A stretch of 44,490 nucleotides of DNA from positions 1 through 44,490 of the forward strand of contig JAICGZ010000011.1 of NCBI GenBank assembly GCA_025922875.1, written 5' to 3'. This document shows positions 1 to 44,490 of the stretch, in pieces (positions within the stretch are counted from its first letter, which is position 1; the number at the start of each line of letters is the position of its first letter). This DNA comes from Pyrinomonadaceae bacterium. GTDB lineage: Bacteria; Acidobacteriota; Blastocatellia; Pyrinomonadales; Pyrinomonadaceae. The position numbers and the translations under genes were made by a program. The notes under the pieces are model-generated. The model was not told the origin of the DNA, did no database searches, and saw nothing but the letters and a program-made list of their open reading frames with translations.

Positions 1-13
1 ATGTGTAATGCTA

Positions 14-101
14 CCCCTTGGAGTGCGGGGGCCTCGCGCCGCTTTGTTCTCGATCCTGTGATCGAAGACTAAAGCGACGCCAGGCCGCCGCACTCCAGGG
101 A
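14..101. repeat. GC-rich palindromic element, family A copy 1
   Basis: A long imperfect inverted repeat. The left arm begins CCCCTTGGAGTGCGGGGGCC and the right arm ends GCCGCCGCACTCCAGGG. The apex carries its own small hairpin, TCGATC/GATCGA. Closely related copies lie at 3072-3162 and 7736-7828, and a garbled one at the right end of the window. It sits just beyond the stop codon of the minus-strand TPR gene, so it may act as a transcription terminator. No open reading frame in it looks real. Confidence 0.85.
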
Positions 102-107
102 GTAGTT

Positions 108-917
108 CTAGCCGGCTAACGAGGGGGTCTCGGTGGGGAGTTGTGCATAGCGGTCCGGATCGATCTTTTTAAGTTCGTCGGCAGCTTCTCGCGCCGCGGC
201 GGATGTTGGCAAAGGAAGATTGTCCTCTCCTTTGGCTTTGCGCGACGCGTCTACGATATTGAATAGCAGGTCGGCGGCTTCCTTCTTCTTTCCTTGTTTC
301 TCATAAACCTTCGCGAGCCGCAGATTCGCTGTTTCCGTCGTCACGGCCGGATTGTTAAGCCGGGCGAGTTCGCTGTAAAGCCTGGCCGCCTCGTCGAGCT
401 TGCCGTCGCTCTCATTTGCCTGTGCGAGTGCGAATTTCGAAAGTGCCGCGACTTCTGGCACGCTGCTGCTGTCGCTGAGTTCCGCCAGCTCGCTCATGCC
501 CTTCTGACGATCTAGCACCAGCCGGTGCGAGGCAATGAAGTACCGGGCCTCTGCCCTGTAGGGGTCTCCGTATTTATTCGCCACCTTCTCAAATTCTTCG
601 ATCGCACGCTGTGCCCGTTCCTGCGCGCTGCTGAAAGTGGGTTCAGTAGTGCCCGCGATGGGCGACGTCAAAACCGGCGTGCTGGATATAGTTATGGCGC
701 GACCGAGGGCTTGGCGCGCTTCGTCGCTTTTACGATTACTCCATTTGACGAACACAATGACTATGAGGCCGGCGAGAATCAGGCCGCCGAGGCCGTAGAG
801 AATCGTGCGTCCTCGACCCTCGAGCGTATCGCCGAGCCGGTCGAAGAAGCCCATAGTTGTGTCGCGGAAGCGGTCGTGTTGGAGCTCCCGCGCACGTTTT
901 TTCTTATACTTTGCCAC
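108..917 (-). CDS. YfgM-like TPR membrane protein
   Basis: The 269-residue product has a basic cytoplasmic N-terminus (about residues 1-37), one membrane segment (about 39-58) and a long exported part with TPR-like helical pairs (about 95-245). This is the layout of the YfgM / TPR_21 family. E. coli YfgM associates with the SecYEG translocon and periplasmic chaperones; the same role here is inference from architecture. The start is a GTG at 915-917, preceded by an AGAGGAAA ribosome binding site. The coding sequence ends at a TAG a few bases from a palindromic repeat. It is divergent from the ECF sigma gene across a 321-base gap. A generic TPR membrane protein unrelated to Sec is the alternative. 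Confidence 0.75.
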   Translation of the reverse strand: MAKYKKKRARELQHDRFRDTTMGFFDRLGDTLEGRGRTILYGLGGLILAGLIVIVFVKWSNRKSDEARQALGRAITISSTPVLTSPIAGTTEPTFSSAQERAQRAIEEFEKVANKYGDPYRAEARYFIASHRLVLDRQKGMSELAELSDSSSVPEVAALSKFALAQANESDGKLDEAARLYSELARLNNPAVTTETANLRLAKVYEKQGKKKEAADLLFNIVDASRKAKGEDNLPLPTSAAAREAADELKKIDPDRYAQLPTETPSLAG

Positions 918-1036
918 GATGTTTCCTCTGCAAGCCTACGTAGTCGGCTGCGTTCTGTTGGGTGTATGATTAGCGGAAAAAATGTCACTCTAATGGCGCG
1001 TACAAAAACTTGTCAAGGCGGGTTAACAATGGATTC

Positions 1037-1086
1037 AGAGTTCAGCCTTGGGCTGCCGCCAAAGAACAAGCTAAAGCCTGAACTCT
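1037..1086. repeat. intergenic stem-loop
   Basis: AGAGTTCAG at 1037-1045 pairs perfectly with CTGAACTCT at 1078-1086, and pairing continues inward imperfectly. It lies in the divergent spacer upstream of the sigma-factor promoter candidate. It does not resemble the other repeat families in the window, and its function is unknown. Confidence 0.6.
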
Positions 1087-1142
1087 AAACGGATGGTGAA
1101 TGCATCTAAGACACCTATGGCTTTGCTTCAGAAAAAACATTG

Positions 1143-1171
1143 GGAACAAAATCGGCGGCAAGGTTGTCTAA
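1143..1171 (+). promoter_or_regulatory. candidate ECF-sigma promoter
   Basis: GGAACAA at 1143-1149 is followed by GTCTAA at 1166-1171, giving a spacer of 16-17 bases. This matches the general shape of RpoE-type ECF promoters (GGAACTT, about 16 bases, TCTRA). It is 67 bases upstream of the GTG start of an ECF sigma gene, as expected for autoregulation. The match is by eye only. Confidence 0.45.
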
Positions 1172-1238
1172 GGGGCAGCCTGTCCGGGAAAGGGCAAAAA
1201 TTAGTAACTGCTCTGATTCCCGCCCCAGGGGGTGATCG

Positions 1239-1895
1239 GTGAGCTACGGAGAGCCAATAGCCCTCCGCGGGCAAATGGAATTAGAGCAGGTCGCACCGGC
1301 GGCCCGGTCCGATGTGCGACCACAGGTCGAGGCGCAGTTCATTGAAAGACTTAAGCAGGGTGATGAAGCTGCTTTTGAGACGCTGGTCAACGAACGCTCA
1401 AGTGAAATTTACGGTTTGCTCTATCGCCTGACCGAGAATGGTGAAGAAGCTCGCGACCTGACCCAGGAAACATTCCTGCGGGCGTTTCAGAGCATCGTCC
1501 ACTTCCGCGGCGAATCAGACCTGCGCACCTGGATCTATCGCATAGCCATCAACCAGGCCCGCAATCGCTGGCGCTGGTGGCGTCGCAGGCGCCGGGATGT
1601 GACGGTTTCAATAGATGCACCTGAAAATGGGCGACTCGGACTGGTGGCGACGCTCAGATCCAACACCGCCAGAGACCCTGAACAGGACGCTCTTTTAAGT
1701 GAACGGGAACGAGCATTAAAGAAGGCGTTGAGTAGTTTGAAACGAGTCTATCGAGAGGCGGTGGTTTTGCGGGATATCGAAGGTTTTGCTTACGAAGAGA
1801 TTGCGACCGCGCTCAACATTAGCGTGGGTACAGTGAAGTCTCGACTGGCGCGAGGGCGCCAGGAACTCCGGCGAAAGCTGGAAGGATCTTTGTAA
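1239..1895 (+). CDS. ECF-family RNA polymerase sigma factor (RpoE-like)
   Basis: The 218-residue product has sigma region 2 at about residues 45-115, with the core-binding motif DLTQETFLRAF and the promoter-melting stretch RTWIYRIAINQARNRWR. Region 4 is at about 160-215, with the helix-turn-helix AYEEIATALNISVGTVKSRL. There is no region 3, which places it in the ECF class. The start is GTG at 1239 behind a strong AGGGGGTGAT; the extra ~35 N-terminal residues are family-variable. An anti-sigma gene follows at 2234, so the sigma is probably held inactive at the membrane until an envelope signal arrives. A candidate self-recognised promoter is at 1143-1171. The stop codon is flush with a palindromic repeat. 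Confidence 0.93.
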   Translation: MSYGEPIALRGQMELEQVAPAARSDVRPQVEAQFIERLKQGDEAAFETLVNERSSEIYGLLYRLTENGEEARDLTQETFLRAFQSIVHFRGESDLRTWIYRIAINQARNRWRWWRRRRRDVTVSIDAPENGRLGLVATLRSNTARDPEQDALLSERERALKKALSSLKRVYREAVVLRDIEGFAYEEIATALNISVGTVKSRLARGRQELRRKLEGSL

Positions 1896-1981
1896 TTGCC
1901 AATTGCCGATTGCCGATTGCCGATTTGAAGAACGACCTGGTGGTGCTTCAAATTGGCAATTGGAAATCGGAAAGCGGCAAT
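1895..1981. repeat. ATTGCC-type palindromic repeat
   Basis: Tandem copies of ATTGCCGATTGCCGATTTGAAG form a left arm ending at 1930. The right arm begins CTTCAAATTGGCAATTGG at 1946. The loop is about 15 bases. The element starts on the last base of the sigma-factor stop codon. The open frame through it is repeat sequence, not a gene. Confidence 0.75.
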
Positions 1982-2233
1982 CTGAACGTCGGATGGCTGA
2001 TCCGCCCCGGCTCACAAAACTCGGTGCCAAATGGGTCGAAGTGAGGAAACGGCGGGCTCAAGGCTTCCGTAGCGGCATGATGAGGGCGTATTGAAAACGT
2101 GGCCAGCAACACCCGTTGATGCATCGCTCAACTCAAGCCTGAAGGGGTTGCCCTAAACTTGTCGGAGTTGCTTCTTTGGACAAAGGGAGCAGCCGGGGTC
2201 GGTCAGCCATCCGAAAGTAAGTTGGGAATTAAG
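1896..2233. other. spacer between sigma and anti-sigma genes
   Basis: This 338-base stretch holds the palindrome at 1895-1981. A weaker hairpin around 2168-2195 pairs GCTTCTTTG with CAAAGGGAGC. No gene is supported. The spacing is unusually long for a sigma/anti-sigma pair, which are normally translationally coupled. Confidence 0.5.
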
Positions 2234-3031
2234 ATGTCCTCTATCTCTTGCGAAGAAACCAGACAGAACCTTTCGTTGTACATCGACGATTGTGTCTCGC
2301 TGCCGGCTCGAGTAGCGATTGATGAGCATTTGGATCGCTGCCCGGTGTGTCGCGCCGAGGTCGCGGATTTAAGGTCACTGACTCGCAGTTTGAGTTCAAT
2401 GACGCGTCCCACGGCGCCCTCAGATCTGGCCGACACGATTTCTGATCTACTGACGATTGAAGCGGCTGCTCGGCGGCAAGCTCCTAACCCTGGTATCGGC
2501 CATCGCATTGCACGTTTTCTCGAGCCGCGTTTGATGCCTTACACGGTCGGGTCTTTCGCGTCGGTGATCATGTTCTTCCTGATGTTTGCGGCGCTTCGTC
2601 CGCATTTCGTCGCACTGCGTGAGGCGGCGCTTCAGAACAGTGACGTATTTCTGCTGCAAACAAGACCGGTATACGATCTCTACAGTCCGGAAGACTTCGC
2701 CAGGAGCCGCGCGGACGTCTCTGACCTTTCGCCTACATTGAACCCAAGTGGCAGACTGGCCGCCATGACTCGTGCCTACGCACACTCGCATACCAGTTAC
2801 TACAATGACGAGGACGATATGATCGTAGGTCTGGACGTGTTCAGTAATGGCGCCGCTTCACTGGCCGATGTGGTCCAACCTCCACGCGACAGGCGCATGC
2901 TGGACGAGTTTGAATCCGCCTTACGCGAGGATGCACCCTTCGTGCCCGCGTCATACGACCGCCGCCCCGACACGATGCGTGTCTTCTTCACGTTGGGTCA
3001 GAAGGTCGACGTCGACACCCGAAACTTCTAA
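2234..3031 (+). CDS. zinc-finger (zf-HC2) anti-sigma factor
   Basis: The 265-residue product begins with a zinc-binding anti-sigma domain. Cys at residue 5 (SCEETRQ) and the HLDRCPVC motif give the H-x3-C-x2-C signature. One membrane segment follows (around YTVGSFASVIMFFLMFAAL), then an exported region of about 150 residues with no recognised fold. It is expected to bind and silence the sigma factor encoded upstream. I chose ATG at 2234 because zf-HC2 proteins usually begin just before the first Cys; a TTG at 2159 in the same frame would add 25 residues of low plausibility. The last six codons, stop included, are duplicated in tandem just downstream (3014-3049). Confidence 0.85.
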   Translation: MSSISCEETRQNLSLYIDDCVSLPARVAIDEHLDRCPVCRAEVADLRSLTRSLSSMTRPTAPSDLADTISDLLTIEAAARRQAPNPGIGHRIARFLEPRLMPYTVGSFASVIMFFLMFAALRPHFVALREAALQNSDVFLLQTRPVYDLYSPEDFARSRADVSDLSPTLNPSGRLAAMTRAYAHSHTSYYNDEDDMIVGLDVFSNGAASLADVVQPPRDRRMLDEFESALREDAPFVPASYDRRPDTMRVFFTLGQKVDVDTRNF

Positions 3032-3049
3032 GACACCCGAAACTTCTAA
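3014..3049 (+). repeat. 18-base tandem duplication spanning a stop codon
   Basis: GACACCCGAAACTTCTAA occurs twice back to back (3014-3031 and 3032-3049). The first copy encodes the last residues and the stop codon of the anti-sigma gene. The second copy lies just after the stop, in the same frame, and also ends in TAA. Confidence 0.95.
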
Positions 3050-3071
3050 AAGGCCTGTTAATTACCCGGTG

Positions 3072-3162
3072 CCTCCTTGGAGGGCGGCGACCTGGCGCCG
3101 CTTTGGCCTTTGATCACGAGATCAAGAACAAAGCGGCGCCAGGCCACCGCACTCCAAGGAGG
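3072..3162. repeat. GC-rich palindromic element, family A copy 2
   Basis: A 91-base near-perfect inverted repeat. The left arm CCTCCTTGGAGGGCGGCGAC pairs with a right arm ending CCGCACTCCAAGGAGG. The apex hairpin is TTGATC/GATCAA. It separates the sigma/anti-sigma genes from the gcv operon. Confidence 0.92.
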
Positions 3163-3207
3163 CGCTCCTGAACTTCCAACTGCATCATTACCATCTTCCT
3201 ACCTCGC

Positions 3208-3236
3208 TTGACGCACCGCACCGCGCATGCTAGCTT
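3208..3236 (+). promoter_or_regulatory. candidate sigma-70-type promoter for gcv operon
   Basis: TTGACG at 3208-3213, a 17-base spacer, then TAGCTT at 3231-3236 with a TG one base upstream (extended -10). The -35 is good and the -10 weak. It is about 60-70 bases before gcvT. No glycine riboswitch motif was recognised in the leader. Confidence 0.3.
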
Positions 3237-3295
3237 GCGACTTCACCTGTTATTACTTGATCCAAACAACGCGATGCTCGTAACTCAGCGCGCGC

Positions 3296-4429
3296 GTGGT
3301 GAGTAACTTGACGGCAACCGCTCCGCAACTGAAACAGACGCCACTCAACAGCGCCCACCGGCAATCAGGCGGTCGCATGGTCGATTTTGGCGGTTGGGAC
3401 ATGCCGGTCCAGTATCCCGCCGGAACTATCGAAGAACATCTGCGTACACGGACCCACGCCGGCCTGTTCGACGTCTCACACATGGGCGAGATTGACGTTC
3501 GCGGCACGGACGCGATCGCTTTCATTAACCGTTTGACTTCCAACGACGTCACCAAGCTCGTCGACGGTCAGGCACAGTACACCGCGCTGACAACTCCGCA
3601 AGGAACGGTAATTGACGATCTGCTTGTCTATCGACTCGCCGAGAACCACTTGCTGCTGGTCGTGAATGCGAGTACCACCGAAAAAGATTGGGAATGGATC
3701 AAGTCTCATCATTCCGGTGAGTCGGTCCAGTTGAGCAATGTGAGTTCCGATTACTGCCAGCTCGCGCTGCAAGGTCCGGATGCGCAGTCAATTCTTCAGA
3801 AGTTGACTGACTTGCCGCTCGCTGAGATCAAGTATTACCACTTCAGTCCAGGCAGTGTTGATGGAGTTGCAGGCATTGTTTCGCGCACGGGTTACACGGG
3901 TGAAGACGGTTTCGAAGTCTATGCGCCGGCGGATCGCGCCGAGCAATTGTGGAACAAGATCCTTGAAGCAGGAGACTCAGGTTCATCTACCGGTGTCCTT
4001 CCCTGTGGGCTCGCTGCGCGCAATACACTCAGACTAGAAGCGGGAATGGCTTTGTACGGTCATGAGATTGACGAGACGACGACTCTGCTCGAAGCCAATC
4101 TCGGATGGATTTGCAAACTGGACAAAGGCGACTTCATTGGCCGCGAACCACTGGCCCGTCAGAAAGCGGAAGGCGTGAAGCGGAAACTTGTCGGGTTTGA
4201 AGTGACTGACCGCGGTATCGCTCGCGATGATCAGGAAGTCGTCGTGAATGGCGAGCGAGTAGGAAAAGTAACATCGGGCAGTCCTGCGCCATTTCTTAAG
4301 AAGAATATCGGCTTCGCATACGTGCCAATTGAGTATGCGAGTGTGGGTCAGGAGATTAAGATTGACGTGCGAGGACGGCTCGTAGGTGCGCAAATCGTGA
4401 AGGCGCCATTTTACAAAAGGGCTAAATAG
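3296..4429 (+). CDS. gcvT: glycine cleavage system aminomethyltransferase (T protein)
   Basis: The product transfers the methylene carbon from aminomethyl-lipoyl-H protein to tetrahydrofolate and releases ammonia. At 377 residues it is the usual length. Family motifs include GGRMVDFGGWDMPVQY near the N-terminus, LFDVSHMGEIDVRG, and SRTGYTGEDGFEVY in the folate-binding part. The C-terminal beta-barrel domain runs from about residue 290. The start is uncertain: GTG at 3296 or 3299, or TTG at 3308. The last gives the family-like MTATAPQ and has GGTGAG just upstream. It is the first gene of the gcv operon, 37 bases before gcvH. Confidence 0.95.
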   Translation: MVSNLTATAPQLKQTPLNSAHRQSGGRMVDFGGWDMPVQYPAGTIEEHLRTRTHAGLFDVSHMGEIDVRGTDAIAFINRLTSNDVTKLVDGQAQYTALTTPQGTVIDDLLVYRLAENHLLLVVNASTTEKDWEWIKSHHSGESVQLSNVSSDYCQLALQGPDAQSILQKLTDLPLAEIKYYHFSPGSVDGVAGIVSRTGYTGEDGFEVYAPADRAEQLWNKILEAGDSGSSTGVLPCGLAARNTLRLEAGMALYGHEIDETTTLLEANLGWICKLDKGDFIGREPLARQKAEGVKRKLVGFEVTDRGIARDDQEVVVNGERVGKVTSGSPAPFLKKNIGFAYVPIEYASVGQEIKIDVRGRLVGAQIVKAPFYKRAK

Positions 4430-4466
4430 AAACAGGATTTTAGGGATTAACAAAATTGGAGGATCC

Positions 4467-4859
4467 ATGGCGAACGTTCCGGAAGACCTGCACTACAGTA
4501 AAGATCATGAATGGGTAAGAGTGGACGGTGATCAGGCCATCATCGGCATCACCGACTACGCGCAAGACTCATTGGGTGACGTAGTGTACGTCGAACTCCC
4601 AAAAGCCGGCGATGAATTCGCAGCAAATGAATCATTCGGCTCGGTCGAATCGGTTAAAGCGGTCTCCGAAGTCTTCACTCCCGTCGCCGGCGCAGTCGTA
4701 AAGATCAACGAATCACTCGCCGACGAACCCGAAACAGTTAACTCGGATCCATATGGCGACGGCTGGATGATCCGCGTGAAAATGTCGAACCCAGGCGAAG
4801 TCGACAGCTTGTTGACCGCCGCGGAGTATGAAGATTTTACGAAAGCTGAGAGCGAATAA
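4467..4859 (+). CDS. gcvH: glycine cleavage system H protein
   Basis: The 130-residue lipoyl carrier shuttles the aminomethyl intermediate between the P, T and L proteins. The lipoylation site is Lys64 in ESVKAVSE, inside the standard hairpin flanked by VVYVELPKAGD and FTPVAGAV. The start ATG at 4467 has a strong GGAGGA ribosome binding site. It ends two bases before the TTG start of gcvPA, so the two are probably translationally coupled. No lipoate synthase or ligase gene is in the window. Confidence 0.97.
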   Translation: MANVPEDLHYSKDHEWVRVDGDQAIIGITDYAQDSLGDVVYVELPKAGDEFAANESFGSVESVKAVSEVFTPVAGAVVKINESLADEPETVNSDPYGDGWMIRVKMSNPGEVDSLLTAAEYEDFTKAESE

Positions 4860-4861
4860 TC

Positions 4862-6205
4862 TTGCGCTACATTCCTAACTCGCCGGAAGAGCGCATAGAA
4901 ATGCTCGAGGCAATTGGGCTACGGTCGCCGGAGGATCTGTTTGATTCGATTCCTCAGGATTTGCGTTTACAACGGCCTCTCAACACGCCCGCCGCACTCT
5001 CGGAAATAGAGCTCCTCGAGCGGTTTGAACAGATGGCGGCGCGTAACCCTGCGGCCAGGCGCGTCAGCTTCATGGGAGGCGGCGCTTACTCCCACTACAT
5101 TCCGACTATCGTCGATCACCTCCTGTCGCGTTCTGAGTTTTTCACCGCATACACTCCCTATCAGCCCGAAATTTCGCAGGGCACCCTGCAAACGATCTTC
5201 GAGTTTCAGACTCTCGTTTGCCAGTTAACGGGGCTGGAAGTGGCGAACGCTTCGATGTACGACGGTTCGACCGCACTCGCCGAAGCCGTGTTGATGGCGG
5301 AGCGAGTAACAAAAAGATCGAAAGCGATCGCTTCGACCGCCGCGCATCCTCAGTATCTCGAGGTTGTAAGAACGTATGTTCAGCACGCGGGGATCCACTT
5401 GGAAGTGGTTCCGTTTGACGAACGGACGGGACAGTCGTGGAAGTTGCTGGCGGAGGCAGTCGACAACGAGACCGCAGCACTCGTCGTTCAATCGCCAAAC
5501 TTCTTTGGTTGTATCGAGGACGTTTCTGCTTTGGCCGATGCGGCCCATGCGAAGGGCGCCCTGTTGGTGGTTGTGATTACCGAGGCAATGTCTTTGGGAC
5601 TGTTGAAATCGCCGGGTGCGTGTGGTGCTGACATTGTGGTTGCGGAAGGACAGTCGTTTGGAGTACCGCTGTCGTTTGGTGGTCCATACCTCGGGCTCTT
5701 TGCCACGCGCGAAAAATATGCGCGGCAGATTCCGGGCCGTCTTGTCGGCGAGGCTTACGACAAACAAGGGCGCCGGGGTTTTGTGCTGACACTCGCGACT
5801 CGCGAACAACATATTCGCCGGGAGAAGGCGACATCCAACATCTGCACTAATGAAGGACTAATTGCGCTCGCGGCAACTGTGTATTTGGAGACGATGGGCC
5901 GGCGTGGCGTTCAGGAAGCCGCATATCAGTGCGCGCAGAAAGCGGCGTATGCGGCGCGGGCGATCGCCAAAGTAAAGGGTTATTCACTTCCCTTCTCCGG
6001 GCCTTGTTTCAATGAATTCGTGGTGCGCGGCCCGACTAAAGCGGTGGAACTGCTTGCGCGTTTGGGCAAGGAGAAAGAGATCGACGGCGGCATTGCCCTG
6101 TCGCAATTCATGCCCGATCGGCCAAACGATTTTCTTGTCTGCGTGACTGAAACCAACAGCCGCGCACAGATCGATTCACTGGTTGAGGACCTCTCAACAA
6201 TATAG
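4862..6205 (+). CDS. gcvPA: glycine dehydrogenase (decarboxylating) subunit 1
   Basis: N-terminal half of the PLP-dependent P protein, in the two-subunit form. The 447-residue length matches the family. The N-terminus MRYIPNSPEERIEMLEAIG is diagnostic. Internal signatures include FMGGGAYSHYIPTIVDHL, YTPYQPEISQGTLQ and CTNEGLIALAATVYL. The PLP lysine is in the partner subunit, as expected. Translation begins at TTG 4862, directly after gcvH. The stop TAG at 6203-6205 overlaps a short palindrome. Confidence 0.96.
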   Translation: MRYIPNSPEERIEMLEAIGLRSPEDLFDSIPQDLRLQRPLNTPAALSEIELLERFEQMAARNPAARRVSFMGGGAYSHYIPTIVDHLLSRSEFFTAYTPYQPEISQGTLQTIFEFQTLVCQLTGLEVANASMYDGSTALAEAVLMAERVTKRSKAIASTAAHPQYLEVVRTYVQHAGIHLEVVPFDERTGQSWKLLAEAVDNETAALVVQSPNFFGCIEDVSALADAAHAKGALLVVVITEAMSLGLLKSPGACGADIVVAEGQSFGVPLSFGGPYLGLFATREKYARQIPGRLVGEAYDKQGRRGFVLTLATREQHIRREKATSNICTNEGLIALAATVYLETMGRRGVQEAAYQCAQKAAYAARAIAKVKGYSLPFSGPCFNEFVVRGPTKAVELLARLGKEKEIDGGIALSQFMPDRPNDFLVCVTETNSRAQIDSLVEDLSTI

Positions 6206-6220
6206 GTCCTATTAGGACCT
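6204..6220. repeat. AGGTCC short palindrome
   Basis: AGGTCC, five bases, GGACCT, with flanking T/A pairs. It shares the stop codon of gcvPA and separates it from gcvPB. A related AGGACCT/AGGTC palindrome follows the stop codon at 17150-17152. Confidence 0.7.
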
Positions 6221-6229
6221 GTTAGTCTT

Positions 6230-7729
6230 ATGACGACTGGAATCACAAAAGTCACCAAGCACATCAGTCCTAACGAGCAACTCATCTTCGAGCGCTCGCA
6301 GACAGGCCGAATCGGATATCGTCTGCCTGCTCTCGACGTCGACGAAAGCACACTCGACATTCCCGCTGAGTTTCGTCGTGACGACGATCTCGAAGGCATG
6401 CCGGAAGTCAGCGAAGTCGACGTGATTCGTCACTTCATTCGCATGTCGACCTGGAACTACTCGATCGATCTCGGCATGTATCCGTTGGGCTCGTGCACGA
6501 TGAAGTACAACTCGCGGCTCAACGAACGAGTCGCGCGGATCGCGGGATTCGCCAATCTTCATCCGTTGACTGGCGAGCAGGACGCGCAAGGCGCGTTGCA
6601 GGTGATTTACGAACTACAGCAACACCTCGCCGAGATTACAGGCCTGCCCGGTATTTCTTTGCAGCCCGCCGCAGGCGCGCACGGCGAGATGACCGGTATC
6701 ATGATCATTCGCGCGTTCCTCGATGCACGTGATGGCGCCGCCGCTTCACATCGACGTACTATGCTGATTCCCGATTCAGCGCACGGAACCAATCCGGCCT
6801 CGGCGCACCTCTCGGGCTTCTCTGTCAAAACAATCAAATCGACCGCCGAAGGTCTTACCGACCTCGATCACTTGCGTGAACTTTGCGCGCACGGTGAGGT
6901 GGCGGGTTTGATGTTGACCAACCCAAACACCCTCGGACTATTCGAGCGCAACATCAAACAGATCTGCGAAATCGTTCATGAAGCCGGCGGCCTCGTTTAC
7001 ATGGACGGCGCTAACATGAACGCGCTCGTCGGCGTGGCGCGCCCGGGCGACATGGGCGTCGACGTGATTCACCTGAACCTGCACAAAACTTTTTCCACTC
7101 CACACGGCGGAGGCGGACCAGGCTCCGGTCCTTGTTGCTGTACGAAAGAGCTCGAACCGTTTTTGCCTGTGCCTCGGATCGTGAAGTCTAATGAGTCGAC
7201 GTTCCGCCTTGATTACGATCAGCCGCGATCGATTGGCCGCGTGAAAGCGTTCTTTGGAAACTACGGCATGATGTTGCGCGCGCTTGCATACACGCTGACT
7301 CACGGCAACGACGGTTTGCGTGAAGCGACGGAGGCCGCCGTGCTGAACGCTCGTTATATTGCGGCGGGTCTCGTCGATGACTACGACAAACCATTCGCCG
7401 GCGCGCCGATGCACGAAGTTGTGTTTACGGACAAGCGCCAGTCGCGCAAAGGAGTGCACACGCTGGATATCGCAAAGCGTTTGATCGACTACGGATTCCA
7501 TCCGATGACGATCTACTTCCCGTTGATCGTGCAGGGAGCGATGCTCATCGAGCCGACGGAGTCAGTCGGACGGCAGGAACTCGATCAGTTTATTGATGCG
7601 ATGAAATCGATTGCGAGTGAGGCTGTAGAGGATCCGGAGCTCGTGCTGAACGCGCCTCATGACACGCGCATCGGTCGTCTCGACGAAGCGACCGCGGCCC
7701 GCAAGCCCGTCCTCCGTTGGAAACCATAG
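6230..7729 (+). CDS. gcvPB: glycine dehydrogenase (decarboxylating) subunit 2
   Basis: C-terminal, PLP-binding half of the split P protein; with GcvPA it decarboxylates glycine and loads the H protein. The PLP Schiff-base lysine is Lys286 in NLHKTFSTPHGGGGPGSGP. Other family motifs are YPLGSCTMKYNSR, the glycine-rich LQPAAGAHGE, and PDSAHGTNPASA. At 499 residues it is normal or slightly long. ATG at 6230 follows gcvPA by 24 bases. It is the last gene of the operon, and a family A palindrome begins six bases after its stop. Confidence 0.97.
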   Translation: MTTGITKVTKHISPNEQLIFERSQTGRIGYRLPALDVDESTLDIPAEFRRDDDLEGMPEVSEVDVIRHFIRMSTWNYSIDLGMYPLGSCTMKYNSRLNERVARIAGFANLHPLTGEQDAQGALQVIYELQQHLAEITGLPGISLQPAAGAHGEMTGIMIIRAFLDARDGAAASHRRTMLIPDSAHGTNPASAHLSGFSVKTIKSTAEGLTDLDHLRELCAHGEVAGLMLTNPNTLGLFERNIKQICEIVHEAGGLVYMDGANMNALVGVARPGDMGVDVIHLNLHKTFSTPHGGGGPGSGPCCCTKELEPFLPVPRIVKSNESTFRLDYDQPRSIGRVKAFFGNYGMMLRALAYTLTHGNDGLREATEAAVLNARYIAAGLVDDYDKPFAGAPMHEVVFTDKRQSRKGVHTLDIAKRLIDYGFHPMTIYFPLIVQGAMLIEPTESVGRQELDQFIDAMKSIASEAVEDPELVLNAPHDTRIGRLDEATAARKPVLRWKP

Positions 7730-7735
7730 GACGTC

Positions 7736-7828
7736 TCCCTTGGAGTGCGGCGGCCTGGCGCCGCTTTGGTCTGCCATCGAGCATGATCGATAACAACGCG
7801 GCGCCCCGCCGCCGCACTCCAAGGAGGG
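7736..7828. repeat. GC-rich palindromic element, family A copy 3
   Basis: A 93-base inverted repeat with left arm TCCCTTGGAGTGCGGCGGCC and right arm ending GCCGCCGCACTCCAAGGAGG. The apex pairs ATCGA with TCGAT. It fills the space between the convergent gcvPB and ferredoxin genes and stops one base before the ferredoxin stop codon. This is a good position for a two-way terminator. Confidence 0.9.
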
Positions 7829-7829
7829 G

Positions 7830-8234
7830 TCAAAGTCTCGCTGGGACTCGTAATAGCGCCAGTCGCTCAACGGGCCGGCCATTCACAATATGTTCCTCGA
7901 CAATCTCCGGAACGTCACCAGCCCGCACCTGCGCGTACCAAACGCCATCAGGATAAACCATCACCGCCGCGCCGATCGCACAAAACCCGACTGACGCACA
8001 CTCAGTCAACACTACCGACCCATTCGGATTGCAACCCTTCTTCGCCTTGCCGTACTGAAGCCCGCGAGCCTTAAGCTCACGCCCAAACGCATCCAGAACC
8101 TCTGCGCTCCCTACCGACGAGCAAGACTTCCCCGTACAAACAAACACATGATGCTGGATCGAAGCCGCGGCGATAGGCGCCAGGTCGACCAGACAATCAC
8201 GGTCATCTATAAAATCCACGTCCGCCAAAGTCAC
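7830..8234 (-). CDS. thioredoxin-like [2Fe-2S] ferredoxin
   Basis: The 134-residue product resembles stand-alone thioredoxin-fold [2Fe-2S] ferredoxins (Shethna I / NuoE-like). The cluster ligands are probably Cys33 and Cys38 (VFVCTGKSCSSVGS) and Cys79 and Cys85 (TECASVGFC), followed by the family end motif MVYPDGVWY. The last Cys pair is spaced five apart rather than the common three, so ligand assignment needs care. The GTG start at 8232-8234 has GAGGAA only two bases upstream; another GTG begins 15 bases further in. It is convergent with gcvPB. The electron partner is unknown. Confidence 0.82.
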   Translation of the reverse strand: MTLADVDFIDDRDCLVDLAPIAAASIQHHVFVCTGKSCSSVGSAEVLDAFGRELKARGLQYGKAKKGCNPNGSVVLTECASVGFCAIGAAVMVYPDGVWYAQVRAGDVPEIVEEHIVNGRPVERLALLRVPARL

Positions 8235-8327
8235 TTCCTCACTTCAACTTCATGCTAACACCATTAACGTTAACTCTTCCACGCGACTTCATTGTAGAAT
8301 GTGCTCCGAGGGCTTTGTAAACTCTTT

Positions 8328-9935
8328 ATGGCATCTGGCCTGGTTATCCACATTTCTTCGGGCGACGACCGGCATACCGAAATCCTCACCGATGACAGCG
8401 TTCGCATTGGGGCTTCCGCAGGCTGTGACCTGCGGCTCCGCTCGTCCAGTCTTCCTAAAAGCGCGGCGAATACCGTCTTGCTCGAATTGAGCCGGAAGAA
8501 TGGTTCGTATCGTATCACCGGTTACGACCCGTCCACCGCAGTGACGCTGAACGGCGAACCCATCGCTCCGGGTAGCGAGATTCGCGACGGCGACGAGGTT
8601 CGGATCAGAGACTCCGAACTCGTCCTTCACTTCTTTCCGGTTCGCGCGCTTCCGGCCGTTGTGCCTAATTCGTCTCGCGAGACGCACGTGGCGCCCTTCA
8701 TTGAAGCCGCGGCGATCGAATCCGCAGCGACGGCCAGGCGCGACGATGCGAAGGTCTTCTTACGCGAGTTTACCCGCGAACTCGTACGCGAAATCAATAC
8801 GAGCACGAAGTTGATAACGCTGGCCATCGCGGTCGCGCTGGTGGGCGGCGTGCTTTATCTCGGCTTCGCGATGTACAAGGAGATCCAGCGAAACCGCCGC
8901 CTCACATCCGACCTAAGCGCCAAGGTTGACCAGATGGGAAATCAGGTCACCAAGACGAATGAACAGATAAGTAACATTGACGAGTCGACCAAGCAGTTAC
9001 AAAACAGTCTTTCGCTGGCGGTAAAGCTTCGGAGCGAGTACGGGAGTGGGGTTTGCCTGATTGCAGGTTCTTACTATTTTGTTGAGGCAGGCACAGGCCG
9101 GCCACTCCGCTGGGCCGAGGCGCAACTGAACGACAGCGGAGCCGCGGTCCAGAGTGGCCCCCCCGAGACGTTAACGCCGGAAGGAAATGCGGCGATCGCG
9201 GAGTATGAGTTTGTGGGTACCGGTTTTCATGTGGGCCAGGGCTTCGTGATGACGAATCGCCACATCGCTCAACCATGGATTGCAGACGATCGTGCACAAA
9301 GTATCGGCGCGAGTCTCAAGGCCCAGCCTCGTTTGAGACGACTGATTGCTTATTTTCCAGGTTTCACGCAGCCGATACCGCTCGAGTTCAAAACCGCCTC
9401 GCAAAGAGACGACCTGGCCGTGTGTAGCCTGATGCTGCCTCAGATTCCGGAAACGATCCCGGTGCTTCCTTTGGAAACGGATCCGGATGCAGTGGCGGTC
9501 GGTAAGACAGTGGTCATGATGGGTTACCCGTCTGGTCCCGATCGCATGCTCGCACTGCTCGATGACGCAGAGTCGAGAGGAATACAACAACGCTACGGCA
9601 CGCCCATGGCCCAACTCGGATACCTCGCGGAAACGAAACGCATTCAACCACTCACGACGCAAGGTAACATCACCGATTTGGACGTTCGCAGGATCGTATA
9701 CGACGCACGTACAGCCGAAGGAGGATCGGGCGCGCCGCTGTTTGGTCCTTCTGGTCGTGTAATCGGAGTCAACTTTGCGGTCTTCACTGAAAACCAGGCC
9801 TCAAACTTCGCAGTCCCGATCCGGTTCAGTCTCGGTATCCTCGGACGCGCGGGCTGGCAAGCACCGGCGAAGGACACTAAAGAACTCGAGACCGCCGGAC
9901 AATCCTCAGGTCACGCCGACAAATCCGCGCGGTGA
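8328..9935 (+). CDS. FHA domain - TM - coiled coil - trypsin-like protease
   Basis: A 535-residue protein. The N-terminal FHA domain (about residues 5-95, with RIGASAGCDLRL and VTLNGEPI) would bind phosphothreonine. A membrane segment follows (about 162-182, LITLAIAVALVGGVLYLGFA), then a coiled coil (about 190-235), then a trypsin-like domain. The serine protease triad is visible: His312 in TNRHIAQ, Asp362 in RDDLAV, and Ser467 in GGSGAPLFG. The FHA would be cytoplasmic and the protease extracytoplasmic. This suggests control of envelope proteolysis by Ser/Thr phosphorylation, perhaps by a kinase like the one at 30923-32455; that link is inference. I chose ATG at 8328; a GTG at 8301 would add nine residues. 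Confidence 0.85.
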   Translation: MASGLVIHISSGDDRHTEILTDDSVRIGASAGCDLRLRSSSLPKSAANTVLLELSRKNGSYRITGYDPSTAVTLNGEPIAPGSEIRDGDEVRIRDSELVLHFFPVRALPAVVPNSSRETHVAPFIEAAAIESAATARRDDAKVFLREFTRELVREINTSTKLITLAIAVALVGGVLYLGFAMYKEIQRNRRLTSDLSAKVDQMGNQVTKTNEQISNIDESTKQLQNSLSLAVKLRSEYGSGVCLIAGSYYFVEAGTGRPLRWAEAQLNDSGAAVQSGPPETLTPEGNAAIAEYEFVGTGFHVGQGFVMTNRHIAQPWIADDRAQSIGASLKAQPRLRRLIAYFPGFTQPIPLEFKTASQRDDLAVCSLMLPQIPETIPVLPLETDPDAVAVGKTVVMMGYPSGPDRMLALLDDAESRGIQQRYGTPMAQLGYLAETKRIQPLTTQGNITDLDVRRIVYDARTAEGGSGAPLFGPSGRVIGVNFAVFTENQASNFAVPIRFSLGILGRAGWQAPAKDTKELETAGQSSGHADKSAR

Positions 9936-10247
9936 GAACCTGTTACAAATAACAGTTACGCGTTAACGATGCCTCATCGACAATCGTCTCAATGACGGCA
10001 ACGAAGCCATGACTGAATCGCATCCGATGACGGATTGTTACAATGCAGGACGTGTCACACGCCTGATACAAAATCGGTCCACGAGCGCTTAGAGTAATGT
10101 ATATTAGTTTTGACCCCTTTACGGGGCATGACTATTGCAGTCGAAATGCCGTACTTGAAAGTATTTGAGCGTCTTTCAAAACATGTAGTTTACGGATGCA
10201 GCATAAACTCCCCATCTGCCAGATTTTGAGTGTTCAAACCAACGAGG
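9936..10247. other. gene-free region with two inverted repeats
   Basis: This 312-base, AT-richer stretch precedes the envelope locus at 10248. It contains CCCC/GGGG pairing near 10116-10127 and two inverted repeats with equal 11-base spacers, at 10155-10179 and 10187-10209. No open frame in it looks real and no known riboswitch was recognised. A promoter for the downstream genes is expected here, but no convincing -35/-10 pair stood out. Confidence 0.5.
10155..10209. promoter_or_regulatory. paired inverted repeats upstream of the envelope locus
   Basis: TTGAAAG (10155-10161) pairs with CTTTCAA (10173-10179), and AGTTTA (10187-10192) pairs with TAAACT (10204-10209). Both have 11-base spacers, and their centres are about 31 bases apart, near three helical turns. 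They could be operator sites or RNA hairpins in the leader. Confidence 0.35.
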
Positions 10248-12287
10248 ATGAAGATCCAAAGGCGTAGGCACTGGCACCTGAGGGCGAGCTTTTTCATAGC
10301 TTTTCTGCTCGTTATCTCACCGTTAGTCCCGACAATCACCAAAGCCAAAGACGTTCTCGACTCTGCGGAAACTGATCCGTCTGTAGTACTGTCTCAGATC
10401 CTAAGGCTCGAACGCGTTGAGGTCGCGGGCGGCGCGGAACTGATCACGGTGCATGCACGACTTGCCGGGCTGCAATTCACAGAAGAGTCGACTGAAAACG
10501 ACAAATGGATACCACTAGTGTCTATTTTGCGCGACACCCTCGGCGACGACATTGCTGAAAACAATCGACTGCGCTACGTCTGGCCACTCACCTACACGCG
10601 GCCGACGCTCAAACAGCGCCTTGCTGCAGCGGTTCCCTTCTTCTACACGCGAGTCGGCAACAAAGAAAAACTGACGAAGACTCCGCCGCCGGCACTCGAT
10701 CTCGCATCGCCCGAGAGCGAAGTGTGGGACAAAATCTTTTGGACTGCGTTGCAAAATATTTTGCTCGACCCTTACGGCACTCCGATAAAGGCGTCAACCA
10801 GTTCTTACAGGCGTAATAGCAGCGACTATCGCCGGTCGCACATCATCCGCGCTCTCTCCGTGCTGGCGCTCTATGAAGCTGTCAAAGGTGAATCGGCTTT
10901 CACACGCGCGGAGCTATCGACGATCCAGGCGCGTCTGATGCTAACCGATAAGACATTTGGCGGACTCGTCGACGATTCAAATTTACAGAGCTACTACGCG
11001 AAAAAGACGACGCAAACTCGAGACGAGCGCGGGCACAACTGGGAACTACTGCGCCAAAGAGCTGAATCGGAATCCCTCTACTTCGAACCACTGCTGATGC
11101 CTGACGGAAGCGCGACTCACGCGCTGCTCTGGGTCGCTAAAAGAGATCTGCTCAAGCAACCAGCTACGCGGTATAGCGGACGCTTTCTCAACATCGCCAA
11201 TCCCTGGACCGACAAGCGACTACTGAAGTGGGAAGGTTATGTTGAAACCCGCTACTTCGATTCCGAGAATCACCCGGTCGACAGTCAAACACCGGGCGCA
11301 CAGGCAGTGGAGATGATTCCGCTCGGTCTCTACGGTCTCGATAATCCGAAGATTCCGATGCTGCTTGTCGATTTCCGCGACAGCTACAATCCCAAGAAGC
11401 GCGAGATGTCGCGCCGCGTGCTGAATGATGTCACGCGAAATATCCTGTCGCTTTCGAAGTTCGGTAATCTGCCGTTCTTTCTCGGCCGCACAGTTTTCGA
11501 TTTCGTGACCGGTCGCCGCGGGATAGACGTCAATCAACCTTCGCGTTTGCAGACGTATTCCCAACTGAAACTGTTGCTTGCGCTCAACACCTCGATGGAT
11601 CCTGAGCTTCGTTCGGAAGTCAGTGGACGGCTCGAAACGATCTCAGTGAATCCGTTCGAAAACGACTTGAATGCTGAAGCCGGCATTGCCCTCGCGCAAT
11701 ACCAGGCGCTACTCGCTTTTGCAAAAGATCCGGAAGGGTTGGCCGCGAAGATGGAACGTGACCGGCGTGCTGAGATGATGCCGTTGGAGCATGGAGCTAA
11801 AGCACGTTTTGCCTTGCGCGCTATCAACGTTCTGACGTTTGGGATGTACGTCCATCGTGAGGAACTTACGGACGACATGGAGAATCGTCTCGATATTGCC
11901 AGGCGACTCCAGTATCACACAAGGTTCTTGCAGCAGATTGCAAAGTCGAGTGCGAATGTAGATATAACCTGGAACCTCGAAGACGTCAGAAGATCGCTGC
12001 ACTTCATCGCGGAGCACGGGCCTGAAGCGGGATCAAGCGCCGCGGCAGCTACGGCGAAAATCTTCGCGCGCACAAGGGACGAGGAAACGCGCCGCGCCTG
12101 TCTTGACAGTCTTTCGCGCATCAACAGCTCAAAGGCGAAGAATGAGCTGCTGCGAATTTCACAGAACAACGATATCGACAAAGCGCTGCGCGATCTTGCG
12201 ACTGAGTACCTCCACGGTAAGAACCCACGAATCCAGCCAGTCGCTGCGACTGTCAGCGGTTCACCAGCCAATACCGGTCAACCGTAA
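10248..12287 (+). CDS. secreted protein of unknown family
   Basis: I do not recognise this family. The product is about 679 residues from ATG 10248; a GTG at 10230 would add six. It starts with a typical signal peptide: a basic stretch, the hydrophobic core SFFIAFLLVISPLVP, then a probable cleavage region near TKAKD. The body is mainly helical and charged. The last ~100 residues read like HEAT-type repeats (ARTRDEETRRACLDSLSRI; KALRDLATEYLHG). No catalytic motif was seen. Its stop TAA overlaps the ATG of the phosphatase-superfamily gene by one base, so the two are probably co-translated and may share a task in the envelope. Confidence 0.7.
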   Translation: MKIQRRRHWHLRASFFIAFLLVISPLVPTITKAKDVLDSAETDPSVVLSQILRLERVEVAGGAELITVHARLAGLQFTEESTENDKWIPLVSILRDTLGDDIAENNRLRYVWPLTYTRPTLKQRLAAAVPFFYTRVGNKEKLTKTPPPALDLASPESEVWDKIFWTALQNILLDPYGTPIKASTSSYRRNSSDYRRSHIIRALSVLALYEAVKGESAFTRAELSTIQARLMLTDKTFGGLVDDSNLQSYYAKKTTQTRDERGHNWELLRQRAESESLYFEPLLMPDGSATHALLWVAKRDLLKQPATRYSGRFLNIANPWTDKRLLKWEGYVETRYFDSENHPVDSQTPGAQAVEMIPLGLYGLDNPKIPMLLVDFRDSYNPKKREMSRRVLNDVTRNILSLSKFGNLPFFLGRTVFDFVTGRRGIDVNQPSRLQTYSQLKLLLALNTSMDPELRSEVSGRLETISVNPFENDLNAEAGIALAQYQALLAFAKDPEGLAAKMERDRRAEMMPLEHGAKARFALRAINVLTFGMYVHREELTDDMENRLDIARRLQYHTRFLQQIAKSSANVDITWNLEDVRRSLHFIAEHGPEAGSSAAAATAKIFARTRDEETRRACLDSLSRINSSKAKNELLRISQNNDIDKALRDLATEYLHGKNPRIQPVAATVSGSPANTGQP

Positions 12288-14875
12288 TGATGTGCAGGCG
12301 TAGAGCACTCAATATCCTTTGCGTGCCTTTGCATTCTTTGCGTCTTTGCGCGAACGGATCTTTTCGCGCAAAGGCGCAAAGTTTCGCAAAGAAGGCGGTA
12401 ATACTTCTTTTTCTCCTCTGCACCGCCAGTGCTTCACTCGCCCAAACAAAACGCGTGGTCGTCATCAAATGTGATGGACTACCCTACGATTTAGTCGATC
12501 GTTTGGTGAAGCAACGCGATCCACAATCAGGCAAGAGCGTCCTGCCCTGGATCGACCACATCTTCTACCAACGCGGCGCGAGGCTCTCCAACTTTTACGT
12601 TCGCGGTATGAGCCTGTCCGCTCCTGCCTGGTCGTTACTCGAAACGGGCCAGCACCTCCAAATTAAAGGAAACGTCGAATTCGATCGTTATACACTCGAT
12701 ACCTACGACTACCTCAACTTCTGGCAACTCTACGTAGGAGGCATTAGTGGCGCGCGAGTCGATATGCGCGCAGTCGAAGTGATGGACTCGCTCGGACTGC
12801 CGCTGCTGCCCGACGCCTATCCACACAACGAACGATACATCACGTATTCGTTGTTTCTACGCGGCCCGCGGTATTCGACTTTGCAGAGTAGTTTGCAGAA
12901 CCGTTTCCTGAAATCACCCAAGGAACTGTTTGACGAGTGGACGCTGGGGTTCGAGCTTAGAAGCGCCTTAACGGATCAGCTCGTGCGGGAGTTGCTCACC
13001 AGGTTGGCGGATCCAAAGCTTCGCTATCTCGATCTGTTCATACCCGATTTCGATCACATCGGGCATCACAACAACGACACGCAGTCGCACCTGTTTGTGC
13101 TGAAGCAGATGGACGCTATTATCGGACAAATCTGGACCACCATCCAGAAGAGTCCGATGGCTGAGGAAACAGCGCTCGTCGTCGTTTCAGATCACGGCTT
13201 CAATACTCACGAGAGGATCTACAGCCAGGGTTACAATCTCGTAAAATTTCTCGGTAGCAGGACCGGCGGTGGCCATCACGTCGTTACGAAACGTCGCCTG
13301 ATGCTCGACTATTCGATCAAAGGCGTCAATCCCCTTGTACCCCTGATTACCACTACGACGCCAGACACTTACTACCTCAAGGGCGAAAGCACCACGTATC
13401 CAACCGCGATGCTCGACTTCGACGGTAATGAACGTGCATCGGTACATCTTCGCGCCAGCGATTTGAACGTGCTGCACATTCTGTTGCAGCAACTCCAGCG
13501 CAATGATCTCAAGCCGGAAGTCCGCAAAGCTGCGACTAATGCCTTCTTCGCCGTCATCGATAAAAGACGAAATGAATGGCAGAAAGATTTGAATGAATTA
13601 ACTAACGAGTTGGCCGCGCTTAACCGCGCTATCGAGGAACAACGTAAACTCTGGCAGGCACAACCCAAAAAGTTCACGAAAGAACAGCAGGACGCCGGTC
13701 TCGACGATGCATCGAAGCGTATCTGGGTGCAGCTCGATCGCTGGCAGGGTGAACATCGTCGCTACAGTGAGTATGCGGCCACACTTTACAACCTGTTGTC
13801 GCTTTCATCAGAAGCTTTCGCGCCTTCGAAGGTAAAGATCCCATCCATAATTCCAAAGGAGTCGATGGGTAACCGGAACACAATCCATCAACTTCAGAAT
13901 TACATCGTCGGGCTTGGTCCGGATGGCCTGGTTCTGAATAGTGATGGATCGTTGAACGTCGAACGGAGTTTTTTACAGATCGACTACTTCTCGATGCTTC
14001 ACGGAATCTCGGTAAGAAACAATGTTCAGCGTGGAGTGACGAATAAACCGATCGATATCATCGCGACGAGGCTCTCGCGTGACCTTGTTCTTCCCTTAAT
14101 CGACGATCGCGACATCGACGAGGATGTAATCTGGGTGACAGCCGGCGCAAATCGTCAGGCTCTCCTGGTTTCTCGTCGCAATGCTCGTGGTGAGTTGAGT
14201 CTTCGGTACCTGCCGATCAGCAACCTCACACAGGATGCGGATGGCCGCTTGCAGTTCAAAGCGATCAGTTGGCAAGCGGGCCTACCGTTGCAGATCTTCG
14301 AAGACCCGAATTTGAAAGTGCCGGGCGGCGACAAGACGGGGTGGCTCAGCGCGTGGCATACAGATTCCGAGTGGCTGGAAGCTTTGCACAAAACTCATTA
14401 CTCAAACGGCCTGGTGGGACTTCACGAAGAACTGGCGCGCCATCCCATAGAGAGTCTTTCAACGCAAGACCCGAGTCTCAGTGAAGATACCCGGCTGATG
14501 AGAAACTACGCGCGCCGCAAGCGTGAGCTCGTCGAGCCTGACATGCTGATCGTGGCGCAGGACCACTGGAACTTCGACGTTCGCGGATTCAATCCGGGCG
14601 GCAATCACGGCTCGTTCTTCCGCATCTCGACGCATTCGGTTTTCATGATTGCCGGTGGCGAGAAGACCAGTCTTCCGCGTGCGCTCAACATCGAGACGCC
14701 TTACGACAGTCTCAGTTTTATGCCGACGCTGTTGGCATTAACCGGAAATTTACGCGATGATAGCACTCCCGTTCCAGAGCTTTGGGAAAAGGGATTCAGA
14801 ACGTTCCCCGGACATGTCGTGAAGGAGCTAACAGAATCTCTCCCGCAAAGCCGCAAAGATGCAAAGAACGACTGA
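12287..14875 (+). CDS. secreted alkaline-phosphatase-superfamily hydrolase
   Basis: The 862-residue product follows the type I phosphodiesterase/nucleotide pyrophosphatase pattern. Asp63 in VVVIKCDG is a metal ligand. Ser111 in SLSAPAWSLLETG sits where the Thr/Ser nucleophile is expected. Further metal ligands are in PDFDHIGHHN, VVSDHGFNTH and GGNHGS. A charged coiled-coil insertion lies at about 425-475. The signal peptide core is KKAVILLFLLCTASASLAQ. The substrate is unknown; a phosphodiester, sulfate ester or phospholipid head group are all possible. Both ends of the coding sequence lie inside CTTTGCG-type palindromes (12336-12381 and 14839-14909), and the stop codon is in the loop of the second. 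The true start is uncertain: ATG 12287, or GTG/TTG codons at about 12323-12340. Confidence 0.8.
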   Translation: MMCRRRALNILCVPLHSLRLCANGSFRAKAQSFAKKAVILLFLLCTASASLAQTKRVVVIKCDGLPYDLVDRLVKQRDPQSGKSVLPWIDHIFYQRGARLSNFYVRGMSLSAPAWSLLETGQHLQIKGNVEFDRYTLDTYDYLNFWQLYVGGISGARVDMRAVEVMDSLGLPLLPDAYPHNERYITYSLFLRGPRYSTLQSSLQNRFLKSPKELFDEWTLGFELRSALTDQLVRELLTRLADPKLRYLDLFIPDFDHIGHHNNDTQSHLFVLKQMDAIIGQIWTTIQKSPMAEETALVVVSDHGFNTHERIYSQGYNLVKFLGSRTGGGHHVVTKRRLMLDYSIKGVNPLVPLITTTTPDTYYLKGESTTYPTAMLDFDGNERASVHLRASDLNVLHILLQQLQRNDLKPEVRKAATNAFFAVIDKRRNEWQKDLNELTNELAALNRAIEEQRKLWQAQPKKFTKEQQDAGLDDASKRIWVQLDRWQGEHRRYSEYAATLYNLLSLSSEAFAPSKVKIPSIIPKESMGNRNTIHQLQNYIVGLGPDGLVLNSDGSLNVERSFLQIDYFSMLHGISVRNNVQRGVTNKPIDIIATRLSRDLVLPLIDDRDIDEDVIWVTAGANRQALLVSRRNARGELSLRYLPISNLTQDADGRLQFKAISWQAGLPLQIFEDPNLKVPGGDKTGWLSAWHTDSEWLEALHKTHYSNGLVGLHEELARHPIESLSTQDPSLSEDTRLMRNYARRKRELVEPDMLIVAQDHWNFDVRGFNPGGNHGSFFRISTHSVFMIAGGEKTSLPRALNIETPYDSLSFMPTLLALTGNLRDDSTPVPELWEKGFRTFPGHVVKELTESLPQSRKDAKND
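12336..12381. repeat. CTTTGCG-type palindrome inside coding sequence (5' end)
   Basis: CTTTGCGTCTTTGCGCGAA at 12336-12354 pairs with 12363-12381 with one mismatch, and weaker pairing continues outward. The loop is eight bases. It encodes residues 17-32 of the hydrolase, just before the signal-peptide core. Confidence 0.85.
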
Positions 14876-14909
14876 AGCTTTCTTTACAACTTTGCGCCTT
14901 TGCGGGAGA
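14839..14909. repeat. CTTTGCG-type palindrome across a stop codon
   Basis: Two 30-base arms (14839-14868 and 14880-14909) pair with three mismatches around an 11-base loop. The loop holds the TGA stop of the upstream hydrolase. The right arm contains the TTG at 14900 from which the next frame is open. The family is the same as at 12336-12381. Confidence 0.92.
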
Positions 14910-14935
14910 ACTACCCGAGGAGTGAGTGCATCGCT

Positions 14936-17152
14936 TTGATTGAGTCGAGAGAAGAGTTTGCGAAAAACTGGCCAGCCGGTGAAACAGAAGAACTCTCCGA
15001 AGAACCGGAATCTACTACTAGCAACTCACGACGGTCTTTCGTTTGGCTTCAGACACTCGCCTTTCTGCTCGGCCTTGGTCTGCTCATCTTTGTCATCAAT
15101 CGCGTCGGCGTCCAGCCTCTTTTCGACGCGTTGCTGCGCGTTGGTTTCGGCTTCTTTGTGATCCTTGGTCTAAGCGGGTTGCGTCACTTCCTGCGCACGA
15201 TCGCGATGCGCGCCGCGGTGCCGCCCGAGCACCGGCGCATTACGTTTCGCCAGGCCTTCGCCGCGCGGCTCGGTGGTGAAGCAATCAGTTTTCTTACCTT
15301 CACTGGTCCACTACTCGGAGAAGCAACCAAGGTCGCGTTGCTCAGAAAACGAGTGCCGCTGACGTATGGTGTCCCGGCGTTAGTTGTAGATAACTTGCTC
15401 TACAACCTCTCGGTTGTTTTTTTCGTGCTGAGCGGCGCTTGTGTGATGCTGGCAAGGTATCCGCTGCCTCCGCCCGTCTACATGGTCCTGTTGGTAATCG
15501 CATCTGTTGCCGCGCTGGGAATCTTGATCGCGGTGATTGCCGCAAAACGCCGCGTCATGCTCCTGACGTGGATCATCGATCGGCTGGCCCAACTACGACT
15601 CAGCCCGAAAGTCATACTCAAGCGACGCCACCACATCTATAACCTGGAGTCGAAAGTTTATGACTTCTACAAACATCATCCCGCGGCGTTTTTTTTGATG
15701 ATAGTGTGTAATCTGCTGGCGCACGCGGCGAGCGTCGTGGAGGTTTATCTTGCACTCCAGATGCTGGGCTTTCAGCCGCAAGTGGCCCAGGCTTACATCA
15801 TCGAGTCGCTGACAAAAGTTATTAACTTTGCATTCGCATTCGTCCCTGGAACAATCGGAGTCTACGAAGGCGGCACCGAGGTCATTTTGCAAAAGGGACT
15901 CGGCTTTACGCCCGCAGCCGGACTTGCCCTCGCCCTTGTGCGCAAGGCGGCGATTGTCAGTTGGACTTCTATCGGCCTCCTGGTGCTTACCTGGCGCACG
16001 CTCCCCAACGCGTGGCATCGTATCCTGGATCGGAGCCCGCGATTACAACGTCTTATGGATAGCCTCGTACTTTCAAATATCGCTCATCGACCTGCACGTA
16101 CCGCAGTTAGCATTTTGGGTACGGCTGTGGGAGTGCTGCTCATCGTTTTCACCGTCGGTCTTGCACGTGGTGTGTTGCATGAACGTGGTCGACGAGAGTC
16201 GAACATTGGCGCAGAGCTTATGATCCGCGCTTCGGGATCGATTGGGCTTGGCGGCGGCGCCCAGTTCCGTCTGCCGACGTCACACGTTGCCGAGCTCGCC
16301 GCGATTCCCGGCGTCCGGGCGGCAACTCCAATCGGGCAAACGTTTGACAAGAGCGACTCCGGGTTTGGACAACGGCTGATCGACGGGATTGAGTATGACC
16401 AGTATGCGAACCTTGCGGGCATCACGATTCGCGAAGGACGAAAACTGGCATCAGGCGATGAAGCCATCATCGATCCGGAGTGGCAGAGAAACCGAAACGC
16501 GAACGTAGGCGACACGGTTCGGCTTTTCGAGCGGCCATTTAAGATTGTTGGTGTATACGAACCACCTGGAGGCGGGCGCATCAAGGTGCCGCTGAAGACG
16601 ATACAGGAACAGGAGGGCGCCGAGAATCGCGCGTCAGCTATCCTCATCGCGTGTACTGATCCGTCCAAACAGGAAGAGGTTGCTGCGCAAATTCTGCAGC
16701 GTTTTCCTGACGATCAACTCATCTTCACGCGCGATCTTCCGGAGATTTATGCGAGTGGTGTTCCGGCGTTGAATGTATTTATCAAGGTAGTGGTGGGTGT
16801 TGCGGCAGCGATCAGTATGCTCGTGATTTTGCTGGCGATGTATACGACTGTGACCGAACGCACACGGCAGATCGGAATTCTCAAGTCCCTTGGTATGTCG
16901 AAGACTTCGATTGCCTGGGTGATTGAGCAGGAGGCGATCATCGTCAGTGTCCTCGGTGTTGCAGTGGGAGTGTTGTTGACGATGCTGGCGCGCGCGGCAG
17001 TGATGCGCGTGACGAGTCTGACAATAGAGATTGAGCCGCGCTGGGTGCTCATCGCGCTTGCGGTTGGATTGCTGGGTGGTACGATCGGGGCTCTTTATCC
17101 GGCTCTGCGCGCGGCGCGACAGGATGCGGTGGAAGCGCTGAGTTACGAATAG
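14936..17152 (+). CDS. fusion of UPF0104/LPG-synthase flippase domain and MacB/FtsX permease
   Basis: A roughly 738-residue membrane protein with two modules. The first (about residues 30-360) is a multi-helix domain of the UPF0104/LPG_synthase_TM type related to the flippase half of MprF. It carries GEATKVALLRKRVPLTYG and FVPGTIGVYEGGTEVIL. The second (about 375-738) is a MacB/FtsX permease: one helix (RPARTAVSILGTAVGVLLIVFTVG), an extracytoplasmic domain of about 200 residues, then three helices, with ERTRQIGILKSLGMSKTSI after the first. No ATPase subunit is encoded nearby. I chose TTG 14936 with GAGGAG 13 bases upstream; TTG 14900 lies inside a repeat and is less likely. Lipid movement across the membrane is the natural inference; the substrate is unknown. 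Confidence 0.85.
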   Translation: MIESREEFAKNWPAGETEELSEEPESTTSNSRRSFVWLQTLAFLLGLGLLIFVINRVGVQPLFDALLRVGFGFFVILGLSGLRHFLRTIAMRAAVPPEHRRITFRQAFAARLGGEAISFLTFTGPLLGEATKVALLRKRVPLTYGVPALVVDNLLYNLSVVFFVLSGACVMLARYPLPPPVYMVLLVIASVAALGILIAVIAAKRRVMLLTWIIDRLAQLRLSPKVILKRRHHIYNLESKVYDFYKHHPAAFFLMIVCNLLAHAASVVEVYLALQMLGFQPQVAQAYIIESLTKVINFAFAFVPGTIGVYEGGTEVILQKGLGFTPAAGLALALVRKAAIVSWTSIGLLVLTWRTLPNAWHRILDRSPRLQRLMDSLVLSNIAHRPARTAVSILGTAVGVLLIVFTVGLARGVLHERGRRESNIGAELMIRASGSIGLGGGAQFRLPTSHVAELAAIPGVRAATPIGQTFDKSDSGFGQRLIDGIEYDQYANLAGITIREGRKLASGDEAIIDPEWQRNRNANVGDTVRLFERPFKIVGVYEPPGGGRIKVPLKTIQEQEGAENRASAILIACTDPSKQEEVAAQILQRFPDDQLIFTRDLPEIYASGVPALNVFIKVVVGVAAAISMLVILLAMYTTVTERTRQIGILKSLGMSKTSIAWVIEQEAIIVSVLGVAVGVLLTMLARAAVMRVTSLTIEIEPRWVLIALAVGLLGGTIGALYPALRAARQDAVEALSYE

Positions 17153-17177
17153 GACCTATAGGTCATACACGACCTAT
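17153..17177. repeat. GACCTATAGGTC perfect palindrome plus half copy
   Basis: A perfect 12-base palindrome (17153-17164) begins directly after the TAG stop of the fusion gene. A further GACCTAT half-site is at 17171-17177. It belongs to the same short-palindrome type as 6204-6220. Confidence 0.75.
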
Positions 17178-17212
17178 GGAACCAAATCAGTCTCAGGTAC
17201 GTTTCGACATTT

Positions 17213-17866
17213 ATGTTCTGCCCTCAATGCGGTACAGAATCTCAAGCGATGCAGTATTGCCGCGTGTGTGGCGCGAACCTCAAGGTAATTGGAAAAGCGG
17301 TTGCGCTCAGCGAGGCTGTTGCCAGAAGCGATCGCGGTCCATTGCCCAAGATCAAGGAGATGGTCAAGAACCTCAAGGTTGACCACGTATCAGATGAAGT
17401 CTCGGGCGCACTTGACCGCATGAATCAGGAGATCGCGGAGATCTCACCTGAATCCAAGCCTGCTGGCCGACCGTGGATCGAATTTAGAAAACGGAAAACA
17501 CCCGCTGAGAAGCGTGAGGATCACATTTCCAAAGGTGTGGTCTCGTTGTTTTCAGGCGTTGGAATGACGGTGTTCCTGTACTACCTTTCGGCAGCACTCG
17601 TCCTGAAATTGCCGCCTGAAATAATCAGCCAGATTCCGTTTGAGATCGATCCCGTCGTGAAGATCATCTGGCTGCTTGGTTTGTTGCCGGCGACGTCAGG
17701 CATCGGACACATCATCGCCGGACTCTTGATCCGTCCACAGCGGCAGGAACCGCGTTTGGAGCAACCCGCAAACGAACCTCCAGCCCTCCATTCCCCGCAT
17801 CCCGCGCATTCAAGCGTCACCGATCACACAACCAACCTGCTCGAACGCGAACGAATAAAATCTTAG
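17213..17866 (+). CDS. zinc-ribbon membrane protein
   Basis: The 217-residue product opens with a zinc ribbon, CPQCG and CRVCG (Cys3, Cys6, Cys16, Cys19). A charged linker follows to about residue 105. Two hydrophobic segments come next (about 107-130, VVSLFSGVGMTVFLYYLSAALVL, and about 147-172, VKIIWLLGLLPATSGIGHIIAG), then a hydrophilic tail. The zinc ribbon would be cytoplasmic. The family is common in Acidobacteriota as a hypothetical protein, and its function is unknown. ATG 17213 lacks a strong ribosome binding site. It lies 60 bases after the flippase-FtsX fusion on the same strand and may belong to that transcription unit. Confidence 0.78.
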   Translation: MFCPQCGTESQAMQYCRVCGANLKVIGKAVALSEAVARSDRGPLPKIKEMVKNLKVDHVSDEVSGALDRMNQEIAEISPESKPAGRPWIEFRKRKTPAEKREDHISKGVVSLFSGVGMTVFLYYLSAALVLKLPPEIISQIPFEIDPVVKIIWLLGLLPATSGIGHIIAGLLIRPQRQEPRLEQPANEPPALHSPHPAHSSVTDHTTNLLERERIKS

Positions 17867-17880
17867 ATAACAGATGCGAA

Positions 17881-17965
17881 GTAGGGGCGGCCACGGAAGG
17901 CCGCCCCTACAGTTGTTGCGGATCGTACTTGGGCCTTTGTAGGGACGGCCTCCGTGGCCGCCCCT
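17881..17965. repeat. GC-rich palindrome pair between convergent genes
   Basis: GTAGGGGCGGCC (17881-17892) and GGCCGCCCCTAC (17899-17910) form a perfect 12-base stem with a six-base loop. A second, related hairpin, GTAGGGACGGCCTCCGTGGC and onward, lies at 17939-17965. They fill the gap between convergent genes and may terminate transcription from both sides. Confidence 0.85.
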
Positions 17966-17976
17966 CGTGCAAAATC

Positions 17977-20607
17977 TTACTGCTCTCGGGGCCTGATTCG
18001 AATGGAATAATCCACCCAGCAATCACGCGAATCGAAATCTTCTAACGCCGTTGAGTCGTCAAACCCAAACGGAAAGACCGGCGTTGGCGGCGCAGGCGCG
18101 GCAAACTTCGGATCCAACGCCTTCGCAATCTGATCACGAACATCAGCAAGATGCGCGCGCGTTTGGCGATCGGTGGCTCGTGTCATCGCCACACCAATCG
18201 CTGCACTCAGATCGCGAAGCTCTGCCTTGATCAGCGCACGATAGTCGTCCGTCACTGCCGGCCGTACATTCAACTTCGCCGAGAGCAAATCGATGTACGA
18301 GTTCTGAAGCTTCCGCCGGTAGACGTCGATCCGCACGGGCCCGCCTTCGAGTTCTCTCCAGATTCCGCGGCGAACGTCTGACATGAAATCCGCCGGGCGG
18401 TACGCCGCCATTCCATCGATCGCCTCCTGCTCAACTAAACGATCGAAACGCGTGTTGCTGAAAAGCGAGTTCAAGACCCGCTCCTGCGCTGCGTTCACGC
18501 GCGCTATCGCCCCCGCAGGTTCGATGCGTCTCAGTATGTCAGGCTTAATCGCCCACGAAGGCGTCGCAAACGCGTTCTCGTTAAGAAAGCGCACTGCGGC
18601 AGCCTGCCGTTCTTTAGGCACAATCACGAAGCGCACACCGTCCTGACCAGCGTGTTTCTGCTGCGAGTTGAAGCCGCCGACAATCGAGGTGACGTGGTTC
18701 AACTCAGTAGCCCACTGGCCCAGCATGCCTCCGTAAAGTTCTTCGAGATCGTCGTACGGTTCACCCGGGCGGGACGTGGCCGCCAACAGCATGTCGGCCA
18801 CGCGTTTCAAATTCCTGATACCGAGTCCGGTTGAGACGATCGCATCACCATCACCCACAGCCTCAGTGTTCTCACCCGGATCGGAACCACGTGAAGCGAA
18901 TGTCGAGAAACGCAGCCACGGTTTTGAATCCTGTCCTCTGGCCCATTCATCCAGCGTCTTCTTCTCTTCGTCAGGCGTCCTCGCGCCGGGAATCGGTTTG
19001 TACCCCCACATCGTGGCCCATTTGTCATACGGCCCGATCTGCGGAATGAGATCCTCGACGGGGATATTGTCCTCGGGCTGGGCCACGTAGTTGAAGCGTG
19101 AGTAATCCATCAGGGTCGGCGTGTGGCTCATCGTCTTAAGCCACTGCGCATCGCGAATTTTTTCCACCGGATACGTGGCGCTGGCTTTCATGTTGTGTTG
19201 AAAGCCGAGTGTATGTCCGACTTCGTGAGCAATAACGTACTGGACCAGGCGACCCATGAGATCGTCAGGCAGCGGAAGTTTTTTTGCGCGCGCGTCGAGT
19301 GGGCCAACCTGCAAGAAGTACCAATTGCGCTGCAGGTTCATTACGTTGTGATAGTACTGAATGTCCGACTCGAGAATTTCGCCCGTGCGCGGATCGTTCA
19401 CGTGAGGTCCTGAGGCATTCATGATTGTTGAAGGCAAATAACGAATGACTGAATATCTCGCGTCTTCCGGGTCCCAGTAAGGATCCTCAGCCTTTGACGG
19501 CGCTTCCTTCGCGATGATCGCATTCTTAAAGCCTGCTGCCTCGAACGCAGGTTGCCAATCCTCAATTCCCTTCTTGATCCACGGCACCCACTTCGTCGGC
19601 GTGGCCGGATCTACGTAATAAACGATCGGCTTGACTGGCTCGGAGATCTCGGCGTTCGGATCCTTCTTTTCCAGACGCCAGCGAGTGATGTAAGTGCGCC
19701 GCGGAGCACGTTGTTCGTCAATGCCGTAGTCGACCTTGCGAATCGTGAAATAGCCGACACGTTCGTCAAACAAACGCGGCATCATCGGCTGCTCGGGAAG
19801 TTTCACCATGCTGTAGTGCATTACGACGGTCGCGTTTGTTCCTGCACGCATACCCTGCGCGAACGGATTGGGTGGAGGTTGTGGTGCACCACCACCACCG
19901 GCGGGCGTCATGTCCGGTGGTGACGTGTAAGTTTGTGATACTTCGACTTCGATGTTTGTCGGGAACGACTTGGTCTTCTCAATGAAGGAGCGCGAGGCAT
20001 CGAAGCCACGAGCACGCAAACGAGTGCGGGCGCTAAACTCTGTGACCTCATTCGTGAAGAGCCGAGTAACGTCAATGACAGCTGAGTCGTCTTTACCGAG
20101 GGCTTCGATATTGAAGGCCATGATGATCGTGTCGTTGTTTGCGGCCTGCACCGCGCGCGACACGGGAAGCTTCGGATCGGCAACAACGTCGTACACGACG
20201 TTTCGCAAAAGGATGCGATTGCCTTTGCGCTCCCATTTCACCACTCGATTTCCCGCAGCCTGCCCGCCATAGCCAACGCCAAGCGTCGTCCTGGCAATCT
20301 GGCTCACCCAGAGAAACTCCTTCATCAACTCGCTCTTGGGAATTTCGTAGTAGACCTTTTCCTTGATCGTGTGAATCGTAAATACACCTTCATCCGATTT
20401 CGCTTCTTTGGTGATCACACGTTCGTAAGGTTTTATTTCCGGTTGTTGTTGGTCCGGGCGGCCGGGACGTTCCTGGCCCATCCCTACGGGGGCGGGTGGC
20501 GCCGGCGGATCCTGAGACGAACTAGTTGCTTCAGATCGTGGGGCCAGAAAAACTGAAAGGACTAAAGAGAGAACAAGAATCGAGACAGCGAGATACCGAG
20601 GTCGCAT
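17977..20607 (-). CDS. secreted zinc-dependent metalloprotease (DUF5117/DUF4953 type)
   Basis: The 876-residue product has a signal peptide (hydrophobic core [18 protein letters not shown]) and a long N-terminal part of the DUF5118/DUF5117 type, with [17 protein letters not shown]. The zinc site is [11 protein letters not shown] at residues 461-471, an extended HExxHxxGxxH metzincin motif. The C-terminal portion includes [15 protein letters not shown], consistent with a Met-turn. Large secreted proteases of this type are common in Bacteroidetes and Acidobacteriota; substrates are not established. I chose ATG at 20605-20607, with AAGGAG seven bases upstream; the open frame extends 23 codons further without support. 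Start to stop is intact. Confidence 0.9.
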
Positions 20608-20750
20608 CGTGAACTCCTTCCGACAAGGGGAATTAAATTGTCGCGAACAATAAGCCGAAGGCCCGGCGAGAGTCAATTAGGCCACAAACGGGCAGTTGCC
20701 ACGAAGAGGCACAAAAGCATAAAGAGAAGTCCGATCAGGGCTTTCGGGCA

Positions 20751-20767
20751 AAGCCGCTTTGCGGCTT
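20751..20767 (-). terminator. hairpin after the M23 peptidase gene
   Basis: AAGCCGC, three bases, GCGGCTT: a perfect seven-pair stem one base downstream of the M23 gene stop. No clear U-tract follows on the minus strand, so intrinsic termination is only a possibility. Confidence 0.4.
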
Positions 20768-20768
20768 A

Positions 20769-21344
20769 CTAAGGTTCGTTTGCTCTGCTCTCTTTTGGTT
20801 TGTTCTTTGTAAGAACTGGTGCGGGGCGATCGGTAAGTAGTGGCAGCGGATTGATCGCGCCCTTCAATGTGTAAACACCGAAATGAAGATGAGGCGGCGT
20901 GCCTTGTGCGTTACCCGTTGTGCCAACGTAGCCCAGCACGGTGCGAGTCGAAACACGATCGCCGACTTCGAGTCCGGCAGCGTAGCTATCGAGATGAGCG
21001 TAGTAGTAAACGCGACCACCTGAACCGATCACTGAAACTGTTTGCCCGCCGAGGTTGTTCTCCCCGATCCTGTAGACCAGGCCGCTCGTCGCGGAAAGAA
21101 TGGGTGTTCCCCTCGGCGCGAAGATGTCCTGACCTTCATGAAGGCGCCCTGTTCCGCGCGGCGCATGCCAGGTGTCAGCGACCGCCTTCTTTGAGACATC
21201 TTGCAAAGGCATTGCAATCTTTGAATCGGGCTCTTGCGTGTAGAGCTTGGCGACGCGGGCGTAGAAGAGCAGCGTATCGCGGCTGAGCGACAAGATAAAC
21301 AACGCCACCGCCAGTACTGCAAGGATTTTAACGATTCGCCGCAT
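20769..21344 (-). CDS. M23 family (LytM-type) membrane-anchored peptidase
   Basis: The 191-residue product has an N-terminal signal anchor (about residues 5-22) and a LytM/M23 domain. Zinc ligands are visible as His69 and Asp73 in RLHEGQDIFAPRGTP and His154 in PPHLHFG, with His117 (YYYAHLD) and His152 as catalytic residues. M23 enzymes cut peptide cross-links in peptidoglycan. All key residues are present, so it is probably active rather than a degenerate activator. It lies between two secreted peptidase genes on the same strand. ATG 21342-21344 has only a weak ribosome binding site. Confidence 0.93.
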   Translation of the reverse strand: MRRIVKILAVLAVALFILSLSRDTLLFYARVAKLYTQEPDSKIAMPLQDVSKKAVADTWHAPRGTGRLHEGQDIFAPRGTPILSATSGLVYRIGENNLGGQTVSVIGSGGRVYYYAHLDSYAAGLEVGDRVSTRTVLGYVGTTGNAQGTPPHLHFGVYTLKGAINPLPLLTDRPAPVLTKNKPKESRANEP

Positions 21345-21390
21345 GTGGCCTAAACGAACATTCGATGCGGCTGGTTGCAGATAGGATCAC

Positions 21391-21427
21391 AGACAGGATT
21401 TGCAGGATTATCCTGTTAATCCTGTCT
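21391..21427. repeat. ACAGGATT-type palindrome
   Basis: AGACAGGATTTGCAGGATTA faces TCCTGTTAATCCTGTCT with good pairing. Its right edge shares the first base of the reverse-strand stop codon of the M1 peptidase gene (21427-21429). Confidence 0.8.
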
Positions 21428-23835
21428 TAATTACCTTTCGTCGAAATTTTCTCCGAGAGTATCCAGCGATCGGGATCGAGTTCGACCTTCTTCGGACGCA
21501 TCGGTAACCGGATTTGAAACGGGCTCGAAGGCCCTTGCACGAATACCGTTCCCAACGCCTCCTGCTTCGCGCCGAATGAAAACTTGACGGGCAGCACCAT
21601 CACCCAATTCTCAGGCGCGTTCTGCTGAACGATTGTTCCTGAAATCATGACTTTTCCGTCCGGCTGGTCCTCGATCTTGTACTGCATCTCATAAGACGGA
21701 AGAGCGGTTTGATAAACCGACTGGTAGAACAACCAGTTCAGGTCAGTCATCCCGTATTTTTTAGCGATTGGCGTTTTGGCAAAGTGCTCGTTGACCACCG
21801 CTCGAAAATCGTCACTCGAAGCTGTCTTGTTTCGATGACGCTCCACAAAGTCAGTCATCATCGTGAAAAACGGTTGTCCATCACCATTGCCGGGATTGCT
21901 CAACATGAAGTGGAGCATGCGCAATACCAGAGCGCCCTTGTTGTAGATGAGAGCTTGATATGCACCGAGTGTCTTACTCGTCTGTAGCCGGTGGCCCAAA
22001 ATGATTGGACCAACATCAACGAGGCGTCCTTTGCCGACACCGGTGGTGGTGATCGGTGCGTCCTTAAGCGACGACCGCAACATTCCGAGCAGTTCATTCT
22101 TTGCACCCGAACTGTCTCGCAGTCCCGTGTAGAGAATCCCGGAGTACTCAGCAAACCCTTCACTAAGCCACTGATCTCGATACGAGCGCCACGCCACGAT
22201 ATTGCCCCACCACTGGTGCGCCGTTTCGTGAGCCATAAACTGATACGTGTATTTGCTGGCGCGATCGGTTGGCGGAATCATCAATAGCGATGGGAAGCCC
22301 TGGCCAAAACCGTACGGATGAAACGCCGCTCCGAATGCTGGATAGGGATAGTCGCCAAACAAGACCGTGAAGTACCGGACCGCGTTGTTGAGCTCCGCGA
22401 GAATAAAGTCTTCTTTGATCGCGGCCATTTCACCGCCTAATGAATTGAATTCCAGCGGTGTGGGAGCGCCTCCCTTCTCCCACTTGATCGACTCGTTGTG
22501 CCGCTTGAATGGTCCAAGTGCGAAGGTTATCAGCGCCACGGGTTGCGACATCTGGTATTTGGTGACAAGCGTGTCTTTATCTTCCGGATCAAGTTCCTCG
22601 CTGACGCGTGCGCCGACACTGGCAATGAGAAGCTTTTTGGGATAGCGATAGGTGAGATCGAAGGTAGCCCGATCGAGATACCCGTGTCGCGGCAGCCACC
22701 CCGTGTTGGAACGCGGATAATGGCAGTTGATTCCATCCACGTCTCTCATGAAGTCGCCTTCCATGGTGAGGTTCAGTTGCAGTTTTTCTCTTGCCTTCAG
22801 TGCTTCGGGTAGAAACACTGTGAAACCGCCTTCCCAATCCTCCTGCACGGCGGGAAGCTCAACGCCACCGCGGCGAGCAGATTTAATGCGCATCTGTTTC
22901 TTCAGGCGTTGATTGTCAAACTCGCCGAGATCTTCTCCTACCTTGAAAGTTATCGCACGCACGTTTGGTTGGTTGGGTTCCGCCTCGATAAGAGCGTTTA
23001 GTCGAACTCGTTTGCTGTGCTCACGCAGGTCTATATCCAGTTGATAACTTTTGATGTCGATCTGATCATTCCAATCGGAATACTCGACCGAGCCACGCTG
23101 GTAGTCTTGTTCTGAATAAAAGGCGAGCCACACTTCCGGATTATAGACATCCGAGTTGTACGACCAGATCAATCCCTTCTCCCCAGCGTTGATATCGAAG
23201 TTTGCAACCGGGATGCGATTCTGGTGGTCCAGGATCATTGAGAATCGACCGCGTTTACCGCCGTCGAAGTTGGCAAAGAAGAAGCCGGGTTTCTCTGCGT
23301 TCAAAAGTGAGACGGCGAGTCGCGCAGGTAAGTTCGCGCCAATCTCACGCAGAATGCGTTCGTCGAGATCGCGAGCGAATTTTTGCGCACGCTCGTTAGC
23401 GGCTCCGTCGGGTCGTGCCTCTCCAAACTCTTTCGCGGTGTCGTCAGTGAATCTAAAGACAGCGTTTTTGAAATCGGAGTCGATTACGTCGGTTCCCAGC
23501 AGGCGCTTGACGTTTTCCCTTTCGAAGTCGTTGGCAGGTGTTTCGGCAACAAACTTCCCTTCACCGATGAACACCGCGCCCGTGCTGACGCCGTTAACCG
23601 GTTCGCTGAGATAGACGACACCGTTGAGTGTGATCTGGGCTCGCACTCGTTTGAGGACGACGCCTTTAACTTCGACGACACCACCGGTAAGTGAGAAGGC
23701 TTTGAGTTGATCGTAGATTGCCTTCTCTTTTGAAGTTGGGCTCTCTTGCGCGAACGCGCTCGTGGCAGCGACTAGCAAGGGGAATAACAAGCAGATAATG
23801 CTGAACGAGGAGCGCCTGGGGGAAGCAACCTTCAT
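21427..23835 (-). CDS. secreted M1 family metallopeptidase
   Basis: The 802-residue product has a signal peptide (SFSIICLLFPLLVAATSAFAQ) and a gluzincin catalytic domain. The zinc site is HETAH at residues 536-540 with the third ligand Glu559 (LSEGFAEYSG), the exact HExxH-18-E spacing of family M1. The exopeptidase GxMEN motif is not obvious; the equivalent stretch reads HPYGFGQGFPSLLMIP. It may therefore not be a classical aminopeptidase. A long N-terminal region of about 250 residues precedes the beta-rich domain. The start ATG at 23833-23835 has GGAG eight bases upstream; the longer open frame into the divergent spacer is rejected. Confidence 0.9.
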   Translation of the reverse strand: MKVASPRRSSFSIICLLFPLLVAATSAFAQESPTSKEKAIYDQLKAFSLTGGVVEVKGVVLKRVRAQITLNGVVYLSEPVNGVSTGAVFIGEGKFVAETPANDFERENVKRLLGTDVIDSDFKNAVFRFTDDTAKEFGEARPDGAANERAQKFARDLDERILREIGANLPARLAVSLLNAEKPGFFFANFDGGKRGRFSMILDHQNRIPVANFDINAGEKGLIWSYNSDVYNPEVWLAFYSEQDYQRGSVEYSDWNDQIDIKSYQLDIDLREHSKRVRLNALIEAEPNQPNVRAITFKVGEDLGEFDNQRLKKQMRIKSARRGGVELPAVQEDWEGGFTVFLPEALKAREKLQLNLTMEGDFMRDVDGINCHYPRSNTGWLPRHGYLDRATFDLTYRYPKKLLIASVGARVSEELDPEDKDTLVTKYQMSQPVALITFALGPFKRHNESIKWEKGGAPTPLEFNSLGGEMAAIKEDFILAELNNAVRYFTVLFGDYPYPAFGAAFHPYGFGQGFPSLLMIPPTDRASKYTYQFMAHETAHQWWGNIVAWRSYRDQWLSEGFAEYSGILYTGLRDSSGAKNELLGMLRSSLKDAPITTTGVGKGRLVDVGPIILGHRLQTSKTLGAYQALIYNKGALVLRMLHFMLSNPGNGDGQPFFTMMTDFVERHRNKTASSDDFRAVVNEHFAKTPIAKKYGMTDLNWLFYQSVYQTALPSYEMQYKIEDQPDGKVMISGTIVQQNAPENWVMVLPVKFSFGAKQEALGTVFVQGPSSPFQIRLPMRPKKVELDPDRWILSEKISTKGN

Positions 23836-23868
23836 GGGGATATCTCCGGGATATAGTGAGAAAACCAT

Positions 23869-23903
23869 CCACAGATTACACAGATAACCTGTGAAATCTG
23901 CGG
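23869..23903. repeat. CCACAGAT-type palindrome, family B
   Basis: CCACAGATTACACAG faces CTGTGAAATCTGCGG with a five-base loop and two mismatches. It lies in the short divergent spacer between the M1 peptidase and DinB-like genes, where both promoters must also be. Confidence 0.75.
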
Positions 23904-23929
23904 ATAACTGGGATATTATTCCAACTTCC

Positions 23930-24439
23930 ATGTCAACGCCAAATAATTATGATCAGTTCTTAGCAGATTTTCGTGAAACGATCCTGAGCGCAACTGTGCG
24001 GCTGCGGGATATCACGCCTGAACAGAGCCGGCGCGGAGCATCCGAGGATAACTGGGCGCCGATTGAGATCCTTGGTCATTTAGTCGACTCTGCCGCCAAC
24101 AACCACCAGCGTTTCGTGCGGGCGCAGTTCACTGACGATCTCGTGTTCCCGGGTTACGAACAGGAGCGTTGGGTGAGCGCGCAAAAATATCGCGACGAGT
24201 CGTGGCCGGATCTGATCCAGCTCTGGAGTTCTTACAATCTACATCTGCTCCACGCGGTTTCAGTCATACCGGAAAACATCCTGACTGAAGCTCGTGAGAA
24301 CCATAGCCTCGATCAAATCGCGTTCAACCTGGTAGACCGGAATAAACCGGCGACCCTCGAATACTTGATACGCGATTACGTGGACCATCTGCGGCATCAT
24401 CTCGAACAAATTTTTGAAGTTACACACAGCACTGAATAG
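23930..24439 (+). CDS. DinB-like four-helix protein
   Basis: The 169-residue product resembles the DinB/YfiT-like metal-dependent hydrolase and thiol-transferase superfamily. The usual three-histidine metal site is suggested by His50 (EILGHLVDSAANNH) and by His153 and His157 in YVDHLRHHLEQI. Members transfer thiol cofactors or act in detoxification; the specific reaction cannot be told from sequence. I chose ATG 23930; an upstream GTG at 23891 lies in a palindromic repeat. It is followed after 10 bases by the small Rho_N-like gene, and the two are probably cotranscribed. Confidence 0.85.
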   Translation: MSTPNNYDQFLADFRETILSATVRLRDITPEQSRRGASEDNWAPIEILGHLVDSAANNHQRFVRAQFTDDLVFPGYEQERWVSAQKYRDESWPDLIQLWSSYNLHLLHAVSVIPENILTEARENHSLDQIAFNLVDRNKPATLEYLIRDYVDHLRHHLEQIFEVTHSTE

Positions 24440-24449
24440 GAGCTTGCAA

Positions 24450-24773
24450 ATGGCTGAAGTTACGTACGAACAACTGAAACACAAGACGGTGGCCGAGCTG
24501 CGAGAAATGGCGAAAGGTATCGAGCATGAGGCCGTCAAGGGTTACACGCAGATGAACAAGGAACATTTGATCGTGGCGCTTTCGAATGCGTTGGGCATTC
24601 AACACGAGCATCATGCGGTTGTGGGTGTCGATAAGAGTGCGATCAAAGCGCGCATTCGTGAATTGAAGACGCAACGAGAAGCGGCGCTAGCGGCTCACGA
24701 TCACGCGCAGCTCAAAGTGGTTCGCCGCAGCATCCACCGCTTGAAGCGACGCATTCACAAAGCCACTGTTTGA
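24450..24773 (+). CDS. small Rho_N/SAP-like protein
   Basis: The 107-residue product opens with a helix-extended-helix segment like the N-terminal domain of transcription terminator Rho (YEQLKHKTVAELREMAKG, then a lysine-rich turn and HLIVALSNALG). A His-rich linker follows, then a very basic helical tail (RIRELKTQREAALAAHDH; RRSIHRLKRRIHK). Such domains bind nucleic acid, so a small DNA- or RNA-binding protein is likely; the target is unknown. The start ATG 24450 has AGGAGC upstream. It is too short to be Rho and has no ATPase. Confidence 0.75.
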   Translation: MAEVTYEQLKHKTVAELREMAKGIEHEAVKGYTQMNKEHLIVALSNALGIQHEHHAVVGVDKSAIKARIRELKTQREAALAAHDHAQLKVVRRSIHRLKRRIHKATV

Positions 24774-24796
24774 GCCACCTGTGGCCAAAGTTGGCA

Positions 24797-24825
24797 TTGA
24801 CTTTCGCGGCAAAGTGGCTTAGAAG
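24797..24825 (+). promoter_or_regulatory. candidate promoter of the molybdenum hydroxylase operon
   Basis: TTGACT at 24797-24802, a 17-base spacer, TAGAAG at 24820-24825. The start codon of the first gene is 55 bases further on. A small hairpin, GCCAC/GTGGC, just upstream may end the previous transcript. Confidence 0.4.
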
Positions 24826-24879
24826 TTCGCGTCAGAATAACTCTTCATAAAAACTAAATCTTCAGAAGTGAGGTAGCTC

Positions 24880-25356
24880 ATGAAAAAGGCTATCAATCTG
24901 AGCGTGAATGGTGTCTCTCGTACCGATGAGGTCGAGCCACGCATGCTCCTCGTTCATTATCTGCGGGACGTTCTGGACCTGACGGGTACGCACGTCGGCT
25001 GCGAAACGTCACTGTGCGGCGCTTGTACAGTCATGCTCGATGGGCAGGCGGTGAAATCATGCACGCTCTTCGCCGTTCAAGCCGACGGCTCTGCCGTAAC
25101 AACGATCGAAGGATTGGCTCAGAATGGCGAACTGCATCCCGTTCAGGAAGGGTTCTGGGAGAAACACGGACTACAGTGCGGCTATTGCACGCCGGGCATG
25201 ATCGTGACCGCGGCGCAGTTGCTCGAGAGGAACGCTGCTCCTTCGCGCGAAGAGATCTGTCACGGTCTGGACGGCAATCTGTGCCGTTGCACTGGTTACC
25301 AGCACATCATCGAAGCCGTTGAATACGCGGCGGCGAAGAAGGCGGGGCAATCATGA
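24880..25356 (+). CDS. CoxS-like [2Fe-2S] subunit of a molybdenum hydroxylase
   Basis: This 158-residue small subunit carries electrons from the molybdenum centre to FAD. The plant-type cluster is bound by Cys41, Cys46, Cys49 and Cys61 (GCETSLCGACTV). The second cluster is bound by Cys100, Cys103, Cys135 and Cys137 (CGYCTPGM; CRCTGY). Length and motifs fit the CoxS / xanthine-dehydrogenase small-subunit family. ATG 24880 has GTGAGG upstream. Its stop overlaps the start of the large subunit by four bases, so the two are translationally coupled. Confidence 0.95.
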   Translation: MKKAINLSVNGVSRTDEVEPRMLLVHYLRDVLDLTGTHVGCETSLCGACTVMLDGQAVKSCTLFAVQADGSAVTTIEGLAQNGELHPVQEGFWEKHGLQCGYCTPGMIVTAAQLLERNAAPSREEICHGLDGNLCRCTGYQHIIEAVEYAAAKKAGQS

Positions 25357-27755
25357 CAAACAATTACGTTGGTAAACGAGTAAAACGCACAGAGGATCCA
25401 CGTCTGATCCGAGGCCTGGCACATTACGTCGATGACGTTGCGCTGCCCGGCACGTTGCACGTCACTTTTGTTCGTTCGATCTACGCACACGCCAAAATCA
25501 CTGGCATCGATACGTCGGCGGCGCTATCTACGCCGGGCGTTGTGGCGGTATACACCGGCCAGGATGTCGCTGGAAAAATCGGACCAGTGCCCTGCGCCAG
25601 CGCCTTGCCTGAGTTGAAAGTTCCCGATCATCGCGTGCTCGCAACAGACAAGGTTTACTTCGTCGGTCACCCCATCGCCGCAATTGTGGCGACTGACCGT
25701 TATGCCGCGCGAGACGCCGTCGATCTCGTCATGGTCGACTATGAAGAGCTGCCGGTAGTGACCGACGTCGAACAAGCCGCTAACGGTGGACCAGTTATCC
25801 ACGAAGCTTTCGGCGACAACATTGCCTACAAGTTGACTTCCGGCGAGGGCGACATCGACGCCGCATTCACGGCCGCCGATCGCACAGTCAAACAGCGAAT
25901 ACTTCATAATCGCCTCGCGCCAATCGCGATGGAACCGCGCGGCGTGCTGGCCCGGTATTTTCCAGGCGAAGAAGAGCTGACGATCTGGTCCTCCACGCAG
26001 ATACCGCACCTCATGCGCACTCAAGTCGCGCTCATGATCGGTATTCCTGAAAACAAGCTGCGCGTGATTACTCCTGAGGTCGGCGGCGGTTTTGGATCGA
26101 AGTTAAACGTTTACTCCGAAGAGGCGTTGCTGGGATGGATTGCGATGCAGCTCGGCAAACCCGTCAAGTGGATCGAAACGCGACGCGAAAACATGCAGGC
26201 GACGATTCACGGGCGCGGCCAGGTCGGCGACATCGAAGTGGGATTCAAGAACGATGGGACACTGACCGGCCTGCGGTACAGCGTGTTTGCAGATCTCGGT
26301 GCATATCATCAACTGCTCACACCTGCAATTCCGACGCTTACCGGATTGATGCTCTCGGGCGCATACAAAATTCCGGCCATTCAGATGAATATCACCGGTT
26401 GCTTCACGAACAAGATGGCCACCGACGCATATCGCGGCGCCGGACGTCCCGAAGCCACCTACGTCGTCGAACGCGCACTGGATCTCGTCGCGGCTGAACT
26501 GGGTGTCGATCCGGCTGAAGTGCGTCGCAAAAACTTTCCGTCGCCAGACGAGTTTCCATTCCATACGGCGACCGGTCTCGATTACGACAGTGGTGATTAC
26601 GAGACTGCTCTCAACAAGGCACAGGAGATCATCGGTTACGCTCAGCTTCGTGAAGAACAAAAGAAGGCGCGCGACGAAGGGCGCCTGATCGGCATCGGCG
26701 TTTCGACCTACGTCGAGATCTGTGCGCTTGGTCCATCTCAGGCGATGCCTGCCGGCGGCTGGGAAAGCGCCACAGTTCGTATCGAGCCAACCGGAAAGGT
26801 CACGGTGTTGACTGGAGCGTCACCGCACGGTCAGGGACAGGAGACGTCGTTCGCGCAGATTGTGGCCGACGAACTGGGCGTCAACATCAATGATGTAACG
26901 GTGATACACGGTGACACTGGTGTCGTGCAGTATGGCATCGGCACGTTTGGCAGCCGCGCGACCGCTGTCGGCGGCACGGCGGTTTTTGTCGCGGTTCAAA
27001 AGCTGAAGGAGAAGGCGCAGAAGATTGCGGCCCATATGCTCAAAGCTGATGCGTCACATATCTTGTTCGAAGGCGGCAAGTATTCGCTGCAGGCAGCCGC
27101 CGCGGCAAGCGCAACAGGCGTTTCCGAACCCGTTGTGCCTGTTGGCCAGGCGCCCGCAGGCGCGCTGCCCGAACCGGAGACCGACGGTAAGTCGAATTTG
27201 ACCATCCAGGACATCGCGCTCGCAGCGCACCTCGCCAAAGATTTGCCTCCGGACACGGAACCGGGTCTCTCTGCAACTTACTTCTTCGAACCGAAGAACT
27301 TTACGTTTCCCTTCGGCACTCACATCGCCGTCGTCGAAGTCGATCACGAAACCGGCGACATCAAGTTTTTGCGTTACGTTGCGGTCGATGATTGCGGCAG
27401 GGTGATCAATCCGATGCTGGTTGACGGTCAGGTGCACGGCGGCATAGTTCAGTCAATCGGACAAGCGATGTATGAAGAAGTGGTCTACGACGAGCAGGGA
27501 CAATTGGTAACCGGCACTTTGATGGATTACGCCGTACCGCGCGCCAAACACATTCCGAATTTCGAGTTGGATCGAACCGAGACTCCGTCGCCTGTAAATC
27601 CACTCGGCGTCAAAGGTGTGGGCGAAGCGGGAACGATCGGAGCGACGCCCGCGATCGTCGGAGCCATAGTCGATGCACTGGCGCCGTTCGGAGTGCGACA
27701 TCTCGATATGCCGGTCAAGCCGGAGAACGTCTGGCGGATTATCAATGGAAACTAG
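25353..27755 (+). CDS. CoxL-like molybdopterin large subunit (form II type)
   Basis: This 800-residue catalytic subunit of the xanthine dehydrogenase/CO dehydrogenase superfamily binds molybdopterin cytosine dinucleotide by family. The active-site loop reads AYRGAGR at residues 359-365. That is the form II signature, not the AYxCSFR of proven form I CO dehydrogenases. The catalytic Glu is in GVGEAGTIGATPA near the C-terminus. MoCo-binding motifs include GGGFGSKLN and GQGQETSFAQI. An Ala/Pro/Glu-rich insertion of about 45 residues (around 580-625) looks flexible. The true substrate may be CO, an aldehyde or a heterocycle. Confidence 0.93.
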   Translation: MTNNYVGKRVKRTEDPRLIRGLAHYVDDVALPGTLHVTFVRSIYAHAKITGIDTSAALSTPGVVAVYTGQDVAGKIGPVPCASALPELKVPDHRVLATDKVYFVGHPIAAIVATDRYAARDAVDLVMVDYEELPVVTDVEQAANGGPVIHEAFGDNIAYKLTSGEGDIDAAFTAADRTVKQRILHNRLAPIAMEPRGVLARYFPGEEELTIWSSTQIPHLMRTQVALMIGIPENKLRVITPEVGGGFGSKLNVYSEEALLGWIAMQLGKPVKWIETRRENMQATIHGRGQVGDIEVGFKNDGTLTGLRYSVFADLGAYHQLLTPAIPTLTGLMLSGAYKIPAIQMNITGCFTNKMATDAYRGAGRPEATYVVERALDLVAAELGVDPAEVRRKNFPSPDEFPFHTATGLDYDSGDYETALNKAQEIIGYAQLREEQKKARDEGRLIGIGVSTYVEICALGPSQAMPAGGWESATVRIEPTGKVTVLTGASPHGQGQETSFAQIVADELGVNINDVTVIHGDTGVVQYGIGTFGSRATAVGGTAVFVAVQKLKEKAQKIAAHMLKADASHILFEGGKYSLQAAAAASATGVSEPVVPVGQAPAGALPEPETDGKSNLTIQDIALAAHLAKDLPPDTEPGLSATYFFEPKNFTFPFGTHIAVVEVDHETGDIKFLRYVAVDDCGRVINPMLVDGQVHGGIVQSIGQAMYEEVVYDEQGQLVTGTLMDYAVPRAKHIPNFELDRTETPSPVNPLGVKGVGEAGTIGATPAIVGAIVDALAPFGVRHLDMPVKPENVWRIINGN

Positions 27756-27764
27756 GAGCAAAAA

Positions 27765-28631
27765 ATGATTCCCGCACAATTTGATTATCAGGCACCTGCA
27801 ACTCTCGAGGAGGCGGTCTCGTTGCTCGCAAGCGATCTCGACGGCGCCAAAATTCTTGCCGGTGGTCACAGTCTCATTCCGGCGATGAAACTGCGTCTGG
27901 CGCAGCCGCAGTTGCTGGTTGACATCGGGCGCATCAAGTCGTTGGCCTACATCCGCGAAGAGGGCGATGAGATCCTGATCGGCGCAACTACGACTCACTA
28001 TCAATTGGAATCGTCGGATCTTTTGCAGCGCATCTGCCCATTGCTGCCTGACTGTGCGAAGAGTATCGGCGACGTGCAGGTGCGTAACAAAGGAACCATC
28101 GGCGGCAGTCTTGCGCATGCAGATCCGGCCGCTGACTGGCCGGCCGCAGTCCTCGCGCTCGGCGCGGAACTCGTCCTGGTTGGACCAAAGGCCGAACGAA
28201 CAGTCAAAGCCGAAGATTTCTTTGTCGACCTCTTCACCACCGATCTTCAGCCCGGCGAAATACTCCGGGAAATTCGCATTAAAAAACCATCGGGCCGCTT
28301 TGGCCAGTCTTATCAAAAGGCGCCTCATCCGGCTTCCGGGTTCGCAGTAGTCGGTATCGCCGTTCATCTCGGATTGAATGACGATGGCTCGTGCAAGGCT
28401 GCAGCGATTGGTGTCACGGGCGTAGATGTAAAAGCTTATCGCGCGAAGGGTGTGGAAGCGGCTTTGTCAGGAACAACCATTGACGATGACGCGATCGCCC
28501 AGGCCAGCTTACACGTCTGCGATGGCGTCGATCCGAACTCGGATCTGTACGCCTCGAGCGAGTATCGAGGCCAGCTCGCGCGGGTGCACATGCGCCGTGC
28601 GATTCAGGCTGCGAAGGCCAAAGCACAGTGA
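27765..28631 (+). CDS. CoxM-like FAD-binding subunit
   Basis: This 288-residue medium subunit passes electrons from the iron-sulfur subunit to the final acceptor. FAD-binding motifs are AGGHSLIPAMKLR (residues 32-44) and GTIGGSLAHADPAADWPA (about 109-126). The C-terminal CO-dehydrogenase-flavoprotein domain is present. ATG 27765 has AGGAG upstream and follows the large-subunit gene by nine bases. Gene order S-L-M differs from the M-S-L order of classical form I cox operons. Its stop overlaps the next start by four bases. Confidence 0.95.
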   Translation: MIPAQFDYQAPATLEEAVSLLASDLDGAKILAGGHSLIPAMKLRLAQPQLLVDIGRIKSLAYIREEGDEILIGATTTHYQLESSDLLQRICPLLPDCAKSIGDVQVRNKGTIGGSLAHADPAADWPAAVLALGAELVLVGPKAERTVKAEDFFVDLFTTDLQPGEILREIRIKKPSGRFGQSYQKAPHPASGFAVVGIAVHLGLNDDGSCKAAAIGVTGVDVKAYRAKGVEAALSGTTIDDDAIAQASLHVCDGVDPNSDLYASSEYRGQLARVHMRRAIQAAKAKAQ

Positions 28632-29155
28632 AACTGGAAGGCATTCACCAACTCGACGCACCTCGAGAACGCGTGTATCAATGTCTCGTCGACCCCGAGG
28701 TCTTGCAACGCTGTATTCCGGGTTGTGAGCGTCTGGAAAAAACTGGCGACAACACGTTTGCAGCAACCATCCGCGCCGGCGTCGGCTCGATCAAGGGTGT
28801 ATTCAACGGAACAGCGCGGCTCGAGGATCTGCGTGAGCCTGAACACCTGCGCATCGTCGTCGACAGCAAAGGTGCGCCGGGGTTTCTTAAAGGTTCGGGC
28901 GATTTAGATCTCGAGCATGCTGAAAACGGGACGAAGGTGAATTACTCAGGCGACGTTCAGGTCGGAGGCACGATTGCCAGCGTGGGCCAACGAATGATTC
29001 AAGGTACGGCGAAGATGATGGCCACGCAGTTCTTCACGAGCTTAAATGCAGAAGCAGGAACTCAGGCGGGCGAGCCGCCACCACAGCACGGCTTTTTTCG
29101 AACAGCCCTGAGGTGGTTCTCAGGGTGGCTACGGAACATCTTTAGAAAACATTAA
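28628..29155 (+). CDS. coxG: CoxG-like SRPBCC protein
   Basis: The 175-residue product has the START/SRPBCC fold of the CO dehydrogenase subunit G family (about residues 1-145, beginning MKLEGIHQLDAPRERVYQ). The C-terminal aromatic, basic helix FRTALRWFSGWLRNIFRK is probably amphipathic or membrane-binding. CoxG proteins tether the dehydrogenase to the membrane or deliver quinone, so this one likely links the oxidoreductase to the respiratory chain. The start is GTG 28628, four bases inside the upstream gene. Its TAA stop is part of a palindromic repeat. No coxD, coxE or coxF maturation genes follow. Confidence 0.9.
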   Translation: MKLEGIHQLDAPRERVYQCLVDPEVLQRCIPGCERLEKTGDNTFAATIRAGVGSIKGVFNGTARLEDLREPEHLRIVVDSKGAPGFLKGSGDLDLEHAENGTKVNYSGDVQVGGTIASVGQRMIQGTAKMMATQFFTSLNAEAGTQAGEPPPQHGFFRTALRWFSGWLRNIFRKH

Positions 29156-29225
29156 CCACGGATGACGCGGATGAATACAGATTTGATCCGTCTTCATCCA
29201 CATTCATCCGTGTAATCTGTGGTTA
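29153..29225. repeat. CCACGGAT-type palindrome, family B
   Basis: It begins TAACCACGGATGACGCGGAT, its first three bases being the coxG stop codon, and ends with the reverse complement ATCCGTGTAATCTGTGGTTA. It separates the convergent coxG and Xaa-Pro peptidase genes. Confidence 0.9.
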
Positions 29226-29229
29226 TGTT

Positions 29230-30843
29230 TTACTCGGATTGGCGGCGTGCCTTGGCGATAAAGTCTTCGATGTCGCTTATCTTTCGTGGCAGCGCTTCCG
29301 ACATCCAGCGCACGCCATCCGCGGTGATCAGCATGTCGTCTTCAATCCTCACGCCAATGCCTTTGTACTTCTCAAAGGCCGGACGCACCGCTTCCTTGAA
29401 CTTGTCCCAGTCTTCCTGCTTCCAGCCAAACGGCATCTGATCCAACGCGTCAAGTCGCACATAAATCCCGGGCTCGTTTGTGAATACCACTCCGGGTACG
29501 AACCTCGATCCGCCACCAACATCGTGCACGTTCATGCCCAGCCAGTGCGACGTTCCGTGCATGAACCAAAGCCGGTGCTGCATCGAATTGCGATCGGTGA
29601 TCAACCCGAGCTTCAAAAGTCCCTCCTTGATCACTTCGGTCCCTGCCCTGTTTACGTCTGAAAGCGTCGCGCCCGGCTTCGATGCGGCAGCTACCGCTTC
29701 CTGTGCGTCGTAAACGATCTGATAGACAGAGGCTTGCAGCGGAGTAAATTTTCCGTTCACTGGAAACGTGCGCGTGATGTCCGCGGTGTAGTGATCGTAT
29801 TCAGCGCCCACATCCATCAGGATCAGATCGCCCGGTCTCACAGGCCCTTGCGATTCGATGTAATGAAGCGTCGTCGCGTTTGGACCACAACCGACGATGT
29901 CCGGATAGCCCCAGTTGTCAGCATTCCTCAACTTGAACGTGTACGCCATCTCAGCGTCGACTTCGTACTCCCACTTCGCATTGCCCGCCGCCGCCCACGC
30001 GCGCTGGTGCGCCTCGATGCTGATGTCAATCGCGTGTTGCATGATGCGCAGTTCCATCGGCGACTTCACCAGACGCATCTGGGTAAAGATGGGCCACGCG
30101 TTTTTGACACTGTAACCTGATGCCGTCCTGGCCCAGTCTGAAGCGAAGCGTTGCTCGTGTTTGTACTCACGACTTTCGCCGTCGCCGGGCACGAGCATGA
30201 ACAGTCCGGCCTCGCCTTTCGCCGCGGCGTCGAACAACTTCGTATACCCGTGATCGTTGGTCAACGGCATATCCAAAGGCAGGTCTGACATGAAAATGTT
30301 TTCCGGCTTGGGTCGATAGGGCTGGCGATTGCGCAAGGCCGCGATGAACGGCTCAAACTCGCTCTTTTGCCAGATCTCGCGGATGCCTGAGAGTTGGTGC
30401 GCCTCTTCGGCGCTGTACATGTGGCCGGTCCACGTTTCGGCAGCGGCATTGCGTCGCGATAAAAACAGGATCTCGCGAATCTTCGTATTGCCCGGCAGCA
30501 AGACAAGCGTCGCGTTTTTTTGCTTCAGGTTGGTGAGATAGTAGAGGTTGTTTTCCTGTCGGTAGGGATACTCGACGTCGTTCGCATACACACGCGGTTC
30601 AGTGCTGAAAAGAATCATGAACGACTGCGGACCGATGCTTTGGGCGACGCGCTCTCGTCGTTGCTTCAACTCGGCGACGCGCTCTTTGTCGTCAAACACG
30701 GGCGCCGGTGGAGTCAGCCTGATGTTTGGCGCGACCGGTCTCTCATTCTTCGCGCGAACGGAAACATTCGCGGGGATGAGCATCGCGAGGGATGCGCAAA
30801 TGGCAAACGCGACGAAAGCGCCACGTCTGGTTTTCGACTTCAT
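29230..30843 (-). CDS. secreted M24B Xaa-Pro aminopeptidase
   Basis: The 537-residue product has a signal peptide (GAFVAFAICASLAMLIPANVSVRA), an N-terminal creatinase/prolidase-like domain (AMP_N) and a pita-bread catalytic domain. Dinuclear metal ligands are visible: Asp residues in LMDVGAEYDHYTADITRTF, His in HGTSHWLGMNVHD, and Glu in FTNEPGIYV and RIEDDMLI. It should remove N-terminal residues ahead of proline, here outside the cytoplasm. ATG 30841-30843 has TAGGAGA upstream. A 52-base palindrome separates it from the kinase gene on the same strand. Confidence 0.95.
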   Translation of the reverse strand: MKSKTRRGAFVAFAICASLAMLIPANVSVRAKNERPVAPNIRLTPPAPVFDDKERVAELKQRRERVAQSIGPQSFMILFSTEPRVYANDVEYPYRQENNLYYLTNLKQKNATLVLLPGNTKIREILFLSRRNAAAETWTGHMYSAEEAHQLSGIREIWQKSEFEPFIAALRNRQPYRPKPENIFMSDLPLDMPLTNDHGYTKLFDAAAKGEAGLFMLVPGDGESREYKHEQRFASDWARTASGYSVKNAWPIFTQMRLVKSPMELRIMQHAIDISIEAHQRAWAAAGNAKWEYEVDAEMAYTFKLRNADNWGYPDIVGCGPNATTLHYIESQGPVRPGDLILMDVGAEYDHYTADITRTFPVNGKFTPLQASVYQIVYDAQEAVAAASKPGATLSDVNRAGTEVIKEGLLKLGLITDRNSMQHRLWFMHGTSHWLGMNVHDVGGGSRFVPGVVFTNEPGIYVRLDALDQMPFGWKQEDWDKFKEAVRPAFEKYKGIGVRIEDDMLITADGVRWMSEALPRKISDIEDFIAKARRQSE

Positions 30844-30865
30844 TTAAATTCTCCTACCTGGTTTA

Positions 30866-30917
30866 ACCACGGATGACACGGATGAAAATCCGGATTTTTA
30901 TCCGTGTCATCCGTGGT
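30866..30917. repeat. 52-base near-perfect palindrome, family B
   Basis: Two adjoining 26-base arms, starting ACCACGGATGACACGGAT, pair with one mismatch and no spacer; the centre is AAAATCCGGATTTT. It lies between the kinase stop codon and the ribosome binding site of the Xaa-Pro peptidase. Confidence 0.97.
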
Positions 30918-30922
30918 TCCAA

Positions 30923-32455
30923 TTACGGCGAAGGCGTCGGTTCAGGAGTGGCTCGACGACGATTCGTCCGAGCCGGAGTCAAAACTTCCTTCTTTCCATC
31001 TTTTGTGATCCGAACTCGCATTCCGTCAGGCGTCGTTATTATTTGTGATCCATCGGGAAAGGTCCGAATTATCACGCCGCCGGGCAGGATTCTGAGTGGC
31101 TGCCGGCGCGGTCGTGGACCTTGAATGTTTGGCGGTGTCGGAACATTCGGCGGTTCCTGCTCGTGCCCCTGCCCCTCAACTTCAACTTGCGGCTCCTCAG
31201 CGTCCGCCTCTTTTTTCTCGTTTTTGCGCGGAGCCTTCTCGGCTCTCTTCGGCGTAGGCTGATTAGTCGCCTGTTCGACCGGTTGCTGATTACTGTTCTC
31301 TGCCGGAGCAACTGTGGGAGCGCTGACAGCCGGACTCTCGACCGGAGTTGGCGCGACAGTGACATTCGTCATCTGCGTAGTGTCGCTGTTCCGTTTTTTC
31401 AGTATGAAGAAGCCAAACACACCACACGCCAAAACCAAAAGAACCGCTGCCGACAAAGCCCACGGCAAGACTCGTTTGCTGGAACGCGGTCTCACTACTG
31501 TTGTGTCGCCCGCTGTTGCGGTCATGGTCTGCTGTACGGCGACTGTTTGCGTCGGCGTAGCCACGGTGGTACCAGGCGGTGGAAACAGCATCGTCTTGGC
31601 TTCACCACGATTTACTACCGTCGACGCTTGTTCAATGCCGTGCAGCGCCTTCCGCATTTCCGATGCAGACGCATAACGCTGATCGCGACTTTGGGCCATC
31701 GCCTTTTCGAACACATGGTCCAGTTCCGGAGCGATTGCCGCATTTGCTTCGCTTGCTTTCAACAGTGGATCCGGCTGCCCGTTCACAAGCGCGGCCGCAC
31801 GCGTCAACGCGTCAGGCGGCTTTACTCCCGTCATCAGGTGATACAGCGTCGCTCCCAACGAGTAGAGATCGCTGCGCGCGTCAGTTCCCAAACCCTGGAT
31901 CTGTTCCAACGGTGCATAGTTCGGTGTGTAGCCGAAGATACTGGCCGAGGTTGTTACTCGTGAGATCTCTCCGGCCTGGCCCTTGGCGAGTCCGAAGTCG
32001 AGGAGAATGATCTGGCCGCGTGATGTAAGTTTTAGGTTTTGTGGCTTGATGTCGCGATGAACAATCTGCGGATCTTGTGTGTGAAGGTAATCGAGCGCAT
32101 CGAGGAGCTGATCCGCCCAGGTCAAAACCTGATCCGCAGGAAATGGACCTCGTTTGCGATTCATCATCTCCGACAGATCGTCGCCGGGGATGAACTGCAT
32201 CACGAGAAACTGGCCATCGTTTTCAGAAAAATGGTCGCTGACGCGCGGCAATGCCGGGTGATGCAAACGGGCGAGCAGCCGCGCCTCGCGTTCGAATTGC
32301 TTTCGCAAACGTTCATCGGCAAACAACGTCTCTTTCAAAGCCACGGTCGTATCGAGACGTTGATCGACTGCTTCGTAAACGGCCCCCATGCCGCCCTGCC
32401 CAAGCTGCCGCACGATGCGATAGCGACCCTGCAAAACTGTATCCGGTGTTAACAT
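30923..32455 (-). CDS. PknB-type Ser/Thr protein kinase, membrane-anchored
   Basis: The 510-residue product has a complete kinase domain (about 12-275): glycine loop GQGGMG (19-24), Lys41 in VALKE, HRDIKPQNL with catalytic Asp135, and Asp153 in the DFG motif. A juxtamembrane region and a membrane segment follow (LPWALSAAVLLVLACGVFGFF). The external tail is rich in Pro, Ala and Glu, and near its end carries tandem PDG turns (FPDGSQIITTPDGMRVRITKDG). I chose ATG 32453-32455, giving MLTPDTVLQGRYRIV, the usual start for acidobacterial kinases. The longer frame runs into a repeat. It is divergent from the UPF0182 gene. Confidence 0.94.
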   Translation of the reverse strand: MLTPDTVLQGRYRIVRQLGQGGMGAVYEAVDQRLDTTVALKETLFADERLRKQFEREARLLARLHHPALPRVSDHFSENDGQFLVMQFIPGDDLSEMMNRKRGPFPADQVLTWADQLLDALDYLHTQDPQIVHRDIKPQNLKLTSRGQIILLDFGLAKGQAGEISRVTTSASIFGYTPNYAPLEQIQGLGTDARSDLYSLGATLYHLMTGVKPPDALTRAAALVNGQPDPLLKASEANAAIAPELDHVFEKAMAQSRDQRYASASEMRKALHGIEQASTVVNRGEAKTMLFPPPGTTVATPTQTVAVQQTMTATAGDTTVVRPRSSKRVLPWALSAAVLLVLACGVFGFFILKKRNSDTTQMTNVTVAPTPVESPAVSAPTVAPAENSNQQPVEQATNQPTPKRAEKAPRKNEKKEADAEEPQVEVEGQGHEQEPPNVPTPPNIQGPRPRRQPLRILPGGVIIRTFPDGSQIITTPDGMRVRITKDGKKEVLTPARTNRRRATPEPTPSP

Positions 32456-32478
32456 CCGAGCACGGATTATACACGAGC

Positions 32479-32550
32479 CACGGATAAACACGGATGGACA
32501 CGGTTTAGAAGACCCTCTCCTGATCTGTGTTTATCCGTGTGAATCTGTGG
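32479..32550. repeat. CCACGGAT-type palindrome, family B
   Basis: CCACGGATAAACACGGATGG faces ATCTGTGTTTATCCGTGTGAATCTGTGG. It occupies most of the 107-base divergent spacer between the kinase and UPF0182 genes and so overlaps both upstream regions. It creates false N-terminal extensions of both frames. Confidence 0.85.
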
Positions 32551-32562
32551 CAAGATACGCAG

Positions 32563-35391
32563 GTGAGCAAAAATTCCGGAAACGGCGAGGTGATCGATGT
32601 AGGGCCACGCAAGCGGCGTCGTCTGAAGATCTGGATAATCATAGCCGCAGTCGTCCTGTTGATCTCATTCTCCCGAATTCTCTCAATCTATCTTTCGTCA
32701 CTCTGGTTCGAGTCACTCGGTTACTCATCCGTCTACTGGTACGTCCTCAAGGCGAAACTCGCACTCTTCGCCGGCGCTGCCATATTAACTGCACTGCTGC
32801 TGAGCGCTACGTTCCTGCTCTTTCAGAGACTGTTTGGCGCCTACGCTTTTGAAAGCCGGACCATCATTCTCAACAATCAGCCGTTTCAGTTCTCACCGGC
32901 GAAAGTTATTCGACCGCTCGGCTGGCTGGTCGCCGCCGTTTTCGGTCTCATCTACGGCTTCCAGCAAAAGGAACACTGGCGCGAGTTCGCGCTTTATTGG
33001 CACCAGCCGGCGACGAACATTTACGATCCGATATTCGGGAAATCACTCGGCTTCTATCTCTTCTCGCTTCCACTTTACGATCGACTCAACTCGTGGTTGC
33101 TCGGTATAACGTTCATCATTCTTTGCGCCGCGATCGCGTATTCGCTTTTAGGTCTGCCGCAAACCGTACTCAAACCGAGTGTGCGCTGGTCGTCGGGCGC
33201 CGCGTTTCGCGGAGTCTGTTGCGCTCTCGCACTCTTCTTACTGGTGCTTAGCTGGCGCACCTATCTCTCGCGTTTCCCTTTCCTCTGGCAGGATCATCCG
33301 ATCTTTTCAGGCGTGACTTACACGGAAGCGCACTACACGTTGCCGGCTCTGCTCTTCGTCTGTATCGCATTGATCATTGCGGCCATCATCCTACTGGTGA
33401 ACGCGGTCGCTATGCGGCGCTTCAGTTTTCTGCTCATCGCCCTTGCTCTCCCGATCGTGACTTACATCATCGGCATCGTGCTCGTACCTTCTTATATTCA
33501 GGGTTTCATAGTGAAGCCCAACGAGCTGGATCGTGAGACACCGTACATTGGCTACAACATCGAATGGACCCGCAGAGGCTTTGGCCTGGATCAGATCGAA
33601 CTACGCGATTATGAGGCGGAAACCTCGGTCGCGGCGCTGGACCTGCCGAACAATCGCGAGAGTCTCGAGAACATTCGTCTCTGGGATTGGCGGGCGCTGC
33701 AAGACACGCTCCGCCAGATCCAGGCAATACGCACCTACTACGATTTTACCGATGTCGACGTGGATCGCTATTTGATTGGCGGCCAGATGCGCCAAATGAT
33801 GATTGCGCCGCGCGAGATTAACGATGCGAAACTTCCAGCGTCGTCACGCAACTGGATTAATGAGCGACTGATCTACACGCACGGTTACGGCGTGACGATG
33901 AATAGCGCCAATGGCTTTACTCCGGAAGGTCTGCCGCATTTTGTATTGTCAAACATGCCGGTGGAGTCGAGTGCCGGCGATATCAGGATAACTCGGCCCG
34001 AAATCTATTTTGGTGAACTGACCGATCGTTACGTCTATGTAAAGACGAGACAAGGCGAGTTTGACTATCCTCAGGGCGATACCAACGTCACCACCACTTA
34101 CGAAGGAACGGGCGGAATAAGAATCGGCAATCGGTTGCGACGCATGCTGCTGGCATGGAGCGTCGGCGATTTATCAAAGCTACCCTTCTCAAACGACGTT
34201 ACAAGCGACAGCCGCGTGCTCATCAACCGAAATATTCGGCAAATCGTCAACGGCGTCGCGCCGTTTCTTACTTACGACAAGGATCCATACATCGTAGTTT
34301 CCGATGATGGCCGGCTCTTCTGGGTCATCGACGCCTTCACTGAGTCGTCTTACTTTCCTTATTCCAGTCATCACCGGGTAGCCGGTAACACAGTCAATTA
34401 CATTCGCAACAGCGTCAAGGTCGTGATCGATGCGTACAACGGAACTGCTCGTTTCTACGTGTTCGACAGCCAGGATCCGATCATCGCTGCGTACCGCCGC
34501 GTCTTTCCGAATCTCTTCCAGGATGCGAATCAGATGCCGGCCGATCTGCGGGCGCATGTTCGGTATCCCGAAACGCTGGTGCGTGCTCAAGGCGAGGTTT
34601 ACAGCCTTTACCACACGCAGAACCCGAAGGTGTTTTTCCAACGCGAAGACGTTTGGAGCGTCGCGTTGCAGGTGACGCTCGACGACCAGGGCAAGAAGAA
34701 GAATGTGCCCATCGATCCTTATTACGTATTGATGCAGTTGCCGGGAGAACAGCAGAAAAGTGAGTTTGCGATGATTCTGCCTTTCACGCCGGCCAACAGA
34801 AATAACATGATCGGCTGGATGGCCGGCCGGAGCGATGGCGAGAACTACGGCAAGCTGCTGGTCTATAACTTCCCGAAGTCAAGACTCATCGATGGACCAC
34901 TACAAATCGAAGCGCGCATCGATCAGAACGCGCAGCTTTCCGGCCAGTTCACCCTCTGGAACCAGCAAGGGTCGCGCGTTAAGCGTGGCCATCTGCTGGT
35001 GATACCGATGGGGCGCTCGCTATTGTTCGTCGAGCCCGTGTATCTCCAGTCGGAAAACAGTCCGATGCCGGAGCTTAGAGTGGTTGTGCTGGCTACTCAG
35101 GAAAAGCTCGCGTACGGGCAGACGTTTACTGAGGCGATGAATAATTTGTTTGGGGCGGCGGCCCAGGCTCCTGCTGCTACTGCTGAACCAAGCCCGACGT
35201 CTACTCCTTCTGGTCCAGCCCCCTCAGCAACGCCAGCCACTCAGGACTTGCAGCAGTTGATTAACAGGGCGATTCAGGAGTTCGAGGATTACCAGCGACT
35301 AACCTCGCAAGGGAAACTTGGCGAAGCCGGGCAGAAACTCGAGCAACACAAACGAACCCTCGAAGAGATCCGGCGCTTAGCAAAACCGTAA
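32563..35391 (+). CDS. UPF0182 family membrane protein
   Basis: A product of about 942 residues of the UPF0182/COG1615 family, whose function is not established. It has a short basic N-terminus, seven predicted membrane helices within about residues 22-325, and a large extracytoplasmic region of about 560 residues (motifs YIGYNIEWTRRGFGLD, YRRVFPNLFQ). A Pro/Ala/Thr/Ser linker (about 860-890) and a C-terminal helical segment follow. The length is typical. I chose GTG 32563 (MSKNSGNGE); the frame extends upstream into a palindromic repeat. No clear ribosome binding site was seen. Its TAA stop is the first three bases of the next palindrome. Confidence 0.88.
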   Translation: MSKNSGNGEVIDVGPRKRRRLKIWIIIAAVVLLISFSRILSIYLSSLWFESLGYSSVYWYVLKAKLALFAGAAILTALLLSATFLLFQRLFGAYAFESRTIILNNQPFQFSPAKVIRPLGWLVAAVFGLIYGFQQKEHWREFALYWHQPATNIYDPIFGKSLGFYLFSLPLYDRLNSWLLGITFIILCAAIAYSLLGLPQTVLKPSVRWSSGAAFRGVCCALALFLLVLSWRTYLSRFPFLWQDHPIFSGVTYTEAHYTLPALLFVCIALIIAAIILLVNAVAMRRFSFLLIALALPIVTYIIGIVLVPSYIQGFIVKPNELDRETPYIGYNIEWTRRGFGLDQIELRDYEAETSVAALDLPNNRESLENIRLWDWRALQDTLRQIQAIRTYYDFTDVDVDRYLIGGQMRQMMIAPREINDAKLPASSRNWINERLIYTHGYGVTMNSANGFTPEGLPHFVLSNMPVESSAGDIRITRPEIYFGELTDRYVYVKTRQGEFDYPQGDTNVTTTYEGTGGIRIGNRLRRMLLAWSVGDLSKLPFSNDVTSDSRVLINRNIRQIVNGVAPFLTYDKDPYIVVSDDGRLFWVIDAFTESSYFPYSSHHRVAGNTVNYIRNSVKVVIDAYNGTARFYVFDSQDPIIAAYRRVFPNLFQDANQMPADLRAHVRYPETLVRAQGEVYSLYHTQNPKVFFQREDVWSVALQVTLDDQGKKKNVPIDPYYVLMQLPGEQQKSEFAMILPFTPANRNNMIGWMAGRSDGENYGKLLVYNFPKSRLIDGPLQIEARIDQNAQLSGQFTLWNQQGSRVKRGHLLVIPMGRSLLFVEPVYLQSENSPMPELRVVVLATQEKLAYGQTFTEAMNNLFGAAAQAPAATAEPSPTSTPSGPAPSATPATQDLQQLINRAIQEFEDYQRLTSQGKLGEAGQKLEQHKRTLEEIRRLAKP

Positions 35392-35464
35392 CCACGGATC
35401 ACACGGATTGAAAACACGGATCCGTCTTCATCCGTGGCTTTGATCCGTCTTCATCCGCGGCTAA
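35389..35464. repeat. CCACGGAT-type palindrome, family B, shared by two stop codons
   Basis: It begins TAACCACGGATCACACGGAT, using the UPF0182 stop, and ends in CATCCGCGGCTAATC. The reverse complement of that end supplies the last codons and the TGA stop of the convergent TPR gene. Confidence 0.88.
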
Positions 35465-36260
35465 TCTTTTCCAGGAGCTTCTTCGCTTTCTCGACCGCAT
35501 CTTTATGCTCCGCGGTGTACTTCGGATCGGGCGTGATGCCCATCAACGTTTCGATCTGCTTCTTCGCCTCAGCGTAGCGATTGTTCTCTTCGTAAGCCTC
35601 GGCCAGATGAAAGCGCATCACGGTGTGGTTCGGATTGAGTTTGATTCCTTTCTCCAAATACTCAATCGCTTTCGTACTGTCGCCGCCGATCATCCGCGGC
35701 GCTTGCAGGTAAAGCCGGCCTAGTCCGAGATACGCGCTGTAGCCCTGGTAACCCTCATCCAGCTTCAGCACGGTTTCCATCTCGTGTTTAATGTCCTGAA
35801 AACTCGAGAGATTCGCGAGAGTGCTGTGCGCCGCGCTGCCTCCGTAGTTGGCCCCCAGCCAGAAGTGACCGTCAGGCTTGTCAGGCTGTAGTTGTACCGC
35901 GGCTTTAGCGGCCTCGGTTCCTTCGCGATACATGTCGTCCCGTTCGGAGTCGTTGTCGCTATGCTCGGCCACATAAAAGCTCGCCCGCGCGAGTTTCCAG
36001 GCCGCCTCGTAGTTTCCGTAATCGGCGGTTCTGGCTTGCCGCAGGGCCGCGACAGCCACTCGGGCCTTACTCAACTCCTCTCGTCCCTCGTAGAGCTTGT
36101 CTGCTTCCGCGATTCTCTCCGCCGCGAGCTTTGCGTCGCCCATGTCGACCTTCGGAGGACCCTCAGACGCACTGTTGTCGCATGCAACAGCACTCAAAAC
36201 CGTCGCCGTTACGGCCACCATTAATCGCAGCTTTTTGCTGCTTTTCCTAAGATTTATCAT
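35451..36260 (-). CDS. TPR lipoprotein
   Basis: The 269-residue product has a lipoprotein-like signal sequence ending at Cys27 (VTATVLSAVAC). It is followed by several TPR-like repeats (about 40-260), for example PDGHFWLGANYGGSAAHSTL and AIEYLEKGIKLNPNHTVMRF. It resembles the TRAP-associated / TPR-containing periplasmic scaffold proteins; its partner is unknown. The ATG at 36258-36260 follows AAAGGGCG; a TTG one codon earlier is less likely. The final residues and the stop lie in a palindromic repeat, so the C-terminus may differ from relatives. Confidence 0.82.
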   Translation of the reverse strand: MINLRKSSKKLRLMVAVTATVLSAVACDNSASEGPPKVDMGDAKLAAERIAEADKLYEGREELSKARVAVAALRQARTADYGNYEAAWKLARASFYVAEHSDNDSERDDMYREGTEAAKAAVQLQPDKPDGHFWLGANYGGSAAHSTLANLSSFQDIKHEMETVLKLDEGYQGYSAYLGLGRLYLQAPRMIGGDSTKAIEYLEKGIKLNPNHTVMRFHLAEAYEENNRYAEAKKQIETLMGITPDPKYTAEHKDAVEKAKKLLEKISRG

Positions 36261-36318
36261 CAATCGCCCTTTGATTGTCTAGCATTGCTATACAGTGTGT
36301 AATAGTTTTGCTTTCAGG

Positions 36319-36348
36319 TTATCCAAATCCACTCGAATACGGTATAGT
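36319..36348 (+). promoter_or_regulatory. candidate promoter of the ElbD-like operon
   Basis: TATAGT at 36343-36348 is a good -10. TTATCC at 36319-36324 is a weak -35 with an 18-base spacer. The first start codon is 60 bases downstream. Confidence 0.4.
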
Positions 36349-36408
36349 GGCTCTCCACTGGGCGAACGGCGGCCCGCAAAACAGTAAAACTGAACTCTGG
36401 AGGAGAGC

Positions 36409-37071
36409 TTGGCGGGGGCAGCATTCTACGATCTCGAGGGTACTTTAGTAAGTACCAATCTCGTGCATACTCTGTCCTTTTACGCGCGTCGCCAGCAGGG
36501 CTTGATGGCGAGTTTCAAGAAGAGCGCGGCTACTTTTTTGAGCCTGCCGGTCTTCGCGGTAACGGACCAGTATAGCCGAAAAGTTTTTAACGACCTCTAC
36601 TTCAAGAGGTACAAGGGTCAATCTGAGGATCGCCTGCGGTACTTCGCCGAGGAGTTGTTTGAAGACGTGATCAAGCCGGCGGTCTTCCCCGGAACTTATG
36701 AACTCATCGATAAGTCGAGAAAGCTAGGGCTGCGACAGGTCGTGATCACCGGTGCGCTGGATCTATCAGTCAAGCCGCTGATGGACCACCTGGGAATTAC
36801 TGAGTACGTGACGAATCGTCTGGAATTTGTAAACGGCATGGCGACGGGTCGTCTGTTGCCGCCCGTGATGGCCGCGGCCACGAAGGCTTCATGGATTCGA
36901 ACATTTACCGAGCGGGAAGGAATCAGCCTGAGCGACTCTTACGCTTACACAGACAGCATGAGCGATCTTCCGATGTTGTCGATAGTTGGTCATCCGGCAG
37001 TGATCAATCCCGATATGCGTTTACGACAAACAGCGCTGCACCACGATTGGCCAATACTAAATCTTAAATAA
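36409..37071 (+). CDS. HAD-IB family hydrolase
   Basis: A 220-residue HAD-superfamily protein of the SerB-like IB type. Motif I reads YDLEGTL: Asp8 is the nucleophile, but the usual second Asp is Glu10. Motif II is the Thr in VITGALD, motif III is Lys in AAATKASW, and motif IV is YTDSMSDLPML. A helical cap lies at about residues 20-95. The start is TTG 36409 behind a very strong GGAGGAG. It leads the four-gene operon, so a phosphate-ester step in lipid synthesis, such as removal from a glycerolipid phosphate, is a reasonable guess. The Glu substitution could alter or reduce phosphatase activity. Confidence 0.87.
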   Translation: MAGAAFYDLEGTLVSTNLVHTLSFYARRQQGLMASFKKSAATFLSLPVFAVTDQYSRKVFNDLYFKRYKGQSEDRLRYFAEELFEDVIKPAVFPGTYELIDKSRKLGLRQVVITGALDLSVKPLMDHLGITEYVTNRLEFVNGMATGRLLPPVMAAATKASWIRTFTEREGISLSDSYAYTDSMSDLPMLSIVGHPAVINPDMRLRQTALHHDWPILNLK

Positions 37072-37090
37072 TCCGTGTAATCCGTGGCTA
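37069..37090. repeat. half-copy of family B palindrome
   Basis: AATCCGTGTAATCCGTGGCTA follows directly on the TAA stop of the HAD gene. It is one arm only, without its partner, inside the 26-base gap before the next gene. Confidence 0.7.
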
Positions 37091-37097
37091 AAAACTG

Positions 37098-38696
37098 ATG
37101 GCACTTCAACTACGACGAAAGACGCACGAATCCGTAGTCTACATCGATCGGGATAGTGCGCCGCGCATCATTCCCTCCGGTGAGGACTTCATCCTCGAAG
37201 ACCTCCCGATCGGAACACGCGTTCTTTACCCGAATCCGTCGATCAAGGGTCTGCCGAATCGCGAAGCCGCCATACGTTACGCGCTCAATCATCCGCTGGG
37301 CTGCGATCCGCTGTTTGCTCAACTCGAACCCGGAATGCGTGTGACAGTCGCTGTCGACGATATCAGTCTGCCGCTGCCGCCGATGGCAACGCCGGATATA
37401 CGTCAGACCATTCTGGAAATCGTTTTGGACATGCTCGCCGGGCATGGAGTGGACGATGTTCACATCATCATCGCCAACTCCCTACACCGGAAGATGACCG
37501 AGTGGGAAATGAAGCGGATGGTCGGGCCGCGGATCTTTTCTGAGTACTATCCCGACCGTTATTACAACCACGACGCCGAATGGACCGATGGACTTGTCAA
37601 GATCGGCGAGACGAGGCACAAGGAACCGCTCGTCCTGAACCGGCGCTGCGCTGAAAGCGATCTGCTGATTTATGCCAATATCAATCTAGTGCCGATGGAT
37701 GGTGGCCATAAGTCAGTTGCAGTCGGACTCTGCGATTACGAGTCGCTGCGGGCTCATCACGATCCGCAAACGATTCGCGATTCTGACAGTTACATGGATC
37801 CGGCGCGCTCAGCCTTGAATCACAAAGTCACGCGGCTCGGAAAAATCGTCGATGAAACCCTGAACGTCTTTCATATCGAGACTGCGATCAACAATCGCAT
37901 GTACGGCGCGGACATGGATTTCCTGCTGCGCAACGAAGATGACTTTAGCGCCTTCGATCGCATGAAGTTTGAGGCCATGCGTTACACGATGAGCAAGCTG
38001 CCGCGCCCTGCGCGTCGCAAGCTTTTGCATTCGCGACCGGCGCAGTACGAGATGATCGCGTGTCACGCGGGCAAGACTGAGCTGGTTCACGAGAAGATCG
38101 TGGCCAAAGGTTTTGAGCAGTATGCGATTCCGATCCGTGGCCAGTGCGACATTCTGATCACGGGTATTCCGGATATTTCGCCGTACAACGTGTATTCGAT
38201 TCTGAATCCGTTGCTGGTCCAGGTGATGGCGCTCGGTTATCACTTCAACTTCTATCGCAACAAGCCGTTGTTGAAAAAAGGTGGTGTGATGATCCTGCAT
38301 CATCCATGTTACGACGAGTTCGATCACCAGTTTCATCCGAGCTACATCGAATTCTTTAATCGTTTGTTGCCGGAAACGCGAGATGCTTTTACGTTGCGTG
38401 AGAAATACGAGCGCGAGTTTGCAAACAATCCCAGCTACATCGAGATGTATCGCCGCGGTAACGCTTATCACGGCGCGCATCCGTTTTTTATGTGGTACTG
38501 GGGAGAAAACGGCCGCCAGCACGTCGGTAGAGTGATTGCGGCAGGCGCCGAGAACGCGCACGTGCCTGCGATGCTGGGCTGGGAACGCGCGGATAATTTG
38601 ACGGAAGCGATCGCGATGGCGCGCAGTTACATGGGCAACTCGGCTGAGATCACTATGCTGCACCAGCCAATTATCGGAATCGCTGACATGGAATGA
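37098..38696 (+). CDS. LarA-like (DUF2088) protein
   Basis: The 532-residue product matches the N-terminal domain of the nickel-pincer lactate racemase Lar[15 protein letters not shown] corresponds to the LarA entry strand. His130 in [13 protein letters not shown] matches the catalytic-loop His. Lys205 in [11 protein letters not shown] matches the lysine that carries the pincer cofactor in LarA, although the usual GGRK/GGAK is GGHK here. The rest diverges from LarA. It may be a racemase or epimerase of another 2-hydroxyacid or polyol, or have lost that chemistry. No larB, larC or larE cofactor genes are present. It is cotranscribed with the ElbD-like gene. Confidence 0.78.
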
Positions 38697-38727
38697 GATT
38701 TACGAGATTTATCCGGATTTACATAAT

Positions 38728-41700
38728 ATGAAGCTCTCTCCGACTGAGATCTACAAAGACCGAAAAATCTTCCTCATCGGAAGCACAGGGTTCCTCGGCA
38801 AGGTGACGCTGAGCATGTTGCTCCATCGCTTTCCGAATGTCGGCAAGATTTACCTTACCGTCCGCGCGCGGTCGCGGGAAGAGTCTGAAAATCGCTTTTG
38901 GAACAGCATCATCACCGCTCCTCCCTTCGATCCACTACGCGAACGTTACGGCGGTGCGCTCGAAGGTTTTGTTAACGAAAAAGTAGTAGTCCGCGGCGGC
39001 GACATTGCCGAACCAAACTTCGGCTACAGCGAAGAAGACGCGCAAGCCATCGCAGACGATATCGATATCATCATCAACTCCGCCGGCAACGTAACTTTCA
39101 ATCCCACGCTCGAAAGTGGTCTGCGCACCAACGTGGTCGGCACGCAAAACGTGATTGCTTTTGCCCGCAGGATGAAACGTCCCGCGCTGGTCCACGTCTC
39201 AACCTGCTTCGTCGCCGGTAATCGCTCGGGCGCTGTTTGGGAGAGCGATCCCGTGATCGGATATTTCCCACGCCAGCGCGAACTGGAAGGCGTCCATTTT
39301 TCAGTGGACCAGGAAATTGCGGATTGTGCAAAGCTCGCCGATCGTGTCAGAGACGAAGCCCGCGACTCAATGATGACCGCGCGGTTCCGCGAACTCGCGC
39401 GCAAACGGCTCAACGAAGAAGGTCGTGACGTTGACGATCCCGACGCCCTCGGACTCGCAGTCGCGCGCGAACGAAAAGTCTGGACCAGAACTCGTCTGAC
39501 CGATCTCGGCGTCGAGCGTGCGGCCTACTGGGGTTGGCCCAATATTTACACCTATACGAAATCGCTCGGCGAACAACTCGTCGCGGCTGAAACCGGAATG
39601 GTGCGCAGCATCGTGCGGCCAAGTATTGTGGAGTCGGCGATGTCGTATCCGTTCCCTGGCTGGAATGAAGGCTTCACCACCACCGCGCCCATCATCTTTC
39701 TGATCCGCAAAGGCCAGACGCAGATTCCCGCCGATCCGAAGTTGATTCTCGACATCACGCCGGTGGACCAGGTCGCATCGGTGATGCTGGCGGTCGCGGC
39801 GCAGGCATGTGTCGAGGAGCCGCAGCTCGTCTATCAAGCAGCAACCGGCGATGCGAATGCCAACAACATGGAACGTATCATCGGTCTCTGCGGGCTCGAC
39901 AAGCGCCGCCACTTCGAAGAGAAGGACACCGGCGTCAAGATCCTGAATCAGGTTGCTGCGCGCATGGAGCCACGGCCTGTCACGGTGTCGAAATTCGAGA
40001 GCACGTCGGTGCCGATGTTCAACTCGGCGGCGAAGAAAGCGTCATCATTGCTCGATCGTGTGCGACCGCGTTGGGGCGGCGGCCGTGTTGGCGAAGTGAT
40101 TGATCTGATGAAGAACAGCGTCGAGCGAGTCGAAGAGTTAACGCGCGAAACGACCGAAGCGTTCGACATGTTTCGCCCCTTCACTGTTGAGAACGCTTAC
40201 GTTTTTCGGTGCGACAACGTGCGCTCGCTTTTCCATCGTATCAGTGAAGACGAACAATCACTGTTGACCTGGAACCCGGAAAAGTTTGACTGGTATGACT
40301 ACTGGCTCAACATTCACTTGCCCGGACTCACGAAGTGGGTGTTTCCGACGCTCGAAGACGAAATGCGGGCCAAGCCGAAGCGTGTTTACACGTATCGCGA
40401 TCTGCTCGAGCTGTTCGAAACGTCGACCAAGCGTCACGCAACCAGGGTTGCGATGCGCATCGAACGCGATGGCCGCAAGGAGCAATACACCTATGCCGAT
40501 CTGCGCGAGTTGGCCACGCGCGTCGCCGGATTTCTCGCGAGCGAAGGCATCAAACCGGGTGACCGCGTGCTGCTCGTCAGCAGCAACGCGCCCGAATGGG
40601 GCATGACCTATTTCGGCGTGCTGAAAGCCGGCGCCACTTGCATTCCGTGCGATCCTGAAAGCTCCACTAGCGAGATTCTCAACTTTGCTCGCGCGGGAAA
40701 TGCGGCGGGAATTATTTGCAGCGACGCAATCATCAACGATCACCCGACACTGCGTGAATTGCTTCAGGAGCACGGCCGCGCTCGACTGTGGACCTTCCAG
40801 GACGTTTTTGCTTTACCCGATGAAGAGACCGAAGACCAGCGCATCGCGCTCTTGCCTCAGCGCGTGCACCCGCAAGGTGTTGCTTCGCTCATCTTTACTT
40901 CCGGCACGACGGGCCATCCGAAAGGCGTCATGCTTTCGCATCGCAATCTGACGAGCATGGTGTCGATGTTGTCGTCGGTTTTTGATATGACAACTCGCGA
41001 CGGCGTTTTGTCAGTCTTGCCGCTGCACCACACATTCGAGTTCTCGACAGGTTTTTTGACGCCACTAAGCCGCGGCGCACAGATCACTTATTTGCCGGAA
41101 CTCACCAGCGATGCGCTCGCGCGCGCGATCAAGAACGGCCACGTCACCGGCATGGTTGGCGTGCCCGCGTTGTGGGAACTATTACACCGGCGCATCAAGA
41201 ACCGGCTTTATGAACGCAGCGACTGGATCGGCAAGGCAGCCGACAATCTCATCCGGGCAAATGCGTGGATGCGCGATAAGACGCCGCTCAACTTCGGCCA
41301 GGTGTTGTTTTATCCGATTCACGAAGGCCTGGGCGGGCGCATCCGCTACTTCATCAGCGGCGGCTCGGCATTGAGTGAAAAGATTCAGCGCGACTTTCAC
41401 GGTCTGGGATTCACGATTCTCGAGGGATATGGTCTAACTGAAGCCTCTCCCGTGTTGACTGTTACACGGCCGGAAAATCGCATGCTCACCGGAACTGTCG
41501 GCAAGCCCTTGCCGGGCGTCGAGGTGCGTATTGCCGATCCGGACGCGAGTGGTGTCGGCGAAGTAATTGCTCGTGGTCCAAACGTGATGCTCGGTTACTA
41601 CGAAGACGAGGCGGCCACGCGCAAGACACTCGTCGAACGCTGGCTCTACACGGGCGATCTCGGCCGTGTTGACGACGACGGCAATCTCTATCTCGTTGGC

Positions 41701-43119
41701 CGCTCCAAAGAGATCATCGTCGATACGAACGGCAAGAACGTCTATCCGGACGAGCTCGAAGAGATCTACGCAAACTCTCCGTATATCAAAGAGCTGAGTA
41801 TCGTCGGTCTGCCGGATGGCATCGGTGAAAAGGTCGCTTGTCTCGTTGTGGCTGATGATGAATACGACATCTCACTCTCACGGGCAGCGCTGCACCGGCA
41901 TGTTGAAGAGCACTTCCGCGAAGTCTCTGCTTCCCTGCCCTATTACAAACGCGTGAAGGTTCTCCATTTCACTGACATCGAACTGCCACGTACAGCAACT
42001 CGCAAGGTAAAGCGACGTGAAGTGGTCCAAATGATGGAGTCTCTCGAGGAAAGTCAGAAGTCAGGCCGTCGTGGTGGTGTGCAGGAGGCTGCAAATGCCG
42101 AAGCGGCGTGGTTGTTGGGAGTTGTGGCGACCGTCGCAAACCGTCCGCGATCTGATGTGTCGGTTGATACGCGACTGAGCGATCTGGGTTTTGACAGTTT
42201 GATGTTTGTCGAGCTTGCGACCGCGATCGAAAGCAGCGGCGGCTCGATCTCCGCACCGGAACGATTCAACGAGATACAGGATGTGCGCGAGCTTCTGACG
42301 GTAGTCAGCCGTCAACCTGTTGTCTCAGCCAAACAGGAAACGCGAACGGACGATCGTAAAAAGGACGAAGAGATCCGTGTGCCTTCGGTGGTTCGCACTG
42401 CGGGAACGAAGGCCGGCGATTTCCTCCAGCATTTCCTCTACGATCAGTTTCTGCATACGCATTACGACGGGCGCTCAAACATTCCGCCGCACACCAACTT
42501 CATCGTCGCCGCGAACCACTGTTCGCACCTCGATATGGGCCTGACAAAGATGGCGCTCGGTGAATTCGGCAAGGATCTGGTCGCGCTCGCTGCTGCCGAT
42601 TACTTCTTCGACACGAAGTACAAACGCGCGGTGATGGAGAACTTCACGAATCTGGTGCCGATGGAACGAACGGGTTCGTTGCGGCAGTCACTGCGTCACG
42701 CGAAGTCGTTTTTGGATCGTGGCTACAACGCGCTCATCTTCCCCGAAGGCACGCGCTCGATGACCGGGATCCTGGCTGACTTCAAACCCGTGGTCGGGTA
42801 TCTCGCGCTGCACGCGCGCGTGGGCATCCTGCCGATGTTTCTAGAGGGCACGTATGAAGCGATGCCTAAAGGGACCACGATTATCAAGAACCGCAATGTT
42901 GGTGCACGCATCGGGCGCTTCCTCGAAATTGAAGAGCTTGAAGAGATGACGAAAGGATTGCCGCGAGCCGAGGCGTACAGGCTTATCGCCGCGCGCGTCA
43001 GGCATGAGGTCGTAAATCTCCGCGACGGCACCCGCAACAAATTCGATGCGAAGGAATTGCGGAAGTTTTGGAGGAGCGAGCGTAAGAAGGAACTGGTGAG
43101 CGAGGAGGTCGCGGTATAA
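38728..43119 (+). CDS. ElbD-like fatty acyl reductase / AMP-ligase / ACP / acyltransferase
   Basis: A 1463-residue four-domain enzyme. (1) Fatty acyl-CoA reductase (about 10-530): NAD(P) motif GSTGFLG at 18-24, YxxxK at Tyr274/Lys278, and a C-terminal segment including EKFDWYDYW. (2) AMP-forming acyl ligase (about 545-1105): TSGTTGHPKG at 724-733, EGYGLTEASPV and YTGDLG. (3) Acyl carrier domain (about 1120-1195): LGFDSL with phosphopantetheine Ser1157. (4) PlsC-type acyltransferase (about 1215-1440): NHCSHLD at 1263-1269 and FPEGTRS. The layout matches ElbD, needed for ether lipids in Myxococcus xanthus. The enzyme could activate a fatty acid, reduce it to an alcohol or aldehyde, and acylate glycerol phosphate. 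ATG 38728 lacks a clear ribosome binding site. Confidence 0.9.
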   Translation: MKLSPTEIYKDRKIFLIGSTGFLGKVTLSMLLHRFPNVGKIYLTVRARSREESENRFWNSIITAPPFDPLRERYGGALEGFVNEKVVVRGGDIAEPNFGYSEEDAQAIADDIDIIINSAGNVTFNPTLESGLRTNVVGTQNVIAFARRMKRPALVHVSTCFVAGNRSGAVWESDPVIGYFPRQRELEGVHFSVDQEIADCAKLADRVRDEARDSMMTARFRELARKRLNEEGRDVDDPDALGLAVARERKVWTRTRLTDLGVERAAYWGWPNIYTYTKSLGEQLVAAETGMVRSIVRPSIVESAMSYPFPGWNEGFTTTAPIIFLIRKGQTQIPADPKLILDITPVDQVASVMLAVAAQACVEEPQLVYQAATGDANANNMERIIGLCGLDKRRHFEEKDTGVKILNQVAARMEPRPVTVSKFESTSVPMFNSAAKKASSLLDRVRPRWGGGRVGEVIDLMKNSVERVEELTRETTEAFDMFRPFTVENAYVFRCDNVRSLFHRISEDEQSLLTWNPEKFDWYDYWLNIHLPGLTKWVFPTLEDEMRAKPKRVYTYRDLLELFETSTKRHATRVAMRIERDGRKEQYTYADLRELATRVAGFLASEGIKPGDRVLLVSSNAPEWGMTYFGVLKAGATCIPCDPESSTSEILNFARAGNAAGIICSDAIINDHPTLRELLQEHGRARLWTFQDVFALPDEETEDQRIALLPQRVHPQGVASLIFTSGTTGHPKGVMLSHRNLTSMVSMLSSVFDMTTRDGVLSVLPLHHTFEFSTGFLTPLSRGAQITYLPELTSDALARAIKNGHVTGMVGVPALWELLHRRIKNRLYERSDWIGKAADNLIRANAWMRDKTPLNFGQVLFYPIHEGLGGRIRYFISGGSALSEKIQRDFHGLGFTILEGYGLTEASPVLTVTRPENRMLTGTVGKPLPGVEVRIADPDASGVGEVIARGPNVMLGYYEDEAATRKTLVERWLYTGDLGRVDDDGNLYLVGRSKEIIVDTNGKNVYPDELEEIYANSPYIKELSIVGLPDGIGEKVACLVVADDEYDISLSRAALHRHVEEHFREVSASLPYYKRVKVLHFTDIELPRTATRKVKRREVVQMMESLEESQKSGRRGGVQEAANAEAAWLLGVVATVANRPRSDVSVDTRLSDLGFDSLMFVELATAIESSGGSISAPERFNEIQDVRELLTVVSRQPVVSAKQETRTDDRKKDEEIRVPSVVRTAGTKAGDFLQHFLYDQFLHTHYDGRSNIPPHTNFIVAANHCSHLDMGLTKMALGEFGKDLVALAAADYFFDTKYKRAVMENFTNLVPMERTGSLRQSLRHAKSFLDRGYNALIFPEGTRSMTGILADFKPVVGYLALHARVGILPMFLEGTYEAMPKGTTIIKNRNVGARIGRFLEIEELEEMTKGLPRAEAYRLIAARVRHEVVNLRDGTRNKFDAKELRKFWRSERKKELVSEEVAV

Positions 43120-43124
43120 AAACG

Positions 43125-43201
43125 AACCACAGATGATACGGATCAAAGCCGCGGATGTAATCCGGATTGATCCGTGGCTTTGATCTGTGTCATCTGTGGT
43201 T
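43125..43201. repeat. CCACAGAT/CCACGGAT palindrome, family B
   Basis: A 77-base near-perfect inverted repeat from AACCACAGATGATACGG to its complement ending CATCTGTGGTT. It includes an inner CAAAGCC/GGCTTTG pair. It lies inside the operon, between the ElbD-like and SDR genes, where it could reduce expression of the last gene. Confidence 0.93.
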
Positions 43202-43209
43202 TAAGCGCT

Positions 43210-44307
43210 ATGCCTACCAAACAGCCCGGCAAACGCACCGCACGCATCACCCCGGTAACCACCGGCACCAAACGCCGTGCGGCCATCGAGAAGCGACAAC
43301 GCGCGGTTACACTCGTCACCGGTGGCACAGGTTTTCTCGGCTCACACCTCGTTCGACAACTCACCGAAGAAGGCGCCAAAGACATTCGCGTCATGGCTAC
43401 TTCGATCCCCGATTGGCTCGTCGATCTGGGTGTCGAGACCTTTGCCGGTTCGATCACCAGCGCCGAAGACAACAAACGCGCAGTCGAAGGCATTAGCGAG
43501 ATCTACCACCTCGCCGGAAAAGTTTCGCGTGAACGCGAAGACGCTCGCGAGATGTACGACGTTCACGTCGAAGGCACACGTCTGCTGTGTGACGCTGCCA
43601 AAGCCGCGGGCGTCAAAACCATCGTGCTCGCATCCACGAGCGGAACGATCGCGGTCACTAAAGACGGCGAGGTCGTCCCTGATGAAACCTATCCGGTTCC
43701 GCTCGACATCATTTCCCGCTGGCCCTACTACGCGAGCAAAGCCTACCAGGAGATGGCTGCCCTCGAACGTTTCCAGGGCAAAGGCTTGCGCTTGGTCATC
43801 ATGAATCCGAGTTTGTTGTTAGGACCCGGAGACGATCGTCTTAGTTCGACTAAACTCATTCTCGACTTCATGGGTCGAAAGATCGGAGCAGTACCGACCG
43901 GAGGCGTCAGTTTCGTCGATGCGCGAGACGCGGCCCGCACGTTTCGAGTCGCGATGAAGAAAGGACGGCATGGCGAACGTTATCTGCTCGGCGCCGCTAA
44001 CTGGACCTTCTCGAAGTTTTTTGGACGACTCGAGCGCCTGACAAAAGTTTCGGCGCCGAAGTTTGCACTGCCTTCCAGAATCGCGATTACGGGCGCAAAC
44101 CTGCTGGATTCTTTTTTCAAGCAGTGGGACCTGGCATCGCCGGTTGAGCCGGGCGCCATCGAGATGGCCCAGTATTTCTGGTATCTAAACTGTTTGAAAG
44201 CCTCGCGCGACCTCAACTTCAAGCCGCGTGACCCCGGCGAGACCCTGCACGACACAGTCGCCTACCTCCGTGAGAACTTCCTCGGCAGCAACGCCTTTGG
44301 GAAATAA
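43210..44307 (+). CDS. extended SDR / NAD-dependent epimerase family protein
   Basis: The 365-residue product has a basic N-terminal extension of about 30 residues, then a Rossmann fold with VTGGTGFLG (GGTGFLG at 38-44) and the catalytic YxxxK at Tyr173/Lys177 (PYYASKAYQ). It belongs to the extended SDR family that includes 3-beta-HSD-like, dihydroflavonol-reductase-like and hopanoid-associated epimerases. Last gene of the operon; it probably oxidises or reduces a hydroxyl or keto group on the lipid product. I chose ATG 43210 because an upstream GTG lies in the palindrome. The 5' part is intact and the gene ends before the damaged right end of the window. Confidence 0.88.
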   Translation: MPTKQPGKRTARITPVTTGTKRRAAIEKRQRAVTLVTGGTGFLGSHLVRQLTEEGAKDIRVMATSIPDWLVDLGVETFAGSITSAEDNKRAVEGISEIYHLAGKVSREREDAREMYDVHVEGTRLLCDAAKAAGVKTIVLASTSGTIAVTKDGEVVPDETYPVPLDIISRWPYYASKAYQEMAALERFQGKGLRLVIMNPSLLLGPGDDRLSSTKLILDFMGRKIGAVPTGGVSFVDARDAARTFRVAMKKGRHGERYLLGAANWTFSKFFGRLERLTKVSAPKFALPSRIAITGANLLDSFFKQWDLASPVEPGAIEMAQYFWYLNCLKASRDLNFKPRDPGETLHDTVAYLRENFLGSNAFGK

Positions 44308-44381
44308 AGTTTCCTGACTTCGGGGAACTCTTTGTCACTCTGGGGCGTCTTATGACGCGACATTGATTGAAATACGAATTC

Positions 44382-44466
44382 CTCCCTGGAGTGCGGCGGG
44401 CGGGGGGCCCGGTGGTTTTTTTTAAAGATGTTGCGGAAAAAAACGGGCCACGCCGCCCCCCAACCC
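44382..44466. repeat. corrupted family A palindrome at window end
   Basis: CTCCCTGGAGTGCGGCGGG matches the left arm of the element at 7736. After that the sequence becomes homopolymer-rich, yet still follows the element loosely (GCGGAAAAAAACGGGCCACG against the expected GCGGAAACAAAGCGGCGCCAGG). This looks like poor sequence read through a strong hairpin at a contig end. I see no gene after 44307. Confidence 0.6.
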
Positions 44467-44490
44467 GGGGCCCGCCCGAGCTGCAGCACA

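Follow-up and report, generated by a model that had tools for sequence, protein, structure and literature searches.

We consider it likely that the four genes closing the window, as the whole 44,490-nucleotide stretch analysed here is called, form an elbBCDE operon for glycerol alkyl-ether lipids, in which ElbC is the probable nickel-pincer nucleotide (NPN)-binding replacement for alkyl-DHAP synthase (AGPS). The operon and the pathway are already known, and the elb cluster of some subdivision-4 genomes is in print, as documented in the accessible parts of three papers (PMC10087280, PMC11868695, PMC8788747). New, as far as the searched literature shows, is the placement of ElbC in the LarA superfamily.

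The elb locus and its relatives

The genes for a HAD-IB hydrolase, a LarA-like protein, a reductase/AMP-ligase/ACP/PlsC fusion and an SDR lie head to tail on the forward strand (36,409–44,307), preceded by a divergent gene for a TPR-repeat protein on the opposite strand (35,451–36,263; Pfam), and the contig runs only 183 bases beyond the SDR gene. The first gene, elbB (36,409–37,071, +), was assigned from the open reading frame (ORF) list, Pfam HAD and NCBIfam and encodes a HAD-IB family hydrolase of 220 aa, which exceeded the cut-off for NCBIfam HAD-SF-IB-hyp1 and carries DLEGT as motif I, while named relatives have DLEGT or DxDGT. It is followed by elbC (37,098–38,696, +) for a single-histidine LarA-superfamily protein of 532 aa (Pfam Lar_N, NCBIfam NF052592) and by elbD (38,728–43,119, +). 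In the 1463 aa of ElbD, Pfam located a fatty acyl reductase part (NAD_binding_4 and Sterile; 38,776–40,344, +), an AMP-binding acyl ligase part (AMP-binding; 40,414–42,006, +), an acyl carrier part with the motif LGFDSL (PP-binding; 42,109–42,300, +) and a PlsC-type acyltransferase part (Acyltransferase; 42,460–42,840, +). This agrees with the ElbD architecture recognised in the preliminary description, as does the identity of 47% to the ElbD of Myxococcus sp. CA023 over 1447 columns. The next-best FAR matches in the same genome (C92 and C76) were rejected as further ElbD copies; by eye, they are an NRPS with a terminal reductase and a carrier-reductase protein, respectively.

The last gene, elbE, encodes an extended SDR (Pfam Epimerase/3Beta_HSD). 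Its ORF can be read from a GTG (43,174–44,307, 377 aa), but since this codon sits within a strong inverted repeat, the ATG at 43,210 is the better start (43,210–44,307, +). The near-perfect repeat between elbD and elbE (43,124–43,202, no strand assigned) is predicted to form a hairpin of −59.4 kcal/mol (z −12.7), which distinguishes the window from the M. xanthus elb operon. The ORFs are separated by 26, 31 and 54 bases, the last gap being counted to the GTG. While the adjacency of the genes on one strand held up, the cotranscription that had been stated at the outset is suggested by this spacing, and a promoter and terminator scan of the locus found no excess of sites (3 against 3.9 in shuffles, and 8 against 9.5).

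Gene order and sequence match elbBCDE of Myxococcus and Corallococcus, and the M. xanthus operon shares both the order HAD, LarA-like, ElbD, SDR and the domain set; the order also recurs across named loci. The synteny over the full length rules out a stand-alone carboxylate reductase or a PKS loader as the closest relative. ElbC is 61% identical to its counterpart in Myxococcus sp. CA023. In contrast to the window, the M. xanthus operon has an elbA-type SDR upstream of elbB; we do not count this gene as required because elbA insertions had no effect (PMC9131029). Ether lipids were lowered in elbD and elbE mutants of M. xanthus, and elbC is a known operon gene with no assigned function (PMC9131029). 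Consequently, the view that the LarA-like and SDR genes were steps nobody had assigned had to be given up: the SDR is ElbE, already implicated by these mutants, and the LarA-like gene is the counterpart of elbC. The effect of an elbB insertion has been attributed to polarity, and an elbC mutant was not found in the searched literature.

For a broader view, the survey took in named loci that ElbC had retrieved, limited to the best 80 of 555. A fused ElbD lay downstream of ElbC in 53 of these; at 12 loci too little contig was available, 4 ended within the FAR part, 1 had a stand-alone FAR, and at 10 neither ElbD nor FAR was present in the fetched stretch, a point against our best explanation. 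A HAD gene preceded ElbC on the same strand in 70/80 loci, and the SDR came next in 43 of the 47 with room. Four loci showed a compact variant (HAD, LarA, FAR, SDR, lipid kinase). The lipid kinase, present in all four compact operons, was counted in favour of our best explanation; its lack of adjacency to most fused operons was counted against it. Insertions in single loci shared no extra step: one (G283) has ORF6N and PIN genes between ElbC and ElbD and a transposase between HAD and ElbC, another (G251) a methyltransferase gene. In three close relatives, a gene of 710–720 aa without a Pfam match follows the SDR. ElbC was found in all 19 genomes of the window's family, and in the ElbC tree, records named Pyrinomonadaceae nest among the window's relatives, which bears out the acidobacterial context noted earlier, with a Blastocatellia/Pyrinomonadaceae-like source.

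ElbC as a LarA homologue and its probable cofactor

Against NF052592, a family named LarAH14/15/16 'NPN-dependent hydroxyacid isomerase', the window ElbC scored 808 bits and its Myxococcus and Corallococcus counterparts 825–837 bits (cut-off 740). It has the Lar_N domain and a predicted LarA fold nearest to 9q3k. The best sequence and fold matches were the single-histidine proteins LarA_Sp and LarA_Bw (PDB 9q2u, 9q3k, 9q3j; accessible text of PMC12611868), which share with ElbC one catalytic histidine, the NPN lysine and the nickel histidine. However, they have Asn in place of His174 and Lys in place of Arg75, whereas in ElbC the loop at the former place is shorter by about three residues and the latter is mostly Leu, Val or Met, and their gene context is glycolytic, unlike that of ElbC.

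Residues were counted over 110 ElbC rows, 104 of them different and some genomes being in twice; a 466-aa sequence on a long branch (G074) is included here and lies outside the 29 ElbC genomes considered below. The counterparts of the NPN-tethering Lys184 of LarA (Lys205 of ElbC, codon at 37,710–37,712, +) and of the nickel ligand His200 (His221, codon at 37,758–37,760, +) were present in 110/110 rows, as were those of Asp72 and His108. No lysine except K205 is conserved in 97% or more of the rows. Counterparts of Arg75, the NPN-phosphate arginine, and of His174 were found in none of the 110 rows; L, V, M, Q, I or a gap replaces the former, and the loop 190–203 is without His in all rows. For Lys298, the hhalign placement was ambiguous, with K394 present in 95/109 rows. 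Judged from these residues, ElbC is a single-histidine enzyme and not a usual hydroxy-acid racemase, and the missing His174 and Arg75 rule out an ordinary lactate or malate racemase. In the accessible literature, no activity is reported for LarAH groups 14–16, and PMC7583248 excluded group 16 for lack of residue conservation.

The same losses could also mean that the elb operon makes ether lipids with an NPN-free ElbC that either catalyses without a cofactor or serves ElbD as a scaffold. We rate this as rather unlikely. It is in line with the loss of the Arg75 and His174 counterparts, the lack of an invariant Lys298 counterpart and four near-complete ElbC genomes (97–98%) in which none of LarB, LarC and LarE exceeded the cut-off. 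The ElbC proteins of these four are about 79% identical to that of the window, like those of same-genus relatives having LarB, LarC and LarE, and do not form one clade in the ElbC tree. However, they too retain the NPN lysine and the nickel histidine, and all four genomes hold a second, two-histidine LarA with intact residues, so that NPN may come from elsewhere.

The distribution of the NPN-making genes bears on the same question. LarB, LarC and LarE are all present in the genome of the window, LarB being cut by a contig end. LarB, LarC, LarE and Lar_N were searched for in the genomes of a selection of 35 of the 80 named loci. All three genes occurred in 17 of the 20 genomes where ElbC was the only LarA homologue detected; 'only' here means the only one detected, since C. 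glutamicum, a control with a published LarAH, escaped the Lar_N profile. Four of these 20 (L126, L132, L149, L163) belong to the loci without ElbD or FAR. Among the 29 Acidobacteriota genomes with ElbC (26 above the NF052592 cut-off plus G242, G148 and G008), 22 had all three genes and 4 none. LarC enrichment with ElbC was not clear in this phylum (25/29 vs 186/268, p 0.08), and given this background, LarC co-occurrence was dropped as strong proof there.

In seven Myxococcaceae isolates, ElbC was the sole Lar_N match in 7/7, and LarB, LarC and LarE were found in all seven, one LarB being split over two contigs. Across Myxococcota, LarC was present in 103/104 genomes with a single Lar_N match in the ElbC range, which speaks against an NPN-free ElbC; this class was hand-picked by score range (E about 1e-41 to 2e-31), and its members were not each confirmed as ElbC. 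LarC was also common without a detected LarA (25/41 genomes without a Lar_N match, the only class to which a size filter was applied).

Proposed formation of the ether bond

In the route that we favour, with ElbC binding NPN, the ligase and ACP parts of ElbD would activate a fatty acid, an activity reported for the M. xanthus protein; the reductase part would yield a fatty aldehyde or alcohol, and the PlsC part would attach the second chain. ElbE may reduce or oxidise the glycerol carbonyl, and ElbB may take off phosphate. ElbC, with its LarA fold, most likely binds NPN supplied by LarB, LarC and LarE. Since it has a single catalytic histidine and lacks a carboxylate-binding arginine, its expected reaction is a hydride transfer on an alcohol other than a hydroxy acid. 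By elimination, its most likely step would be that of AGPS, an exchange of acyl for alkyl at glycerol C1 via a transient C2 ketone. AGPS is a flavoenzyme, and Pfam detected no AGPS-type FAD-binding domain in the four elb proteins of the window.

The role assigned to ElbC is suggested by the second M. xanthus operon, MXAN_1676-1674 (AGPS, FAR-acyltransferase, SDR), a parallel function set for alkyl ethers with AGPS in the place of ElbC, whereas the elb operon has the LarA homologue and no AGPS domain (PMC9131029). Mss and Ger/PlsA constitute the other published bacterial ether-lipid route, as described in the accessible text of PMC13274423. Taken to its full extent, the proposal would make ElbC an NPN alkylglycerol(-phosphate) synthase and add a third route to the glycerol ether bond to those of flavin AGPS and the PlsA/Ger reductases, a specific claim that we raise tentatively and with considerable doubt. 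To our knowledge, it would then be the first NPN enzyme with a lipid instead of a hydroxy acid as its substrate.

Alternatively, ElbC could work reductively, with an sn-1 ester or an aldehyde-glycerol hemiacetal as the hydride acceptor, and turn ester into ether without acyl/alcohol exchange. Hydride transfer at a carbinol carbon is LarA chemistry; however, the conversion of ester to ether needs net reduction, and NPN is a redox-neutral shuttle in known racemases, as far as general chemistry goes. The i15:0 aldehyde present in the wild type and absent in elbD mutants would fit a reductive ElbC, but the review judged the earlier vinyl-first reductive route implausible after CarF (PMC9131029). 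We regard this alternative as unlikely.

That the cluster makes another product (for instance a wax ester, an alkyl glyceride for storage or a secondary metabolite) with ether lipids being incidental is very improbable: in the accessible texts, Pontiella with elbD homologues had no detected ether lipids (PMC11868695), so that gene presence alone is no proof of product, and related sponge-symbiont clusters are catalogued as NRPS-like, though there too tied to ether lipids (PMC9426513), but the lowered ether lipids of the M. xanthus mutants the ubiquity of ElbC in the window's family and the production of ether lipids by Pyrinomonas methylaliphatogenes (accessible text of PMC4644332) argue against it.

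Significance for ether-lipid biology

How the glycerol ether bond is formed by the Elb route in aerobic bacteria is still unsolved (PMC9131029). Placing ElbC in the NPN/LarA family opens a test of nickel chemistry without a new substrate guess, and its residues, which argue against a hydroxy-acid isomerase, call the automatic 'hydroxyacid isomerase' annotation into question. If the assignment is true, it would provide a biological context for a group of LarA proteins to which no substrate has been assigned, and if ElbC is an NPN ether synthase, much of the high prevalence of LarA homologues reported in Myxococcota would be explained. The ether lipids of subdivision-4 Acidobacteria matter for brGDGT climate proxies; if nickel matters, ether-lipid yield would follow trace metal as well as temperature.

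Gene content and relation to the elb operon

The four genes lie on the forward strand in the order HAD-IB hydrolase (36409-37071), Lar_N protein (37098-38696), NAD_binding_4/Sterile-AMP-binding-PP-binding-Acyltransferase fusion of 1463 aa (38728-43119) and extended SDR (43174(43210)-44307). ORF calls, Pfam and NCBIfam confirmed the coordinates, protein length and domains of the preliminary description. The M. xanthus operon consists of elbA (SDR), elbB (HAD), elbC (unknown function), elbD and elbE (SDR); according to excerpts of the same source, ether lipids are lowered by elbD and elbE mutants, not by elbA, and elbB mutant effects were put down to polarity (PMC9131029). The order SDR-HAD-LarA-ElbD-SDR was found in Myxococcus sp. 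CA023, M. dinghuensis and Corallococcus carmarthensis (domains checked in L152; the myxobacterial comparison loci left out M. xanthus itself), and since it matches elbA-E, the LarA-like gene is elbC. Compared with Myxococcus sp. CA023, the window proteins are 47% (ElbD, 1447 columns) and 61% (ElbC, 520 columns) identical.

In the ElbC tree, the window adjoins Acidobacteria MAG8 (L122, 95% identical) within a group including records named Pyrinomonadaceae. ElbC exceeded the curated cut-off in 26 of 297 Acidobacteriota genomes and, among the matches listed, in 19/19 of the window's family and 1/13 in the rest of the class. The whole elb operon has already been published for several subdivision-4 genomes (excerpts of PMC10087280, PMC11868695 and PMC8788747, citing Sinninghe Damste 2018). 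The present operon adds one more member to this published system. We regard its assignment to elb as very probable, and the ether-lipid pathway proposed earlier is likely right, but it is not new, since the system had been published.

The assembly totals 6.8 Mb, and the window, its contig 11, ends 183 bases past the SDR gene, so the operon may continue. Three close relatives carry, co-directionally behind the SDR, a gene of 710-720 aa that matches no Pfam family (L085:17468-19597, L089:15530-17689, L122:17238-19379), at a place that falls past the end of our contig. Between elbD and elbE, a near-perfect inverted repeat (43124-43202; hairpin -59.4 kcal/mol, z -12.7) might separate elbE expression. 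A CACAGATGA-NN-CGGAT-type motif, apparently a dispersed repeat, has 10 matches in the window versus 0.33 expected (up to two mismatches), one of them between elbB and elbC (37071-37086). HAD motif I of ElbB reads DLEGT, with Glu replacing the second Asp, in 26 of the 67 named frames with a recognisable motif (best 80 of 555 loci) and in 19/25 frames from phylum genomes; all other recognisable motifs are DxDGT. Elsewhere in the same genome, judged by eye, contig C92 (L049) carries an apparent NRPS cluster in which a 1514 aa protein with terminal reductase is followed by a lantibiotic-dehydratase-like protein.

ElbC as a LarA homologue

ElbC of the window and of Myxococcus/Corallococcus exceeded the cut-off of NF052592, where we take '14/15/16' in the name to mean LarAH groups 14, 15 and 16. 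The nearest solved structures, both by sequence and by predicted fold (pLDDT 87.7, pTM 0.88), were the single-histidine LarA_Sp and LarA_Bw entries; the best fold match was 9q3k (TM 0.77/0.85), followed by classical LarA. Residues were surveyed in 110 ElbC rows, 104 of them different (80 named, the best 80 of 555; 29 from phylum genomes; the window). Counterparts of Asp72, His108, Lys184 and His200 were identical in 110/110, and K205, the Lys184 counterpart, was the sole lysine conserved in at least 97% of rows; the position of the K298 counterpart is uncertain. The Arg75 position held Leu (85), Val (11), Met (10), Gln (2), Ile (1) or a gap (1), and the His174 loop was about three residues shorter and, in all 110 rows, without histidine. 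NPN attachment and one acid/base would therefore be kept, and the carboxylate-binding arginine and second acid/base lost. Groups 14 and 15 are described as without His174, and His174-replaced LarAHs as previously uncharacterised (excerpts of PMC12611868). In open-licence PMC literature, supplementary files aside, we did not find ElbC stated to be a LarA homologue; elbC with a LarA term, or ether lipid with lactate racemase, never appeared together there, and nickel-pincer and ether lipid did so only in Haloferax function-assignment work, judged by listing.

Nickel-cofactor genes in ElbC-bearing genomes

Among 35 named ElbC genomes chosen from the best 80 of 555 loci, LarC was found in 34, LarB above cut-off in 32 and LarE above cut-off in 35. 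ElbC was the sole Lar_N match in 14 of these, and none of the 14 lacked LarC (partial at contig ends in two), LarE or LarB (split over two contigs in one). In the phylum, all three exceeded their cut-offs in 22/29 ElbC-bearing genomes, and the seven with ElbC as sole Lar_N match had LarC (7), LarB (6) and LarE (5). One genome is common to both ElbC-only sets (G267 = G320, same place), leaving 20 distinct genomes, of which 17 have larB, larC and larE; for four of these 20 (L126, L132, L149, L163), the examined stretch contained no ElbD. In a draw of 193 Myxococcota, 104 had a single Lar_N match in the ElbC score range, 103 of them with LarC, versus 25/41 without Lar_N match (15/21 among genomes of at least 4 Mb); p values are rough because related genomes are not independent. 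LarA homologues are reported in 80-100% of Myxococcota species, with no role given in excerpts of PMC11770544, and our counts point to ElbC for many of them. The ElbC-LarC link was weak in Acidobacteriota (LarC in 25/29 with ElbC vs 186/268, p 0.08). Overall, we consider ElbC to be probably an NPN enzyme.

One result does not fit the nickel reading: at profile cut-offs, LarB, LarC and LarE were absent from four ElbC genomes (G141, G189, G227, G283; 97-98% complete, G283 in about two contigs). Their ElbC is conserved: it has the NPN lysine and nickel histidine and is 79-80% identical to that of the window, a value shared by relatives of the same genus that possess the three genes. In the relative G251, these genes are found on separate contigs. 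In the ElbC tree, G141 clusters with G149 and G173, both of which have larB/larC/larE (support 97), making a single shared loss improbable as long as the gene tree follows the species tree. All four also retain a second, two-histidine LarA with intact residues (L039-L042), so that not just ElbC but also the NPN source of these genomes is in question.

Compact operon variant and a possible role for ElbC

At four loci (G095/L058, G131/L069, G188/L060, L161), whose ElbC proteins form one clade, a stand-alone FAR with NAD_binding_4 and a Sterile-like end (Sterile above cut-off in 1/4) replaces ElbD. In all four, the order HAD-LarA-FAR-SDR is followed by a YegS/DAGK-type lipid kinase on the same strand. 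Blastp placed this kinase at 4/80 named loci (best 80 of 555) and 6/29 phylum stretches; apart from the compact loci, it points the same way as the operon in G242 and G148 and lies next to it on the opposite strand in L108 (= G267), L111 (partial) and L120. Fused operons do not generally have this partner, and the shared core is HAD, LarA, FAR and SDR. The compact form would likely yield a neutral glyceride, subsequently phosphorylated. Six myxobacterial ElbC loci (L126, L132, L143, L149, L159, L163) had neither ElbD nor FAR in about 10 kb downstream, five of them with a HAD frame upstream.

AGPS exchanges an acyl group for an alkoxide on a C2 ketone. A LarA-type cofactor could form such a ketone transiently, taking the C2 hydride and then giving it back. 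Excerpts of PMC9131029 report ligase and ACP activity of ElbD, the need for elbD and elbE, and a second M. xanthus operon with AGPS, FAR-acyltransferase and SDR. Comparing the gene sets of both operons would place ElbC opposite AGPS, and the candidate step for ElbC is an AGPS-like acyl/alkyl exchange, to which we give a fairly low probability. The analysis gives the previously unassigned ElbC a testable identity, and the compact operons narrow down the core gene set.
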